A stretch of DNA of 64,000 nucleotides from a bacterium (GTDB lineage Bacteria > Armatimonadota > Zipacnadia > Zipacnadales > UBA11051): NCBI GenBank assembly GCA_021372615.1, contig JAJFUB010000021.1:1-64000 (forward strand), given 5' to 3'. Positions within the stretch are counted from its first letter, which is position 1, and every line of letters starts with the position of its first letter. The position numbers and the translations under genes are program-made. This document shows, piece by piece, positions 1 to 64,000 of this stretch. A model generated the notes under the pieces. That model made no database searches. It was not told where the DNA came from and saw only the letters and a program-made list of their open reading frames with translations.

Positions 1-28
1 CCCCCGCGACACCCACGACCTGTCTCCG
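1..28. repeat. Truncated copy of dispersed GC-rich hairpin repeat
   Basis: The first bases of the window (CGCGACACCCACGACCTGT) closely match the right flank of the hairpin at 36755-36830 (CGCGGCACCCACGGCCTGT). The copy is cut by the window edge. Bases 29-176 hold no gene that I can support. Confidence 0.3.
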
Positions 29-176
29 TTAGCACGCGAACCTAGGCAAGTCAGCACTAGAGGCTGTCCAGTAGGGCAGACGGCCTCACCCGCGCGGGCG
101 CACAGGAGAGGTCACTCGCGCTACCATACAATGAGGCACGGCCAGGCTCGTCCCCGCCCTCACCGTTCCGCCGCCG

Positions 177-794
177 CTACGGCTTCACGTGGTTCGAGTC
201 CCCGTTGGGCCAGTAGTGCCACGGCGCGAACCCATGCAGCTTCGTGGCCGAGTCATAGACGCCATCCGGCTTCATCCACTTGGCGTGCCCGTCGAAGAAG
301 TTGACGTTCACTCCCTCATTGTGCGGCAGCGGGGTCATCCCGGGCGTGTACGTCGCGCCATAGCCGTGGGCCGCCGAGCACGACGCCAACTGGTTGTAGT
401 TCTCCACGATCATGAAGTGCTCGGCCGGCGATTGGAACTGGGCCAGAGGCCAGCTATTGCCGTGATGGTAGTTGAACCCGTAGCACGCGTAGAGGTTGCC
501 GGGGACTGCGGGCGGCCGGCTCGGACACGAGAAGAGTTGAGTGTTCTTGACGTACGGCATGATGAAGTTGGGCCAGAAGTACGGATCGGGATAGCGGTAG
601 TTGGGCGCCCGCTCGTCGTAGTCCTGGCAGTACGCCATCGTCGCGATGCCCAGTTGCTTCAGATTGCTCAGACACGAGGTCTGGCGCGCCTTCTCCCGTG
701 CCTTGGCGAACACGGGGAAGAGGATCGCCGCGAGAATGGCGATGATGGCGATCACGACCAGCAACTCGATCAGCGTGAAACCACGGCGCGTCAT
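177..794 (-). CDS. DUF1559-type prepilin / type II pseudopilin
   Basis: This 205-residue secreted pilin-like protein starts with [14 protein letters not shown], a class III prepilin signal: basic residues, G before F as the peptidase cleavage site, E at +5, then one hydrophobic helix to about residue 28. [10 protein letters not shown] follows, and NFFDGHAKW near the C-terminus is the H-X9-DG-like signature of DUF1559 proteins. Such proteins are cleaved by a PilD-type peptidase and inserted in the cytoplasmic membrane or cell surface. Their exact function in Planctomycetota and Armatimonadota is unsettled. The ATG sits a few bases after a GAGGA ribosome site. It shares strand and layout with the paralogue at 939-1574, so a tandem duplication is likely. 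The family call is firm; the role is not. Confidence 0.92.
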
Positions 795-938
795 GGGTCC
801 TCACACCCTTCAGTAGATTGCCGTCGGCCCCCGGAGCCATGCTCCGACGGTCGTGGCGGCTCCCTCGTGCGTCTCTCGACATCTCGCCCGGGGGGCGCAG
901 GGGAGGCGCTGCGCTCCCCGGGCGGTCCTCACGCTACC

Positions 939-1574
939 TCAGTACGGCCAGGCAGGATACCAGTGCAGGTCCGACGTCGGTTCTCCCGAGGAGAACTTGC
1001 TGGCCGGATACCATTTCGCGTGCCCGTCCACCAGCGCGAAGTTACTGCCGCCGTTGTGCATGTTCCGCGCGGTCGTGTCCATCGCCGCATCGGAGTTGGG
1101 CACCAGCCGGTACCGGTAGTAGTTCGAGCTCTGCGTCTCGCACAGCATGACCGTCTCGGCCGGTGACACAAAGGCGGACAGCGCCTGCTGAGGCCAGCCG
1201 TTGCTCACGGCATACGTGCATAGGTACGTGTTGGCCGGCGCGTCGGCCGGGTCGAGGGCCTTGTCCCCTGCGCTGGGGCACAGGAAGATCTGCTGGTTCT
1301 TGGTGTAGGGGACGATGTACTGGTACCAGTACGGATCGCTGACAGTCGGGACCGCCGGAGCCCCCCAGTACCCATGCCACCGCTGGGACATCTCGTCGTA
1401 GTCCTGCACGTACATCAAGCTGGCGAGGGCCAGCTGCTTGAGGTTGCTCAGACAACTGGACTGCCGCGCCTTCTCGCGGGCCTTCGCAAACACCGGGAAC
1501 AGGATCGCCGCCAGAATGGCAATGATGGCGATCACCACCAGCAGTTCTATCAGTGTGAAGCCATGCTTTCTCAT
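939..1574 (-). CDS. DUF1559-type prepilin, second copy
   Basis: A 211-residue paralogue of the protein encoded at 177-794. I chose the start at [12 protein letters not shown] (1574) because a GGAGGAAAGGG ribosome site lies just upstream; the longer reading frame lacks a signal. It has the same prepilin cleavage motif, hydrophobic helix and [10 protein letters not shown] block. It then has [20 protein letters not shown] and, near the C-terminus, ALVDGHAKW (the DG motif). The middle differs strongly from its neighbour, as is usual in this family, where only the two ends are conserved. It is probably exported and held in the membrane by the N-terminal helix. About 140 bp separate the two pilin genes, so they may be co-transcribed. 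Confidence 0.92.
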
Positions 1575-1707
1575 GTTGAGTTTCCCTTTCCTCCTGAGTG
1601 GCGAATGTAGCACCGAATGACTGCGCAAACACAACCACCGCGCCATGCTCGGGGGGCATGACGCCAGCACGTCTGCGCATGCGGTTCTCTCTCAGGCAGC
1701 AGGGAGG

Positions 1708-2079
1708 CTAGGGGCCACGGGGACAGGCACAGCGCCGCGCCAGCACCAGCCGGGACGGCATGATTGGCAGTACGACTGCCGGACTCGCTGCGAGGCTGGG
1801 GCCGGGACGCTGGGGTGTGGGCGGCGTCAGGCGGAACCGAACCGGATGGACCCGCTGCCGCCACAGGCGGCCGCTCTCCTGGACGAGGCGGCACCGCTCG
1901 GAAGCGTCATGGCCGCGCAGGCTGCGAAGGAACGTGTCGGGGCCTGGCGCCAACTGGTCAAGCACCAGCCCCCCGGCAGCCTGGACGGCCGGCGCGCGCG
2001 CCACCACCGCCGGGCTCGTCAGCACGACGAGGGCCACGACGGCAGCCACAAACGTCAGGGGGTAGCAGTCACGCCTCAT
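1708..2079 (-). pseudogene. Possible remnant of a secreted protein (signal peptide only)
   Basis: A frame starting MRRDCYPLTFVAAVVALVVL has a clear signal-peptide shape: two arginines, about 18 hydrophobic residues and small residues before a possible cleavage site near AVQAAGG. The remaining ~85 residues are low-complexity and rich in Arg and Pro, and resemble no fold I know. The ribosome site is weak. It lies downstream of the GH30-like gene on the same strand. It may be the 5' end of a decayed gene, or a chance frame. The rest of 1575-2183 shows nothing else. Confidence 0.22.
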
Positions 2080-2183
2080 TGCCACGCGTCCCGTCAGGTC
2101 GGACACTCCCGCCAATCGAGGTATGTCTTCGCCACGGGCACGCCGATGTCCTGCTCCGTCCTTCCCCTTCCTGCGACGAACGT

Positions 2184-4154
2184 CTACTCTGGCGTCAGCG
2201 TCGTCAGCGTCAGCAGGCTCTGGGCGGGCAACTCGACCGCCACCGCGCCCTGAACGACAGGGACGGGCTCCAACTGGCGGAAGCTGTCCTCCGCCGAGGT
2301 CCGCACGGCCTGCAGGCGCGTCAGGTCGGCGGGCAGCCCGCTGAGGCGGGCCGATCGTGCCGCGCCCAGGTTCGCGATGTGCACCGTCAGGGCAGCGCCC
2401 GCGCTGAAGGCGGTCACCAGCACCTTGGGGTGGTCCGAGACCGTCGTCAGCGCCTGGGAGTGGTACGGCGTCAGATTGCAGAAGTGCTTCACAAAGAAGA
2501 ACCGCACCGTCGGCGTGATGCGCTCCTGTCCCTGCTCCTCCTTGCTCAGCTTGACGATGCTGTAGTCGGCGGTGAACTCCCACTGCATCGTCCCCTGTGG
2601 CCGGGCATGCAGCAGCAGCTCCTGGTACATGCGCACCTCACGGAGCGCATAGGAGGTGTTGTCGTACGCCCGTGTGCGCCAGGCGCCCGCATCCACCCCC
2701 AGCTCAGTCACCAGCAACGGCAGCTTGAGGCGCTCCGCCAGGTCGCCCCAGGCCGCATAGTCGGCGGCGCTGCCCCCGCCCCACGAGTGGAAGGCCACCG
2801 CCCCCACGTACTGCATGGCCTCCGGGTCCGCGGCCGCCGGCAGCGCGTACGTGTGGGTGCCCCGCGGCCCCGTGGCGTCCGCCAGCAGCATCCGGGTCTT
2901 GAGGCCCTGGGCCTTGAAGTACGCACCGATACGCTTGATCGCGTCCCGGTGCTCCTCCGGCGAGAAGAACACCCGCACGCCGATGTTGGCCTCGTTGAAG
3001 CAAAACAGGTCCGGCTCCACCCCGTACTGCCGCCTGGCGTACTGCAGGTACGTCCCCAGCAGCTCCAGCAGTTCGGGCCACTTGTCCGGGTGGATGCGGT
3101 GGCGGCTGTCGCGTGGCGCGGCCCCCCCATCCTCGTACAGCCAGCCGGGCAGGTCCCAGATGCTGATGACGTAGGGTCTCCCCAGGCCCTGGATCTGCTT
3201 GGCCAGCTCGAACTCCCGGCGGAGATTGCTGCCGGCCTTGTCGCGGCTCTCGAACGCCGCCCAGTCGGGAGCGCCGGGATCCTCGTTGTCGTTCTGCGGC
3301 TCCCACTCGGTCGCCGTCAGCTCCGTCCGCGCCCACGCCTGCTTCAGGTGGCTGAGTGTATACTGCGTCACGGGCGACTCGATGGCGAAGCAGTAGTTGC
3401 CGCCAAAGCCATCGAGACGGTAGCGGGGATGGCCCGGATCAACGCTCAGCTTCGCGGGCGTCGTGTCCGGCTTCAGCGTCGACGTCAGCGCCACTCGTAC
3501 GGCGGTGCTCTCGCCCGGCTTCAGGCCGGCGGCCAACTGGCAGAACGCGCTGTAGGTCTCAGTCTTCCACTCCCGGTTGTCCTGCACCGTGACCGGCAGC
3601 ACTCGGTCCAGCGCCACGGCCAGACTCCCGTCACCGACCGGCATGCCGCAGGTCAACGCGTCGGCCTGCCCGCGCAGGAAGTGCCGGGCCGCCGGCGGGT
3701 CCACGGGCATCGTGGCCGCGGCCACTGCGGTTCCCCCGGCGGTCAGCGCCGCCTCCCCGCCGCGGAAGCGGTCCTGCGGCAGGTCCAGCCACAGGTACAC
3801 ACCATCTAGGTCCACCGCCGCTTCGGCGGTCACCCGCATCTCGACGACCACCTGGCCCCCCTGTTCCGACACCGTCTCCTCGTAACGGTAGAACTTCCCC
3901 GACTCGACCTCGATACGCCCCGAGCAGACCCGCTTCCCCTCGACGGTGCTGGTCTGGACATCCCGCGCGTCCGTGAGGCTGGGTTGCCTGCCCCAGCCGC
4001 GCAGCGGCAGACGGAAGTTGAGCACCACCGGGAGTTCCTCCCCGGCCACCGTCAGCGCCGTGACCCGACCGTTGCGATCCATGGTCGCGACCTGCGCGTG
4101 TCCGAAGGCTGCGGGGAGCATGACGACCAGCAGAGGGAGCAGAGGCAGGCGCAT
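2184..4154 (-). CDS. Secreted GH30-like glycoside hydrolase
   Basis: About 656 residues. The start at MRLPLLPLLVVMLPAAFGHA (4154) is chosen for its signal peptide and a GGAGG ribosome site 8 bases upstream. An N-terminal beta-rich region (residues 20-240) precedes the segment YRLDGFGGNYCF, which matches the first strand of the GH30/clan-A barrel (usually DGFGG). Predicted catalytic pair: acid/base E388 in CFNEANIG and nucleophile E484 in LLVTELGVD. The spacing of ~96 residues fits a clan-A barrel. The C-terminal ~100 residues are a beta domain like the one flanking GH30 barrels. GH30 enzymes act on beta-glucosides, xylan, beta-1,6-glucans or fucosides, and the substrate cannot be read here. 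It is divergent from the heparinase-like gene at 4434 across a 280-bp gap. Confidence 0.72.
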   Translation of the reverse strand: MRLPLLPLLVVMLPAAFGHAQVATMDRNGRVTALTVAGEELPVVLNFRLPLRGWGRQPSLTDARDVQTSTVEGKRVCSGRIEVESGKFYRYEETVSEQGGQVVVEMRVTAEAAVDLDGVYLWLDLPQDRFRGGEAALTAGGTAVAAATMPVDPPAARHFLRGQADALTCGMPVGDGSLAVALDRVLPVTVQDNREWKTETYSAFCQLAAGLKPGESTAVRVALTSTLKPDTTPAKLSVDPGHPRYRLDGFGGNYCFAIESPVTQYTLSHLKQAWARTELTATEWEPQNDNEDPGAPDWAAFESRDKAGSNLRREFELAKQIQGLGRPYVISIWDLPGWLYEDGGAAPRDSRHRIHPDKWPELLELLGTYLQYARRQYGVEPDLFCFNEANIGVRVFFSPEEHRDAIKRIGAYFKAQGLKTRMLLADATGPRGTHTYALPAAADPEAMQYVGAVAFHSWGGGSAADYAAWGDLAERLKLPLLVTELGVDAGAWRTRAYDNTSYALREVRMYQELLLHARPQGTMQWEFTADYSIVKLSKEEQGQERITPTVRFFFVKHFCNLTPYHSQALTTVSDHPKVLVTAFSAGAALTVHIANLGAARSARLSGLPADLTRLQAVRTSAEDSFRQLEPVPVVQGAVAVELPAQSLLTLTTLTPE

Positions 4155-4322
4155 GGCAGACCTCCGAGGGGTCACCCGTGGCGGGTGTGGGTTGGGTCTC
4201 CACCAGGTGTTCGCATGTCGGGGCGGCGCCGGCGTCTCGCTCGTGCGCGCGCAGATGCCGGTGCCCCAGACACACCTCTTCACTTCCCTATCCGCCGCCG
4301 CCCTCCTCCCGCCCGCCGCCCC

Positions 4323-4349
4323 ATGTGGGAGCGGTCACCGACCGCGACC
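4323..4349. repeat. Solo unit of the 26/27-bp repeat, in a divergent promoter region
   Basis: GTGGGAGCGGTCACCGACCG is the same unit that is tandemly repeated 13 times at 7901-8246. Its core GCGGTC-ACC-GACCGC is a 6-bp hairpin. This copy lies in the 279-bp gap between the divergent starts at 4154 and 4434. I see no other element in that gap beyond the two ribosome sites. Confidence 0.7.
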
Positions 4350-4433
4350 TCCGTGCCCCCCGCCAGGCAGGCTCTCGCCCCCTTCCCGGCGAAATGACTG
4401 GTGCCTCTCAGCCTGCCCACGAGGTCCTCACAC

Positions 4434-7400
4434 ATGCGCCGGTGTCTCCTGTGCACTTCCCTTCTCGGAGCCCTCGCCATGGCCCACGCAGACCTGACCG
4501 TCCTGGATGCGCCCCTGTGGATCTTCCCGGACCAGATCGTCCGCGTCTGTCTGCAGCAGCCCGCCGGCTCCGGCCCCCTCACCGTCACTGCTCCGGCCAC
4601 CATGAAGCTGCTCGACCAGTGGGATCAGGACAGCATCCAGCGCTTCTACTTCCGCTCCCTCACCCCCGGCGACGCCACCCTCAAGTTCTCCGGCGCGGCC
4701 GGCCAAATGGAGATGAAGCTGGAGGTGCTCCCCTGGTCCGCCGTCTTCCAGGGCCGTCGCTACAAGGAGATCAGCCTGCCGCGCCTCTGGCCGCTGGACC
4801 AGCCCGCGTACGGCGACCTCAAGACCCGGCATACCCTCTACGACGAGGACAACCTGAAGTCCCGGCGCGGCCAGAAGCCCTCGGCCCTCGCCCTCAGGTG
4901 GCACGACCTGACGGACGACCAGATCTTCAACATGATCCCGGGCCCGTCGGTCCCGCGCACATGCCTGATGAGCCTGAGCTTTGAGGGCCTCGGCAAGGGC
5001 TGCCCCGTCTGCGGCATGGAGGTCTACAAGGGCCGCAGCGGCTTCTACCCCTGGCTTCTGGACCCCGCCGCGCACCCCTGGAAGGTCGGCTGCCCCAACT
5101 GCAAGAACTGGTTCCCCTCCAACGACTTCGCCCATGGCGACATGCACTCCGGCGACTTCCCCGATGACGGCTTCGGCTGTGAGCCGAGCAAGCCCGTGCT
5201 CGATAACAACGGCAAGCCCTGGCGCTTCCCCTTCATCGCCTACTACCACGAGTGGCAGCCCTACATGCGGGAGTTCACCCCCGGCTACCTCGAGTGCGCC
5301 AACGCCTACGCCGCCACCGGCGACAAGACCTATGCCCACAAGTCGGCCGTCGCCCTGTTTCGTTTCGCCGAGAGCATGTTGGACATGTCGGTCAACCTCA
5401 ACCACCGGAAGATGGCGGTCCGCGACGCCATACTGCGCGGCCCGGTCGGCGCCCCCACACCCCCCCGCCTCGCCGGCAGCTTCATGTACATCCAGCCCAA
5501 CTGGGACACTCCGCGCATGGAAGATGCGGCCCGCGCCTGGGACCTCATCTTCGACCAGCTCGAGGGCGACCAGGACCTCCTGGCCTTCTGCCAGTCCCAC
5601 CACCACCCGGAGATCACCTCGATCGCCGACTTCCGCCGTTTCGTGGACGCCGGCGTGCTGCGCGTCCCGATGCAGGCGTGTCTGGACAACGCCGTCGCCC
5701 GCAACTTCCCGATGGAGGAGACGACCCTCGCCACCCTCGCCCTGGCCCTGGGCACCGACAAGACCATGGACGTCGTGGACTGGCTGCTCAATGACAAGGG
5801 CATCCGCTTCGCGCTCACCAACAGCTTCTACCAGGACGGCAGCGCCTACGAATCCGAGGGCTACAACCACATCGCCATCCGGGACATGTCCCGCCTCTTC
5901 GAGACCCTCGAGGGCCTCCGCAAGCTGCACCCCGACCGGTTCCAGGCGCCGCGCTTCGTCTCGCTCCTGACCGACCCGCGCTACCGGCGCATGTTCGACT
6001 TCCCCCTCGAGTCCAGCCTCATCGGCCGCACCAGCCCCAACTGCGGCGACACCGGCAGTTGCGCCCCGACCACCCCGCTGCCCCCCGTCCAGGGCATCCC
6101 CTGCAACGCGGCGGACTGGCTGCAGGCCTACAAGGTCACCCGGGACCGACGGTTCCTGCAGGCGCTCTATGGCTCCGCCGGCAGCCTGCTGGCCAAGATC
6201 GCCGATCCGGCCGTCCGGGCCGAGGCCGAGAAGGCCGGCCAGGAGCTGGGCTGGCAGGTTCAGACCACGAGCAACTTCCTCGACGGCTACGGCTTCGCCA
6301 TCCTGCGGTCCGGGGCCGGTGACAACCAGCGCGCCCTGTGGCTCCTGTACGAGCAGTACATCCAGCACCGCCACCCCGACATGCTCACCTACGGCTTCGA
6401 GGCGATGCAGCGCAAGCTTCTGCCTGAACTCGGCTACCCGGTCGGGTGGAACTACGCCGGCCACTGGGAGACCAACTGGGGGACTCACTACGGGGCGAAG
6501 ATCGTCGGCACCAGCGCGTGGGCGTTCAACCGCGGCCGCCTCACCACTTTCGTGAACGCCGCCCCGGTCCAGGTCGCCGAGGCCGTCAGCACCCTCCCCG
6601 GCGCCCCCCAGACCATGCGCTCCCGTCTCATCGCCCTCGTGGACGTGGACGACAAGAACTGCTATGCCCTGTCTCTCGAGCGGGTGCGCGGCGGCACGGA
6701 GCACTTCGCCGTCTTCCACGGCCCCGACGGAGAGCCCGCCACCGAGGGCCTGAGCCTCCAGCCCTACGAGGGCACGGCGGCCGGGCCGGGCCACAGGTAC
6801 AACGACTTCACGGGCCTGGCTGACAAGGAACTCTCCTGCCTCGCGCTCATGGCCCGGCCGCGGTCCGCGGTCACGGAGGGCCCCTGGAGCCTGGATGTCG
6901 CGCTCCGCAACCAGCAGGACGTGCATCTGCGCATGACCAGCCTCTCGCCCCTGGCCTCCGAGGTCACCCTCGCCAACGGCCAGGCGCCGGGCGGCCGGTC
7001 CTCCTACGACCTCACCTTCGCCCTCCAGCACCAGAAGGGCGACGCCCCCCTGGCGCGCCAGTACCTCAGCCTCCTGGAGCCCTACCAGGGGACGCGCGTC
7101 ATCCAGCAGATCGAGCCCCTGCCTGTCACGGTCGTCACGCCGGGGCCGCAGCCACCGTCCTTTGAGCCGCTGGCCCTGCGCGTCACCGGCCCAGACTTCA
7201 CCGACACCCTCATCATCCAGGCCCAGCCCGGCCCGACCGTTCAGGCCGGCGGCCTCACCTGCGACGGCCTCCTGGGCTTCCGCCGGGAACGCCGGGGCGC
7301 CGCTGCCCTGCAGACACTCATCCGCGGCACGAAACTCCAGGCCGCCGCCGCTCAGGTCGCGCTCCCCTGCGCCGACTTCCGTGGCACGATCACGGCCTGC

Positions 7401-7895
7401 GACTGGGCCAAGTCCACCATTGACTGCCGCTGGGACCCCGCGGCCGCCCCGACCGACCTCCAGTCGCTCGTGGGCCGGCACGTGCTGCTGAGCAACCCGG
7501 CGGGCAGTGCCGCCTCATACCGGGTCCAGTCCGCCACGGCCCTCCCCGGCGGCTGCCGCCTGGCCTTCGCCCTCGACCCCCGCCTGGGGGAGGGCTTCGT
7601 GAAGTCCTGCGCCGATGGCACTGTCGTCAGCACGATCAGCCTCATCAAGGCCTGCTACCCCTACTACGCCGGCAAGACCCTGGCCAACGAAGACAACAGC
7701 ATGACCTACCGCCTTAAGGACGTCGTGCGCGGCGCCAACGCGGTCATTGACGAGGCCCAGCACGGCAAGGTCCCGGCGGCGACGCTCCAGACTCAGTTCA
7801 CGGACCGGGACGGCGACGGCCTGGTTCGCTACGTCATCTACGACTACGGCGTGGGCGATCAGGTGACGGTGGACAACTTCGCCGTCACACACTGA
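4434..7895 (+). CDS. Secreted heparinase II/III-like polysaccharide lyase
   Basis: 1153 residues. The start at MRRCLLCTSLLGALAMAHA (4434) has a signal peptide and a GAGGT ribosome site 8 bases upstream. After a short beta domain comes a zinc-ribbon-like pair, CPVCG and CPNCK, about 40 residues apart. An alpha-helical toroid follows (roughly residues 250-620), including SAYESEGYNHIAIRDMSR, of the heparinase/alginate-lyase (alpha/alpha)n type. The second half is beta-rich (DVDDKNCYALSLERV and after), as in the heparinase II/III C-terminal sheet. The last ~150 residues look like an extra beta-sandwich. The CPxC pair in front of the toroid recurs in heparinase-like proteins of Lentisphaerae and Planctomycetota, from what I recall. 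The probable substrate is a uronic-acid polysaccharide; the exact glycan is unknown. Confidence 0.75.
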   Translation: MRRCLLCTSLLGALAMAHADLTVLDAPLWIFPDQIVRVCLQQPAGSGPLTVTAPATMKLLDQWDQDSIQRFYFRSLTPGDATLKFSGAAGQMEMKLEVLPWSAVFQGRRYKEISLPRLWPLDQPAYGDLKTRHTLYDEDNLKSRRGQKPSALALRWHDLTDDQIFNMIPGPSVPRTCLMSLSFEGLGKGCPVCGMEVYKGRSGFYPWLLDPAAHPWKVGCPNCKNWFPSNDFAHGDMHSGDFPDDGFGCEPSKPVLDNNGKPWRFPFIAYYHEWQPYMREFTPGYLECANAYAATGDKTYAHKSAVALFRFAESMLDMSVNLNHRKMAVRDAILRGPVGAPTPPRLAGSFMYIQPNWDTPRMEDAARAWDLIFDQLEGDQDLLAFCQSHHHPEITSIADFRRFVDAGVLRVPMQACLDNAVARNFPMEETTLATLALALGTDKTMDVVDWLLNDKGIRFALTNSFYQDGSAYESEGYNHIAIRDMSRLFETLEGLRKLHPDRFQAPRFVSLLTDPRYRRMFDFPLESSLIGRTSPNCGDTGSCAPTTPLPPVQGIPCNAADWLQAYKVTRDRRFLQALYGSAGSLLAKIADPAVRAEAEKAGQELGWQVQTTSNFLDGYGFAILRSGAGDNQRALWLLYEQYIQHRHPDMLTYGFEAMQRKLLPELGYPVGWNYAGHWETNWGTHYGAKIVGTSAWAFNRGRLTTFVNAAPVQVAEAVSTLPGAPQTMRSRLIALVDVDDKNCYALSLERVRGGTEHFAVFHGPDGEPATEGLSLQPYEGTAAGPGHRYNDFTGLADKELSCLALMARPRSAVTEGPWSLDVALRNQQDVHLRMTSLSPLASEVTLANGQAPGGRSSYDLTFALQHQKGDAPLARQYLSLLEPYQGTRVIQQIEPLPVTVVTPGPQPPSFEPLALRVTGPDFTDTLIIQAQPGPTVQAGGLTCDGLLGFRRERRGAAALQTLIRGTKLQAAAAQVALPCADFRGTITACDWAKSTIDCRWDPAAAPTDLQSLVGRHVLLSNPAGSAASYRVQSATALPGGCRLAFALDPRLGEGFVKSCADGTVVSTISLIKACYPYYAGKTLANEDNSMTYRLKDVVRGANAVIDEAQHGKVPAATLQTQFTDRDGDGLVRYVIYDYGVGDQVTVDNFAVTH

Positions 7896-7900
7896 CCGTC

Positions 7901-8246
7901 TGTGGGAGCGGTCACCACCCGCGGCCTGTGGGAGCGGTCACCGACCGCGATGCTGTGGGAGCGGTCACCGACCGCGATACCGTGGGAACGATCACCACCT
8001 GCGGTCTGTGGGAGCGGTCACCGACCGCGAAGCCGTAGGAGCGGTCACCGACCGCGATGCCGTGGGAGCGGTCACCGACCGCGAAGCCGTAGGAGCGATC
8101 ACCACCCGCGGTCTGTGGGAGCGGTCACCGACCGCGAAGCCGTAGGAGCGGTCACCACCCGCGGTCTGTGGGAGCGGTCACCGACCGCGAAGCCGTAGGA
8201 GCGATCACCACCCGCGGTCTGTGGGAGCGGTCACCGACCGCGACCA
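7901..8246. repeat. Tandem array of 13 hairpin-forming 26/27-bp units
   Basis: Thirteen end-to-end units start at 7901, 7927, 7954, 7981, 8007, 8034, 8061, 8088, 8114, 8141, 8167, 8194 and 8220. Consensus: [TC]GT[GA]GGAGCG[GA]TCACC, then either GACCGCGAxGC (27 bp) or ACCCGCGGTC (26 bp). The first type holds the palindrome GCGGTC-ACC-GACCGC. In the second half the two types alternate, giving a 53-bp higher-order period that shows growth by duplication of unit pairs. The array fills nearly the whole gap between the stop at 7895 and the ribosome site at 8260. There are no unique spacers, so it is not a CRISPR. Confidence 0.95.
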
Positions 8247-8274
8247 TGCCGCAGTCCTCAGGAGGGTGCCCGAG

Positions 8275-11200
8275 ATGCGACGCCAGGTGCTGACGTGCGC
8301 GATGTTGGGTTTGCTCCTGCAGTGCTCCGTCTGCGCCTTGGCGCAGACCACCCCCTGGCAGGTGGACCTGGCCGGGGAGTGGCGCTTCCACACCGGCGAC
8401 AATCCGGCGTGGGCGCTGCCCGGGTGTGACGACAGCAAGTGGGACCGCCTCCATGCCCCCGCGCTCTGGGACAGCGGCGGCTACGCCAACTACGACGGCT
8501 ACGGCTGGTATCGCCGCACCTTCGCGGCCCCGGCCGGCATCGCCGCCCACCCCGTGCTGGTCGAGATCGGCGGCGTGGATGACGACGACTGGGTATACCT
8601 GAACGGCAAGCTGGTGGGTGAGGGCAAGGGCTGCTACAAGCGCCGGCTCTACCGCGTTCCCGCCGGCCTCCTCCACGAGGGCGAGAACCTGATCGCCGTG
8701 CGCATCTACGACGGCAGCATGGGCGGAGGGCTGGCCGTGGGCCCCCTGACTATCCGTCAGGAGTCGCTGGCCGACCGTGTCGAGGTCACCTCCGTCCGCC
8801 TCTCCCAGCCCACGCCCACCCACCCGCGCATGTCCCTGGAAGTGGGCCTCACCAGCCGCAGCGCCACCCCCCCGCAGGTGCAACTGCACGTGCGGCTCAC
8901 CGACTATGTCCGGCGCGAACTGGCCGCCGCCGATCGCGAGCTGTCCGTGCCCCCCGGCGGCGCCGTCACCGCGACCTTCCCCTTCGCCGGCGGCGAATGC
9001 CTCGATTATCGCCTCTCGCTGGCCCTGACGCAGGGGGCTGACCGGTGGGAGGGCTTCCGCTACCTGCAGGCCGATGCCCTGCGCGGCCCGCGGCGGGTCT
9101 GGCTGCTCAGCGGCACCTGGGACTTCCTGCCGGTGGAGCAGCTTGCCCCGACCCCGCCGTCGGGCGTATGGCAGACCACCATTGTCCCGAACGCCGCCTG
9201 GGGCGGCTGGCGCGGCCCGGAGCACAGCGCGTGGTACCGCCGCAAGTTCGACGTGCCGGCCGACCTCGGCCCGCAGCGGCTGGTGTTGCAGTTCGCCGCC
9301 GTCGCCCACGGGTGCGAGGTGCTCGTCAACGGCACGCGCGTCGGCTCGCATCTGGGCGGGTTCGAGCCGTTCAGCTTCGACCTGACCTCCGTCGTGCGAC
9401 CCGGTGAGAACGAGCTATGTGTCGGGGTGACCGACTGGACGGCGGGCCTGAAGCCGGGGGTGCCGGTGCCGCCCGATCCCGAGAAGCTGCCGGCCGGCTG
9501 CATGATGATCCCCTTCGGCACCCGGGCCGCCAGTATCCGCGGCCTCTGGCAGGACGTCACGCTCGAGGCCCGCGCCCCGGTTGCCGTCGAGGCCACGAAG
9601 ATCACCACCTCCGTCCGCGCGGGGACCCTCGGCGTCGCGCTCACACTGCGCAACGACGAGGCCCGGCCCCGCACGGTCAGCGTCGCCCCACAGGTCTGCG
9701 ACGCAGGCCAGCCGGTCTTCTCCCTGCCGCCGCGCCAGGTCACCGTCCCGCCCGCGGGCACTGTCACGCTGCAGTGGCAGCGCCCCTGGGCCAGGCCCCG
9801 CCTCTGGTGGCCCTTCGACCCGCACCTGTACGACCTGCGCACCGAGGTGAAGCAGGACGGCGCCCTCACCGACCTGCACCACACTCGCTTCGGCTTCCGC
9901 GAGTTCTGGACTGACGGCCCGGACTACCGGCTCAACGGGCGCATCTTCCGGCTGCGCGGCCTGGTCTGCGCCCCGCGCCCCGAGTCCCCCGAGGCTCTCC
10001 GGCGGTACTTCCTGACCGGCATGGAGCGCACCAACTTCACGCTGGTGCGCCATCATATGTTCCCCCGGCCCCGCTACTTCTACGACCTCGCCGATGAGCT
10101 GGGCATGTGCCTGAAGGACGAGAGCGCCTTCTACTGCGCCGCGAGCAGCTATGCCCTCACCGACGACGCCTTCTGGGCGAACATGGGGCGCCATGTCGAG
10201 GGCATGGTCCGCCGCTCCTGGAACCACCCCTCGCTGTGCCTCTGGAGCACCGAAAACGAGATCCTGCACTGCGGCGGCAGCAACACCCCCGGGGCCGATG
10301 CCCGCATCTTCGAACTGGGGCAACTCATCTCCCGGCTCGACCCCACCCGCCCCGTGGAGTTCGAGGGCGACGGCGATGTCGTGGGCCGTGCCGCCACTGC
10401 CAACATCCACTACCCCCGCGAGTTCGGCTGCCACGACCACAACCTGTGGCCCAACGACTCGTGGTGGCTGGGGCAGGAGGGCAATGACCGCTGGCCCCGG
10501 GACCTGGTCTGGAAGCACGACAAGCCCCTCGTCATGGGCGAGTTCTGCCACTACCCCTACAGCCGCCCGCCCGGCGGCGTCTCCATCTTCGTGGGCGATG
10601 ACGCCTACCGCTCCAAGGACACCGAGCGGGCCGCGCACGTGATGGGCGTGCGCTTTGTCTGTGAGGGCGCGCGCTGGGCCGGCGTCGCCGGCCTCAACCC
10701 CTGGGTCGGCGACCCCGTCTACGGCGAACGCTGCCTCGCCCCGGTCACGGTCATCCTCCGTGAGTGGGATCACCAGTTCTGGGCCGGCGAGACGGTCCCC
10801 CGCACGCTCCTCACCCTCAATGACACCCTCGCTACGCGCCGCCTCGAGCTGCGCGTGGCGATCCTGGACGCTCCCCCCGGCGCCTTCTCCTGGACCGCCT
10901 CACGCACCCTCGAGCCCGGCGCGCGCTGGGAGGCGACGGTGCCCGTGAAGGTGCCCGACCGCCCCGGCCGCTATCGCCTCGTCGCCCGCGTCCTGCAGGA
11001 TGGACGGCAGCTCTACAGCGAGGAGCGCCCGCTGGTGGTGGCCGCGCGCGCACCGCTGGCGGCCCCGGCGGGCCTGCGCGTCGCCCTGTTTGACCCGGCG
11101 GGCCGCAGCGGACCGGCCCTGGCAGCGGCCGGCCTCCAGTCGTCGCCCCTCGCGGCCCTGGATGACGCCCCCCTGCGCGCCGTGGACCTGCTCATCCTCG

Positions 11201-12864
11201 GCGCCGACGCCTGGACCTCGGCGCCCGACGCGGGGCGGGACTGCCTGCCCCAGTTTGTCTCCGCGGGCGGCAAGGTGCTCGTCCTGCCGCAGACGACGCT
11301 GCCCGGCTGGCTGCCGTCCGGCGTGGTGCTCGACAGGACCCGCGGCGCCACCATGACCTACGAGCGCTGGCCCGGCCATCCGCTGCTGGCGGGGCTGGAC
11401 AGCGCGGGACGCGACCTGTGCTGGTGGCGCGGCGACCACTTCGTCGCCCACGACCTGCTGCGCAAGCCGCAGGCAGGCAACTTCCGCATCCTCGCCGAAG
11501 CCGGGGGCAAGGGCGGACTGCAGTGGACGCCGCTGCTCGAACTCGACGCCGGCCAGGGCTGGTGGCTTCTGTGCCAGTACCTGGTGGACAGCAAGCTGCC
11601 GGGCGAGCCCGCGGCCCGCGCCCTGCTGCAAAACGCCCTCACCTACGCGGCGCAGCCCGCCGCCCCGCTGCAGCGCCGCGTGGCGGTCCTCGGCTCACCG
11701 ACACTGCTGCAATACCTCGCCGGGCTGGGCCTCGCCGCCGACGAACTGGGCGGGCAGTCGCCTGACGGCTACGACCTCATCATCGCCGAGGGCGCTGCGC
11801 TCACCCCGCAGACCGCCGCGGCCCTCCGCCAGTGCGCCGAGGCCGGCAAGACCGTCTGGCTCTACGCCGCCGGGGGGGCCGCCCCGGGGCTGCTACAGGC
11901 CCTCGTCCCCGGGTGCCAGGGGTCTGCCGCCGTCAACGCGCACGGGCGCGCCGTCAAGCTCGCGCACGACGGCCTGATGGCCGGCATCTCCAACGCCGAT
12001 CTCTTCTGGTACCGCGAGGACTGCTGGTACGAGGACTGGGAGGGGCGCGGCACCGGCCTGGCCGACGAGCCCTGCACCACGCAACTGCAACTGGACGCCA
12101 CGGCCCGCGTCTACGCCGAGCCCGCCTGCGTGGCCGAAGTCCCGGTGGGCAAAGGGCGCGTGGTACTGACCACGCTTCGCCTCGATGAGGCGCAGCCCGT
12201 CGTGGCCGCGAAGGCCCGCCGCCTGGGCTCGACTCTGCTCACCAACCTCGGCGTCCCGCTGGGCCGCCGGCAGGACGACCTCACCGGCCTCAAGCAGCGC
12301 CCCCTGGACCTGCAGCGCTGCTTCACCGCGACCTTGCGCGACGAGACCGCCGACGACGGCCAGGGCGGCTGGACCGATCAGGGCGCTCAGGACCTCCGGG
12401 CCCTACCTGCCGGCGCGCTCCGGGCGGCTGGCATGACCTTCGACGTGCGCCCGGGCTGCATAGCCCTGCGCTCGGCGGCGCACCTGCGCTTCCAGCCGGA
12501 CAGGGTGAGGGACATCCCGGTGGGTGGACCGTGTGTCGCCCTGCACCTGCTGCACGCCGCCGCTTGGGCCGGCCCCGAGGGCACGAGCGTGGCGCGGCTA
12601 CGGGTCGTCTATCAGGATGGCAAGGAGGCCGTGGTGCCCCTCGTCACAGGGGTGAACATCGCTGACTGGTGGACCCCCGCGGACCTGCCCCAGGCCCGCG
12701 TCGCCTGGCGCGGCCCGTCCGCCAACGGCCGGATCGTCGGCGTGTACGCCACCACCTGGCGCAACCCGCGCCCCACCGCCCCCATCGCCACCGTGGCCGT
12801 CGAGAGCGCCGGCGGCGACGCGACCTACATGCTTCTGGCCCTCACCTCCGGCGAGAAGCCCTGA
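8275..12864 (+). CDS. Giant secreted GH2-family glycoside hydrolase
   Basis: 1529 residues. The start at MRRQVLTCAMLGLLLQC (8275) has a perfect AGGAGGG site 8 bases upstream and a signal peptide. The order is: a GH2 sugar-binding domain (about 30-160, WYRRTFAAPAG, VYLNGKLVGEG); a beta linker; a second jelly roll (about 280-400, WYRRKFDVPADLG, LVNGTRVGSHLGG); an Ig-like domain; and the GH2 barrel after FGFREFWTDG. Predicted acid/base is E662 in LWSTENEIL and nucleophile E756 in LVMGEFCHY. The last ~600 residues include two glutamine-amidotransferase-like Rossmann segments (LLILGADAW, GGKVLVLPQ) and a terminal beta domain. Known GH2 activities include beta-galactosidase, mannosidase and glucuronidase; which applies here is not readable. 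It is adjacent and similar to the next gene. Confidence 0.83.
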   Translation: MRRQVLTCAMLGLLLQCSVCALAQTTPWQVDLAGEWRFHTGDNPAWALPGCDDSKWDRLHAPALWDSGGYANYDGYGWYRRTFAAPAGIAAHPVLVEIGGVDDDDWVYLNGKLVGEGKGCYKRRLYRVPAGLLHEGENLIAVRIYDGSMGGGLAVGPLTIRQESLADRVEVTSVRLSQPTPTHPRMSLEVGLTSRSATPPQVQLHVRLTDYVRRELAAADRELSVPPGGAVTATFPFAGGECLDYRLSLALTQGADRWEGFRYLQADALRGPRRVWLLSGTWDFLPVEQLAPTPPSGVWQTTIVPNAAWGGWRGPEHSAWYRRKFDVPADLGPQRLVLQFAAVAHGCEVLVNGTRVGSHLGGFEPFSFDLTSVVRPGENELCVGVTDWTAGLKPGVPVPPDPEKLPAGCMMIPFGTRAASIRGLWQDVTLEARAPVAVEATKITTSVRAGTLGVALTLRNDEARPRTVSVAPQVCDAGQPVFSLPPRQVTVPPAGTVTLQWQRPWARPRLWWPFDPHLYDLRTEVKQDGALTDLHHTRFGFREFWTDGPDYRLNGRIFRLRGLVCAPRPESPEALRRYFLTGMERTNFTLVRHHMFPRPRYFYDLADELGMCLKDESAFYCAASSYALTDDAFWANMGRHVEGMVRRSWNHPSLCLWSTENEILHCGGSNTPGADARIFELGQLISRLDPTRPVEFEGDGDVVGRAATANIHYPREFGCHDHNLWPNDSWWLGQEGNDRWPRDLVWKHDKPLVMGEFCHYPYSRPPGGVSIFVGDDAYRSKDTERAAHVMGVRFVCEGARWAGVAGLNPWVGDPVYGERCLAPVTVILREWDHQFWAGETVPRTLLTLNDTLATRRLELRVAILDAPPGAFSWTASRTLEPGARWEATVPVKVPDRPGRYRLVARVLQDGRQLYSEERPLVVAARAPLAAPAGLRVALFDPAGRSGPALAAAGLQSSPLAALDDAPLRAVDLLILGADAWTSAPDAGRDCLPQFVSAGGKVLVLPQTTLPGWLPSGVVLDRTRGATMTYERWPGHPLLAGLDSAGRDLCWWRGDHFVAHDLLRKPQAGNFRILAEAGGKGGLQWTPLLELDAGQGWWLLCQYLVDSKLPGEPAARALLQNALTYAAQPAAPLQRRVAVLGSPTLLQYLAGLGLAADELGGQSPDGYDLIIAEGAALTPQTAAALRQCAEAGKTVWLYAAGGAAPGLLQALVPGCQGSAAVNAHGRAVKLAHDGLMAGISNADLFWYREDCWYEDWEGRGTGLADEPCTTQLQLDATARVYAEPACVAEVPVGKGRVVLTTLRLDEAQPVVAAKARRLGSTLLTNLGVPLGRRQDDLTGLKQRPLDLQRCFTATLRDETADDGQGGWTDQGAQDLRALPAGALRAAGMTFDVRPGCIALRSAAHLRFQPDRVRDIPVGGPCVALHLLHAAAWAGPEGTSVARLRVVYQDGKEAVVPLVTGVNIADWWTPADLPQARVAWRGPSANGRIVGVYATTWRNPRPTAPIATVAVESAGGDATYMLLALTSGEKP

Positions 12865-12981
12865 GGCGCACTGACGGCGTTCTCCTTGCCCGCAGGCTCC
12901 TGGGGCCTTCGCGGCGAAGGGTCCCACCGCGTTACTTCACAACCGTTGCTTCCAGTCCAGTTGCGTGGGAGGCGGGTTGAC

Positions 12982-15900
12982 ATGATCGCGTGGCTTCGCG
13001 GCACATGCATCTCCCTGGCCATGGTAACGCTGCTGGCGCTTGTGGCGGCGCTCCCGGCTACCGCCGCCGACTACGAGCTCAAGATCGCGGACGCCAGGCT
13101 CCTCCTCAATGGCGAGCAGGCCCCGCTCCGCCCCGCGCCCGACTACTTCGGCCCCGGTGTCACCGGGCACGGCCTGTGGGGCACCCCCTTTTACCACACG
13201 CAGCTCATCTACACCGTCCCCGCCCTGCCCGCCGGCAGCTACGTCCTCGGCATGCCCATGTCCGGCTTCGGCTATGTGGCCATCCCCGAGCACCTGGCCA
13301 AGCGGGTCCAGCTCGTCGTCAACGATCGGCACTACCCGTGGACCAGCATGACCGAGCCGATGCTGCCCGAGAACGCGGCGGAGAAGACGCGGTACCAGGC
13401 CGAGCTGCGGGTGGATACGCCGGTCCGCCTAGAGCCCGGCGATGTCGTCCGGGCCGTCTACACCCTCAACTGGCATGACCTGGTCGTCGGGCCCATCCGC
13501 CTGTATCGCACCGCGCCGGGCGATGCCGTAACCCACTTCTGGAACCCCGGCTGGGCCAAGCCCCGCGACCTCTGGTTGCTGGCGAAGTGGGAGGAGACCA
13601 GCCGCGCAGGCAGTCAGGTGCACCAGCCCTGCCTGCTGTACAACCCCGGCTCCCTGCCCCGCACCTTCCAGCTGCAGGTCCAGGCCCGCGACTTCCTCAT
13701 GCAGGACCTGCTCTCCAGGACCGAGACGCTGACTCTCCAGCCGGGCGAGAAGCGCTCGCTGGCCTTCGACCTCTCCCTCCCGCCGACGCGTTGGTCGCGC
13801 CTCCTGCTGACTGCCACCACCCCCGACGCCGGTCCGCCCGTGCACCTGGCCAGGTTCTTCGTCAATGATCTCACCGAGGGCCCGCGCCCCACCGCCTGCC
13901 TCAACGGTGACTGGGAATGGTGCCAGGTCCCCGGCGCGGAGCCCGGACCGGCGCCGCCGGCCAACGCCAGGTGGGAGCAGATCAAGGTCCCCAGCCTCCA
14001 GAGCCCCGAAAAGACCCACTGTGCCTGGTACCGCAAGGTCTTCTCCGCCCCGCCCCACGCGCGCGGCGAGCGCCTCATTCTCAAGTGCAACCAGGTGCTG
14101 AGCGAGGCGCGGTTCCTCCTCAACGGCAAGCCCGTCGGCTACGAGTACCAGGGCTCGCAGCCCTTTGAGGTGGATGTGACTGCCGCCTTCAAGCCGGGAG
14201 AGACCAACGAGCTGCTGGTGGGCGTGCGCGACTGGATTGCGTACTCGCCGGTGAACCAGGAGCGAGTGCGCCGGGGGGAAGCCGCGGTCTTCAAGGACGG
14301 CATGGTGGCGGTCGCGGGCTATCCGTGCGCCATGGGCCTGGGCCTCGGCGGCAACGTCTGGCTCGAGGGGCGGCCTGCCGTGTCGGTGCAGGACGTGTCC
14401 ATCGTGCCCGCCGTCCGCGGCAAGACTCTGTCACTGCACTACACGCTGCGCAATGCCACCGCCCGGGCGCAGGTGGTCGGCGTGAGGCCGGTCCTGCTCG
14501 ACGGCGGGAAGCCGGTCAGGACGCTGCCACGCGCGCAGGCTACGGTCCCAGCCGGCGGCGCCGCCACCGTCACGGTCGAGCAGTCCTGGCCCGAGGCGAA
14601 GCTGTGGTGGCCTGACGCTCCGCAGCTCTATGTCCTGCAGACCGACCTCGAGCCGACGACCGGGGCGCGTGACCGCCACCTCGAGCGCTTCGGCTTCCGC
14701 GAGTTCCGCCATGAGGGCACTGCCTTCTGGCTCAACGGGATGCGGGTCAAGCTCCGGAGCAAGTGGGCGGGGATCGGCTCCGGCTACGGGTGGGCGCTGG
14801 AGCAGTGGCAGCCCGAGCGCCGCCTGGAGCGGCTGTGGGAGGCCCACTGGTACACCCGCGAGATCGAGAGCAGCCAGCTATCCCGCTGCCACAACATGGA
14901 CAGCGTCCCCGAAGTCTGCGACATCGCCGACGAGTCCGGCCTGATGATCAAGATCGAGGAGGCCGACTTCGCCCAGCAGAAGTTCACCTTCGACCCCGCC
15001 TACTGGCAAAACGCCCTCGCGCACCATCGCCGCGTCGTGGACACCTACAAAAACCACCCCAGCGTCGTGATCTGGAGCGCGGGCAATGAGAACATGTGGG
15101 GCTGGCTCTACTTGGGCGAGTCGGTGAAGACCGCCGGCAACCGCCACCAGATCGAGATCGCCCGGGCGATGCACGAGCACGACCTGCAGCACCGGCCGGT
15201 CGAATGGGAAGCGGACGGCGACCTCATGGGCGGGTGGGAGTACTACGCGCTGCACTACCCGCGCGAGATCAACGCCGCGCCCGACGTGCCCAACGGCGCC
15301 TGGTGGGGCCCCCTCGACGGCAAGACGGTGGTGCCCTACTCGATGGGCCCGGTCACCCTGGGCGCCAAGCCCCTGACTGTCGGCGAGTCCTGCATCCCGG
15401 ATTCCTTCGCCCACCCCTACGGGCAGACGATCTTGCTTGGCGATGAGGCCTACCTCGGTGGGAACTACTGGTGGGAGGGCTGGCACGAGCTGAGTCGCTA
15501 CACGATCAATGGCTTCCGGGATGTCGAGTTCGCCCTCATTGACCCCTACATTGATCTGGCGATGCTGCCGCCGCAGGCCGTGGTGCTCAAGGAGGAGACC
15601 CGTAGCGTCGTCGGCGGGCAGCCCGTCCAGCGCCATGCCAATGTGCACAACGACGTGATGCGCCCGGCGGACCTGCTGCTGCGCTGGAGCCTCACCGCAC
15701 AGAAGCGACTGTCAGGCGGGGAGAAGGCGCTGCACATGGCCCCGGCGGAGTTGCAGCGCCTCACGCTGGTGATCCCCACCCCCGCGGTAGCGGCGCCCAC
15801 CCCGGCCCGGCTGACGGTGGAGTTGCTCGAGAGCGGCCAGGTCGTCAACACCCAGACGCAGGACTGGACACTGCACCCGCCCGTCAAGGTGCAGGCAGGT

Positions 15901-18198
15901 GACACCTCGGCCCTGGCGCTGTACGACCCGGTCGGCGACACCACCGCCACCTTCCGCCGGCTGGGCTTCGCCCTGAGGCCCCTGCCCGCCCTCGGCGAGG
16001 TCACCGGCTCCGGGTTGATCATCGGGCGCAACGCCCTCAAGCAGCCCCCCGAAGGCCCGTGGCGCGAGATGCTCAGCGGCTTCGTGCGGCAGGGTGGCAA
16101 GGTGCTGATCCTCGAGCAAGACGGTGCCCCGGACTTCCTCCCTGTGCCCGTGTCGCAGATCGCCGGCCGCAACAGCACCATCGCCCACGTGCGAGCCACC
16201 GACCACCCGGCGCTCAGCGGCCTCGCCGCGGACGACCTGCGCTGGTGGGCGCCGGACCACCTCGTCAGCAGCGGCAACATCCGCAAGCCCCTGCGCGGCA
16301 ACTGGCTCCCGCTGGTGGACGTCGGCTCGGTGGACGGACTCGTGGACACCGCGCTGATGGAGCAGTACGAGGGCCAGGGCAGCTACCTGCTCTGCCAGAT
16401 GGCCCTGACTGACCACGCCGCCGCCGCACCGCCGGCCGCGCGCCTGCTGCAGAACCTGCTGCAGTACCTGGCGCGCCCCGGCTGCTACCGGACCGCCGGC
16501 GCGACGGCCCTGCTCGCCCCGGCCGGTGGCAAGCTGCGCGCCGCCCTCGACGACAGCCGCCTGGTCTACGAGGACATGACCGGCAAGGCCGATCAGGTCA
16601 CCGCCGAGCGCTTCGTGACGTGCCTCGCTGACGCCTCCGTCCTGGACGCCGCCACCGCGCAGGCCCTGGGCGCCTTCGCCGCGGCGGGAGGGCATGTGAT
16701 GATCCATCGCGCCGGCCCCGCCCAGCAGCAGCTCCTGCAGCAGATGGGCGGCGTCCGGCTGCGCTTCCTGCCCCTGGACAAGCAGCCCAACGACATCTGC
16801 TACCACGTCTTCCGTCGCGGCAACGCCGGACTGATGGCCGGCCTCTCGAACCACGAGTTCTTCTGGGTTACCAACCGCCTCTTCGCCGACCTGCGGCACA
16901 ACGGCGGCTGGTGGTCCGGCTACGATTGCCCGCCCCAGGAGTGGATCGCGGACTACTTCGTCTCCCCGGGTGACGACCTGGCCGACCGCGCCGAGCGCCT
17001 CACCCGCCCCGGCGGCCTGCTCCAGATACCGGTGGGCAAGGGCTACCTGCTGCTCAACCAGTTGCGGCTCGACGAGCCTCACCCCGACTGCGCCGTCACC
17101 GTCACGCGGCTGCGGTCACTCCTGCTGACGAACCTGGGCTGTGCCCTGCGCCCCGAGGGCGGCTCCCTCCTGGCCCGCCAGCGCCGCCTGCGCGACTACG
17201 ACTTCTTCAGCGTGGACCTCTCGCCGTATGCCAACCGTGGCCTGCGTGATGACAGGGCCGCCGGCCTCGTGGGCTGGACGAACCAGGGCGAGAACGACAT
17301 GCGCGCCCTGCCCACCGGACAGCAGCGCTTCGCCGACATCCCCTTCCTCATCTCCACGCCCAGATCGGCCGTCGTACTGTACTCGCAGTCGGCCGAGAAC
17401 GCGGGCCTGCCCCGGGAAGTGAAGGGCATCAGGATCGGGCGCCGCGCCGACACGCTCTTCTTCCTGCACACCATCGCCTGGGATGCCCTCAACCCCTTCA
17501 AGTACCGGGTCAACTATGAGGACGGCACGGTGCTGGAGATCCCCATCGTCCGCGGCCAGCAGGTCATGGACTGGTGGACTGACCCCACCGGCGAGGTGGA
17601 GGCGATGGCGCGCCACGGCATGTTCGTCGCCTGGCGCGGGGACAACCCGATGCACAGGGGCGTGACCCTCCCCGGCTGGGAGTGGCGCAACCCCCACCCG
17701 GACAAGGTGATCCGCGACCTGGACTTCTGCACCGTCCCGGAAAGTGGCTACGTCCCCGTCCCCGTCCTGGTCGCCCTCACCGGCGCGGTGGCCCGCCCCG
17801 CTGCCGGCGTGGTGGAGGACATCATCGGGACAGCCGGGATCAAGGTGCGCCTGGGTACGCAGCTTCAGGACGTGTACTACCTGGGCGTAGCCGGCCTGCG
17901 GCCCGACCACCGGGTCTACCAGCAGGCCCTCGCCGCCCATCGCGCCCTGGTGGTCGGCCAGAAGGTCTACCTCCAGTGGGACGTAGTGCGCGAAGATGCC
18001 GAGGGGCGCAGCATCGCCTGGGTGTACCTCGACCCCGACATGTCGCGCATTGCTGGTCTCGCCAACGCCAGGATCATCGGCGATGGCCTCAGCCCCATCG
18101 GCGCCTTCTCGGGCAACGACCGCCATCGCACCTACCTCGAGAACCTCGCCTTCATCGCCCAGCAGCGTAAGGCCGGGATGTGGGCCGAGGGGAAGTAG
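12982..18198 (+). CDS. Giant GH2-like hydrolase with C-terminal staphylococcal-nuclease-like domain
   Basis: 1738 residues. The start at MIAWLRGTCISLAMVTLLAL (12982) has a GGGAGG site 9 bases upstream. Parts include a jelly-roll domain with WYRKVFSAPPHARGE and FLLNGKPVGYEY, an Ig-like domain, and a GH2 barrel after FGFREFRHEGTAFWLNG. Predicted acid/base is E703 in IWSAGNENMW and nucleophile E802 in LTVGESC. Amidotransferase-like segments follow, as in the gene upstream. The last ~125 residues (from about 1610) read like a thermonuclease fold: KVRLG, a YYLGVAGLRPDH turn, VVGQKVYLQWD, DAEGRSIAWVYLDPD, ARKAGMW-like end (QQRKAGMW). The domain call is a pattern match by eye. The overall layout suggests a duplication of the 8275 gene that later gained this domain. 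Confidence 0.8.
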   Translation: MIAWLRGTCISLAMVTLLALVAALPATAADYELKIADARLLLNGEQAPLRPAPDYFGPGVTGHGLWGTPFYHTQLIYTVPALPAGSYVLGMPMSGFGYVAIPEHLAKRVQLVVNDRHYPWTSMTEPMLPENAAEKTRYQAELRVDTPVRLEPGDVVRAVYTLNWHDLVVGPIRLYRTAPGDAVTHFWNPGWAKPRDLWLLAKWEETSRAGSQVHQPCLLYNPGSLPRTFQLQVQARDFLMQDLLSRTETLTLQPGEKRSLAFDLSLPPTRWSRLLLTATTPDAGPPVHLARFFVNDLTEGPRPTACLNGDWEWCQVPGAEPGPAPPANARWEQIKVPSLQSPEKTHCAWYRKVFSAPPHARGERLILKCNQVLSEARFLLNGKPVGYEYQGSQPFEVDVTAAFKPGETNELLVGVRDWIAYSPVNQERVRRGEAAVFKDGMVAVAGYPCAMGLGLGGNVWLEGRPAVSVQDVSIVPAVRGKTLSLHYTLRNATARAQVVGVRPVLLDGGKPVRTLPRAQATVPAGGAATVTVEQSWPEAKLWWPDAPQLYVLQTDLEPTTGARDRHLERFGFREFRHEGTAFWLNGMRVKLRSKWAGIGSGYGWALEQWQPERRLERLWEAHWYTREIESSQLSRCHNMDSVPEVCDIADESGLMIKIEEADFAQQKFTFDPAYWQNALAHHRRVVDTYKNHPSVVIWSAGNENMWGWLYLGESVKTAGNRHQIEIARAMHEHDLQHRPVEWEADGDLMGGWEYYALHYPREINAAPDVPNGAWWGPLDGKTVVPYSMGPVTLGAKPLTVGESCIPDSFAHPYGQTILLGDEAYLGGNYWWEGWHELSRYTINGFRDVEFALIDPYIDLAMLPPQAVVLKEETRSVVGGQPVQRHANVHNDVMRPADLLLRWSLTAQKRLSGGEKALHMAPAELQRLTLVIPTPAVAAPTPARLTVELLESGQVVNTQTQDWTLHPPVKVQAGDTSALALYDPVGDTTATFRRLGFALRPLPALGEVTGSGLIIGRNALKQPPEGPWREMLSGFVRQGGKVLILEQDGAPDFLPVPVSQIAGRNSTIAHVRATDHPALSGLAADDLRWWAPDHLVSSGNIRKPLRGNWLPLVDVGSVDGLVDTALMEQYEGQGSYLLCQMALTDHAAAAPPAARLLQNLLQYLARPGCYRTAGATALLAPAGGKLRAALDDSRLVYEDMTGKADQVTAERFVTCLADASVLDAATAQALGAFAAAGGHVMIHRAGPAQQQLLQQMGGVRLRFLPLDKQPNDICYHVFRRGNAGLMAGLSNHEFFWVTNRLFADLRHNGGWWSGYDCPPQEWIADYFVSPGDDLADRAERLTRPGGLLQIPVGKGYLLLNQLRLDEPHPDCAVTVTRLRSLLLTNLGCALRPEGGSLLARQRRLRDYDFFSVDLSPYANRGLRDDRAAGLVGWTNQGENDMRALPTGQQRFADIPFLISTPRSAVVLYSQSAENAGLPREVKGIRIGRRADTLFFLHTIAWDALNPFKYRVNYEDGTVLEIPIVRGQQVMDWWTDPTGEVEAMARHGMFVAWRGDNPMHRGVTLPGWEWRNPHPDKVIRDLDFCTVPESGYVPVPVLVALTGAVARPAAGVVEDIIGTAGIKVRLGTQLQDVYYLGVAGLRPDHRVYQQALAAHRALVVGQKVYLQWDVVREDAEGRSIAWVYLDPDMSRIAGLANARIIGDGLSPIGAFSGNDRHRTYLENLAFIAQQRKAGMWAEGK

Positions 18199-18244
18199 CC
18201 CACGCCACGCGCGTGGGCGCGGACGTCCGGAAAGCGAGTGACCG

Positions 18245-19462
18245 ATGCAGCGGACCGTCTCGATCATCGCTGTGCAGCTCCTGGCGGCCCTCGCCATGGC
18301 GCAGCCGCTCGCCAACCTGCTCCCGAACCCCTCGTTCGAGATGGTGGAGCCGCCGCCGCCCCAGCGCGACCGCCTCGTGCGCGGCCTCCCTGACCCCGCG
18401 GACGAATGGCTGCCGCGCACCTTCCAGCTTTGGGGAGACGGCGACGCCCGCTGGCGGTGCCCGGATGACCCGCAGCAGGCCCACAGCGGCCGCCGCAGCG
18501 TGCTGCTCGTGGCCGGGCGCGGCGCCGCCGGCCTGCGCTATGGCCCGCTGCCGGTCCCCGCGCCGGGGCCGTGGACGGTGCAGCTGTGGGCGAGAGGGGA
18601 GGGGCAGATCGTCGTGGGCGGCCACCGCACATATCCCGACAAGTGGGAGCCGCTGGGGCAGGAGAGCGCGCTGGCGGTCTCGCCGGACTGGCAGTGCCTG
18701 CAGGCGCGGGTCGAGCCGGACGCGACGTGCGGCTGGTGGCTGCTGCAAGTCAGCACGCGGGGCCAGGCGCAGGTGTGGCTGGATGATATGTCCGTCTCGG
18801 GGCCCGGCCTCCCCGCCGTAGCCCTCCCGCCGCCGCAGGCTCTGACCGCCGGCACGCACACCCTCCTGCACATGCCCTGTGAGGAGCTGCCCGACCCGAG
18901 CCGCTTCTTCATCAAGGGCGAGGTGCGCGTGGCGGCGGGAGGACGCTTTGGCAACTGCCTGGAGCTGGGTCCGGGGGCATACCTGGCCTGCCCCACCGCG
19001 GGCCACGTGGCGACCGCCGCCGGCACCATTGAGTTGTGGGTCAATCTGCTGTCACCGGGCTGCGACGGGGTCGGCCTGAACCTGGTGGGTGTGACCGGCT
19101 GGGACGGCCTGGGCCTGTGCAAGGACCAGTACAGCCACCTCTCGTTCGACTTCCACGCCAACTGGGCGCCCCTGTGCCGGGCCTGGGCCGATGGCTACAC
19201 CTACACCTGGCGTCCGGGCGTCTGGCGACACCTCGCCGCCTGCTGGGACCAAGACCTCATGCAGGTCTTTGCCGATGGCAAGCTGATCGCCTGTGCCTAC
19301 GAGCCGCGCACCCCGGACATGCTGGGCCCCGAGTTGCACCTGGGCGATGCCGGCATGAGGCTGGACGACCTGCGCCTCTCGGATGTGGTGCGCTACCGTC
19401 TGCCCATGCCGCCGCTGCGGGTCAAGGGCCAGCGCGGCGGCCAACTGCCCCGCAGCAACTGA
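18245..19462 (+). CDS. Secreted LamG / concanavalin-A-like protein
   Basis: 405 residues with an N-terminal signal peptide (MQRTVSIIAVQLLAALAMA). NLLPNPSFEMVE begins a carbohydrate-binding jelly roll of the kind that opens many secreted glycan enzymes. From about residue 210 a LamG-like domain follows: GRFGNCLELGPGAYL, TIELWVNLL, WRHLAACWDQD, VFADGKLIACAYE, LHLGDAGMRLDDLRLSD. These match the strand order of the LamG/laminin-G superfamily. There is no catalytic motif, so the likely role is glycan or cell-wall binding. It lies 46 bases after the GH2-like gene on the same strand; a 7-bp hairpin (18199-18217) lies between them, and they may be one transcript. Confidence 0.75.
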   Translation: MQRTVSIIAVQLLAALAMAQPLANLLPNPSFEMVEPPPPQRDRLVRGLPDPADEWLPRTFQLWGDGDARWRCPDDPQQAHSGRRSVLLVAGRGAAGLRYGPLPVPAPGPWTVQLWARGEGQIVVGGHRTYPDKWEPLGQESALAVSPDWQCLQARVEPDATCGWWLLQVSTRGQAQVWLDDMSVSGPGLPAVALPPPQALTAGTHTLLHMPCEELPDPSRFFIKGEVRVAAGGRFGNCLELGPGAYLACPTAGHVATAAGTIELWVNLLSPGCDGVGLNLVGVTGWDGLGLCKDQYSHLSFDFHANWAPLCRAWADGYTYTWRPGVWRHLAACWDQDLMQVFADGKLIACAYEPRTPDMLGPELHLGDAGMRLDDLRLSDVVRYRLPMPPLRVKGQRGGQLPRSN

Positions 19463-19506
19463 TCGGCGCCCGATCACATGCCCCCGCGCCGCCCATGGGC
19501 GCCGCC

Positions 19507-19524
19507 GAGACCGCTTGCGGTCTC
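19507..19524 (+). terminator. Hairpin after the LamG gene
   Basis: GAGACC-GCTTGC-GGTCTC is a perfect 6-bp stem 45 bases after the stop at 19462. A GGGGCCCC-containing copy of the dispersed hairpin repeat follows at about 19525-19567. There is no T-run, so intrinsic termination is only possible. Confidence 0.35.
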
Positions 19525-19580
19525 ACGTGTGCGGCGGGGCCCCACAGCCTGCAGCGGGGCCCGCTCCGAGCCAGACTGGA

Positions 19581-19615
19581 GTTTGGAGAGTGGGTCCATA
19601 GGCCGAACTGTACGC
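19581..19615 (-). repeat. Isolated copy of the rnpB 3' end, inverted
   Basis: TTGGAGAGTGGGTCCATAGG followed by CCGAAC matches, with few differences, the reverse complement of the last ~30 bases of the RNase P RNA gene and its flank (26685-26720: TTCGGCTTATAGACCCACTC then TCCAA). Similarity covers about 34 positions with about 5 mismatches and stops abruptly; no other rnpB sequence lies nearby. It looks like an attachment-site relic. Confidence 0.6.
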
Positions 19616-19817
19616 CAGCAAATGCCCCGTTTCCGGCCTTTTCGTGGCCCCCAACTGGACATTGACCCCGGCACTTGCTCCCACCCATGAGCGGTGTCCG
19701 CACGGGGCCTGTTGGAGGCAACTACTCGCCACTCCCCCCAACACGCCTCCCTGTGCCGTTGACGAGCAGCCAGCGTTGCGTATGGAGGGCATGGAGGGAA
19801 GGATGCAGGAAAGGTCA

Positions 19818-19846
19818 TTGCCAAGGCAGGGCCGAACTGCTAATCT
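19818..19846 (+). promoter_or_regulatory. Predicted sigma-70 promoter of the four-gene operon
   Basis: TTGCCA (19818-19823), a 17-bp spacer and TAATCT (19841-19846) fit a housekeeping promoter. Transcription would start near 19853, leaving a ~50-base leader with a GGAGGGGG ribosome site at 19888-19895. Confidence 0.5.
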
Positions 19847-19903
19847 GCATTGACCAGAGCTAGACTCGCGCCTTCGCCACGCAATCCGGAGGGGGTTCTA
19901 CCC

Positions 19904-20752
19904 ATGCCCAGCGACGATAGGACCATTCACGACATCCCCGTCGACAAGGTCCGAGTCAGCCCTCAGAACGTCCGGCCGCACGTCGCCGAAGACGACCCCG
20001 ACCTGCAAGAACTCGCCGCCAGCATTGACAAGTGGGGCCTGCTGGAGCCGATTGTCTTGCGCGGCGAGTACGACCCCAACGCGCAGACCTATGAGCTGTT
20101 GGTTGGTCAGCGGCGGTGGATGGCTCACCGCTTTCTCCCAACAAAGAAGACCATTGAGGCTATCTTCGCAGGCGAAATGGACGATACCGAAGCGCTCATT
20201 CGGTCCCTCACCGAGAATCTCGTGCGAACCGACCTCACACGGGGCCAGATCATGGATGCGGTCGGGAAGCTCTACGACCAGTTCAAGAGCGACCGCAAAG
20301 TAGCCGAGCGGACGGGCCTGCACATCACCACCGTCAGGAAATGCCTCAATGTTCGGAAGTACGTCGATGGGTCCGAGCGGCTGTCCCACATGCTGCACGA
20401 CCGCGCTCAGGGCGTCACCCTGGACGACGTCAGCCGGGCCTTGAAAGCGGCCAAGTACGATATGGACATCGCCGTCAACCTCCTGGAAAAGGTGAAGCAC
20501 GAAGGGCTCAACCCCACGCAACAGTCGAGACTAGTGGCTCTCGCCCTGGATCTGGACGAGCTCAATCCTGACAAGGTTGACCAACTAGTGTCACAGGCGC
20601 AAGTGCCGACCTACCAGAAGGTGCTGATGGTTTCCCTCGGCGACGACGCGCGCGGAGCGCTCGCGCAAGCTGCGTTTGATTTCGGCATGTCAGACGAGGA
20701 CCTTGCCGTGCAGGTCATTGAGGACTGGCTCAAGGCAGAGGAGCGCCTGTAA
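19904..20752 (+). CDS. ParB-like nuclease/CTPase-fold protein with HTH
   Basis: 282 residues. The start at MPSDDRTIHDIPVDKVRV (19904) is fixed by GGAGGGGG 8 bases upstream. Residues 8-110 are a ParB/Srx-fold domain: VRVSPQNVR, DLQELAASIDKWGLLEPIVL, the signature GQRRW at 68-72 and TENLVRTDLT. An HTH follows at about 129-150 (RKVAERTGLHITTVRKCLNV), then a helical region. The last 40 residues (KVLMVSLGDDARGALAQAA onward) have the strand-helix-helix rhythm of a ribbon-helix-helix. ParB-like proteins paired with PAPS-reductase-like enzymes are known (IbrB with IbrA, and phage pairs). First gene of a tight operon; a DNA-binding or DNA-sensing role is inferred. The absence of a ParA neighbour argues against chromosome partitioning. 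Confidence 0.8.
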   Translation: MPSDDRTIHDIPVDKVRVSPQNVRPHVAEDDPDLQELAASIDKWGLLEPIVLRGEYDPNAQTYELLVGQRRWMAHRFLPTKKTIEAIFAGEMDDTEALIRSLTENLVRTDLTRGQIMDAVGKLYDQFKSDRKVAERTGLHITTVRKCLNVRKYVDGSERLSHMLHDRAQGVTLDDVSRALKAAKYDMDIAVNLLEKVKHEGLNPTQQSRLVALALDLDELNPDKVDQLVSQAQVPTYQKVLMVSLGDDARGALAQAAFDFGMSDEDLAVQVIEDWLKAEERL

Positions 20753-21439
20753 TTGACTGTCGACCACACCGGGCCAACGCCTGCTGTAAGTGAGAAATGG
20801 CTGGAACTGATCGCGAAGATCATAGCCAATACCAGGCGCCGCCGACGCAAGCTCAATCTGACTGAACTCGCCGAAGTCATCGAGGAAGCTTCCGCGTTGC
20901 TGGGGGGCCTCGTACCACTCGCCGAGACGGTAAGTCTGTCGGAGGAAATGCTGCGTGAGTTCCTGCTGGTAAAGAAGCTCGTTCCCCGCGCCAGAGAACT
21001 TGTCCGGAGTCGACAGATTGACAGCGTCGACGCAGTGAGGAGCCTCTCACAGCTGCGCCCGCAGGATCAGGAGATGCTCGCCGAAGCAGTAATATCTGGT
21101 CGTTTCACAACTGACGACGCCAGGGCCGCGATCGCGTTCATGAAGGCCATGCCAGAAACAGACATGGGCACCATACTTGACATGATCGACCAATCGCGGA
21201 ACATCGTCGAATACGTGGCCGAGGTTGTTGTACCTCCGGCGACCGTCGGACCCGAATCCCTGCGGGAGCGGTTTGCAGACATCGTCGGGGAGGAGAACGT
21301 GCGCACGGCAACAGTAGAGGGGCGGGTCGCTCTCATCGGCTTGAGCGCGGCGGGACGGCGCAGACTACAGATGGAAGCGAAGCGGCGCCGCATGACAAAA
21401 CGGGCGCTCATTCACGAGTTGACCCACAAGGGGGCGTGA
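20753..21439 (+). CDS. Unrecognised helical protein with RHH-like C-terminus
   Basis: 228 residues from a TTG codon immediately after the TAA of the ParB-like gene, so translational coupling is likely. I recognise no named family. A basic patch RRRRRK lies near residue 28. The body is alpha-helical with two segments shaped like ParB HTH helices (VPRARELVRSRQIDSVDAVR; GRFTTDDARAAIAFMKA). The end VALIGLSAAGRRRLQMEAK followed by RRRMTKRALIHEL has the pattern of a ribbon-helix-helix DNA-binding motif and parallels the end of the gene upstream. It may be a diverged ParB-C paralogue that lost the catalytic N-domain and acts as its partner. DNA binding is inferred. Confidence 0.7.
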   Translation: MTVDHTGPTPAVSEKWLELIAKIIANTRRRRRKLNLTELAEVIEEASALLGGLVPLAETVSLSEEMLREFLLVKKLVPRARELVRSRQIDSVDAVRSLSQLRPQDQEMLAEAVISGRFTTDDARAAIAFMKAMPETDMGTILDMIDQSRNIVEYVAEVVVPPATVGPESLRERFADIVGEENVRTATVEGRVALIGLSAAGRRRLQMEAKRRRMTKRALIHELTHKGA

Positions 21440-21440
21440 C

Positions 21441-22136
21441 GTGAGCAACAACGACTATTGCCTGACGGGAATGCTGTGGGGCGACCTCGCTGCCAAACTT
21501 GAGGGTGCCGTTCGGGAACTATGGCGATACCGCACTGAAGAAGACCTGCCCCCCAGGAGTGGTCCGGGGCAAATACACCCCTTCGTTAGGGGGCTGTACT
21601 TCTCCGCGAAGGTCGTGTATCTCCTGCGGAGGCTGTTCGCCCAGCAAGGGATAGGCCTGCAGGTGAACTGGGGGCAGATTCTGCTAGACGGGAACTGCCT
21701 CTGCTCTAGGGAATGCGACGTCATCGTGCATCACGAAGGAGGGGTGCAATGGGACGGCGACACAGGAGTGTTTGACTTCTGGTTCGTGCCGCAGAGCAGC
21801 GTAGTCGCAGTGGTCAGCTGCAAGGCACAGAACCTGACTGCTCCTCCGGCAGAGGAAGAAGCGTTCGCCGCTTCAGTATTCCCCCTCGTCAAACAGGTGT
21901 TCCTGTTGGCTGAGGCATGCCCGTCCGCGGACTCCGGCGAGAAACTGCGTACAGGCGCAACGGCGCTCGGCTTCACGGACTGCTGGTGGCTGTACGCGGG
22001 AGACCCCGACACGCCTGACGTGATCCTTGCTCAGCCGCAGTGGCGCGGGTTCTTCGACCGGATGCTGCAAATCGCCACGGTAGGAGACGCTGGCAACCAC
22101 CAACCCAGCGACTCTCCGGATGCGGAGGGAAGCTGA
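21441..22136 (+). CDS. PD-(D/E)XK-nuclease-like protein, DUF6602-like
   Basis: 231 residues from a GTG codon one base after the previous stop. The core ECDVIVHHEGG (D93) then FWFVPQSSVVAVVSCKAQ (S126-x-K128) matches the D-(n)-[E/S]-x-K core of restriction-endonuclease-like folds, as in the DUF6602 family, where a GRS.QCDI strand is followed by VIEVK. S in place of the usual E is seen in some active and some inactive members. The N-terminal helices (MLWGDLAAKLEGAVRELWR; FVRGLYFSAKVVYLLRRLF) also fit that family. There is a ~60-residue variable tail. Its place inside an operon with a ParB-like and a PAPS-reductase-like gene suggests an effector or DNA-end-processing role. The fold is moderately certain; activity is unproven. 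Confidence 0.62.
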   Translation: MSNNDYCLTGMLWGDLAAKLEGAVRELWRYRTEEDLPPRSGPGQIHPFVRGLYFSAKVVYLLRRLFAQQGIGLQVNWGQILLDGNCLCSRECDVIVHHEGGVQWDGDTGVFDFWFVPQSSVVAVVSCKAQNLTAPPAEEEAFAASVFPLVKQVFLLAEACPSADSGEKLRTGATALGFTDCWWLYAGDPDTPDVILAQPQWRGFFDRMLQIATVGDAGNHQPSDSPDAEGS

Positions 22137-23125
22137 TGGGCGCATCCTCAAGTGCCAATGCCGGCGCTACCTCGGATGGCTGCGGCTACGATGCCCTCTG
22201 GGCAGAGGCAGCCAAGCGCATTGGACATGCGGACCTCGCGGGGCTTAGGGTCCGCTGCCCCTCGTGCCATCGGACCGGAGCGCTGGTATCGAAGTGGCAA
22301 GCCAAGACGCCCGTCAAACCGCTCTTCATTGTGCACACGAACGGCAACGGCCATTTCAAGCCCTGTAAGTTGGACAAGCAGGAAGCCGAATCTGCTAGAC
22401 ATAAGGCCCACCTCACTCCAGGTGACGTCATCAGGACGTTCGCCCTGGGCAAGCCCTACGTGCTCTTCAGCGGCGGCAAGGATAGCGTGGCCACGTTGTT
22501 GTACCTGCAACGACTCGCGGAAAAGCACCACGTCAAGTTGACGGCCTTGCACGCCGACACTACCGCGGGGTTTCCTGAGGTCGAGGACTATGTTCGAGAG
22601 GTGTGTACGGTACTTGACGTCAGTCTCGTGACGGTCCGCCCTCAACGGGACTATTTCGAGACAGCGAAGAGGTGGGGCATTCCAGGTTTCCGGTCACGGT
22701 GGTGCTGTGAAACCTTGAAGATCGCGCCTATACGCAGGTTCCTCGCACAACAGAAGGGGCATTGTGTTGTCTACGATGGCATCCGCGCCGCCGAGTCCAA
22801 CCTGCGAGCGAAGTACGTTCCTGTCTGGTTCCACCCATCGTTCCGCTGTATATCAATCAGCCCAATACTCCGGTGGTCCCATCAGGACACCCTTGACTAC
22901 GTCGCTTCGGCCGGTCTGCCGCGCAACCCAACCGAGGATCTGGGCACGTCTGGTGAGTGCTGGTGTGGCGCCTACAAGTCTCGCTGTGATTTCGAGGCAC
23001 TTCTCAATGTGCATCCTGAGATCTTCGACAAGTTGGTCGAGGTAGAGGAAGCGCAGGAAGGGGATTTCACCTTCCTGTACGAGAACGGTCAAAGTGTGCC
23101 CCTTTCGACGCTCAGGACGAGATAA
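22136..23125 (+). CDS. PAPS-reductase/DndC-like PP-loop ATPase with zinc ribbon
   Basis: 329 residues. The ATG overlaps the previous TGA (TGATG), so coupling is tight. Residues 41-77 form a zinc-ribbon-like knuckle (CPSC at 41-44, then HFKPC ending at C77). The PP-loop SGGKDSVATL (112-121) is the ATP-pyrophosphatase signature. RWCCETLK (C190, C191) and GECWCGAYKSRC (C275, C277, C284) provide cysteines typical of [4Fe-4S] members of the PAPS-reductase superfamily such as DndC/SspD and phage PAPS reductases. Such enzymes activate a substrate by adenylation or reduce sulfate and sulfur donors; DndC acts in DNA phosphorothioation. No DndA, DndB, DndD or DndE is adjacent. A nucleic-acid or nucleotide modification role is inferred from its neighbours. 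Last gene of the operon. Confidence 0.85.
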   Translation: MGASSSANAGATSDGCGYDALWAEAAKRIGHADLAGLRVRCPSCHRTGALVSKWQAKTPVKPLFIVHTNGNGHFKPCKLDKQEAESARHKAHLTPGDVIRTFALGKPYVLFSGGKDSVATLLYLQRLAEKHHVKLTALHADTTAGFPEVEDYVREVCTVLDVSLVTVRPQRDYFETAKRWGIPGFRSRWCCETLKIAPIRRFLAQQKGHCVVYDGIRAAESNLRAKYVPVWFHPSFRCISISPILRWSHQDTLDYVASAGLPRNPTEDLGTSGECWCGAYKSRCDFEALLNVHPEIFDKLVEVEEAQEGDFTFLYENGQSVPLSTLRTR

Positions 23126-23334
23126 GGCGCATCCACGCCCCTGACAGCCCGGCCTTGCCGGGCCAGGGCGACCGCCGCGAGTGCGACTACCTCCCCGCCG
23201 CCAGCGCCTCGCTCTCCCGGCCCAGAGGGAAATCGCCAGACAAAAATGTAATAGGACGGCAGGAGACGTAACCCCCGACCGCGAACTCCTGATGATGTAG
23301 GTGCTGCTATTCTCCCTGAGGGAGGCATACCACC

Positions 23335-23970
23335 ATGAAGCGCGGGTTCACGCTTATCGAGCTACTGGTCGTGATTGCCATCATCGCCATCCTCGCAGCC
23401 ATTCTGTTCCCTGTCTTCGCGAAGGCACGCGAGAAGGCGCGGCAGACCAGCTGTCTCAACAACACCAGGCAGATCGGCACCGCCCTGCTCGCCTACGCCC
23501 AGGACTATGACGAGCGCTTCACCAAGTTCCAGGGGTACTGGAGTTCGGACAACTGGGATGGCTTGGCCGGTACGTACTGGTACGACCGGCTGATGCCCTA
23601 CGCCAAGAACTCCCAGATCTTCTGGTGCCCCAGCGACACCGACCATGACAGCGCTACCGGTGGCGGGACGGTCCAGGCCTACAAGTGCGACTACACGTAC
23701 AGCGAGTTCATCGGCACTAGCGGCGGCGCCGCGCTCGGCTCGATAGACATGCCGGCCAGTTGCGTAGTCGTCACCGAGGGGAACAACAACTACTGCCGTC
23801 TCTACAACGACCCGACCTTGACCAAGGCCGGCATGCCCCCGAGTGCCCGACACAACGACGGCTTCAACAACGCCTACGTGGACGGGCACGCCAAGTGGCA
23901 CAAGGGCTTCCCGAGTTCGGCGGCGACCAAGGCCGACGCCGCCTGGCACTTCCAGTTCACCTATCCGTGA
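23335..23970 (+). CDS. DUF1559-type prepilin, third copy
   Basis: 211 residues starting [20 protein letters not shown] with the same prepilin cleavage site, helix and [19 protein letters not shown] block as the two genes near the left edge. [13 protein letters not shown] near the C-terminus carries the DG motif. A GGAGG site lies 9 bases upstream. It follows the four-gene operon by 209 bp that contain no gene. The three copies fall on both strands and 22 kb apart, as expected for a large scattered family in this type of genome. It is the third near-identical N-terminus in the window, with a different central domain. Confidence 0.92.
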
Positions 23971-24004
23971 CGAGTGTAGCTGACGCGGAGTAAGGAGTCA
24001 CCAT

Positions 24005-24032
24005 GCCGGCAGCCTGTCCTCAGGCTGCCGGC
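24005..24032 (+). terminator. Perfect 12-bp hairpin between prepilin and DUF2723 genes
   Basis: GCCGGCAGCCTG - TCCT - CAGGCTGCCGGC is a perfect 12-bp stem with a 4-base loop, 34 bases after the prepilin stop and 8 bases before the ATG of the next gene. It lacks a T-run. It may end the pilin transcript, or hide or space the start of the DUF2723 gene, which shows no other ribosome site. Confidence 0.6.
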
Positions 24033-24040
24033 AATCCCCT

Positions 24041-25978
24041 ATGAGCAGGACCCTGTCCCCGCACGTCGCTGTCGGCTTCGGCGTTGCCGTCCTGCTGGCG
24101 GCAATGTACGGGGCCACGGCTGCCCCCGGCCTCTACTGGGCTGATTCGGCTGAGTTCACCGCGGTGGCCCAGACCGCCGGAGTCGCCCACCCCCCCGGCT
24201 ACCCCCTCTACTCCCTGGCCCTCACTGCGCTGTGGCGGGCCTGCGGCAGCGTCTGGGTGCTCAACTGGTGCTCGGGTCTGGCGTCGGCAGCGGCCCTGGG
24301 CTTGCTGGCGTCGGCGGCGACCCGCGGCCAACGCTGGGCGGCAGCCGTCGCCCTCGGCCTCGCCATCCTGACCGTCGGCTGCGGCGGGACCTGGTGGCAG
24401 AACTCCACTGTAGCCGAGGTCTATGGGCTGCATCTGCTGCTCGCCTCGGCCCTGGTCTTCCTGGCCGTCAGGCCCTCGCCAGACCCTTGCGGCGCCGCGG
24501 CCCCGGCAGTGTTCGGCCTCGGCCTGGCCCACCATCCGCTGATCATCGCCTTCGCCCCGCTGGTGCTACCGGCGCTCGGGCGCGGGGCGAGGCGCCACTG
24601 CATCCAGTTGCTGGCGATGCTCGCGCCGCTGGCGCTCTACGCCTGCCTCCAGCTGGCCTCCTCGCAACAGCCGCCGTTTGACTGGGGCAACCCGCAGACC
24701 TGGCCCAACCTGCTGTACCACGTTACGGCCCGCCAGTACGCGCACCTCACGGCCGTTCGGCCCCCGCTGTTCGTGCTGGCGGTGCTGGGGCGGGCCCTAC
24801 AGCAACTCCCGCAGGAGCTGCCCCTCCCGCTGCTGCTGCTGGCGCCGGTCGAGCTGTGGTTCCTGTGGCGGCAGAGGCGCGCGCTGGCGTGGACCATGGC
24901 GGCCACGCTGGTGCTGGGGCTGCTGTTGGCCTCGGCCACGGCCGCGGCGCTCAATCCGCCGTACTTCCTGGCGGTATGGGCGCTGCTAGGGTATCTCGGC
25001 GCCGCCGGGATCGGTCGGATGCTGGCGCAGCCGCGCGCGGGTCGCTGGGTCGGGGCCGCCTGCATCGTCCTGACTGTGCTCTACGGGCTCTGCCTGGCCG
25101 TCCACAACTGGCCCGCGTGCAACCAGCGCGGCAATGACGCCCCCACCCGGTATGCGGACGCGTTGCTCCAGGCCCTGCCCGCCGACAGTGTGCTCATCAC
25201 CTATAGCGACTCCCTGAGCAACCTGACATTGCAGGCGCGACTGGTCCGAGGCGTGCGGCCCGACGTGGACATCATCAGTACCGGCGATCTGGTCTCGGTA
25301 GACTCAGGCCAGACCCTCAGCCGCAACTTCCCCCGACTGGTCCTGCCGCCGGACGGCTACGCCTTCCCGCAGTGGCCGCGCCGCGACCCCCGCGCGTACC
25401 TCGTGGAGGACCAGGCGGACTTCGTGCGTCTCCTGCTGGTCAACAACGCTCGCCGGCCTTTGCTTGCGGAGTTCGCGCCGGGGCTGGAGTGGTTGGCGCG
25501 CGACGCCGTGCCCTTTGGCCACCTGGTGCGCCTGGCCCCGGGAGCGACGCCGACCACGGGCGACCTGCGCGCCCACTGGCGGCTCTGGCGACGGCTTGAG
25601 GAGGCCGCGCGCGGACAACTCGCTCGAGACGAAGCCTCCCGCAAGCCATACGTGCTGGCCGCCAACTCTCTCGGCTGGTACTGGCTCGAGCGAGGGGACA
25701 GCACCCGGGCGCTGCAGGCCTTCGCGGAGGCACTGCGCTACGACCCGTGCGACGCCGGTACCCATGGCAACCTCGCCGGTCTCTACGCCCGGCTCGGCGA
25801 TGCCGGGCCGGCTGAGGCGCACTTCGCGGCCGCCAGAGGCCTGGCCCCATGGGACGCCCAACTGGAGGCCAACTACGCCGTCTTCCTCACGGAGCGAGGG
25901 GACCTTCCCGGAGCTGCCCGCGCCAGGGCGCGTGCCCGGGCCCTGGGCTATCCGCCTCTGCCGAATCAGGCGCAGTGA
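24041..25978 (+). CDS. DUF2723 glycosyltransferase-like membrane protein with TPRs
   Basis: 645 residues. The N-terminal ~390 residues contain about 9-10 hydrophobic segments and the DUF2723 signature GLYWADSAEF...AGVAHPPGYPLYSL, seen in GT-C-like polytopic proteins related to protein O-mannosyltransferases. The first acidic pair (WADSAEF) is where GT-C enzymes place catalytic acid residues. A soluble loop follows (LVRGVRPDVDIIST). The C-terminus has TPR helices (YWLERGDSTRALQAFAEALR; ARLGDAGPAEAHFAAARG). It probably transfers a polyprenyl-linked sugar to protein or glycan at the outer face of the membrane. No clear ribosome site is visible and the start lies 8 bases after a strong hairpin. 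A start at 24101 would cut the first membrane helix, so 24041 is preferred. Confidence 0.82.
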   Translation: MSRTLSPHVAVGFGVAVLLAAMYGATAAPGLYWADSAEFTAVAQTAGVAHPPGYPLYSLALTALWRACGSVWVLNWCSGLASAAALGLLASAATRGQRWAAAVALGLAILTVGCGGTWWQNSTVAEVYGLHLLLASALVFLAVRPSPDPCGAAAPAVFGLGLAHHPLIIAFAPLVLPALGRGARRHCIQLLAMLAPLALYACLQLASSQQPPFDWGNPQTWPNLLYHVTARQYAHLTAVRPPLFVLAVLGRALQQLPQELPLPLLLLAPVELWFLWRQRRALAWTMAATLVLGLLLASATAAALNPPYFLAVWALLGYLGAAGIGRMLAQPRAGRWVGAACIVLTVLYGLCLAVHNWPACNQRGNDAPTRYADALLQALPADSVLITYSDSLSNLTLQARLVRGVRPDVDIISTGDLVSVDSGQTLSRNFPRLVLPPDGYAFPQWPRRDPRAYLVEDQADFVRLLLVNNARRPLLAEFAPGLEWLARDAVPFGHLVRLAPGATPTTGDLRAHWRLWRRLEEAARGQLARDEASRKPYVLAANSLGWYWLERGDSTRALQAFAEALRYDPCDAGTHGNLAGLYARLGDAGPAEAHFAAARGLAPWDAQLEANYAVFLTERGDLPGAARARARARALGYPPLPNQAQ

Positions 25979-26139
25979 GGGGAAGGGGCAGGCGTAGACC
26001 ACCTCGCATGCCGCACTGATCGCCATCATGGTGCCCATGCGCACCACGTGCAGCCCAACACCCCCCCAAATCGCACTATCGGTTAACTTTTCCTGCGCGG
26101 GGTTCTGCAGGAATCCCCCCCCTTCTGCCACTTCCGTGG

Positions 26140-26145
26140 TATACT
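26140..26145 (+). promoter_or_regulatory. -10 box of rnpB
   Basis: TATACT lies 7 bases before the inferred rnpB 5' end. No clear -35 is found at 17 bp. The rest of 25979-26152 shows no gene. Confidence 0.55.
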
Positions 26146-26152
26146 GACTCTG

Positions 26153-26712
26153 GAGAGTGGGTCGGGCGATCGCGTGCAACTGCCAGGCAGTTGCCCGAGG
26201 AAAGTCCGAACTCCAAAGAGGCTGCGCGAGCAGCCTCAGGGCAGGACGCCGGCTAACAGCCGGGAGGGGCGACCCTACGGAAAGTGGCACAGAAACATAC
26301 CGCCGGGGGCCGTCATCTGCAGTCACGGAAATGGCTCTCAGGGCCCGTGGAGGGCCTGTGACTGCCGATGACGGCAACTGCGGCCTGAGGGTCGGCTGGG
26401 GCTCAAGAGGCCCTGGCGGGCCTGGTGCGCGGCCCGGCAAGGGTGAAATGGTGGGGTAAGAGCCCACCAGCGGCATGGAGACATGTCGGCTGGCCAAACC
26501 CCGTCCGGAGCAAGCCCACATAGGGAAGCGCGCCCGCCACCGCGCCTCAGGCCGCCCGCGGCCCAGGCGCCCAGGCGAGCAGTCGGTGGCCCGCCGACGC
26601 CTTCCGGGTAGGGCGCTAGAGACGGCTGGCAACAGCCGCCCCAGAGAAATGATCGCCGTTCGGAGGGCCTGAACCCTCCGTCCACAGAATTCGGCTTATA
26701 GACCCACTCTCC
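26153..26712 (+). ncRNA. rnpB: RNase P RNA (class A), enlarged
   Basis: The catalytic RNA of ribonuclease P, which removes the 5' leader of tRNA precursors. P1 pairs the first 12 bases (GGAGAGTGGGTC) with the last 12 (GACCCACTCTCC). The core blocks are intact: GAGGAAAGTCCG at 26197-26208 (P4 5' strand), ACAGAAACATACCGCC at 26289-26304, GGGGTAAGAGCCCACC near 26453-26468, and TTCGGCTTATAGACCC at the 3' end. P12 is long: GCCGTCATC (26309-26317) pairs with GATGACGGC (26367-26375), continued by GCAGTCAC with GTGACTGC. About 560 nt exceeds the usual ~350-450 nt; the extra length is in P12 and in a GC-rich stretch at 26520-26600. The ends are inferred from P1. Confidence 0.95.
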
Positions 26713-26891
26713 AACCTCAAGACGCGTAAGTAGCAGCCGGTTCTCCACTTATGTGTGTCTGTAAGCTGACCTATTGGACCTCGTTTCCCGCTATTGTCCC
26801 CCTGTGATCCCCAAACCACCCCGAATGGGGCGATGGTGCTGTCAAAGCACGGCTGGCACACCCAGGAAGGTGTGAGCTCAAGTCAATGCTT

Positions 26892-27182
26892 ATGACCACA
26901 GCCATCGAGGAGTTCGTGCTGCACCTGGAAGCGGAAAAGGGCGCCAGCCCCGGGCAGGTTCTGCCTATCGTTGCGACCTGTGTCTGTTCTACCGCTTGCT
27001 GTCCAACTCAGCCAAAGCCCGTACGCATCGAGGACGTGACCGTCGCCGCAGCGCGTTCGTGGACGCTCGACATGAAGGGACGCGGCCTGTCCAGCGGCAC
27101 CATTGCCCGACGCGGAGAGTGGCCGGAGGTTGGGAACGCGAGTGCGTGTGGCCGTCAAGACCCGAGACATGGCCCATGCTAG
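26892..27182 (+). pseudogene. Decayed tyrosine recombinase (integrase) N-terminus
   Basis: MTTAIEEFVLHLEAEKGASP is a typical start of the XerC/D-type SAM-like core-binding domain. The match then shifts frame near 26962: AYRCDLCLFYRLLSNSAKAR continues the domain in another frame (from 26963). It returns to the first frame with VRIEDVTVAAARSW and LDMKGRGLSSGTIAR (from 27021). A stop follows at 27182 and no catalytic R-HxxR-Y domain is seen downstream. It starts about 180 bases past the rnpB 3' end and points away from it, the usual place for the integrase of an element inserted at the 3' end of an RNA gene. At least two frameshifts make it non-functional as read. Confidence 0.6.
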
Positions 27183-27616
27183 CGGTCAGGTGAGTGTCGA
27201 CGCCGAAGGCAAGTCTGAAGCAACCCGTCCGCGACTACTCCGGGCGTTCGCTGCAGATGCTCTGACCTCTTCTGCGGCCAACCCTGTGGGGCACATACTG
27301 TGATGGGGGCCCCGCGGGCTGTCCGCAACCGGGCCGTCGCCGCCCGCTGACACCATGCCCCGTCTGCGGGCACACCTCGCTCGCCCGCCGGTGAACGGAC
27401 ATCTGAGCAGCGGCCCCGTACTGCCCTGCTCTGGGGAGCTGCCGGATGAGTGTCGCGAGTTCCAAGCCCCAAGCGTGCGCCGTCCCAGCCGTCGTCAGGA
27501 CCGCTCTGAAGGCTTGCCTGCCCTCGCCGGCCCGGTCTCTTGACGTGGGAACTGCCGAGCGACACCGGGCGTTACGTCAACTGATGGGCCTCGCTTCCCG
27601 GGGCACTCGCAGCCAT
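27183..27616. other. Gap without a recognisable gene; possible operator
   Basis: Several short frames cross this stretch but none resembles a protein family. It probably holds further decayed element sequence. The inverted repeat TTGACGT (27540-27546) / ACGTCAA (27574-27580), 7-bp arms with 27 bp between, is a candidate operator or stem in the leader of the metal-resistance operon. I see no regulator gene nearby. Confidence 0.35.
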
Positions 27617-27991
27617 ATGAGACCGACCGCCTGCTTTGCCATCCTGGCGCTCCTGACCGTCACGGTCGCCCTGCCGGCCGTGCCCGTTTGTGGTGCGGCC
27701 GCGCCCGGGGTTGCGCAGGTCGCGGCGAGCTCGTCGTGTTGCGGGTCGGGGGCCTGCTACTGTGGCGACCACTGCGCCTGCGGTCCTGGTCCGGTGGCTC
27801 CGGATGCAGGTGTGGCGATCGTGACCCCGCCAGTCACTTCGGCCTTGCTTGCGCTGCCGGCTACCGCCGACGCGCGGGTCGCGGTGGCTCCCGTCAACAC
27901 CGCGCCGCATGGCCCCTCAGCCCAAGAAGTCGTGGCGCCGCTCCCGGGCCACATCCACTGTGCGGGCAATAGAGCACCTCCTCTGTCGTAG
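27617..27991 (+). CDS. Small Cys-rich exported protein of the metal operon
   Basis: 124 residues starting MRPTACFAILALLTVTVALP, a signal peptide. A start at 27584 is also possible. After cleavage the chain has a tight cysteine cluster SSCCGSGACYCGDHCACG (7 Cys and one His in 18 residues), resembling a metallothionein-like metal knuckle. The rest is Ala/Pro/Val-rich, and the end HIHCAG adds two His and a Cys. No family name is recognised. It opens the run of metal-efflux genes, so a periplasmic or surface metal scavenger for Cu, Ag or Zn is inferred. A 156-base gap precedes the next gene. Confidence 0.55.
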   Translation: MRPTACFAILALLTVTVALPAVPVCGAAAPGVAQVAASSSCCGSGACYCGDHCACGPGPVAPDAGVAIVTPPVTSALLALPATADARVAVAPVNTAPHGPSAQEVVAPLPGHIHCAGNRAPPLS

Positions 27992-28147
27992 CTTCACCCT
28001 CCCACTATGATTCCTGACCTGTCGTTCGTGTGACAGACTGCATGTCTCTCGGTGCCGGTCGCGGCCACTTCCCGGGCGGCACTGCATGTAGCCACAATAC
28101 CTCGGCCGCTCGGGCTTGGTCCCGAGCTGCCCCAGATGGAGACTCCC

Positions 28148-28381
28148 ATGGACCGAAGGACTCTGTTCACTCTTGCCATCGTCACGCTCGTCGTGCTCGC
28201 CGCTCTGGCGGGCGTCCTGCCGCTGAGCGGGTGTCATAATGCTGGCACTAGGGCTGCCGACGTTGGCGCCTCCGGCACCCCAGGTGCGGTCTACACCTGC
28301 CCGATGCATCCCGAAGTCACTTCGCCCAAGCCCGGCGAGTGCCCAAAGTGTCACATGAAGCTGGTGAAGAAGGGGAGCTGA
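28148..28381 (+). CDS. Lipoprotein with heavy-metal-binding (HMBD) motif
   Basis: About 77 residues from MDRRTLFTLAIVTLVVLA (28148; GGAG lies 7 bases upstream). The signal peptide ends in the lipobox LSGC, so the protein should be lipid-anchored facing the periplasm. The C-terminal domain reads YTCPMHPEVTSPKPGECPKC then HMKLV, the HMBD signature (CPMHP ... PGxCPxCxMxL) found in CusB-type adaptors and copper ATPases, where it binds Cu or Ag. It is probably a small periplasmic metal-delivery partner for the adaptor and pump downstream. It ends right before the reading frame that leads into the adaptor gene. Confidence 0.75.
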   Translation: MDRRTLFTLAIVTLVVLAALAGVLPLSGCHNAGTRAADVGASGTPGAVYTCPMHPEVTSPKPGECPKCHMKLVKKGS

Positions 28382-28567
28382 ATGGCGCAGGTCGAGGTGG
28401 CAACACCGGCCAATTGTATAGTAGGGCGTAGTCACGCCGGCGTAGGAGGCACTCCGCTGGGGGTCATCCCTGGCGCGCTGCACCTGTACTGCGGCCCGCG
28501 GCGCGTCTGTGTTCGACCCTGGTGTCCGGAACGGCCAACTGTCTGCGGCATGAACACAGGGGCAACC

Positions 28568-30859
28568 ATGACACGGCAACCGCATTCTCTGCTCGTCATC
28601 GGCCTGACGCTGCTGCTGTGTGCTGTCCTGTTACCGGCGCCCGGTCGGGCCCAGCACCAGAGCATGCCGGGCATGCAGATGGATGACGGCACGGCGACAA
28701 CGCCGGCCGCTGGCGGTGGCGATCACGCGACGGCTGTGCCCGCCCAGGATAGCAGCATGCCCGGCATGGACATGGGCGGGGGCGGCGGAGCCAAGCGTGG
28801 TATCCCCCCGGTGTCGCTCGTCGCCTTCATCCTCTTCCTGGTCCTGCTGGTGCTGTTCGTGCTGGCGCGGATCAGCCACTGGCGCCGCCCCGCCGCCGGT
28901 GTGCTGGGTGGCCTGGCCCTCCTCGCGCTAGTCTATGCCGTCACCGACTACCTCGTCGTAACCCATCGCCGTCCCGGACAGTCCACTGTGTGGCAGGCGA
29001 CGGCCATGGACATGAGCTCCATCAAGCCCGTCGCCGGCGCCGTGCCGGTCGCCACCGAGCAGGCAACGCGCGGGCCCTTCACCGCCAAGGTCACCTACAC
29101 CGGCACGGTGGTCGCGCTCAATGATGAGGACATCTACCCGCGCGTCACCGGGCGTGTTGTTGCGGTGCCCGTGTATGACGGCGATGAGGTGCGACCGGGG
29201 CAGTTGGTGGCACGACTGGACGACGACGAGCTATCGGGCCGGGAGCGTGAAGCGGCGGCCGGCCGCGAAGCAGCCCGTCTCAACGCTCGGGCCGCTCAGG
29301 AAGGGGTCAGTGCTGCCGAGGCCATGCGCCGCCAACGGGAACAGATGCAGGCAGCCGCCGAGACGCGCATCACCGAGGCGAAGCGCATGGCCGCGGCCGC
29401 CAAGGCCAAGCAGGTCGAGGCTGAGAAGGCTGTGGCCGAGGCACGCCATGCTGCTGCCGCCGCCGCCCAGGAGCAGAGCATGGCGGCTGCCCGGATCGCG
29501 GCGGCGCAGGCCGAGACCGAGGCCGCCCGAACCGGACTGGACAGTGCCGGTGCTGAACTGGACGCTGCCCAGGCCGATCTGGCCTACTGGCGGGCCGAGA
29601 TCAAACGGATGAAGACCCTCCTCGATGGCGGCGCCGCCTCCGTGGATGAATACCAGATGGAGGAAGCCAAGTACAAGTCTGCGGCGGCCGCGGTGCAGCA
29701 GAAGCAGGCCATGGTGGCCGAGCGCAAGTCCATGCTCAACCGCGCCCTAGCGATGACACGCGAGGCCCAGGCGACGGCAGGCCGGGCCGCGGCGCAGGTG
29801 TCCGCCGCGGACGCGAACGCCGACCGGATGGCGGCGGGAGTCAACACGGCGCAGGCTGAGTACGAGGCAGCTACGGCGCGAGTGGAGATGGCGCGGGCCG
29901 ATGCCCGGGCCGCCGCCGCCGAGGTAGCCGGCAGCGCCGCCGGCGTGCGTGTTGCCGGCGCCCAGGCCCGCGCCATGCGGGCCATGACGAGCCAGACCGC
30001 CGCCGCCCTCTACGTCGCCCGCACCGTGCGCGGCTACACCGAGATCCGCGCTACCTCCCGCGCCCGCGTTCTGCAGCGCGTCGTCAGCCCTGGCACGCTC
30101 GTCACACCCGGCACGCTGCTGCTGCGCCTGGCCCAGGTGGACCGCGTGCGCCTGCAGGCCAATGTCAGCCAGGCCGATCTGGCGGTGGTACGCGTGGGCA
30201 GCCGCGTCTGGGCGCGTCCGGTGGACGCCCCAGACCGGCGCATCGTGGCCTCAATCACCTCGATCTCACCCTCCGCCGATCCGGCCAGCCGGACCTCCGT
30301 GGTCGAGGCGCTGGTCCCCAACCCGCATCGCTGGTTCCTGCCGGGTGGCGCCGTCGTCATGGAGCTGGAGACCGCCACCTCGGATAGCGCCGTGACCGTG
30401 CCCAACTCGGCGGTGGTCATCCCGCCGGGCGAACTGACCGACTCCCTGCGCCGCGCGGTCTGGACGGTCCAGTCCGGAGGCGCGGCAGGCCAGACCACCT
30501 ACACCTGTGTGATGCACCCGCAGATCCATGAGACGAAGCCCGGCGCGTGCCCCATCTGCAAGATGCCGCTGGTTCCGGAGAAGACCGGCGGCGGCAAGCT
30601 GGCCCATCTCGTGGATGTCCAGGTCGGCCCCAGCGACGGGCGGCGCACGCAGATCATCTCCGGAGTGGCCGCGGGCCAGGAGATCATCTACCGCGGCCTG
30701 GAGAACCTGCGCGAGGGCCAGAAGGTGCAGGATGTGCCCTGGGGGGAGGCCGGACCAGTGGAGTTGCCCAAGCCGGCTGCGGGCGGAAGCATGCCCGCGA
30801 TGCCAGGGATGGACCATGGCGGCGGGGGCGGCGCGGGGCATGCAGGGCATGGGATGTAG
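28568..30859 (+). CDS. cusB: Enlarged CusB-like RND adaptor with C-terminal HMBD
   Basis: About 763 residues from MTRQPHSLLVIGLTLLLCAV (28568; AGGGG lies 6 bases upstream). This is nearly twice the usual adaptor length. It has a signal peptide, then a Met/His/Asp/Gly-rich stretch with two SMPGM motifs, then two hydrophobic segments near residues 80-105 and 112-132 (LVAFILFLVLLVLFVLA; GVLGGLALLALVYAV). A barrel-lipoyl part follows (YPRVTGRVVAVPVYDGDEVR, GQLVARLDDDELS). A very long Ala-rich coiled-coil hairpin covers roughly residues 220-500. The last part repeats a metal-binding HMBD, TYTCVMHPQIH ... PGACPICKMPLV. It bridges the inner-membrane pump to the outer channel and probably hands over the metal. 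The symbol follows family resemblance. Confidence 0.82.
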   Translation: MTRQPHSLLVIGLTLLLCAVLLPAPGRAQHQSMPGMQMDDGTATTPAAGGGDHATAVPAQDSSMPGMDMGGGGGAKRGIPPVSLVAFILFLVLLVLFVLARISHWRRPAAGVLGGLALLALVYAVTDYLVVTHRRPGQSTVWQATAMDMSSIKPVAGAVPVATEQATRGPFTAKVTYTGTVVALNDEDIYPRVTGRVVAVPVYDGDEVRPGQLVARLDDDELSGREREAAAGREAARLNARAAQEGVSAAEAMRRQREQMQAAAETRITEAKRMAAAAKAKQVEAEKAVAEARHAAAAAAQEQSMAAARIAAAQAETEAARTGLDSAGAELDAAQADLAYWRAEIKRMKTLLDGGAASVDEYQMEEAKYKSAAAAVQQKQAMVAERKSMLNRALAMTREAQATAGRAAAQVSAADANADRMAAGVNTAQAEYEAATARVEMARADARAAAAEVAGSAAGVRVAGAQARAMRAMTSQTAAALYVARTVRGYTEIRATSRARVLQRVVSPGTLVTPGTLLLRLAQVDRVRLQANVSQADLAVVRVGSRVWARPVDAPDRRIVASITSISPSADPASRTSVVEALVPNPHRWFLPGGAVVMELETATSDSAVTVPNSAVVIPPGELTDSLRRAVWTVQSGGAAGQTTYTCVMHPQIHETKPGACPICKMPLVPEKTGGGKLAHLVDVQVGPSDGRRTQIISGVAAGQEIIYRGLENLREGQKVQDVPWGEAGPVELPKPAAGGSMPAMPGMDHGGGGGAGHAGHGM

Positions 30860-30864
30860 CCGCC

Positions 30865-33800
30865 ATGGGCGCCCACCTCCCCGACAAGCCACGCTACGAG
30901 CGCCACCACGGCGGGACCTTTGCCGCCATCACGCGGGCCTCCATCGAGCACCCGTATGCCGTCCTGGCCTTCTACATCGGGGTCCTCATCCTGTCGGTCA
31001 TCGCCATCGGCTTCTACCTGCCCCGCCGCTTCATGCCCTACGTCGAGAGCCCCATGATCGGCGTCGTGACCATGATGCCCGGCCTCTCCGCCGCCGAGAT
31101 GGAGCTCTACGTCAGCAAGCCCATCGAGGAGAACCTGCTCAACCTGCGCCACCTGCGCTACCTCCGCTCCACCTCGCAGGACGGCTTCTCGATGGTCTCG
31201 CTCGAGTTCGCCTACGGCATTGACATGCAGAAGGCGCTGTTCGATGTCCAGTCCCTGATGAACGTCATCCAGGGCAGCCTGCCGTCTACCGGCGCCAACC
31301 TCAAGCCCTCCTGGGTGCTGGCCATTGACCCGCTGAACATCCCCGTGGTCAGCGTGGCGGTCACCGCTCCCGACTGGGACATGGTGAAGCTCCGTCAGTT
31401 CTGTGACAACCAGATGGTGGACCGCCTCAAGACCGTGCCGGACGTCTATTCCGTCATGGCCTTCGGCGGCTACCGGCGGCAGCTCCAGGCCATCGTAGAC
31501 CGCAACAAGCTGGCGCAGTACGGCCTGTCCATCCTCGACGTACGCAACGCCGTCGACCGTAACAATGTTAGCCGCCCCGGGGGCACCGTCACAGCGGGAG
31601 CCAATGAGTCGATCGTCCGGTTCGACACGCTCGCCCAGAGCGCAGCGGACGTGGCGGCCTATCCGCTGGCGGGCCTGGCGCCTTCGGGGCGGGCCGTGCG
31701 CCAGCCCAGCGCGGCCGGTACCGGCGGCATGGGTGGCATGGGCGGCATGGGTGGTGGCAGCGCCTCCCCGGCCGCTACGGCAGCGCCCGCCGCCGCCGCC
31801 CCGACGCCCGGTCAGGCCGCCAGCCCCCGCACCCTCTACATCCGCGACGACGCGCAGGTCGTGGACACCCACTGGGAGCGGCGCAGCGCCTACCACTACG
31901 TCCAGCACGACCCCGGGACCGAGGGCCGCGTGCTCCGGGCCATCGAGATCGCGGTCATCCAGAACCCCGACGCGAGCTCCTGGAAGGTCATCAAGCAGGT
32001 CAAGCGCGCGCTCGCGGGTCTACAGCGCGAATACCCGGGCGTCTACTTCGACATCGCCTACGACAACTCGCAGTTTGTGGACATCCTGTTCCGCAACATG
32101 TTCGAGGAGCTCGGCGGGGCGGTGCTCCTGTGCGGCCTGGTGGTCTTCTTGTTCCTGGGTGAATGGCGCGCCACGCTCATCACCATGATGAGCATCCCGG
32201 CCTCGCTGGCCATGGCCATCCTGGCGCTCATCCCGCTCGGCATGACCCTCAACAGCGGGACCCTGATCGGCCTGCTGCTCTCCATCGGGCGCCTCGTGGA
32301 CGACAACATCATTGACATCCACGCTGTCGAGCGGCACCTGCGGATGGGCAAGGACTCCAAGACGGCCACCATTGACGGCATCTCCGAGGTGCGCACCGCC
32401 GTCATTGCCTCCACCTTCATGATCATCCTGGCCCTGGCGCCGCTGCTGCTGTGCGGCGGCATCGTGCAGCTCATGTTCGTCGAATTGGTCTGGCCGCTGA
32501 TCCTGGCCCTCACCTTCTCGATGGTCGAGTCGTTCACCCTGACCACCCTGATGTGCTCCTGGCTGCTGCGCCCCGAGGCCGAGCGTGTGCACGAGCACAG
32601 GCTGTGGTTCTGGCGACATGTACTCCTGCCCTTCCAGCGCTTCCTGGATCGGCTCGAGGCCGGCTATGCCCGGACCATCGCCTGGATGCTCAAGCACCGG
32701 TTCACCAACCTCGCCCGCATCCTGGCCACCATCATCATCGGCTTCGGCTTCTACAACTTCATCGGCAGTGAGATGATGCCACTGGCTGACGTGGGCCAGG
32801 CCTACGGCGTGCTGGAGATGCAGCCAGGCACGTCGTTTGCGGAGACCGAGAAGGCTACGCACGCCATCGAGCAACTCATCCTCAGGAACTACCCCGAGAT
32901 CATCAAGTCCTCCACCGAAATCGGCACGGAGACGATGCTGGAGTCCACCGGCACGTACTTCACCGGCTACGCCATGCCCCTGGTCAACGCCGCCACTTTC
33001 ATGCTCACCCTCACCGACAAGGAGGAGCGCCGACGCGACATCTGGGCGGTCATGGACGGCCTGGTGGCTGATGCGCAGGCCACCATCCCTGGCATCCGGC
33101 GCTTCCAGGTCAAGGAGATGGGCTCGGACGTGATGGCCTCGGCCCAGGCGCCCATCTCGCTGGTCGTGACCGGACCGGACTTGCAGGTGGTGGACCAGCT
33201 TGCGAAGGGCACCGCCAAGATCGCGCAGGAGGTCGGCGTCCGCCAGGTGGCCACCGACTGGACTATGGGCCTGCCCGAGTTGCGCGTGAAGGTAGACGTG
33301 GATCGAGCTCAGCAGCTTGGTCTGTCGGTGGACAACATCGCCCAACAGGCCTACTACGCCCTCCGCGGTGGCCTTACGAACGAGTTCTACCGCCTGCCGA
33401 ACCTGCGTCAGGACACGGTGCTGGTGCGATACCGGGAAGACCAGCGGGCCAGCCCCAGCGACGTCAGCCATGTGTACATCACCACCCCGGACGGCCGTCA
33501 GGTACCGCTGGATGCCGTGGCCAAAGTGACGCGCGCGTCGGCCCCGACGATGATCACCCATGATGCGCTGCGCCGCTGCCAGACCGTCCTGGGCTTCTAC
33601 CGCAAGCACGAGATGCCCTCGATGGACCTGGCCATGCTGGCGCAGATGAAGGCCATGGGGGGGCTGAACTGGCCGCCGGGGTACAACGTGGAGATGCGCG
33701 GGGACATGACGCAGATGATGGACAGCTTCCGGCGGCTGATCGCCGGCCTGGCCTTGGCCATCGTCTTCATCCTGCTGATCCTCGTGGCGCAGTTCCGCGG

Positions 33801-34311
33801 CTTCGCCCAGCCGCTACAGATGGTCTTCTCGCTCCCCCTGGAGCTGTCCGGCGTCTTTCTCGCCCTCTACCTCGCCCACCAGACCTTCTCGTCGGTGTCC
33901 ATCATGAGCATCATCGTGCTCACCGGCATGGACATCACGACGGCGATCCTGCTCGTGGACATGATCATGCGCTACCGCGACCGCGGCATGCCGCGCGACC
34001 AGGCTGTCACCGAGGCCTGCCCGCAGCGACTGCGGCCCATCCTCATGACCTCGATCGTCACGATCATTGTCATGGTACCGGTCGCCTTCTTCCCCAGGAC
34101 AGGGCTGGACGCGTATCAGCCGCTGGCCACGGTGATCATCGGCGGCCTGATCGTGGGCACCATCCTGAGCCTGTTTGACATCCCGATTATGCACACCTAC
34201 GTGGATGACTTGGTGAAGTGGACGAACCGGTTCTTCCTCAAGCGTGACTGGGAATGGCCGGTCACGGAGGCGACCGACGACGAAGAGGGCGAGATGGAGA
34301 GGCGGGAGTGA
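30865..34311 (+). CDS. cusA: CusA-like heavy-metal RND efflux pump
   Basis: 1148 residues from MGAHLPDKPRYERHHGG (30865). This inner-membrane proton-driven exporter has 12 membrane spans and two large periplasmic domains. The first helix (YAVLAFYIGVLILSVIAIGF) leads to the porter motif GLSAAEMELYVSKPIEENL. TM4 carries LSIGRLVDDNIIDIHAVERH with the acidic proton-relay residues; TM10 has MDITTAILLVDMIMRYRDRG. A Gly-Met run (GTGGMGGMGGMGGG) and an Ala/Pro linker at roughly residues 284-325 interrupt the first porter domain, an odd insertion that could hold soft metals. The start is 5 bases after the adaptor stop. The substrate is inferred as Cu(I)/Ag(I) from the HMBD and YHS partners. Confidence 0.88.
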   Translation: MGAHLPDKPRYERHHGGTFAAITRASIEHPYAVLAFYIGVLILSVIAIGFYLPRRFMPYVESPMIGVVTMMPGLSAAEMELYVSKPIEENLLNLRHLRYLRSTSQDGFSMVSLEFAYGIDMQKALFDVQSLMNVIQGSLPSTGANLKPSWVLAIDPLNIPVVSVAVTAPDWDMVKLRQFCDNQMVDRLKTVPDVYSVMAFGGYRRQLQAIVDRNKLAQYGLSILDVRNAVDRNNVSRPGGTVTAGANESIVRFDTLAQSAADVAAYPLAGLAPSGRAVRQPSAAGTGGMGGMGGMGGGSASPAATAAPAAAAPTPGQAASPRTLYIRDDAQVVDTHWERRSAYHYVQHDPGTEGRVLRAIEIAVIQNPDASSWKVIKQVKRALAGLQREYPGVYFDIAYDNSQFVDILFRNMFEELGGAVLLCGLVVFLFLGEWRATLITMMSIPASLAMAILALIPLGMTLNSGTLIGLLLSIGRLVDDNIIDIHAVERHLRMGKDSKTATIDGISEVRTAVIASTFMIILALAPLLLCGGIVQLMFVELVWPLILALTFSMVESFTLTTLMCSWLLRPEAERVHEHRLWFWRHVLLPFQRFLDRLEAGYARTIAWMLKHRFTNLARILATIIIGFGFYNFIGSEMMPLADVGQAYGVLEMQPGTSFAETEKATHAIEQLILRNYPEIIKSSTEIGTETMLESTGTYFTGYAMPLVNAATFMLTLTDKEERRRDIWAVMDGLVADAQATIPGIRRFQVKEMGSDVMASAQAPISLVVTGPDLQVVDQLAKGTAKIAQEVGVRQVATDWTMGLPELRVKVDVDRAQQLGLSVDNIAQQAYYALRGGLTNEFYRLPNLRQDTVLVRYREDQRASPSDVSHVYITTPDGRQVPLDAVAKVTRASAPTMITHDALRRCQTVLGFYRKHEMPSMDLAMLAQMKAMGGLNWPPGYNVEMRGDMTQMMDSFRRLIAGLALAIVFILLILVAQFRGFAQPLQMVFSLPLELSGVFLALYLAHQTFSSVSIMSIIVLTGMDITTAILLVDMIMRYRDRGMPRDQAVTEACPQRLRPILMTSIVTIIVMVPVAFFPRTGLDAYQPLATVIIGGLIVGTILSLFDIPIMHTYVDDLVKWTNRFFLKRDWEWPVTEATDDEEGEMERRE

Positions 34312-34314
34312 GCC

Positions 34315-34872
34315 ATGCCGAACGCCAACTACGCGCCCCCCAGACGCCGCGTCATCGGGCCCTTCTTCATCATCGCCCTGATCGTCAGCGTCGGCGTGTT
34401 CATCTGGCAGAAGCAACAGACTGCGCGGCGGCTGGCAGACGTGCCGCCGCCCGTAGTGGAGCATCAGGTCATCGGCGGGACGGATCTGGAGGCCGCCGCG
34501 GTACCGGCGCCGAGCTACGTGCAGGAGCAAGCTCAGGCGCTGGGTCTGTCTGCCGGGCAACTGAAGTCACTCGCTCCGGTGGTAACGGCCTATCAGGAGG
34601 AGCTGGGCCCCCTGCAACAGCAGATGGGCGTAGCCGTCGCGCGCTACGGCCAATACCAGGAAGCGCAGGCCGACCGCCAGCGCGTGAAGGTTGATGACCT
34701 CCGGCTGCAGATGGCGGTGATTAGCGATCTGTCGGGACGCATGGCCGTGCTGCGGCAAAGCTACTGGGAACGGACCGCGCGGCTGTTGACCGACAACCAG
34801 CAGAGCGCGGCCAAGAAGCTGTGGGCCCGGTCGTTGACCCCAAACATCCAGACGAAAGGACCAGGGCCGTGA
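34315..34872 (+). CDS. Membrane-anchored Spy/CpxP/CnrX-like metal sensor or chaperone
   Basis: 185 residues. One N-terminal membrane helix (GPFFIIALIVSVGVFIW) anchors a helical periplasmic domain. LGLSAGQLKSLAPVVTAYQE and LLTDNQQSAAKKLW resemble the LTxxQ-type motifs of the Spy/CpxP/CnrX fold, which forms a four-helix cradle that senses or buffers periplasmic metal and misfolded protein. It is placed between the pump and the outer channel, with only 3 bases before it and 2 after it, so it is part of the efflux unit. No Cys and few His are present, so direct metal binding is uncertain. It may be a chaperone rather than a sensor. Confidence 0.6.
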   Translation: MPNANYAPPRRRVIGPFFIIALIVSVGVFIWQKQQTARRLADVPPPVVEHQVIGGTDLEAAAVPAPSYVQEQAQALGLSAGQLKSLAPVVTAYQEELGPLQQQMGVAVARYGQYQEAQADRQRVKVDDLRLQMAVISDLSGRMAVLRQSYWERTARLLTDNQQSAAKKLWARSLTPNIQTKGPGP

Positions 34873-34874
34873 AC

Positions 34875-36254
34875 ATGGTCAAGCCCTACCGGAGACTATT
34901 GCCCGCCGCGCTGGTAGGCGGGCTCCTGGGCCTGCTCCTGGTGGCGGCGGCGCCGGTGACTGCCGAGGACGTCGTCACGACGCTGGCCCCGACGCTCGAC
35001 CCCCAGGACCTGAGCCTGCAAGCCGCCGCCGAGTACGCCCTCGCCCGCAATCCCGAGCTCCTGGCCATGGCCCAGGAGGTGCGCATGGCCGAGGCCAACT
35101 TGCGTCTGGCCCGTGCCGCGGATCGCATCCAGGCCTCCGTCAACGGCTACGCCTCCGCTGGGACCCAGCCGAACATGATCACGAACCCACCGGACCTCAT
35201 GCCCGACGACATGCGGATGCTTGAGCCAGGGCCGCGCGTGTCGGGCGATGTGCGCGTGATCAAGCCGCTTGCCACGGGCGGACGCACCAGCGCGCGCATC
35301 AGTCAGCGCCGACACCTGCTGGCCGCCACCCGGGCCGATCTGGAGACACTGCGGCTGGACGTCTACTATGGCACCCGCGCGGCCTATCGTCGCTGCTTGC
35401 TCAACCGGATGCTCGTGGACGTGCGCCGCAAGGACGTGGCCGCGCGCCGGGAACTGGTGCGGGTGGACAGCGTCAAGCTGGAGGCGGGGAAGATCCCGTT
35501 GTACTACCACCTGCGCGACAAGACCCGCCTGGCCGATGCCGAGCAGATGCTCGTCAACGCCGAGCGGGACCTGGAGGTCTCTTGCTACGACCTGTCTGTC
35601 CTGATGGGGCTCCAGCCGCCGCAGCAACTACGCCTGTCTGAGGCAATGCCAGGCTACATGCCCACGGAACAGGACGCCGACGAAGCCCTGGCAGCCGCGG
35701 CCGCCAACCGGCCGGAGTTGGCGGCCCTCCGGGCGCGGCTGGCGGCGGCTGACGCCGGTATCAGCGCCGCGCAGGCCGCCTATCATCCGCAACTGGCCGT
35801 CGCGGTCATCTTCGACGCGATGGCCGGTCGCAGCATGAGCGCCGGCGGCTACACCGCCGCCCTCACGGCCGGCGTCCCCTTGGTGGACGGTGGCTCGCGC
35901 GCCGCCGAGGTGGCCATGGCCCGGGCCCAACAGCAGCAGCTCTCCGAGCGTGAGCGCCAAGTGGCTCTGAGCGTTGCCCGCGAGGTGTTGGGTTCACTGG
36001 CCAACCTCAAGGCCGCCGACCAGAACACTCGCACCGCCCTGGAGGCGCGCGCCGCCGCCGAGGAGGACAACCGCATCACGCGTCTGCGCTACGACGCGGG
36101 CAAGGCCATCAACCTCGAGCCCCTCGACGCTCTGGCCGCCCTCGTCAAGGCCCGCGTGGATGCTGTGCAGGCGCTCTACGAGTACAATGACGCCGTGGAT
36201 GAACTACACCGGGCCATGGGATGCCCGCCCCAGGAGCCGGCGCCCGGCCCATGA
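34875..36254 (+). CDS. TolC/CusC-like outer-membrane efflux channel
   Basis: 459 residues. The ATG at 34875 follows the previous TGA directly; a GTG two codons earlier is also possible. A signal peptide (LLPAALVGGLLGLLLVAAAP, then VTAED) is followed by two repeats of the outer-membrane-efflux fold: LSLQAAAEYALARNPELLAM and, in the second half, NRPELAALRARLAAADAGIS with SAAQAAYHPQLAVAVIF. These are the classical helical-hairpin starts of TolC-type proteins. It is the outer-membrane exit duct that docks with the adaptor encoded upstream, completing a tripartite RND system. Confidence 0.88.
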   Translation: MVKPYRRLLPAALVGGLLGLLLVAAAPVTAEDVVTTLAPTLDPQDLSLQAAAEYALARNPELLAMAQEVRMAEANLRLARAADRIQASVNGYASAGTQPNMITNPPDLMPDDMRMLEPGPRVSGDVRVIKPLATGGRTSARISQRRHLLAATRADLETLRLDVYYGTRAAYRRCLLNRMLVDVRRKDVAARRELVRVDSVKLEAGKIPLYYHLRDKTRLADAEQMLVNAERDLEVSCYDLSVLMGLQPPQQLRLSEAMPGYMPTEQDADEALAAAAANRPELAALRARLAAADAGISAAQAAYHPQLAVAVIFDAMAGRSMSAGGYTAALTAGVPLVDGGSRAAEVAMARAQQQQLSERERQVALSVAREVLGSLANLKAADQNTRTALEARAAAEEDNRITRLRYDAGKAINLEPLDALAALVKARVDAVQALYEYNDAVDELHRAMGCPPQEPAPGP

Positions 36255-36301
36255 CCCCGTCGCGGCCGCAGGGCCGCGACGACATGAGGAGAGAAGACAC
36301 C

Positions 36302-36727
36302 ATGCAGACGAAGCTGTCGATTGCCGTGACCGTAGTCGCCCTGCTGGTCGGCGCCGTGCTGCTGACCGGTTGCCCGAAGAAGGACACCGAGCTGCAGGGA
36401 GCGCCCCAGGGCACCATGCCCATGGCGCCGGGACAGCACATGATGCCCGGTGGGCAGATGATGCCCGACAACCAGATGAAGCCCCCGGCCAGTGGTGCGC
36501 AGGCGCCGGCTCAGGCCCCCGCTGCCGCCGGCGGGAAGGAAGAGATGGCTAGTTGCCCCGTGCTCGGGACGACCATGGCCAAGAAGAACATGATCCCCTA
36601 CGAGTACCAGGGCAAAACCTACTACTTCTGCTGCCAGGATTGCGTGGACAAGTTCAAGGCGAACCCGGACAAGTACATCCAGCATCCGGCGGCCCCCAAG
36701 CCCGCAGGAGAGCCGATGCAGCACTGA
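36302..36727 (+). CDS. Met-rich YHS-domain lipoprotein
   Basis: 141 residues from MQTKLSIAVTVVALLVGAVL (36302; AGGAGAG lies 8 bases upstream). The lipobox LLTGC directs lipid anchoring. A Met-rich linker (MPMAPGQHMMPGGQMMPDNQ) of the kind that binds Cu(I) or Ag(I) leads to a YHS domain. In it, SCPVLGTTMAKKNMIPYEYQ and YYFCCQDCVDKFKANPDKYI give the Cys pair, the CxxC-like pair and the terminal YI. YHS domains bind metals in copper and methane oxidation proteins and in heavy-metal transporters. As last gene of the operon it is probably a periplasmic metal sponge. Confidence 0.8.
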   Translation: MQTKLSIAVTVVALLVGAVLLTGCPKKDTELQGAPQGTMPMAPGQHMMPGGQMMPDNQMKPPASGAQAPAQAPAAAGGKEEMASCPVLGTTMAKKNMIPYEYQGKTYYFCCQDCVDKFKANPDKYIQHPAAPKPAGEPMQH

Positions 36728-36754
36728 CATCCCGCTTGACCCCTGCCGGCTCGA

Positions 36755-36830
36755 CGTGTGCGGCGGGCCCCGCCGCCGGCCGTGGGGCCCGCCGCACACG
36801 ACGCGGCACCCACGGCCTGTGTTCTTACCT
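36755..36830. repeat. Perfect 17-bp-stem hairpin with conserved flank (dispersed repeat; possible terminator)
   Basis: CGTGTGCGGCGGGCCCC (36755-36771) and GGGGCCCGCCGCACACG (36784-36800) form a perfect 17-bp stem around a 12-base loop, 28 bases after the YHS gene and between two convergent genes. The right flank CGCGGCACCCACGGCCTGT recurs, with changes, at about 56215-56250 and at 1-28. It can end transcription from both sides but has no T-run. Confidence 0.65.
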
Positions 36831-36895
36831 GTGCAGACCTCAGTAGCACGACCCGGTCGCTGCTGCGGGCCGCTGCTGCGTCGTCCGCCGGCTTC

Positions 36896-38236
36896 TCAGC
36901 CCAGCACGCGGCAGACCTTGTTGATGGCCCGTGCGACGCTATCGCAATCCCCGGGCGTCCACCACTGATCAATGCTGACGAACACGGCGCGGCCGATCAG
37001 ATCGAGCGTCCTGGGACACATGTCTTCCGAGTAGGGCGGCAAGTCCCCCTGATGGTAGGGGCACGTGAAGGGGCAGCCTTCCGCAGTGGCAGTCTTCTGC
37101 TCGAGAATCTGCTCCCAATAGGCGTACAGGTGCCAGTCCCGGGAGACGTTCGTGCCGCGGCCGCCAGCCGGGACGCCCTCGGCGCGCAGCGCCTCCGCGA
37201 GCCTCTCGGCATGGTCCGGCGCGCTCGCCAGCAGGGCCAGGCGGTAGCCGACGTCACCGTTGATGTCATTGCTGGGCCGCAGCGTCACGTGCGCGGTGGG
37301 CTCCACTCCCGACGCGACACGTTGCATGGCCGCGTTGTAGCGCCGGGCCTGGGCGTCGGTCTTGCGCAGTTGAACCAGGTTCACCGCCCCCTCCAGTTCG
37401 GAGAGGCGGTAGTTCTGTCCGCAGAAGAGCTCCCCGGGGCGCTTCTCCCTGGCGTAGCGGTCCGGCCGCCAGCAGGCTGCGGTGTCATGCTGGCTCTGCG
37501 CCCGGGTGTATACCCACTCGTCGTCGGTCAGCACCAACCCCGCCTCACCGCAGCCGGTGATCTTGTAGCCGCTGATGCTGAAGCATCCGGCGTCACCGAT
37601 GGCGCCGAGGAACCGCCCTTTGTACTTGCCGCCGCACGCCTGGGCGCTGTCCTCGATGACCAGGAGCCCGTGACGGCTCGCGACCTCGCGGATGGCGTCC
37701 ATATCGCAGCAGTTGCCGCCCATGTGCACAGGGACGATGGCCTTCGTCCGAGGGGTGATCTTCCGTGCGACATCCTCCGGGTCGAGGCAGAGGGACTCGT
37801 CAATGTCCGCGATGACCGGGATGGCGCGGCACGCCACCACTGCTGCCGCGGTGGCGAAGAACGTGTACCCCGGGACAATCACCTCGTCGCCGGGGCCGAT
37901 GCCGCAGCCCACATAGGCCGCATTGAGCGCCGAAGTGCCTGAATTCACCGCGAGCGCATGGGAGACCCCAAACAGCTCCCGGGCGTAGGCCTCCAGCGCG
38001 GCGACCTTGGATGGTCGCGGGTTGTAGTAGCGGTTCAGGTGCGGTGTCGGGATCGGCTCGGCCTCGACAGCCGCGCGGACAGCGGTCCTCGTTGCCTCGC
38101 CAAACCCCCACGCATCGGCCAGCTCCATGAACTCCTCGACGCCGATCTTCGGCTCCCCTGTGCCCTCGAACGAAGGCACGGCCCGCGGTCCTCCGTTGAT
38201 GGCCAGATCCTGTGAGTCTGTGCGCAGTGATGCCAT
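36896..38236 (-). CDS. DegT/DnrJ/EryC1/StrS-family PLP aminotransferase
   Basis: 446 residues. The start at MASLRTDSQDLAINGGPRAV (38236) is supported by GGGAGG 7 bases upstream. The fold-type-I PLP signature is clear: VNSGTSALNAAYVGCGIGPG (cofactor phosphate loop), VIEDSAQACGGKYKGR (the Asp that pairs with the pyridine N), and FSISGYKITGCGEAG with K225 as the Schiff-base lysine. Members transfer an amino group to keto-sugars, or dehydrate them, in nucleotide-sugar pathways. The AINGGP start is common in secreted-glycan loci of this bacterial group, from what I recall. It shares strand with the AraC regulator, whose stop is ~90 bases upstream. Its product sugar cannot be read. Confidence 0.88.
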   Translation of the reverse strand: MASLRTDSQDLAINGGPRAVPSFEGTGEPKIGVEEFMELADAWGFGEATRTAVRAAVEAEPIPTPHLNRYYNPRPSKVAALEAYARELFGVSHALAVNSGTSALNAAYVGCGIGPGDEVIVPGYTFFATAAAVVACRAIPVIADIDESLCLDPEDVARKITPRTKAIVPVHMGGNCCDMDAIREVASRHGLLVIEDSAQACGGKYKGRFLGAIGDAGCFSISGYKITGCGEAGLVLTDDEWVYTRAQSQHDTAACWRPDRYAREKRPGELFCGQNYRLSELEGAVNLVQLRKTDAQARRYNAAMQRVASGVEPTAHVTLRPSNDINGDVGYRLALLASAPDHAERLAEALRAEGVPAGGRGTNVSRDWHLYAYWEQILEQKTATAEGCPFTCPYHQGDLPPYSEDMCPRTLDLIGRAVFVSIDQWWTPGDCDSVARAINKVCRVLG

Positions 38237-38323
38237 TGCCGTGCCTCCCGGGCGAAGGGATTGTCCCAGCCGCATGTCTGGCGGCATGGTCCACCATTCG
38301 CCCGCGGGAGTCCATGGCGCGGA

Positions 38324-39262
38324 CTACGAAGAGGTGTGCGTTTCTCCGATCGGGTGGTTTCCCTCACGGAACCCCGTAGGCGTCGTGCCGGTGACGCGGC
38401 GGAAGACCCGGCTGAACTGGTGCTGGTCTGCGTACCCCAGCGCGCAGGCCACCTGCTTGATGCTCATGCGCGCATCCAGCAGTAGTGCCTTCGCCCGCTC
38501 CACGCGCCTGAGGTCGAGGAAGTGGCGTAGGGTCATGCCCGTCTGACGGTGGAACAGGCTGGACAGGTAGTTCGGTGACAGCGCCACCTCATTGGCCAGT
38601 TGCGGCACCGAAAGGGGACGGCTGAGGTCTCGTTGCAGCAGCACTTTGACCTCATTGACGAGCGGGTGGAGGGTCTCCGTCGGCGGGTTCGCCTCATCCC
38701 GCAGGCGGTCCAGACAGAAGGCCGCGAGGTGGAGCAGGTCGCAGCGGGTGAGAGCCACATCGCGCCATGGGCCGGAGGTCAGTCGTCGCCAGCCGGCCAG
38801 CAGTTCGGTGGGCACACGACCGAAGTCCCGCCTGGAGCCGACCTGGTAGCCCTCCGTCCGGGAGTACCCGGTGAGCTGGCAGATCAGACGCGACCGGGCG
38901 CTGCCGTGCAACCAGAGCAACTCGTAGGGCCGCTTCGTCGTCAGGCAGCACTCACCGTGGACCACGCCGGGCAGGAACAGCATCCAGTCGTCTTCGCGAG
39001 CTTCGTAGGTCTGGGACTTGATGCACACGTTCAGGCGTCCGGTGACCACGAACGCCACCTCGCAGCCGTCGTGCTTGTGCCCCAGGAGCCCGGAGACCAT
39101 GGTCTCCTGCCCGTAGAAGTCCACCCTGGGGAACTGCCGCCGCCGGGATTCGCGTCCGGGGAGAGGCTGCCCCCAGAGGGTCGCAGACGTCCCCAGCCGA
39201 GCGATGCCCTCAACGAAGCGCGTGGCGACCAGCTCATCTAGAGACCGAGTGGAGCGGGACAC
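38324..39262 (-). CDS. AraC-family transcriptional regulator with cupin domain
   Basis: 312 residues from a GTG codon (39262) with GGAGGT 5 bases upstream. The N-terminal half is a cupin sensor (HKHDGCEVAFVVTGRLNV; MLFLPGVVHGECC). The C-terminal ~100 residues hold the two-HTH AraC domain: LSVPQLANEVALSPNYLSSL, FHRQTGMTLRHFLDLRRVER, then the second HTH with MSIKQVACALGYADQHQFSR and VFRRVTGTTPTGFRE. Such cupin-AraC proteins sense sugars and control glycan-use genes. Candidate targets are the DegT gene just downstream and the carbohydrate genes around it. No operator was identified. Confidence 0.88.
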   Translation of the reverse strand: MSRSTRSLDELVATRFVEGIARLGTSATLWGQPLPGRESRRRQFPRVDFYGQETMVSGLLGHKHDGCEVAFVVTGRLNVCIKSQTYEAREDDWMLFLPGVVHGECCLTTKRPYELLWLHGSARSRLICQLTGYSRTEGYQVGSRRDFGRVPTELLAGWRRLTSGPWRDVALTRCDLLHLAAFCLDRLRDEANPPTETLHPLVNEVKVLLQRDLSRPLSVPQLANEVALSPNYLSSLFHRQTGMTLRHFLDLRRVERAKALLLDARMSIKQVACALGYADQHQFSRVFRRVTGTTPTGFREGNHPIGETHTSS

Positions 39263-39373
39263 AGGTTACCTCCGCAGCTTGCGCGCCTTGCCCGAAGCGG
39301 CGGCAACGGCAGCCCGGTCCGCCGGTCAGCGGCGGGGCTGGTCGGCTCCTCGCAGTGGGAGCAGACGCACGAA

Positions 39374-39409
39374 GGCCAGGAGGACCATGGCTGACTGGCT
39401 CTCCTGGCC
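39374..39409 (-). terminator. Hairpin downstream of the 39502-42039 gene
   Basis: GGCCAGGAG (39374-39382) and CTCCTGGCC (39401-39409) form a 9-bp stem about 95 bases beyond the stop of the minus-strand gene. There is no T-run. The rest of 39263-39501 shows no gene. Confidence 0.35.
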
Positions 39410-39501
39410 GACGGGATACCGAGGGGTGCGCACCCCGCAGGGCGGCCTGGTGCTCACCCGTCGTCAGCTCGCGGCACGCCGGGGCACCACCAGTGAGCCG
39501 G

Positions 39502-42039
39502 CTAGTCCTCGAAGTACGGCTTGAGCATGATGTAGTTGAGCGCAGTCTCCGTTCCCGGCTCGGCTGCGGCGTCGGTGAAGGTGACCTTGAGGGAAGCAGC
39601 AGTGGCGCGGAAGCGGAGGTGGTGCAGGTTGATCCGCACCTTCCCGTCGTCGTCCTTCTTGCCCGAGGTGCGGCGGTCTACGAAGACGTACGACTTCTCG
39701 GGAATCAACTCCGCACCGGCGCCGAGGACGGCGCTGAGGTGGTGCTCCTTCGGGGCGACCTTGCGCGCGACCATGTCCTTGTAGTCGGCGGTCACGAACT
39801 GGAGCGTGTAGACCTTGCCCGGGGTCAGGCCAGTTGCGGTCTGGGTCAGCGTGCTCGCTCCCCCGGCGCCGCGCTTGAAGACACAGAAGGTGTCACCCGC
39901 GCCACCGCCGGCGCCCCAGCGTGCCTGGCTACCCGATCCGTAGCCGGCGAAACTGGCAGCCCGGATGGCGTCCGCCGGGTCCGCCGTCCAGCCCTTCAAC
40001 CCGTCCACGAAGTCGCAGTTGCTCAGGTGCCCGGGGGAGTAGCGGTACCCGTAGGCCTTCGAGAGCATCTCCGTGTGGCCCTCGACACAGTAGTGTCGCA
40101 GCAGGCGCATGGACCAGCGATAGAGTTCCTCATCGTCGTAGTAGCTGCCCCAGTACCCCGTCATCGCCAGACCCTTGAGCTGCGGATCGGTCGCGATGAG
40201 GCGCAGTTGCATGTCCAGGTAGTACTTGTAGTCCACCTCGGGGTTCACGTCGAGCGAGATGATGGGGATCTGGTTGAAGTTGCCCAGGATCATGCCCGTG
40301 CCGGCGGCGGCATTGGGGAAGTACTCGCCCAGCCGCGCCATCGTGTCGGCGAGACGGTCGTTGAGATACCGGGCGGCATCCTGCTCGTTGGGACGGCTAT
40401 GGCAGTAGATCTCGAACAGGAGACGGCCGCGGCCGTGTGACGCATTGAGGGCGGCGCTGATGAAGTCATTGTGCAGGCCGGGCATCCCGGGCTTGCCGAC
40501 GATCCACGTGTAGACCAGCCGGTTCTCGGGGTTCGGCAGGAGCCGCAGCGCCTCGGTGTAAGGCAGCAGGGCCGCGCTGCCGAAGAACTGCTCGTCGGCG
40601 GTGAAGCCGTCGTACCAGGGCGCAGTCATGCCGGGGCTCTGGGACATTCTGGCGACGAGGTCGGCGGCGTCTTTGGGACTGGTCGTGCCGACGTTCGCCA
40701 GCCACTTCAGCCCCATGCGGCGCACGTCCGCGCGGTGTTCCTCAGGGACGCTGCCGCCGTTGAGGGTCGTCACGGCCGGGAAGACATGCCGGACGTGGAA
40801 GTCCCAGTCGTACTTGCCGTTCTGCGGCACCTGGCTGCTGGCGCACGCCGGGTAGTTGAACACCTCCGCGATGGACCGCACCACGATCTTCCCGCCTGAG
40901 GCCGCTCCCTTGACCACGAGGGTGTGCTTCCCGGCCGGCAACTCCCGGAACGCCTCGCGGCGGTCGGTGGCGGCCGTCACCACTGTGTCGCGGCTGTCTA
41001 CGCGGACGCTGAGCGCGGGGTCCTCCGCTGCGGTCTCCACCTTGATGAAGACCCAGCCGTCCCGGTCGGTGCTGAACTCGCAGCGTTGCGCCGCCTCTGT
41101 GGCCTGCAGCGGCCGGCTCAGCACTTCCACCACCAGGTTGTTCAGCCGTCGGTGGGCCGACACGTCCACCTTGGGGAGTGCCGTCAGCGTGATGACGTGC
41201 GTGATGTTGAAGACCGTATTCCCGGTGGCACGCTCGACGATGGCGACGTCCAGCGTGTGGTCACCGGCCGCCAGGCCCGACAGGTCCAGGACATTGCGCT
41301 CGGGGGCGAGACGATGCTTCTGCACCGTCTTGCCGTCAATGGTGCCGACGCAGTCGTAGTCGGTGAGGGCGCGCTCGGTCTTGCCGAAGAGGTAGAAGGT
41401 GAGCTTGGGATTGGCCAGCGGGATCGCGTTGAGCAGCGGCTCCCAGGCCACGAGCCGGGGACGGCTCTGCTCGAGCAGGAGCGGCGAGGGCGAACTCCCG
41501 GCCAGGGCGCCCGCGCTGACGGCCTCGAGCTTGACCTGGGCGAACTGGACCTCACCCACGTACTCGATGGCGAAGAGGGCCACCCCGTAGGTGCCGTCCC
41601 TGCTCTTCTGCGGCTCGAAGGTCTGCTCCAGGTGCTGCCAGCCGTTGGTGTTCTCCGGCAACGCCTTGAGCCCGTACTCCTTGTACCAGCCGCTGTCGAT
41701 AACGATGACGCCACAATGGCCGCTCTTGAAGCCCTGCGTCTTGACGTAGGCGCTCATCTTGTACGTCTCACCGGCGAGCAGCCGCAGGTCGTACTGGCGG
41801 CAACTCGACGAGACCCCCTTCTTCGCCTCTGGATTGCTGAATATCACGGCGCCTGTCTTGTCGGGCCCGCCGGTCGGGTTGGCACTGGTGCTGCTGCCGC
41901 CCTTGTCCCAGCACTGGGGCCAGGCCTGGCCGTGGCTCTCGAAAGCGCCGTTGACCAGCAGGTTCTCACCGGGCTTTACTGCCGCGCCGACGACGCTTGC
42001 CGTGACCAACAGGATCGGGATGACGAGTGTCCTCAGCAT
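39502..42039 (-). CDS. Large secreted carbohydrate-binding protein, function unknown
   Basis: 845 residues from MLRTLVIPILLVTASVVGA (42039), with a signal peptide. ENLLVNGAFESHGQAWPQCW begins a CBM-type jelly roll (about residues 25-180). Beta-sandwich modules follow (AAGDHTLDVAIVE; DRDGWVFIKVE). The centre (residues 430-660) looks like a helical TIM-barrel-type domain with WYDGFTADEQFFG and MTGYWGSYYDDEELYRWSM, compatible with a glycoside-hydrolase-like barrel, though I cannot name the family. A second CBM-like module ends the chain (NCDFVDGLKGWTADPADA). D/E residues in FTADEQF and YYDDEEL are possible catalytic acids. It is divergent from the gene starting at 42348. Confidence 0.6.
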   Translation of the reverse strand: MLRTLVIPILLVTASVVGAAVKPGENLLVNGAFESHGQAWPQCWDKGGSSTSANPTGGPDKTGAVIFSNPEAKKGVSSSCRQYDLRLLAGETYKMSAYVKTQGFKSGHCGVIVIDSGWYKEYGLKALPENTNGWQHLEQTFEPQKSRDGTYGVALFAIEYVGEVQFAQVKLEAVSAGALAGSSPSPLLLEQSRPRLVAWEPLLNAIPLANPKLTFYLFGKTERALTDYDCVGTIDGKTVQKHRLAPERNVLDLSGLAAGDHTLDVAIVERATGNTVFNITHVITLTALPKVDVSAHRRLNNLVVEVLSRPLQATEAAQRCEFSTDRDGWVFIKVETAAEDPALSVRVDSRDTVVTAATDRREAFRELPAGKHTLVVKGAASGGKIVVRSIAEVFNYPACASSQVPQNGKYDWDFHVRHVFPAVTTLNGGSVPEEHRADVRRMGLKWLANVGTTSPKDAADLVARMSQSPGMTAPWYDGFTADEQFFGSAALLPYTEALRLLPNPENRLVYTWIVGKPGMPGLHNDFISAALNASHGRGRLLFEIYCHSRPNEQDAARYLNDRLADTMARLGEYFPNAAAGTGMILGNFNQIPIISLDVNPEVDYKYYLDMQLRLIATDPQLKGLAMTGYWGSYYDDEELYRWSMRLLRHYCVEGHTEMLSKAYGYRYSPGHLSNCDFVDGLKGWTADPADAIRAASFAGYGSGSQARWGAGGGAGDTFCVFKRGAGGASTLTQTATGLTPGKVYTLQFVTADYKDMVARKVAPKEHHLSAVLGAGAELIPEKSYVFVDRRTSGKKDDDGKVRINLHHLRFRATAASLKVTFTDAAAEPGTETALNYIMLKPYFED

Positions 42040-42347
42040 TGGACTGCCTCTTCCGTGCAATGGTGGTGGCCCCAGCCAGACAGGGGGGGCGGAGCCGTGG
42101 CGCACGACGGGAGCCGGCCGCATGGGCGCCGGTGTCGTTCCGGGGGGTAGGTTCGAGGTGCGCGGCGTCTTCTCCTGCGCGGCTCCCGAAGTGTGCCCTT
42201 CGTGAAGGCTGGCTGGCAGTGCAACGTTGCGCCCTGATAGGTGGCGAGGGCCTCAACGGCGAACTGGCCGGTGCGTTGCGGGGCCGTGGGCCCGGAACGG
42301 CGCCGCGCCCTATTCCCACGGGGAACCCCGGCTCAGGGAGGCAGGGA

Positions 42348-45300
42348 ATGAACCACCCGCACCTGCGTTACGCCCGTATCATGGGCCATGCTGCCTGGCT
42401 CACATTGCTGGCGGGAGCGGCCGCGGCCGCTCCGCCGGTGGCGCTGACCGGGCTGCGGACGTCGCAGTCCGCCGTGCAGGACCGTCTGCGCGCCCGTCCC
42501 GATTGCCTGGTCTGGTACCGCTTCGGACCGGCGCCGGCGGGGCTGACCTTCGAGCCCGCTCCTGAGAAGGACGTCCTGAGCGAGACCGCCGGGAGCCTGG
42601 AGGGCCAGCGCGCTACGCGCATCTTCCACGGCATGCTGAAGGGGCCGGCGCTGGACATCCCCGCCACGGGGTTCACCCTGTGCTGCTGGCTGAAGATCAA
42701 CCAACTGGAGAAGGTGGACCGTGGCGGCTACCAACGGACCGGCGGCGGCCTCATGGCCTCCGGTAGCTGCTACTACAACGGCTGGCGGCTGATGGCCTCG
42801 CCGGACAGCGGCGGGCTGAGCTTCGCCATTGGCCGGCCCGAGGGCAGCACCGGCATCAGCAGCAACGGGTTCCTGACGCCGGGTGAGTGGCACCATGTGG
42901 CCGTCACCTGGGACCACAAGACGCTGGCGCTGTGGATTGATGGAGCGTTGCGCGCGGAGGCGGCCAACACGACGGCCTACACGCCCAGCGCCTCGCTCAA
43001 GTACTTCCGCATCGGGGAGTGCAGCGAGGGCACGGGGGTGCTCGACTTCGAGATCGCCGACCTGGGCTTCTTCAGCAGCGCGCTTCCTGGCGAGACCTTC
43101 GAGGCTCTGGGTAACCCCGACGCGGTGCTGGCCCGGCGGCTGTCGGAGTTCCTGCGGCAGATCCCGACGCCTCCCGCCGGCCCTCGGGTTGATGCGGCGG
43201 CGGAGCGGCGTTACCGCCAGGCCTTCGCGCCGCTGCTGGCGCTCAAGGGCTGCGAGGACTCGCTGGCCTTCCGGGAAGCGCGCTCCTATGCGCGGCTGTG
43301 CCTCGCCGCGAGTCTGCGCCGCAGCGGCGCTGGCGCGGAGGCCGAGCAGGCATACCGGCAGTTGGTCGCCGACGAAACTGCCATGCTGCATGTCCGCGCC
43401 CGCGCGATGCTCGCGTTGGGGGACCTGCGGCGCGACCGGAAGCAATACGCGGCCGCCCGGAGCGAGTACCAGAAGGCGTGCGACTTCTTCGTCGCCAAGC
43501 ACGAGGAGTTCCGGACCGCAGCGATGGAGCGGCTGCGCGACCTGGAGACGCTCGCCGACGGCCAGCCGTTTCGCACTGAACGCCAGCGCCGGATTGACCG
43601 CATCAGCCGGGCCGTGCCCTGGTTCACCGTGGCGCCGGATGGTGACGATGCCAACCCCGGCACGGCGGTACGGCCCTTCCGCACGCTGGAGCGCGCCCGC
43701 GACGCCCTGCGCGAACGCCGCAAGCGCGAGCCTCTCCCGCCCGGCGGTGTCGCCATCGTCCTCACGGGCGGCGTGTATCCCCGACTGAAGGGGAGCTTCG
43801 CGCTCACAGCGGAGGATTCAGGAACAGCCGCGGCGCCGGTACTGTACTGCGCGGCGCCGGGCACCAAGCCGATCCTGCGCGCCGGTCAGGCCATCACCGG
43901 CTTCCGCCCCCTGGCCGACAGCCCGGCAGCGCAGCGCATCCCCGAGGCCGCCCGCCCCCACGTGCTACAGGTGGACCTGCGGGCCTCCGGCATCACTGAC
44001 TTCGGCAAGCTCACGCCGCGCGGCGTTGACTACTTTGGTCCGCTGGTCAATGTGGACACGCCGGCGCATCTGGAACTCTTCTTTGGCGGAGTCCCCATGT
44101 CCCTGGCCCGTTGGCCGAACGACACGCCCAAGATGAGCGAACGCTTTGCGCTCATCGAGACGGGCGACCAGGAGGCGGTGCGCGTCGAGGGCCGCACCAT
44201 GGTCAAGGACTCCAACCTGATCTACTACTCCAACCCCCGACAGGACGCCTGGGGCAACGAGCCGGACCCCTGGTTGTTCGGCTACTTCCAGTATGCCTAC
44301 TTCTCCTCGTACCGCCGGCTGCTGGGGGTGGAACCGGACAAGAAGCGAATGCGAGTCGAACTCGGTGGGCCCGGGCAGCATCCCAACGTAGTCAAGGGGT
44401 CGCCCTACCAGGGCATCAATCTGCTGTGTGAGTTGGACAGCCCCGGCGAGTGGTACCTGGACCGCGCCACCGGCCTCCTCTACTTCTGGCCACCGAAGCC
44501 CCTGCAGGGCACCGAGGCGGTCGCCTCGATGCTCGAGGTGCCCGTGATCACGATGGACAACACCTCGCACGTCATCCTGCGCGGGCTGACCGTCGAGGCC
44601 GGCCGGCACCACGGCGTGACGATCAAGGACGGCGAGGACGTGCTGTTGGCGGGCTGCACCATCCGCGACATGGGCTGCAAGGGCGCCGAGATCAACGGGG
44701 GGCAAGGGCACGCGCTGGTCGGCTGCGACCTGTCCTATCTGGGCAACGCCGGGGTGACGGTCTCCGGCGGCGATCTGCCCACACTGAAGCCCTCTGGGCA
44801 CGTGGTGGAGAACTGCCACATCCACCACTACGCCACCTGGAATCGCGGCGCGTACCAACCGGCCATCAGCGTGAAGGGCGTCGGGGTGCGCATGTCCCAC
44901 TGCCTGATCCACGACGCGCCGCACCAGGCGTTCCTGCTGGGCGGTAACGACCACATCACCGAGTACTGCGAGGTCCACGACGTCGCGCACGAGGCCGGCG
45001 ACGCCGGCGCCTGGTACATGTATGGCGTCGTGGCGGCCCTGGCGGAGCGGGGGAACGTGGTGCGCTACAACTACTGGCACCACCTGCCGCAAAACGACAC
45101 CCTGGCGAAGTACCACTGCGTCTGCCGCATGGGCGTGTACATTGACAACGTCAACGGCGGCGTCACCGTCTACGGCAACGTCTTCTCGCGGGTGGACGTG
45201 GATGCCGGCGCTGTCTTCTTCGGCGGCAGCGACGACATCGTCGAGAACAACGTGTTCCACCGGTGCCGGCAGGCCGTGCGCATGGATGATCGCTCGTGGG

Positions 45301-46409
45301 TCTACGGCAAGGCGTACCAGGGCCTGGACGCGTATCTGGCCAAGATGAAGGTCACCGAGCCGCCCTGGAGCGTCCGCTACCCTCGGCTCACGACCATCAA
45401 GCCGCATACCGAGGATCTGACGCTGATCGTCCGCGGCAACGTGGTCGCCCGTAACATCGCGCAGGGGTGCGATAGCTTCCTGTCCGCCAATGCCACTACA
45501 GCCCGCTACGCCCGGATCGAGCGCAACTGGGAAAAGGGCGATCCCGGCATGCGCAGCGCCGACACCGGCGACTTCGGGCTGAAGCCCCGCGCGCCGGCCC
45601 TCACGGACTGCTTCTTCGAGCCGCTGCCGCTGCAGCAGATGGGCCTGTACAACGACCCGCTGCGGGCTTCCTGGCCGGTCGTGCACCCCAGCGGCAACTA
45701 CGAGACCCTCACGCGCGACACCACGAAGATTGACAGGGCGGACCGTACACCACTGGCCAAGATGCCGGTGTGCAAGGCGACGCCCCGCACGGCCGAGATC
45801 CACATTGACGGTGTGCTGGACCCGAAGGAATGGGGGGGCCTCGATGCAGCTCAGGGCTTCGCGCTGACGCGCAATCCCGACAACGCGCAGACGAAGGCGC
45901 AGCCCAGCATGATGTGGCTGCGGCGTGATGCGGAGTGCCTCTACCTCGCCCTGCGTAACGACCTGGAGCCGGGCATGGAGGCCAGGCCCAAAGGCAACTC
46001 CCCCTCCTGGTGGGGTGAGGCGGACATTGCCGAGGTCATCTTCGAGGGAGTGGGGGGCGACTGGTGGCCGTCGGACACGGGCCATGGCCCGCTGTTCTAC
46101 CTGGTGGGCGACAGTGCGGGCGCTTTCGACAGCTACGCGGTGGCGGGCCTGCCCAAGGCCCGCGCCGACGGATTGCGGGGGGCGGTGCAGTATGCGGCCG
46201 CCGCGCGGCCAGGTAGCTGGACCGCCGAGTGGCGTGTGCCCCTGTCGGCCCTGGGGCTGGATCCGAAGGCGGCCAAGGGGTGCTGTTTCAACGTGGGGGT
46301 ACACAAGCCGCGCACTCCCGACGCCTCCGCCAACGACAAGTGGGCAGTGTGGACCGGCACCCAAGGTCCCAACTGGCGTGTCTGGAACGCCGGCTGGCTG
46401 GGCCTGTAG
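42348..46409 (+). CDS. Secreted LamG / parallel beta-helix / CBM9-like protein
   Basis: 1353 residues from MNHPHLRYARIMGHAAWLTL (42348; a purine-rich GGGAGG run lies upstream). Modules in order: a LamG domain (about 80-245: FTLCCWLKI, EWHHVAVTWDHKTLALWIDG); a TPR-like helical stretch (about 290-400); a right-handed parallel beta-helix of the pectate-lyase/DUF1565 kind (about 430-1090: DDANPGTAVRPFRTLERA, HVILRGLTVEAG, VLLAGCTIRDMGCKGAEING, repeated NNVFHR-type turns); and a final CBM9-like domain (IDGVLDPKEWGGLDAA; WLRRDAECLYLALRND; the AEWRVPLSALGLDP end). It probably binds and acts on uronic-acid or other plant-type polysaccharide. No catalytic residues can be assigned with certainty. Confidence 0.72.
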   Translation: MNHPHLRYARIMGHAAWLTLLAGAAAAAPPVALTGLRTSQSAVQDRLRARPDCLVWYRFGPAPAGLTFEPAPEKDVLSETAGSLEGQRATRIFHGMLKGPALDIPATGFTLCCWLKINQLEKVDRGGYQRTGGGLMASGSCYYNGWRLMASPDSGGLSFAIGRPEGSTGISSNGFLTPGEWHHVAVTWDHKTLALWIDGALRAEAANTTAYTPSASLKYFRIGECSEGTGVLDFEIADLGFFSSALPGETFEALGNPDAVLARRLSEFLRQIPTPPAGPRVDAAAERRYRQAFAPLLALKGCEDSLAFREARSYARLCLAASLRRSGAGAEAEQAYRQLVADETAMLHVRARAMLALGDLRRDRKQYAAARSEYQKACDFFVAKHEEFRTAAMERLRDLETLADGQPFRTERQRRIDRISRAVPWFTVAPDGDDANPGTAVRPFRTLERARDALRERRKREPLPPGGVAIVLTGGVYPRLKGSFALTAEDSGTAAAPVLYCAAPGTKPILRAGQAITGFRPLADSPAAQRIPEAARPHVLQVDLRASGITDFGKLTPRGVDYFGPLVNVDTPAHLELFFGGVPMSLARWPNDTPKMSERFALIETGDQEAVRVEGRTMVKDSNLIYYSNPRQDAWGNEPDPWLFGYFQYAYFSSYRRLLGVEPDKKRMRVELGGPGQHPNVVKGSPYQGINLLCELDSPGEWYLDRATGLLYFWPPKPLQGTEAVASMLEVPVITMDNTSHVILRGLTVEAGRHHGVTIKDGEDVLLAGCTIRDMGCKGAEINGGQGHALVGCDLSYLGNAGVTVSGGDLPTLKPSGHVVENCHIHHYATWNRGAYQPAISVKGVGVRMSHCLIHDAPHQAFLLGGNDHITEYCEVHDVAHEAGDAGAWYMYGVVAALAERGNVVRYNYWHHLPQNDTLAKYHCVCRMGVYIDNVNGGVTVYGNVFSRVDVDAGAVFFGGSDDIVENNVFHRCRQAVRMDDRSWVYGKAYQGLDAYLAKMKVTEPPWSVRYPRLTTIKPHTEDLTLIVRGNVVARNIAQGCDSFLSANATTARYARIERNWEKGDPGMRSADTGDFGLKPRAPALTDCFFEPLPLQQMGLYNDPLRASWPVVHPSGNYETLTRDTTKIDRADRTPLAKMPVCKATPRTAEIHIDGVLDPKEWGGLDAAQGFALTRNPDNAQTKAQPSMMWLRRDAECLYLALRNDLEPGMEARPKGNSPSWWGEADIAEVIFEGVGGDWWPSDTGHGPLFYLVGDSAGAFDSYAVAGLPKARADGLRGAVQYAAAARPGSWTAEWRVPLSALGLDPKAAKGCCFNVGVHKPRTPDASANDKWAVWTGTQGPNWRVWNAGWLGL

Positions 46410-46423
46410 GAGTTGTCCTCCTA
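46407..46423. other. Hairpin built from two convergent stop codons
   Basis: TAGGAG (46407-46412), TTGTC, CTCCTA (46418-46423) is a 6-bp stem. Its outer ends are the TAG stop of the plus-strand gene and the TAG stop of the minus-strand gene. The two genes are 11 bases apart. Confidence 0.6.
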
Positions 46424-49400
46424 TGGGTGCGTCTCGGCCGTGATCACGCGGAGATGGACGATCGAGTTCCACTCGTTGGTCGTGTTACCGTACCCGCGCA
46501 GGCGCACATACTGGACTTCGTGCGGATCAACGGTGTAGGTCTCCAGGTCAGCCGACTTGCCCGAGCTGGCGCCGTCGAACACCTTGCGCCAGGTCACGCC
46601 GTCAGTGCTGGTTTCGAGGGCGAACTTCGCCTGACGTATGGCGCCCTGGTGCCACTGGATGCCGACTCCTCTGATCTTCACCGGACGCGCGAGCGTGAGA
46701 TCGAGCCGGACGTCACGCCCCTCGGCGGCCCAATATTCCCGGCGGCCGGGGATGTCCGCCAGCATGGCACGCAGGGCCTGCAGGTCGGAGTTCTTGTTCG
46801 CCTCGATCCACAGTACGTCACTCTGAGGGCCTGGGCGGCTCCGGGTGAGCTGCACGCTGTTGGCCGCGTCGTCTCGCACCACGTCCAGACCGGCCACCAT
46901 GCCGAGCACGCTATCCGGGACGAACCACTCCTTCTGCTCGTGTACCGCCGGGGCGGGCATCTTGAAGGTGTGGCCGTTCAGGGCGACCTCATCGGCGGCC
47001 GCGCGGAAGAGTGCGGTCCGATTGCCGGCTCTGGCGCGCAAGCCTCCGTCGGCCTCGACGGCTTCAAGACCGAGGGCCTTGAGGATTGCGGTCGCGGGGA
47101 CCAGCAGGCATGTGCCCGCGGTCCGCGTGGGCGGAGCGGGGAGGGGGCGCCCGTCGAGGAACACACGGTTGGCGAGCGGTGGCGCCAGGCGCGGCATGCA
47201 ACCCGGCGGGACATGGAACTCGGGGGCGCCGGGCAGCGCTTGCGGCCGCACCATCAGATCACCGCCCGGCACGATGGCGAACGCCGTGTTCTGGCCGGGC
47301 GCGACGCGGGCATTGAACCGGATCTTGTGGTCTGGGGACTCAATGCTCCAGTCGCCCGGGGCCAGGCCTGTGAGCAACAACTGCTGCTGCTTGCCCGTCG
47401 GAACATGAACCTGGAACGGCCCGTCCAGCAGTCTGCCACTCTTGCTCAACACGACCACTCGGTCGGCCAGCGCAAGTGTGAAGGTGGTGGGGGACTCGGC
47501 CAGGGCCACCGGGAGCCGCGGCGCCTCCTCGTCCGACATCGGCATGACCGCCAGGAAAGCGTCGCTCGCCTGCTCCCGCTTGGGGGAGAACATGACGCGG
47601 CAGCCGTGCCCCTCCGGTTTGGACGGGTAGGGCGCCGTGAACTGCTGCCCGAACACACTGTTGGCCTCTTCGCCCTTCAGGATCTGCAACTCGCGCTCGT
47701 CCGGAGTCGGGAGCAGCATGTGCACGTCCACCTTGCCAGCTAGCCCCAGGGCGCTGTTCCTGAGGACCACGCCGTCGGCGGTCTGTTCCGGCGGGTTCAG
47801 CGCGTTCAACTGCCAGACCTTGCGGAACTCGGGCTTGGCTGCCGTGACGTTGTCGAGGACGATGAGCGCCGCCGGCGTCTGCTCGTTGTTGAGATTGAGG
47901 AAGCAGAACGTGCGCACATACTCCTTGATCTTCTCGCTGTAGGCCGACTTCAGGTCCACTGCGAAGTAGCTGAAGAAGGGGCGCTGCGGCACGGGGCCGA
48001 AGCTGGCCGAGATCTTGCTGCCGTGAGCGAGCGCCGGGTTACTGGTCGCGTCCTGGGGAGTGCTGGGGCAGCCGCGGTTGAAGCGCGTGCCGCCATCATT
48101 CGCGGTCGTGCCCGGGAACTTCTCGTCCGGGTCCACCACCAGCAGCATGCTGTGCGCGACCGACCGCTTGCAGAAGTTGGTGTCGTAGGGGGTGCCGTAG
48201 AAATGGTACTGGCCCAGATCCACCGCCTGCAGGCCGCGGTAGTAGATCTGGAAGCTGCCCGCGTCGGAATGCTGATGGTTGCCGAAATGGTAGCCGCCCC
48301 CCTTCATCTCCACCACGGCGTCGGCGGTGTTCGCACCCAGATTCCAACCCGTCCGGGCCACCATGGACCCGAGCACCGGGCCGAAGTCAAGGGTGAGCGG
48401 CAGGTCGTCGAGACTCTTCTGCGCCACCAGGTTGGGGTCGTTGAGCAGCAAGTAGGGAATGGGGTCGCCAGCGGTGCCGCCCTGGCGCTGGAAGTCGCCC
48501 TTGATGATCGGGTCGGCGGTGTAGGCGTACGCGAGCAGGGGCGTCAGCCCGAGATTCACCTGCTGGCCATCTGAGAAGCCATCGCCATCGCGGAGCATCT
48601 GTCCGATAGGCAGGCGCATGTAGAGCCAGAACTTGTAGACGTCACCGATGTTGCCGTCGAAGACCGGTCTGCCGGTCATGCGGCGGAGCAGCCAGGCGGC
48701 GTGGAGATCCCAGCCGAACCGATAGGGCCCGTAGCTGACGCCCTGGTTGTGCCGCGGCGACTGGTACTCGAAACGGCGCATCGGCACCAGTTCCTCGAGG
48801 ATGCGGTAGGCACAGTAGCGATACGGCAGGGGATCCTCGTCATAGATGGCGATGGCCATGCTGAGCAGGTCGCGGTTCACCTGCGCCTCATTACCATGCC
48901 CGTTGATGATTGACTGCCGGAACGGGGGCCAGCCGATCTCCATGTCATCGGCCAGGCGCATCAGGTCCTTGCGGATGCTCTCCCGGTCTGCCGGCGCCAT
49001 CACGTCGTAGCACCAGTCATAGACCAGCGCGCCCGAGTAGATGGCCCGGCCGATCTCCCGGGTGATGTCGAGCAGGTTGTCGAACTGGACCGCCGCCAGG
49101 TAGGTACGCATCAGGGCCACAGCTTCGAGGCCACGCTCCCGGTCACCGGCCATCAGGTGGACGAACGCCTTGGCCACGGCAGCCTGCTCCAGCGTGGCGT
49201 TGTAGCCTACCTCCGCGTTGGGGGCGACGCTGAACGCGAACGGCTTTGTCGCCTGCTCTCTGACTCGCGCCCACACGGGGGCATTCTCGCCCTGGTCCAG
49301 GTTGGCCCGCACTTGCGCCAGCGACGCTTCGTTCACCCACAGGCGCGGCCGGGACTGGGGCGGCACGATGGTCGGCTGATACGCGGCCGCCGCGGCCGGG

Positions 49401-49933
49401 ACTGCCGGGGGCGTGTAGGCTGCGATCTGCAGGGCGTCGAGCCGCATTCCTTCCGGCAGCCAGACCCGGATCTCCTGCTCCTGGCCGTTCAGATCGAACT
49501 TGCCGGTGGCCTGCGTGCAACTGCCCGGCGGGCTCCACGGCACAAAGACGACCCGCTTGGTGGGGCGACTGCCGTCAACGGAGATCATGAGCCGCAGCGA
49601 GGCGCTCTTCCCGGAGGCCGCCTTCATCGCGGCGGTGCCCTTGGCGTCTGTGGCCGCGTGGGTGCGAATCCAGTAGCGACCGGCCTGCGGCGCCTTCACC
49701 GTGAACACCAGGTCCGGCGCACTATCGGGCAGGCCGACGTTGCTGACCACCCCCTCCTTGAGCGACACGCCATGCTTGCTCGGAAAGGTGTCCTGCCCGA
49801 CCACTTCCGCTCGATCCGTGCTGATCTGCGCGGCTTCGGCCTCGAGGGTGAGCGGGTCGCCGAACGCCGTGCTGGCCAGTGCGCCCATCAGGATCAGGCA
49901 GCCAAGCCAGACTACGAGTCTTGCCGTCAGCAT
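46421..49933 (-). CDS. Heparinase II/III-like lyase with stalk and F5/8-C domains
   Basis: 1170 residues from MLTARLVVWLGCLILMGALA (49933), with a signal peptide. An N-terminal CBM-like sandwich (LEAEAAQIS ... GVSLKEGVVSNVG) is followed by a helical toroid (VWARVREQATKPF; AIYSGALVYDWCYDVMAPAD). The heparinase II/III sheet contains MKGGGYHFGNHQHSDAGSFQ, where the His pair and Tyr are in the usual active-site region. At about residues 930-1050 lies a module like the copper-amine-oxidase N-domain/stalk (VFLDGRPLPAPP; TAILKALGLEAVEADGGLRA). The last ~110 residues are an F5/8-type-C (discoidin) domain (IRGVGIQWHQGAIRQAKFAL). The predicted substrate is an acidic polysaccharide. Confidence 0.75.
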   Translation of the reverse strand: MLTARLVVWLGCLILMGALASTAFGDPLTLEAEAAQISTDRAEVVGQDTFPSKHGVSLKEGVVSNVGLPDSAPDLVFTVKAPQAGRYWIRTHAATDAKGTAAMKAASGKSASLRLMISVDGSRPTKRVVFVPWSPPGSCTQATGKFDLNGQEQEIRVWLPEGMRLDALQIAAYTPPAVPAAAAAYQPTIVPPQSRPRLWVNEASLAQVRANLDQGENAPVWARVREQATKPFAFSVAPNAEVGYNATLEQAAVAKAFVHLMAGDRERGLEAVALMRTYLAAVQFDNLLDITREIGRAIYSGALVYDWCYDVMAPADRESIRKDLMRLADDMEIGWPPFRQSIINGHGNEAQVNRDLLSMAIAIYDEDPLPYRYCAYRILEELVPMRRFEYQSPRHNQGVSYGPYRFGWDLHAAWLLRRMTGRPVFDGNIGDVYKFWLYMRLPIGQMLRDGDGFSDGQQVNLGLTPLLAYAYTADPIIKGDFQRQGGTAGDPIPYLLLNDPNLVAQKSLDDLPLTLDFGPVLGSMVARTGWNLGANTADAVVEMKGGGYHFGNHQHSDAGSFQIYYRGLQAVDLGQYHFYGTPYDTNFCKRSVAHSMLLVVDPDEKFPGTTANDGGTRFNRGCPSTPQDATSNPALAHGSKISASFGPVPQRPFFSYFAVDLKSAYSEKIKEYVRTFCFLNLNNEQTPAALIVLDNVTAAKPEFRKVWQLNALNPPEQTADGVVLRNSALGLAGKVDVHMLLPTPDERELQILKGEEANSVFGQQFTAPYPSKPEGHGCRVMFSPKREQASDAFLAVMPMSDEEAPRLPVALAESPTTFTLALADRVVVLSKSGRLLDGPFQVHVPTGKQQQLLLTGLAPGDWSIESPDHKIRFNARVAPGQNTAFAIVPGGDLMVRPQALPGAPEFHVPPGCMPRLAPPLANRVFLDGRPLPAPPTRTAGTCLLVPATAILKALGLEAVEADGGLRARAGNRTALFRAAADEVALNGHTFKMPAPAVHEQKEWFVPDSVLGMVAGLDVVRDDAANSVQLTRSRPGPQSDVLWIEANKNSDLQALRAMLADIPGRREYWAAEGRDVRLDLTLARPVKIRGVGIQWHQGAIRQAKFALETSTDGVTWRKVFDGASSGKSADLETYTVDPHEVQYVRLRGYGNTTNEWNSIVHLRVITAETHP

Positions 49934-50147
49934 GGTGTCAGTCTTCTCTCTTCTGGGGGTCGTGTTCCCGGAACGCGCGGGGCCTGTGCCCCTGCTGGGA
50001 ACTCGTGAGGCCTGCGTCGGGCTGCTGCTCACGCCTCGCGCGGGTGTCGGGCTGTTTCGGCGCGATGCGCGGCGGCACCTTGGTGACGCGGCAGGGCGTC
50101 CTGATGGAGTCACCGTCGGTTCCGCCAGCGCCCGGGCGCGCCCCCGG

Positions 50148-52556
50148 CTACTGGCCGGACTGCCTGACCAGGATGATCCGGTCCACCAACACCAGGTCGT
50201 CCCGCGCCGGGCCGCCGTAGGAGGGCCCGTCGAACTTGAGCGACACCCAGGCCTGCCAGGTGTTGTCCACGCCGGGCTCGTAGACCCGCGTTCCGACCTC
50301 CAGATGCGTCCCCCAGCTTTGGGCCGAGAACCAGATCCAGCTATCCGCCGTCACGGTGATCTCGCCGAGCTGGTAGAGACGGTACACGCCCGGCGTGATC
50401 TGGTCTCGCGGGATGCTCACCCGCGCCCCGTGCACACCGGAGGGCGTGCCCGGCGGCGGATCGTGGGCGGTCCACTGGTAGAAGCCCATCTGGAAAGGCA
50501 GATCGGGCAGATCCACGGTGGCGGCGTAGCCGAAGGCCGCCTGGGGATCGGCGACGGTCTTGCGGCCCGACTTGTGGCTGTAGTTCTTCGGCAGGTACTG
50601 GCGCACCGTGTCTGGAGGTGTGCCTGCCAGCCGCTCCGGTAGCGGCTTTGCCTGGCCGCCGCCGGCGATCACTGCCAGCAGGTCCTGGAGCGTCTCCGCG
50701 CCCAGCGGCCGGTGCTTCATGCCCGCCGGGGCCGACGCGTTGTTGACGGACGTGATGCGGTCCGCGACCACTGCCGCGTCCCGGTATGCGTCCGGATGGG
50801 CCTTCTGCAGGTCGAACCACTTCCAGAGCGTGGCGAAGTCGAGTTCCCGGCGCAGCAGGCGGACATTGAGCAATCGCTCCGTGTCCGCGGCCACCCGCTG
50901 CTCCATCTGCTCGAACCAGCCCTGCCAGCGGTGGATGTTGTCCGGGGTCAGGTACGGGAAGGTGCGGTCATCGAGGTTGGGGGAGGTGTAGGTGACTCCG
51001 GGCGGCAGCTCGCGCATGGCCTTGCGGCCGTCTTCGAGGGCCTGCAGATACTGCCGTGCCAGCGGTGCGGCCGCGCCGTACTGGTGGTCCGTGAACTCGC
51101 GGATGATGGCGTCGGTGTCGCAGTTGACGTCCTGCAGGAGCTTGAGGAACAGGTACGTCTGCAGCTCGCCCAGGCCGGCCCGCTGCAGGTACTTGCAGTG
51201 ATCGGTGAAGAACCCGCGCACCCCGGCCCGGTACATCAGGCGCACCTGGTTGATGTTGCGCTCCAGGTTGCCGAGGGGCATCTCGATGCCGGTTCCCCAG
51301 GGGTTGGGGTAAAGCCAGGCCCAGAGGTTGCCGGGGGCCGCGATGGCATTCCAGGCCTTCAGGTCGGCGTAGGTTTCCTGGAGCCGCGGGTCCGGGTGCG
51401 TCCAGTCGGCGAAGTAGCAGTCCTCAATCGGCGCGAAGGAGATGATCAGGTTGGGCGGTAGCCTCTGCCCCTTGGGGAGCAGGGGCGGCTTCTGGGTCTG
51501 GCTGCGCCGGTAGGCGATGGTCCGGACGAAGACGCCGGGATGCTCCCGCTGCAGTAGGGCGCACAACTCCAGGTCATAGTCGAGCAGCGGCCCTCCCGGG
51601 CTCTGGTACTTCTGCTCCAGGGCCACGCAGGCCGGACACCAGCACAGCCGGCCGGGTGTATCATTGGCATCCAGGGTGATGATCCGGTTGCCGGACTCCG
51701 CGGCCAGATGTCTCAACACGTTGGCGGTGAGTTCGCGCCGCAGCGCCGGATTGCCGAAACACAGTTGCATGGTCGGGACACGCTTGCCGGTGGCATTCAT
51801 GGAGAAGAAATCGGGGTTGGTCGCGAAGTAGTCCTGACGCGGCAGCCAGGTGAAGTCGCGGCGCAGATAGGGGGTCTCGGGCGACGGCGGGATGTACGTG
51901 AACAGGCTGTGCACGAACTTGTCGTTGCGCAGGTACGGCACGAAGGGAGACGCCGGGTCCTTGCCCCACTTCTCCGAGGCCATGTTCATGCCGTTCTGGT
52001 AGTAGAAGTCAGGGCCCCAGTACAGCGTCAACTCGCGGCTCGGAAAGGAGAACCCGCGCCTTCGGTTGAACGGGTTCAGCGTCACGCTGGGCCGGGCCGG
52101 GACCACAGGCTTCTCGTATACCGAGTACCAGCGCCACCCCACCGAGTTCTCGAGGAACTCCATCACCGCGTGCAGGTTGCCGTGAATGCCCTGGCCATAC
52201 AGGAAGATGTCCGCGCCGCGGCTGCGCGAGACGTGCTCCTGCTCCTTGAGCGACTTCAGCGGGTCGCCTCCGAGACGCTTGAGGGCCGGCGCGCTCACCC
52301 CGACGAAGACCGCCGGGGCGCCGGCGGGCAACTCCCAAGCGGCCACGACCGCGAACTCCGCGCCGGTGGTCTGCTTGAGGGTGTCAGCCAGCGTCTGCAC
52401 CGCAAAGTCGTCCACCCTGGAGGGCTGGTCCGGCCGCACGATGCGGTAGCGGGTGGCGCCGTTGGCGGACAGAGTGAGTGGTGCTGTGCTCGGCGGGGCG
52501 GCATGACCTACGGCCGTCAGGAGGAGAAGTGCTGTGACGACAAACGCCCTTGGCAT
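50148..52556 (-). CDS. Secreted DUF4838-type glycan-active protein
   Basis: 802 residues from MPRAFVVTALLLLTAVGHAA (52556), with a signal peptide. The N-terminal region (DFAVQTLADTLKQTTGAEFA; HGNLHAVMEFLENSVGWRWY) is the glucuronidase-N-like domain that precedes many uronic-acid-active barrels. DUF4838 features follow: TLDANDTPGRLCWCPACVAL, a conserved Cys pair, then YFADWTHPDPRLQETYADLK, LWAWLYPNPWG and YRAGVRGFFTDHCKYLQRAG. In the DUF4838 family this barrel is thought to act on glycans; the activity is not established. A C-terminal beta domain closes the chain (DLPFQMGFYQWTAHD). Confidence 0.78.
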   Translation of the reverse strand: MPRAFVVTALLLLTAVGHAAPPSTAPLTLSANGATRYRIVRPDQPSRVDDFAVQTLADTLKQTTGAEFAVVAAWELPAGAPAVFVGVSAPALKRLGGDPLKSLKEQEHVSRSRGADIFLYGQGIHGNLHAVMEFLENSVGWRWYSVYEKPVVPARPSVTLNPFNRRRGFSFPSRELTLYWGPDFYYQNGMNMASEKWGKDPASPFVPYLRNDKFVHSLFTYIPPSPETPYLRRDFTWLPRQDYFATNPDFFSMNATGKRVPTMQLCFGNPALRRELTANVLRHLAAESGNRIITLDANDTPGRLCWCPACVALEQKYQSPGGPLLDYDLELCALLQREHPGVFVRTIAYRRSQTQKPPLLPKGQRLPPNLIISFAPIEDCYFADWTHPDPRLQETYADLKAWNAIAAPGNLWAWLYPNPWGTGIEMPLGNLERNINQVRLMYRAGVRGFFTDHCKYLQRAGLGELQTYLFLKLLQDVNCDTDAIIREFTDHQYGAAAPLARQYLQALEDGRKAMRELPPGVTYTSPNLDDRTFPYLTPDNIHRWQGWFEQMEQRVAADTERLLNVRLLRRELDFATLWKWFDLQKAHPDAYRDAAVVADRITSVNNASAPAGMKHRPLGAETLQDLLAVIAGGGQAKPLPERLAGTPPDTVRQYLPKNYSHKSGRKTVADPQAAFGYAATVDLPDLPFQMGFYQWTAHDPPPGTPSGVHGARVSIPRDQITPGVYRLYQLGEITVTADSWIWFSAQSWGTHLEVGTRVYEPGVDNTWQAWVSLKFDGPSYGGPARDDLVLVDRIILVRQSGQ

Positions 52557-52706
52557 CGTCTGTCTCTCCGTGGCATAGCAGTACCGCAGCCGGCTGACCG
52601 GCCGGAAGTGCGGGCGCCGTCCGCGATGCGACCGCAGGCCTTCAGTGGGGCCTCTCCGCCTCGCAGTTGCATCTTGCGCCCTGACGGGTTCTCGGAAAGG
52701 CAACGG

Positions 52707-53191
52707 CTAGTCGCCCCAGAGCACGAGCCGGAAGCCGCGCGGAGGGATGGTGTCCTGCCACTGCGACGCCAGCTCGTAGGTCTTCCCCGGGTTCCACACG
52801 TCGCTCCCCCGCGCGCCCGCCTTCGCTCCGAGCTTCGCCAGGTCCAGTTGCAGCGACGCCGCCTGCGCCTCATCCGTGTCGTTCTGCGCCGCCAGCAGCA
52901 GTCTCCCCCACGCGAGTAGGCCGAGGCGAGAAGGCGGTTTGACTGTGGGCTCACCAGCGCCACGCCGCTGCCCTCATGCCGGTACAGGCGGAAGACGACC
53001 TCGATGGCAACCGAGAGGCGGTCAGTACTGCCCCTGACGCCCGCAGCCTGGGCGAGACGGGCTGTGTCAGGGCTTAGTTGCCGGACCGTGGGCGGTGTGG
53101 GGCAGGGCTCCGCGTCAGTACGGAACTGGTCCGCCGCCGCCGGCGCCAGGACCAGCAGAACGGCCATGGACGCGTGACAACGCAACCGCAT
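52707..53191 (-). pseudogene. Internally deleted, frameshifted secreted-enzyme remnant
   Basis: From 53191 the frame reads MRLRCHASMAVLLVLAPAAA, a signal peptide, then a piece ending near GVALVSPQSNRLLASAYS. After about 52905 the coherent sequence continues in another frame: RLLLAAQNDTDEAQAASLQL, then VWNPGKTYELASQWQDT and GFRLVLWGD with a stop at 52707. The end resembles the C-terminal beta domain of a glycosidase. The total is only ~160 residues, so the catalytic middle is missing. Both a large deletion and a frameshift are needed to explain it. It lies just downstream of the metallophosphoesterase on the same strand. Confidence 0.6.
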
Positions 53192-53214
53192 GGTCGACTC
53201 CCGCGACGAGGCCG

Positions 53215-54324
53215 TTACTGCTTGACCGGCCTGACGAGCACCGGGTACTTGATGGCAGTCGTCCGCGCTCTCGCGTCGGTGGCGTTCAAGGTGAGTGTCG
53301 CCCAGGTCAGCCCTGTGTTGCCCACCGCCAGCCGCGTCTCGTATCGGCCCTCACCGCACGGGGTCATCGCCACGGGCTCTTTCCCGGGGGCCGCGCAGGT
53401 GACTGTGGTGATCGGGTCCGGCGAGAACGGCTTCACGATGACCTTGGCCAACCCATCCTGGGCGGCAACCGGGCTGTACTGAGCGTTGCGCTCGGGCGCG
53501 ATGACGGCAATGGCCGGCCACTGGCCGGGGACCGCCTCCGTCCAACATAGAGCGCCGTCTTCGAGGGAGAGCAGCCGGAACTGCCCCGGTGGACCATTGG
53601 GGCTCGTGCCCAGCGCCGGACCGGCGAGACTGAGGACGCCGCCCGGGCTGTTGTAGCAGTCGTAGATGGGATGCAGATGTCCGGCCAGGTGGGCCTTGAC
53701 ATGGTACTGGGCACACAGGTTGATCACCCGCAGCGCCTGCTCGCCACCCAGGGATGCCCAGCCGGGCATGCTGTCGAAGGTCGGGTTGGGCATGGCCACC
53801 AGCGGGTGGTGCATGGCTATCAGGAACTGTCTCTGACCGCGCCCGTGGGCCAGCTTCAGTTGCTCCTCCAGGTAGTCACCCCATTGCGGCCAGTTGCGCT
53901 CGCCGGCGCACCCGCTGCTGTCACCGATGCCGATGAGGGTGCAGTCCTCGCAGTCCGCGACAATGTGCTGAGTCTGGAATACGCTGCGCCACACCTCGAC
54001 AGGCGGCCAGTCGTGGTTCCCCGCCACGGGGTAGACGGGGCAAGGGGCGCCCTTGAGGATCTCCAGGAACAGCCGCCAGGACGCCTCGTCCCCCGCGTCG
54101 GCGATATCGCCCGTAGCGACCACAAACTGAGGCTTGATCACGGGCAACATGGCCGCGAAGTCTCGGAGCGACTCCTGCCCCCGGGTGCCGAAGGACCCCG
54201 CCCCGGACGCACTCAGATGAGTGTCGGTGATGTGCACGAAGACAAAGGCATGGGTGGGGATGGCGCACAGGATGAGTGTGAGTGGGGACAGGAGGTAGCG
54301 CGCGCGCCAGGGGACGGTGACCAT
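53215..54324 (-). CDS. Secreted calcineurin-like metallophosphoesterase
   Basis: 369 residues from MVTVPWRARYLLSPLTLILC (54324; GGAGG lies 8 bases upstream). The five family motifs are present: HITDTH (D34, H36), ATGDIAD (D73), AGNHD (N103, H104), MHHPL and GHLHP. These bind two metal ions for phosphoester hydrolysis. The last ~90 residues are an Ig-like domain (GLTWATLTLNATDARARTTA) ending in PVLVRPVKQ. It is exported by a signal peptide and so acts outside the cytoplasm, perhaps on phosphate esters or 3',5'-cyclic compounds. The substrate is unknown. Confidence 0.87.
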   Translation of the reverse strand: MVTVPWRARYLLSPLTLILCAIPTHAFVFVHITDTHLSASGAGSFGTRGQESLRDFAAMLPVIKPQFVVATGDIADAGDEASWRLFLEILKGAPCPVYPVAGNHDWPPVEVWRSVFQTQHIVADCEDCTLIGIGDSSGCAGERNWPQWGDYLEEQLKLAHGRGQRQFLIAMHHPLVAMPNPTFDSMPGWASLGGEQALRVINLCAQYHVKAHLAGHLHPIYDCYNSPGGVLSLAGPALGTSPNGPPGQFRLLSLEDGALCWTEAVPGQWPAIAVIAPERNAQYSPVAAQDGLAKVIVKPFSPDPITTVTCAAPGKEPVAMTPCGEGRYETRLAVGNTGLTWATLTLNATDARARTTAIKYPVLVRPVKQ

Positions 54325-54394
54325 GTGTTCTGCCTCCGATGCTCGTCCATCGCTCAGACCTGACCTTCCCCCAGCCATGGCACCAGTTGCAGTC

Positions 54395-54560
54395 TGGTAG
54401 ATCGGGTCTGTTCGGCCCTGCCCTCCGGGGTGGCTGGTTGGTAGCCCGGTGAGCCACGTGGTCGCACGATGTTGTAGCGTCTTCGCCACCATTCTGCCAG
54501 AATCCTGGCTTCCACCAGCGTGTCGAAGAGCTCGCCGTCCGGCAGTTCACATCTTGCAGC
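54395..54560 (-). pseudogene. IS3-family transposase (OrfB) C-terminal fragment
   Basis: On the minus strand ELPDGELFDTLVEARILAEW, then WRRRYNIVRPRGSPGYQPAT and PEG, matches the conserved C-terminus of IS3-type transposases (usually RPHSSLGYRPPAPE). No upstream DDE core is found and no terminal inverted repeats are visible, so this is a scar of an old insertion. It abuts the ceramidase-like fragment on the other strand. Confidence 0.65.
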
Positions 54561-54830
54561 TCGCCGCTCAAGCTCGAGCTGGCTCGGTACTACCCGGGGC
54601 TGTGTCTGATCGGGTACGCCAACGGCTACGCCGGCTACCTGCCAGCCCGGCGAAGCGTGGTGCTCGACGGAGACGGGCCGCGGTATGACTGATGCAGGTT
54701 CGTCGGTCTTCCCGCCGTCTATGCCGCCGAGGCTGAGGATGTGCTGGTCGAGGCCGTGTACGCGGTGCTCGCCAACCTCGATCGTGCCAACCAGCCGGCC
54801 GTCCACGGGCGCTCGGTGGCTTCGCCATAG
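54540..54830 (+). pseudogene. C-terminal fragment of neutral-ceramidase-like protein with nonsense codon
   Basis: The plus frame around 54567 reads LKLELARYYPGLCLIGYANG, then YAGYLPARRSVV and a GDGPRYD stop (TGA near 54690). The same frame continues with CRFVGLPAVYAAEAEDVLVE, AVYAVLANLD and a final TAG at 54828-54830. GYANGYAGYLP is the conserved end of neutral/alkaline ceramidases (usually a GGYE follows). The N-terminal catalytic part is absent, cut by the transposase scar. The remaining 54831-54939 holds only the leader of the next gene. Confidence 0.5.
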
Positions 54831-54939
54831 CCGTGGGCGGCCAGGACGTAGGGAGCGCACCCCATGACGGCGAAAGGTACGGTCCCCGCCATGATCTGAC
54901 AGGGCCGGCGGGGCGCCGACCGAAAGAGAGTGAGACAGT

Positions 54940-55836
54940 ATGAGAACTGCGTCACGCGTGCGATTCCTGCTTGTACTCGTCGGACTGCTGTCGCTGGCCG
55001 CCGTATGGGCCGCGCCGGCGCAACATGTGGTCGTGGTCAGCATTGACGGCGGCCGCCCCGATGTGATCCTGACCAGCGACACGCCCAACCTCCATGAACT
55101 CGCCGCCGGCGGGGCGTACACCTGGTGGGCGCACACCATCGTGCCCAGCATCACTCTGCCCTCCCACTGCTCGATGCTGACCGGCTGCGAGATGGCCAAG
55201 CACGGCATCACCTGGAATGACAAGTTCCGCGCCGAGGCGGGCTATGTGAAGACGAGCACCTGCTTCGAGATCGCGAAGGCTGCGGGCCTGGGGACGGCCA
55301 TGTTCGTGGGCAAAGAGAAACTGCGCCACATCGCCAAGCCAGGCACCGTGGATGAGTTCTCGCTGGTCGCGGGCGGCGCCGTGCCGATCTCCGAGGCGGC
55401 GGGCGCGTACTTCAAGGCCAAGAAGCCGGGGATCCTGTTCGTGCACTACCCCGATTCCGATGCTGCCGGCCACGGCAAGGGCTGGGGGTCGCCGGCCCAT
55501 CACGCCTCCATCGAGAACTGTGACAAGGGGATCGGGATCCTGCGCGCGGCCCTCAAGGACTCGGGCGTGGCAGAGCAGACCATCATCATCGTCACCGCCG
55601 ACCACGGGGGCCATCTGCTCACCCATGGCACGGCCGACGTGCGCGACATGACGATCCCGTGGATCTGCTACGGCCCTGGCATCATCGCGCCGGGTGAGCT
55701 ACAGGCGCCGCCGTTCGTCTGTGACACGGCGGCCACGGCGTTGTACGCACTGGGCCTGCAGCCCGATCCGCAGTGGGACGGCAAGCCGGTGACCGCGGCC
55801 TTTGTTGCCCCGGCAGCCCAGGCGGCCACGAACTAG
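54940..55836 (+). CDS. Secreted alkaline-phosphatase-superfamily phosphodiesterase
   Basis: 298 residues with a signal peptide (MRTASRVRFLLVLVGLLSLA). VVVVSIDGGRPDVILTSDTP gives the first metal-binding Asp. PSITLPSHCSMLTG carries the Thr nucleophile region typical of type I phosphodiesterase/nucleotide pyrophosphatases. HYPDSDAAGHGKGWGS and TADHGGHLLTHGT provide further Asp and His metal ligands. The chain ends with the usual PPFVCDTAATALYALGL. It hydrolyses a phospho- or sulfo-ester outside the cell; the substrate is not known. Confidence 0.85.
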   Translation: MRTASRVRFLLVLVGLLSLAAVWAAPAQHVVVVSIDGGRPDVILTSDTPNLHELAAGGAYTWWAHTIVPSITLPSHCSMLTGCEMAKHGITWNDKFRAEAGYVKTSTCFEIAKAAGLGTAMFVGKEKLRHIAKPGTVDEFSLVAGGAVPISEAAGAYFKAKKPGILFVHYPDSDAAGHGKGWGSPAHHASIENCDKGIGILRAALKDSGVAEQTIIIVTADHGGHLLTHGTADVRDMTIPWICYGPGIIAPGELQAPPFVCDTAATALYALGLQPDPQWDGKPVTAAFVAPAAQAATN

Positions 55837-55929
55837 ACCCCGGCCGACAGTCTGTGGCGGCGCGGCGGGACGAAGGTGTCGCCCCCCCGGGGTTCTTGGT
55901 TGGAAGGGGAGGATGAGGGGGGCCCGGTG

Positions 55930-55988
55930 GACGGGCGCTGCCGCGCCCGCCTAGCATGAGCCGCGCCTCCGGCGCTAACGGCCCCCGC
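55930..55988 (+). repeat. Dispersed ~60-bp repeat, copy A
   Basis: GACGGGCGCTGCCGCGCCCG then CCTAGCATGAGCCGCGCCTC, CGGCGCTAACGGCCCCCGC. It aligns over its whole length with copy C at 62848-62907. The region 55837-56273 holds three such repeats and the short tandem GATGCCGTTGCC[AG]TCG near 56020-56065, and no gene. Confidence 0.75.
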
Positions 55989-56070
55989 ACGCCGTCGCCA
56001 TCGGGCCATGCGGCATGCCGTTGCCATCGGCCGAGGCCCGGATGCCGTTGCCGTCGAGGCCCGGAGGGCC

Positions 56071-56103
56071 GACTCAATCTAGGCGGGGGCGGAAGCCCCC
56101 GTC
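56071..56103 (-). repeat. Dispersed ~60-bp repeat, copy B (inverted, partial)
   Basis: GACTCAATCTAGGCGGGGGC then GGAAGCCCCCGTC is the reverse complement of the first half of copy C (62848). It contains the hairpin GGGGGC-GGAA-GCCCCC. Confidence 0.75.
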
Positions 56104-56194
56104 ACCCGACGCCCTTTGACCTCCTCCGGTCGGGTCGTTGGTGACGGCCGCGTTTGCGGCGCCGGATGTGAGGCGACCCCCAACGCCGCGATGG

Positions 56195-56250
56195 GCGGTG
56201 TCCGGCGGCGGGGCCCGGCGCACACGACGCGCCACCCGCCGCCTATTCTG
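56195..56250. repeat. Partial copy of the 36755 hairpin repeat
   Basis: GGGGCCCGGCGCACACGACG then CGCCACCCGCCGCCT matches the right arm and flank of the repeat at 36784-36830. It lies between the convergent genes ending at 55836 and 56274. Confidence 0.6.
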
Positions 56251-56273
56251 GCGCGAGCTTCCGCACGTCGGCG

Positions 56274-57314
56274 CTAGCGGACCATCATGAGCTTGAGGGC
56301 GTGGCTGCGGTGCTTGTCCGTCGCGAGGGCGAAGGCCTGCTGGATGTCCCGTAGCGCAAAGCGGTGGCTGATGAGGTGGGCGTAGCGTTCGGGCGCGGCG
56401 GAAAGCAGGTCCAACGCTACGCTGAAGTCGCGGCGCGTGCCGAGTTGCGCGTACGCCAGCGGCGCGTATAGCGTCAGCTCCTTCGTCGGCAGCGGGGTGA
56501 AGTCGAAGCTGGCCACCGGGCCCGTGTTGCCGCCCAGGAGGGCGACCCGGCCCAGCTTGCCGGCCAGGTCCACCGCCTGCTGGAAGGTACCGTGCGCGCT
56601 GCCCACGGTCTCGAAGACGGCGCTGGGGCCCGCCGGGAAGAGGGCCGCGACCTGCTCGCGGAGCGCCTCCGGGTCGGCGCCTAAGACAGTGGGTATCCCC
56701 AGAGCCCGCGCGGCGTCGGCCTGGAAGCCATGGCGGGCCGAGAGGGCGACCGTGGCCCCAAAGGCGTGGGCGGCGGCGGCGGTCATCAGGCCGATCGCGC
56801 CAGCCCCCAACACGAGCACCTCATCTGCGCCGTCCACACCGACGGTCCGCACCGCGTGCACGCCCACGGCCAGGGGCTCCACGAGCGCGCCGGTCGCGAA
56901 GTCGAGCGCGTCGGGTAGCCGGTAGAGCGTGTACGCCGGGCATGTCATCTGCTCGGCAAAGCCGCCATCGGCCGTGAGTGTCAGGAAGCCCATGTCGGGG
57001 CACTGGCAGTAGCGCCCGGCCATGCAGTAGCGGCACGCGCCGCAGTAGGTGAACGGCTCCACGCAGACGCGGTCGCCGACGGCCCAGCCGGTGACGCCGT
57101 CACCGAGGGCGAGGATCTCGCCGGTGATCTCGTGGCCGGGCACGAAGGGCGGCTGCGGCCAGCGGCCCGCGAACTGGTGCAGGTCGCTGCCGCACAGGCC
57201 GCAGGCGCGGAGGTCGAGGAGGACCTCGCCCGGAGCCGGGTAGGGAACGGGTACGTCGCGTACTTCCAGGGCGTTCGGACCGGCGAAGCAGGCGGCCTGC
57301 ATCGTGTCGGGCAT
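56274..57314 (-). CDS. Zinc-dependent medium-chain alcohol dehydrogenase
   Basis: 346 residues from MPDTMQAACFAGPNALEVRD (57314; GAGGTCAACCG site). It has both zinc sites of the GroES-like family: catalytic C41 in ACGLCGSDLH, then PFVPGHEITGE; and the structural lobe CGACRYCMAGRYCQC. The Rossmann part has VLVLGAGAIGLM. It oxidises a polyol or sugar alcohol with NAD(P); sorbitol, threonine and galactitol dehydrogenases share this layout. It has no signal peptide, so it is cytosolic, unlike the secreted genes around it, which suggests use of a released sugar. The beta-helix gene is upstream on the same strand. Confidence 0.9.
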   Translation of the reverse strand: MPDTMQAACFAGPNALEVRDVPVPYPAPGEVLLDLRACGLCGSDLHQFAGRWPQPPFVPGHEITGEILALGDGVTGWAVGDRVCVEPFTYCGACRYCMAGRYCQCPDMGFLTLTADGGFAEQMTCPAYTLYRLPDALDFATGALVEPLAVGVHAVRTVGVDGADEVLVLGAGAIGLMTAAAAHAFGATVALSARHGFQADAARALGIPTVLGADPEALREQVAALFPAGPSAVFETVGSAHGTFQQAVDLAGKLGRVALLGGNTGPVASFDFTPLPTKELTLYAPLAYAQLGTRRDFSVALDLLSAAPERYAHLISHRFALRDIQQAFALATDKHRSHALKLMMVR

Positions 57315-57360
57315 CGGTTGACCTCGGGTGTGTGGGAGGACGACAACGGCGTCCTCACCC

Positions 57361-57393
57361 CTCCCCCTCTCCCTCGCTGCGCTCCGGAGAGGG
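57361..57393 (-). terminator. Terminator-like hairpin after the beta-helix gene
   Basis: CCCCCTCTCC (57361-57370) and GGAGAGGGGG (57384-57393) form a 10-bp stem, 26 bases beyond the stop of the minus-strand gene. It lacks a T-run and may be a REP-like element. Confidence 0.5.
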
Positions 57394-57418
57394 GGACGGC
57401 AACGGCGACGGCGCGGCG

Positions 57419-59755
57419 CTACTTCCCTGACGCGAGGAAGACGTTCCCGTCGGTGGGCTGTGGCTGCCACAGGCCCTTCTGGCTCTCGGCGATGGGGACC
57501 GGGCAGTGGTCGAAGATGTTCTGGCGGATCAGGTTGGTGGGTACGCGGCCCAGGCGGTCGGGCTGTAGCGTGACAGCCGCGCTGTCCTTCTCGTCGAAGC
57601 CCACGAGACGGTTGCCGATCAGGTCGCAGCGGCCGGCGAGCAGCAGGGCCTGCTTGACGCCCGCGGCGCCGCCGCGCTCGATCACGTTATGGCGGAAGAG
57701 CGTGGTCGGGCTGCCCCAGATGTTCAACGTGACGGGGCTTTGACAACCGGTGATGAGGTTGTCGTGGAAGTTCCAGTTGGCCAGCGGCGGGAAGACCTCG
57801 AACAGGTCGCCGGTCTTCAGCGGCGTCGCGGCGGCGAGCTTGAACAGGTCAGTCTCGCGGTCGAACGGCCCCATGACGACCGGGCCCTGCAGCTTGCCGG
57901 CGCGGGCCCACACCAGGTTCCAGCCCTCGTAGCGGGCGGTCTTGCGGCGGGGGAGCGGGACCTGGCCGCCGGCGGACTTGAAGGTCTGCGGGTCAATGAT
58001 CTCGCCGACGCGGCTGGTGGCGGTCGTGGCCTGGAGGCCGGCGCCGCAGTTGCGGATGATGTTGTCGTGGACGACGAGGTTGAGGGCCGGCTCCAGGATC
58101 TGCAGCGCCGTGACCCGCGGATCGCAGGCGCCGCGCACGTACATCTGGTTGTCGCTGATGATGGTGTTCTCGGCGCCGAGGACCTGCACGCAGTGGCGGG
58201 GCTTGCTGGTGGGGCCAACCTCGGTCATGTCGAAGATGTTGCCGGTAACATTGGTGTAGGCCGAGCCGAGGTGCACAGCGTCGCCGATGCCCCAGACCTC
58301 GACGGCGCTGGAGCCGAAGTTGACGAAGAGGTTGTTGGTGATGCAGACCTCGACGGCGCCGCAGGCCGAGCGGATGGCGCAGCCGCCGTAGGGCACGACG
58401 CTCTCGAAGACATTGCCCGAGATGACGTGCTGGGCCGTGCCGAGGATCTCCATGTTCTCGCTGTGGTCCGAGGAGTTGCCGATGGCCACCGTGCCGGCGT
58501 TGCGGACGTAGTTGTTCTGGAACTTCACGAAGCGTGAGGCGCCTTCCCAGGCGCAGCCGCCGACATCCACGATGCGGCAGTTGAGGATGGCGGTGCCCTC
58601 GGCGTAGTCGTTGTTGTTGAAGGCGTTGCGGCCGCAGTCAATGGCCCAGCAGCGGTCGTAGATGATGGACTTGGAGTAGTTGGGCGGCGGGGGGTTATTG
58701 CCCGAGCGGCCCGGGCCGCCGGACCAGAAGGCCTCCAGCGACATGCGATAGGCGTGGACGTTCTGCACGAGCACGCGCTCGGTGCCGATGACGCCGGTGG
58801 CGAAGCTGGTCTTCAAGTCCTGCCCCCAGATGCCCCGGGAACCCCAGGTGGGGAAGTGGCCGCACTGGTCGCGGTTCTCAAAGCCCATGTTGCCGATCAT
58901 CTTGAAGTCGCGGACGGTGCACTCGGTCCCGCCGCGCATCTGCACACACAGGCCGTGGCCCTCGGAGATGTCGAGCACGGTGTTCTCGCCGTCCTGGCCG
59001 GCGAGGACGAAGCCGGAGGGGTTGTTGATCCTCAGCCCCGAGCTGAGACGGTAGTGGCCCGGCGGGACGAAGACGTTCTTCTTGCTCTTGAGGCCCTCGT
59101 CAATGCCGGCCTGCAGGGCGGGCTGGTCGCGGTGGCGCAGGACCGCGTCGGTAACGGCCTTCGTCGGGGCGTCCTTGAGGGTGAGGACGTTGCCCTCGAT
59201 CTTCTCGATGAAGGTCTCGAGACGGTCGGTGGCATTGAAGGTGGCGGTGTAGCCCTTCTCCCACTCGAACTGCTTGAACCGGACCTCGAGGCCGCCCTGG
59301 AGGGGCTGCCAGTCGAAGGTGATGGGCACCTTGGGCTTCCAGGTGCGGCCCATGTCGTCACTCCAGCGGAAGCTGGGCGGGCTGACCGGCTCGATGTCCA
59401 CCACGTAGACGCTCCAGCCGGTGGCCTTCTCGTCCAGGCCGCGGATGTCCAGGACGTCCTTGAGGGGGGGCTTGCCCTTGTAGGAGGCGTAGGTCGAGCC
59501 CGGCCCCCAGAGGGTGCCATTGAGCGTGCGCGGGCAGCACCTGGAGAGCATGACGCCCTGGCCCACCTTGAAGTCGCCGACGTCCTTGACGGTGATCTGG
59601 GTGGCGTTGGCGGTGGTCGTGGCCACGGTCTCAAAGTCCGAGCCCGAGGCGCCGAAGTCGCGAACGTTGAGCCAGGCGGTGGCGTCCTGGGCCAGCGCCG
59701 CTCCCGGCGCGAGGAGGGCCGGCAGCAGGGCGAGCAGCAGCAGGTTGCGTCTCAT
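57419..59755 (-). CDS. Secreted pectate-lyase-like right-handed beta-helix protein
   Basis: 778 residues with a signal peptide (MRRNLLLLALLPALLAPGAA). NVRDFGASGSDFETVATTTA is the opening turn of the pectate-lyase superfamily (Pectate_lyase_3-like). A long run of beta-helix coils follows: SGFVLAGQDGENTVLDISEG, ECTVRDFKMIGNMGFENRDQ, SENMEILGTAQHVISGNVFE, LNLVVHDNIIRNCGAGLQAT. Such proteins bind or cleave acidic polysaccharides. The catalytic Asp/Arg set cannot be fixed from sequence alone. It lies between the alcohol dehydrogenase and the phosphatase-like gene, all on the minus strand. Confidence 0.8.
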   Translation of the reverse strand: MRRNLLLLALLPALLAPGAALAQDATAWLNVRDFGASGSDFETVATTTANATQITVKDVGDFKVGQGVMLSRCCPRTLNGTLWGPGSTYASYKGKPPLKDVLDIRGLDEKATGWSVYVVDIEPVSPPSFRWSDDMGRTWKPKVPITFDWQPLQGGLEVRFKQFEWEKGYTATFNATDRLETFIEKIEGNVLTLKDAPTKAVTDAVLRHRDQPALQAGIDEGLKSKKNVFVPPGHYRLSSGLRINNPSGFVLAGQDGENTVLDISEGHGLCVQMRGGTECTVRDFKMIGNMGFENRDQCGHFPTWGSRGIWGQDLKTSFATGVIGTERVLVQNVHAYRMSLEAFWSGGPGRSGNNPPPPNYSKSIIYDRCWAIDCGRNAFNNNDYAEGTAILNCRIVDVGGCAWEGASRFVKFQNNYVRNAGTVAIGNSSDHSENMEILGTAQHVISGNVFESVVPYGGCAIRSACGAVEVCITNNLFVNFGSSAVEVWGIGDAVHLGSAYTNVTGNIFDMTEVGPTSKPRHCVQVLGAENTIISDNQMYVRGACDPRVTALQILEPALNLVVHDNIIRNCGAGLQATTATSRVGEIIDPQTFKSAGGQVPLPRRKTARYEGWNLVWARAGKLQGPVVMGPFDRETDLFKLAAATPLKTGDLFEVFPPLANWNFHDNLITGCQSPVTLNIWGSPTTLFRHNVIERGGAAGVKQALLLAGRCDLIGNRLVGFDEKDSAAVTLQPDRLGRVPTNLIRQNIFDHCPVPIAESQKGLWQPQPTDGNVFLASGK

Positions 59756-59801
59756 GTCAAGCCTCCTGACAGGAACATCGTTCGCAGCGGTGGCGTGACC
59801 G

Positions 59802-61808
59802 CTATTGCTGGGCGGGAGGCTTAGGGTTGGCCCCGCCCCCCATGTTGACCTTCCCCACCGGCGTCTTGGCCGTGCCCGGCCAGGTGCTCCCGCCGTAGCG
59901 CCAGTCCAGCTTCTGATAGGCCGCCAGGAAGGCGCCCATGGCGCCCGACGAGCCGTCGCCGACCTGGCCCTCGGCGTCCACGGCGTAGCGCAGTAGGTCC
60001 TGGCTGAACTGCAGTGAGTCCTTGACGTTCTCCTTGAGCACCCGCAGCAGCGCGCGGCGCGGGGCCTTCGGGTCGTGCGTCAGGGCCTCGGCCTCCTGAT
60101 TGGTGATGGCCGCCATGGCGGGGAGGTCCATGGGCGCCTTGACCTTGCCGACTTCCTTGAACAGCGGCGCCCCCCGCACCGGCGCGAGCGCCGCCAGCGC
60201 CGTCGCCGAGACCAGCGGGTCCTCCCACAACATGCCGGGCTCAGCCTGTGCCGCCAATACCGGATAGGCTCCCAGGATGAAGGCCTTCTCCAGGTCCACG
60301 TGGCTGTCGCTGCGGGCCAGTATGGCGCCCAGGTACACCAGTTCGCGGGCGCGCTGGAGGAGGGTGAGGTCGGCCGCGGCGGGCAGGGCCACCACCTTCC
60401 TGGCATACTCCAGCGCCTGAGGGCGCAAGTCCTTCCCCACAGGCAGGCCGGCGATGGTACTGACCAGGGCCGCGCGCGGCAGGGCCGCGGTCCGGTCGGT
60501 GGGAGGCTCAGCCGCCCACCGAGTCGCCGCAGCCAGGAGCCGGGGCGTGAGATCGCTGCGCAGCGCGGGCGGCAGTTGCAGCGCCACCAGACCCACCAGC
60601 GGGGGAATGGGATCCGCGGCGCCGTGAGTGGCGATCCACTTCTGGACGAACTGCCGGTACTTCTCGCCCTCCGGCCGGGCGGCGGCTTTGAGCATTCCCC
60701 ACATCAGCAGCAGGCCCGCCTCATCCGCCGCCACGGTCTCGGGCTGGACCTGGGCGAGGATCTTGTCCGCCACGAGCTGTTGCAGATCGCGCTGGCTGAG
60801 GCGCTCCAACTCGACGGCGCGACGGGCCGCGTCGGTGCGGGCCTCCTTGCGGTTCAGGTTCAGAGGGCTGGTCAGGCACTCCGCCAACACGCGGCCGGTG
60901 GCCAGCGGCGTCTGCAGGTCCAGCAGCTCGGCAGCAGTGGGGGCGAGGTCAATCTGCAGGGCCTCCTGCTCGGAGACGAAGTCGCGCTTGATGTCGGGGC
61001 CGAGGGCCAGCAGCATGATATGCTCACACTGGTCACAGTGGTCGCCGTGGCCGTGGAAGTCCTCGGTATGGCGCCCATGGTCGTTGGTGAAGAAGACGGT
61101 CGTGGTGTCCTTGTAGTACGGATCGGCCTGGATGCCGTTCCACAGGGCCCACATCTGCTCGTCGCAGCCGCGAATGGCGGCCTGGTACTCGCTGATGTCC
61201 TTGGCGACGTGGCCCGCATGGTCGGTCCAGCCCCAGTTCACGAACACGAGGTCTGGCTGGTCCTGCTTCATGACCTCGATGACCTTGGCCGTGACCCCCT
61301 TGTCGCCTTCAGCGTCCTTCTCGTTCCACGTGGTATCCTTGTCGCCGCTGACGTGCGAGGCGGCGAACTGCTTGCCGTACGCCGGGTGCGAGCTGTACGG
61401 CAGGAAGCTGTAGACGGCCTTGCCGAAGACCGACCAGGCCTTCGTCGGCGGGACGTGCTTCTCGTCGCGGAGGACCTCAAAGAGGGTGGGCATGGTCAGG
61501 CGCGGGCCGCCGTTGGGGATGCACTGCCAGGTGCCCGAGATGGTGGTACTGTGGCCCTGGCGGGTGACGGTGATGCCGCGGTCGAAGTAGCGGGTGAACA
61601 GTGTGCCCTGGGGCCGGAGGTCGTTGTACAGGTGTGGAATCTGGGTGTGCTGGGGATCGCCGAAGGTGTCCATCCACCGCACCCCGTCCATCACCACGAT
61701 GAAGACGTGCTTGGTCTTGTACTCCGCCGCGGCGGCGGACGTCGCGACCAGCACCGTCGCGACTGCCACGACCGCCGCCAGAACGAACCAGGTGAGCCGG
61801 GTACGCAT
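59802..61808 (-). CDS. Secreted alkaline-phosphatase-superfamily protein with helical C-terminus
   Basis: 668 residues from MRTRLTWFVLAAVVAVATVL (61808; GGAGGG lies 8 bases upstream). HVFIVVMDGVRWMDTFGDPQ provides the first Asp. ITVTRQGHSTTISGTWQCIP is where the Thr/Ser nucleophile lies. NWGWTDHAGHVAKD and FFTNDHGRHTEDFHGHGDHC give the His/Asp metal ligands, an unusually His-rich set. From about residue 340 the chain becomes helical and repeat-like (ALEYARKVVALPAAADLTLL), probably a scaffolding domain. The likely reaction is phosphate or sulfate ester hydrolysis; sulfatases, which share this fold, use a Cys/Ser formylglycine motif that is not seen here. Confidence 0.82.
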   Translation of the reverse strand: MRTRLTWFVLAAVVAVATVLVATSAAAAEYKTKHVFIVVMDGVRWMDTFGDPQHTQIPHLYNDLRPQGTLFTRYFDRGITVTRQGHSTTISGTWQCIPNGGPRLTMPTLFEVLRDEKHVPPTKAWSVFGKAVYSFLPYSSHPAYGKQFAASHVSGDKDTTWNEKDAEGDKGVTAKVIEVMKQDQPDLVFVNWGWTDHAGHVAKDISEYQAAIRGCDEQMWALWNGIQADPYYKDTTTVFFTNDHGRHTEDFHGHGDHCDQCEHIMLLALGPDIKRDFVSEQEALQIDLAPTAAELLDLQTPLATGRVLAECLTSPLNLNRKEARTDAARRAVELERLSQRDLQQLVADKILAQVQPETVAADEAGLLLMWGMLKAAARPEGEKYRQFVQKWIATHGAADPIPPLVGLVALQLPPALRSDLTPRLLAAATRWAAEPPTDRTAALPRAALVSTIAGLPVGKDLRPQALEYARKVVALPAAADLTLLQRARELVYLGAILARSDSHVDLEKAFILGAYPVLAAQAEPGMLWEDPLVSATALAALAPVRGAPLFKEVGKVKAPMDLPAMAAITNQEAEALTHDPKAPRRALLRVLKENVKDSLQFSQDLLRYAVDAEGQVGDGSSGAMGAFLAAYQKLDWRYGGSTWPGTAKTPVGKVNMGGGANPKPPAQQ

Positions 61809-61854
61809 GTGGCTGCCCTCCTTGGCCGTCTTGGGCCGGGGTAGTAAGGGTTCC

Positions 61855-62763
61855 TCAGAACCCCAGTGACAGCCCCCTATGGATCGCCAGCCCGATCTGC
61901 TCGACATGACCGCGCCGGCCGTTGTACCACAGCAGCCAGCGGTCGCGCTCACGTACTGCGAACGGTTTGTAGCACGCCTCCTCGTCCCACGCGCCGGGCG
62001 TCGGGGAGATGATCGGGTTGGCCGGGTGGCGCTGCCAGCCGGTGAGCCCATCCCGCGAACGCGCCAGGCAGATGCGCGCGGTGTGTTCGTCCGCAAAGCC
62101 GAGGTAGAACATGACCTCCCAGCCACGGTGGCGCAGCACCTGGCAGGCCGTGACCTTGTGCCGCTCCCACGCGTGGGTGGGGTCGGCGGTGAAGACGGGG
62201 TTGGCCGGGTGCTTGCGCCAGTGCAGGCCATCGTCGCTCTCGGCATAGCCGATAGCGTCGGGCTCGTACTGGTCGCCGGCGGAGTACCACATGCGGAACA
62301 CGCCCCGCCGGCGGTCCCACCGCACGTGCGGGCACATGGCCGCGCCCTTCTCCCACGGCTCCTCCGCCACCAGCACCGGCCGCGCGCTCAGGCGCCGCCA
62401 GTCGAGGCCGTCGCGGCTCGTGGCATAGCCAATCCGCGACTGCCCCTGCGCCTGGCCGGTGTACCACATGTGTAGGCACCCGCCCCGGCGCACCACCACC
62501 GGGCGGTTGATGTCGCACTCCCAGCCGCTGTCGCTCGGGCCGAGCACGATCTGCGGCTCACCCCAGGTGACGCCGTCGGCGCTCTCGGTCAGGGCCACGC
62601 TCCGGCGCGGGCGCCAGGAGAACCACATGTGGTAGCGGCCACGCTCGCGCAGCACCGACAGATCGAAGCAGGTGCCCAGGTCGCCGCCGAGGACGGGGTT
62701 GCCCTGGTGCTTGCGCCAGTTGCTGTCCGGCGGTGTCGCCATGTTGTTCGTCGGTGTGTCCAT
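61855..62763 (-). CDS. GH43/GH130-like five-bladed beta-propeller glycosidase
   Basis: 302 residues from MDTPTNNMATPPDSNWRKHQ (62763; GAGG lies 8 bases upstream). The repeats RYHMWFSWRPRRSVALTESA, CLHMWYTGQAQGQSRIGYAT, FRMWYSAGDQYEPDAIGYAE and WEVMFYLGFADEHTARICLA are propeller blades with the SxDGxxW motif of the GH43/GH130 superfamily (ESADGVTWGEP, SRDGLDWRR, ESDDGLHWRK). It has no signal peptide, so it is cytosolic or lacks a recognisable leader. GH130 members act on mannosides and GH43 on arabinosides or xylosides; which applies is not clear. Confidence 0.78.
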   Translation of the reverse strand: MDTPTNNMATPPDSNWRKHQGNPVLGGDLGTCFDLSVLRERGRYHMWFSWRPRRSVALTESADGVTWGEPQIVLGPSDSGWECDINRPVVVRRGGCLHMWYTGQAQGQSRIGYATSRDGLDWRRLSARPVLVAEEPWEKGAAMCPHVRWDRRRGVFRMWYSAGDQYEPDAIGYAESDDGLHWRKHPANPVFTADPTHAWERHKVTACQVLRHRGWEVMFYLGFADEHTARICLARSRDGLTGWQRHPANPIISPTPGAWDEEACYKPFAVRERDRWLLWYNGRRGHVEQIGLAIHRGLSLGF

Positions 62764-62847
62764 GCGTGTGCCTCGTGGGGCCCCGCCCGCTGCGCGGGCA
62801 CCCCACGACTCCCGACCGTGGCGGGAGGGGAGGAGGGTTGCCCGTAT

Positions 62848-62907
62848 GACGGGGGCTTCCGCCCCCGCCTAGATTGAGCCGCGCCTCCGGCGCTCAACGG
62901 CCCCCGC
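62848..62907 (+). repeat. Dispersed ~60-bp repeat, copy C
   Basis: GACGGGGGCTTCCGCCCCCG then CCTAGATTGAGCCGCGCCTC and CGGCGCTCAACGGCCCCCGC. The first 20 bases form the hairpin GGGGGC-TTCC-GCCCCC. It is similar to copies at 55930 and 56071. Confidence 0.75.
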
Positions 62908-62930
62908 CATCCCGCCATCCCCTCATCCCC

Positions 62931-63944
62931 TCATCGCGCTCTCTCAGCCTCCCGTCGTCCATACACCCGCTCCGCCGTGTTCCAGCAGATGTTCGCGCGC
63001 GCCTGTTCGCTCAGTTGGTCCAGGAACACGTCGTAGCGCTGCATCTCCGGGCCGAGGCGCTCGAAGCGGGCGACGAGGTCGGAGCCGAGGCAGATGCGGT
63101 CGCTGAAGCGCTCGGTCAGCTCGAGCCAGGGTTCTTGCGGCTTGCCCTCGGGGCAGATGATCACATCGAAGATGATCCAGGAGTAGTCCACGATGGCCTG
63201 CGGGAACTGCTCCAGCAGGCGCCAGATCATCTGGTGGTAGAAGGGGACGTTGACGCGGCGGGAGATGCCACAGTGGGCCAGGACGAAACGCGTGCGCGGG
63301 AAATCGCGCAGGGCCTCCTCAAACTCGTACAGGTAGAGCGGGTGGTCGCCGCGGCTGACGGCCGTCACGTTCTGGTGGATGAGCACCGGGAGGTCGTGCT
63401 CGGCGGCGAAGTCGTAGATGGGCCAAAGGGCGCGGTGGTTGGCACGCGCCGGCTCACCGTAGGTGAAGGCGGTCAGGTCGTCATGGCGCAGCAGCAGCTC
63501 CCCGATGCCGGCCCAGACGCCCGGGAACCATTCGAGCATCCGCTGCACATCGCGCAGCGCGAAGCGGTCCACGGGGTTGAAGCCGCAGATCAGCGGGTAC
63601 AGGCGGGCACGCTGCTCGACGGGGAGCGACTGCACCAGCCGGGCCACCAGCACGTCGGTGTGGCCATAGTAGTAGCAGGCGGCGTCGTTGGCCAGATAGT
63701 AGTCCGGCGCCTCACGGTCCCACTCGGCCCACAGCTTGGCGACCGGGAGGCCGAAGATGACGGCCTTGCCGACGCCCCCGCGGTCCATGGCGCGGATCAG
63801 GTCGGCGCCGTCCGGCGTGTCCTGGATGAAGCTCACGGCGTGCAGGTGGGCGTCTATGAGCGGGTACTTGCTGCCGGCCAGCGGCCCCAGCGAGCCGCGC
63901 CGCGTGGGGTCGCGCTGCCAGGTGGCGATGCTCTCATTCGGCAT
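62931..63944 (-). CDS. TIM-barrel amidohydrolase (amidohydrolase_2-like)
   Basis: 337 residues from MPNESIATWQRDPTRRG (63944; GGAGG upstream). YPLIDAHLHAVSF carries the HxH metal motif. LPVLIHQNVTAV, RFVLAHCGISRRVNVPFYHQ and RICLGSDLVARFERLG supply the later His and Asp ligands. The end (EQARANICWNTAERVYGRRE) has the usual NIxWxNAxxxY signature of amidohydrolase_2 enzymes such as ACMSD-type decarboxylases and lactonases. It has no signal peptide, so it is cytosolic. It overlaps the gene upstream by 11 bases, so the two are coupled. Role inferred: late step of sugar or aromatic catabolism. Confidence 0.82.
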   Translation of the reverse strand: MPNESIATWQRDPTRRGSLGPLAGSKYPLIDAHLHAVSFIQDTPDGADLIRAMDRGGVGKAVIFGLPVAKLWAEWDREAPDYYLANDAACYYYGHTDVLVARLVQSLPVEQRARLYPLICGFNPVDRFALRDVQRMLEWFPGVWAGIGELLLRHDDLTAFTYGEPARANHRALWPIYDFAAEHDLPVLIHQNVTAVSRGDHPLYLYEFEEALRDFPRTRFVLAHCGISRRVNVPFYHQMIWRLLEQFPQAIVDYSWIIFDVIICPEGKPQEPWLELTERFSDRICLGSDLVARFERLGPEMQRYDVFLDQLSEQARANICWNTAERVYGRREAERAR

Positions 63945-64000
63945 CGAGGGCCTCCAGTCGCGCGCGCAGGCACGCTCGTTCTGCGGCTTCCAGGAAGGGC
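63934..64000 (-). CDS. C-terminal fragment of an upstream gene, cut by the window edge
   Basis: The minus frame reads PFLEAAERACLRARLEALDAE and stops at 63934, overlapping the start of the amidohydrolase by 11 bases. Such an overlap with a coupled start is typical of an operon. Too short to name. Confidence 0.5.
   Translation of the reverse strand, partial: PFLEAAERACLRARLEALDAE

Follow-up and report, generated by a model that had tools for sequence, protein, structure and literature searches.

A gap of 379 bp in the window, a stretch of 64,000 nucleotides from a bacterium of the Armatimonadota, is filled by a tandem array of small hairpins that stands just upstream of a glycoside hydrolase gene. 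We asked what these hairpins are, how the array arose, and whether it serves the neighbouring genes. As the preliminary description had it, the array has 13 direct units in a gap of that length (7896-8274), counted from the stop at 7895 to the best-scoring start, an ATG at 8275 that is preceded by a good ribosome site, AGGAGG. Both bordering genes are co-oriented. The window holds 14 matches to GTRGGAGCGRTCACCRMCCGCG, against 0.03 expected from shuffles: 13 direct ones at 7902-8242 and one at 4325, which is the solo copy previously placed near 4323-4349. The features are as follows.

4325..4346, + strand: solo REP of the array's family, in a divergent intergenic gap
4434..7895, + strand: upstream gene of about 1153 amino acids, start uncertain, whose stop codon precedes the array by 6 nt; a Pfam search at E<=0.001 gave no match
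7902..8242, + strand: REP tandem array of 13 head-to-tail units; units start at 7902, 7928, 7955, 7982, 8008, 8035, 8062, 8089, 8115, 8142, 8168, 8195 and 8221, and the last core ends at 8242
7902..7923, + strand: unit 1, variant core CACCACCCGCG, broken stem
7982..8003, + strand: unit 4, variant core, the most degenerate of the array, stem lost
8062..8220, + strand: units 7-12, three 53-bp dimers (27-bp intact unit plus 26-bp variant unit), a higher-order duplication
8221..8242, + strand: unit 13, hairpin intact, with ACC behind it, as is the case for most dispersed copies
8275..12864, + strand: downstream gene of 1529 amino acids with glycoside hydrolase family 2 (GH2) domains

The spacings from unit to unit are 26, 27, 27, 26, 27, 27, 27, 26, 27, 26, 27 and 26 bp, and the linkers between cores, 4-5 nt long, are themselves repeated. 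An alternation of 27 and 26 bp with a 53-bp period had been ascribed to the whole array; it holds for units 7-13, the 3' half, and not elsewhere. The hairpin GCGGTC-ACC-GACCGC, thought to be present in each unit, is intact in eight of the 13, and in units 1, 4, 8, 10 and 12 the sequence CACCACC(C/T)GCG destroys the upper stem. This variant core has five copies in the genome, every one of them inside the array. The array resembles a CRISPR in having direct repeats within an intergenic gap; unlike a CRISPR, it has short repeated linkers in place of unique spacers of similar length, and about 300 dispersed copies of its unit occur in the genome, so that the earlier exclusion of a CRISPR was correct.

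The unit has the anatomy GTRG-GA-stem-ACC-stem-GA with a 6-bp stem, here mostly GTGG-GA-GCGGTC-ACC-GACCGC-GA. At two or fewer mismatches the 6.4-Mb genome contains 313 copies, 165 forward and 148 reverse, while the reversed pattern, used as a control, gave no match genome-wide. Among 112 sampled copies the head was GTGG in 94 and GTAG in nine. Outside the array, copies of the family are single or paired. Head-to-head pairs within 30 bp (REPINs), with GTGG outward and a variable spacer, number 26 genome-wide, and this is the commonest pair type, accounting for 14 of the 22 dimers in a sampled 1.1 Mb whose stretches were chosen around REP matches, which biases any density per Mb. The array itself runs head-to-tail and hence is not a REPIN; REPINs are a property of the family. 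Within the sampled stretches, nine of 38 clusters fell in genes called by a simple codon-usage caller, whose individual intragenic calls need checking, against 31.6 +/- 2.2 expected. A palindrome of 20-40 bp with an unpaired GTAG-like tetranucleotide (GTRG) at one end, in high copy number, mostly extragenic and with compensatory stem change, is what defines GTAG-class REPs, and the array units are copies of such a REP. The view that this was a hairpin repeat of the extragenic type was right.

Some copies do lie in genes. One is inserted in frame in trpE (L103:7200-7221, C58), and the peptide that it encodes coincides with a gap when the protein is aligned to solved anthranilate synthases. A UvrA-like gene (L108:3214-5021, C47) carries REPs in frame at two places, which matches published REPs in uvrA genes.

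It had also been claimed that all copies lie directly upstream of the starts of secreted glycan enzymes. This impression came from too narrow a view. A stop codon stands 6 nt ahead of the array, the solo copy sits between divergent genes, and some 300 more copies stand beside unrelated genes or within genes. The genes that neighbour or host them include those for TrpE, UvrA-like, enolase-like, SDR and HAD proteins, and on listing them we rejected a link to glycan genes. In the sampled 1.1 Mb, 14 copies were nearer to an upstream stop and eight nearer to a start (p=0.29), and orientation relative to genes was the same in seven cases, opposite in five and mixed in ten (p=0.77). A genome-wide search for the core had been proposed, with random spread and a lack of strand or start bias counting against the claim. 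The copies turned out to be strongly intergenic, yet without start or strand bias, and with neighbours and hosts that are functionally unrelated, which argues against a regulatory device for glycan genes.

We therefore considered what else the array could do where it stands. The hairpins could form a functional RNA element that protects the 3' end of the upstream mRNA or attenuates transcription into the GH2 gene. The co-oriented genes and the position of the array right behind a stop codon suit such a role, roles of REPs in termination and mRNA stabilisation have been hypothesised (PMC3733652), and the predicted folding of the gap is somewhat stronger than that of its shuffles (z -2.35). However, five of the 13 hairpins are broken, a terminator scan of the array found no intrinsic-terminator tail (T-tract), contrary to the transcript-end element suggested before, an Rfam search of the array gave no match, and the family has no significant strand or stop bias genome-wide. 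We consider a dedicated RNA function unlikely. Given the folding of the gap, incidental effects on mRNA are possible, and side effects on RNA stability or through copy-number variation are likewise possible for this array.

How the array grew can be read from its units and linkers. Direct arrays elsewhere in the genome each repeat their own flanking linker, with periods of 44 bp (C40), 46 bp (C92) and 58 bp (C10). The confinement of the variant core to the array, together with these locus-specific linkers, points to local tandem duplication, by which the array most likely grew after REP insertion, as judged from sequence. In this scheme the REP would be a non-autonomous hairpin that a RAYT (TnpA-REP, of the Y1 HUH family) mobilises in single-stranded form. 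One or more copies would have landed in the gap behind the gene that ends at 7895, and slippage, or unequal exchange among hairpins in direct order, would then have expanded them. The block duplicated first would be a REP with its 4-5 nt linker, and the block duplicated later a 53-bp pair, which would have carried the stem-breaking mutation along.

Contig C73 ends in another tight array (L100:15-171), which comprises six or more 27-bp units and shares both these units and the AAGCC/ACGCC linkers with the array at 7902-8242. Purely independent local duplication is insufficient to explain this sharing; it would require in addition that one of the arrays gave rise to the other, or that the linker belongs to a longer unit. 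In one reading frame the C73 array encodes a repeated VGAVTDRD(A/E) nonapeptide.

The array might instead have grown by repeated RAYT-mediated insertion of REPs beside old ones. Enzymes of the RAYT type are present in the genome, and the ACC behind the last unit is the same as at most dispersed copies, both of which fit such a process. It would not account for a variant unit that occurs five times in the array and nowhere else, nor for linkers common to the units within arrays, and we regard it as improbable. A variable-number switch, in which the copy number would differ between cells and tune the GH2 gene, draws on the ability of such direct repeats to expand and contract and on the nested duplication seen here; we hold it to be very improbable, since comparable arrays occur at unrelated places (C73, C40, C10 and C92) and a promoter scan of the gap, a weak test, found no promoter-like site. 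Least credible of all is selection, upstream of glycan genes, for an array that binds a protein such as a regulator or a nucleoid protein. The 26-27 bp spacing is regular and E. coli BIMEs bind host proteins (PMC2817692), but copies lie in both orientations within the genes for TrpE, UvrA-like and other proteins and beside unrelated genes, and the stem co-varies as expected of a hairpin. Taken as a whole, the array is very probably a mobile REP that was duplicated in tandem locally, a side product of a selfish element that non-coding space tolerates, and not a device for glycan genes.

Whether this family has relatives was examined in other genomes. A search of 100 relatives gave no match to the exact family, which was near chance level across the order when more mismatches were allowed. 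An exact 22-mer scan of genome contigs returned six stretches, in unrelated bacteria. In Methylotenera (L039, L040, L043) the identical core stands on a scaffold that also carries other GTAG REPs, and possession of the core therefore does not identify the window's species. The genome of a sister genus (G001) has 39 copies of GTAGGAGCG(C/G)TCACCAGA(G/C)CGCG, which differ from the window's family at one loop base and, in some copies, also at one stem pair, where G-C replaces C-G. Across the copies of G001 and of the window's genome (G000), both sides of the stem had changed in 11 cells of the pair counts, a score that none of 500 shuffles reached, although these shuffles leave relatedness in. 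On sequence grounds, the G001 family is homologous to that of the window, with a compensatory stem swap.

Three of these homologous REPs in G001 flank a gene whose score for the NCBIfam model REP_Tyr_transpos is 106.8 bits (cut-off 80). This sister-genus RAYT (L127:1366-1968) reads PDHLRLV where its relatives carry the HxH motif, the second His being replaced by Arg, and it may for that reason be catalytically impaired. The window's genome has seven Y1_Tnp genes. One of them, a RAYT gene at G000:C34:112748-113524 (L085 12748-13524), is bracketed by REPINs of GTAGGAGCGCCAGCTTCCAGCTGGC, a second GTAG REP family with 79 copies and with compensatory changes in its stems CCAGC/CCGGC. The C34 enzyme scores 81.3 against the cut-off of 80 of the NCBIfam model for REP-associated tyrosine transposases, and among solved structures it matches E. 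coli TnpA-REP best (4er8, 1e-5). A REP cluster lies 2.4 kb from a RAYT on C34; as a cognate pair the two were rejected, the distance being not significant given the cluster density. The six further Y1-transposase genes (L031-L036) include several (among them L031, L032, L034 and L036) that are bracketed by inverted hairpin repeats of their own, which suggests that a number of REP-like families exist side by side in the genome. A 14-bp tandem array (GCATGGACATCACA) at L031:1956-2137 adjoins a Y1-transposase gene.

The GGTCACC-type REP flanks none of the seven Y1 genes of the G000 assembly, and a REPtron was accordingly not found for it there; linkage to a RAYT was found for the homologous REP in G001 and for the second G000 family. 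Because homologous REPs flank the G001 enzyme, the window's family is RAYT-linked by homology. A close orthologue of that enzyme was not detected in G000, where the best match stood at 36%. The cognate enzyme may have been lost, may be a RAYT acting in trans, or may sit in an assembly gap, as many contigs of the assembly end in REPs, at which the assembly breaks.

The family closely resembles the GTAG-1 type REPs of Pseudomonas and other bacteria (PMC3733652), which have a terminal GTRG (GTAG or GTGG), an unpaired GA, a short GC-rich stem, a loop of 3 nt and an unpaired tail, and which occur in hundreds of mostly intergenic copies with head-to-head dimers and gene insertions, including some in uvrA. 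It differs from them in its own stem and loop sequence, its majority head GTGG and its bacterial lineage, though families headed by GTGG have been described (PMC3733652). P. fluorescens SBW25 likewise has inverted pairs and, less often, ordered arrays of as many as 12 direct REPs; in those arrays the spacings between the two REP types are 72 and 112 bp, whereas here the units abut with linkers of 4-5 nt (PMC3116915). As in the TnpA-REP/RAYT systems (E. coli 4er8; PMC8266576), RAYT genes are present, one with GTAG REPINs in this genome and one with homologous REPs in G001, but no RAYT in this assembly is flanked by the window's exact REP.

The prevalence of GTGG raises one further point. A CC just after the hairpin (A-CC, +1 to +3) is found in 50 of 89 copies of the window's family, and is much rarer at that position in the GTAG copies of the sister genus. 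A switch from GTGG to CC was made in vitro for a Marinomonas enzyme (PMC8266576). It is conceivable, but doubtful, that the guide tetranucleotide of the family changed from GTAG, as in the sister genus, to GTGG, and that a conserved CC after the hairpin came with this change. Such a shift, if true, would mean that REP cleavage had been retargeted in nature in a way that matches the Marinomonas in vitro switch.

A literature search for REPs in Armatimonadetes found none. The present family extends the REP/RAYT-type systems to a lineage distant from Pseudomonas and the enterobacteria, which are the well-studied cases, and the homologous REPs of the sister genus display a compensatory stem change. 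The array itself illustrates clearly how a REP array can expand, here most likely by duplication at one locus, with a defective hairpin copied along with the rest, and it cautions against reading such arrays as regulators of the genes that they adjoin.
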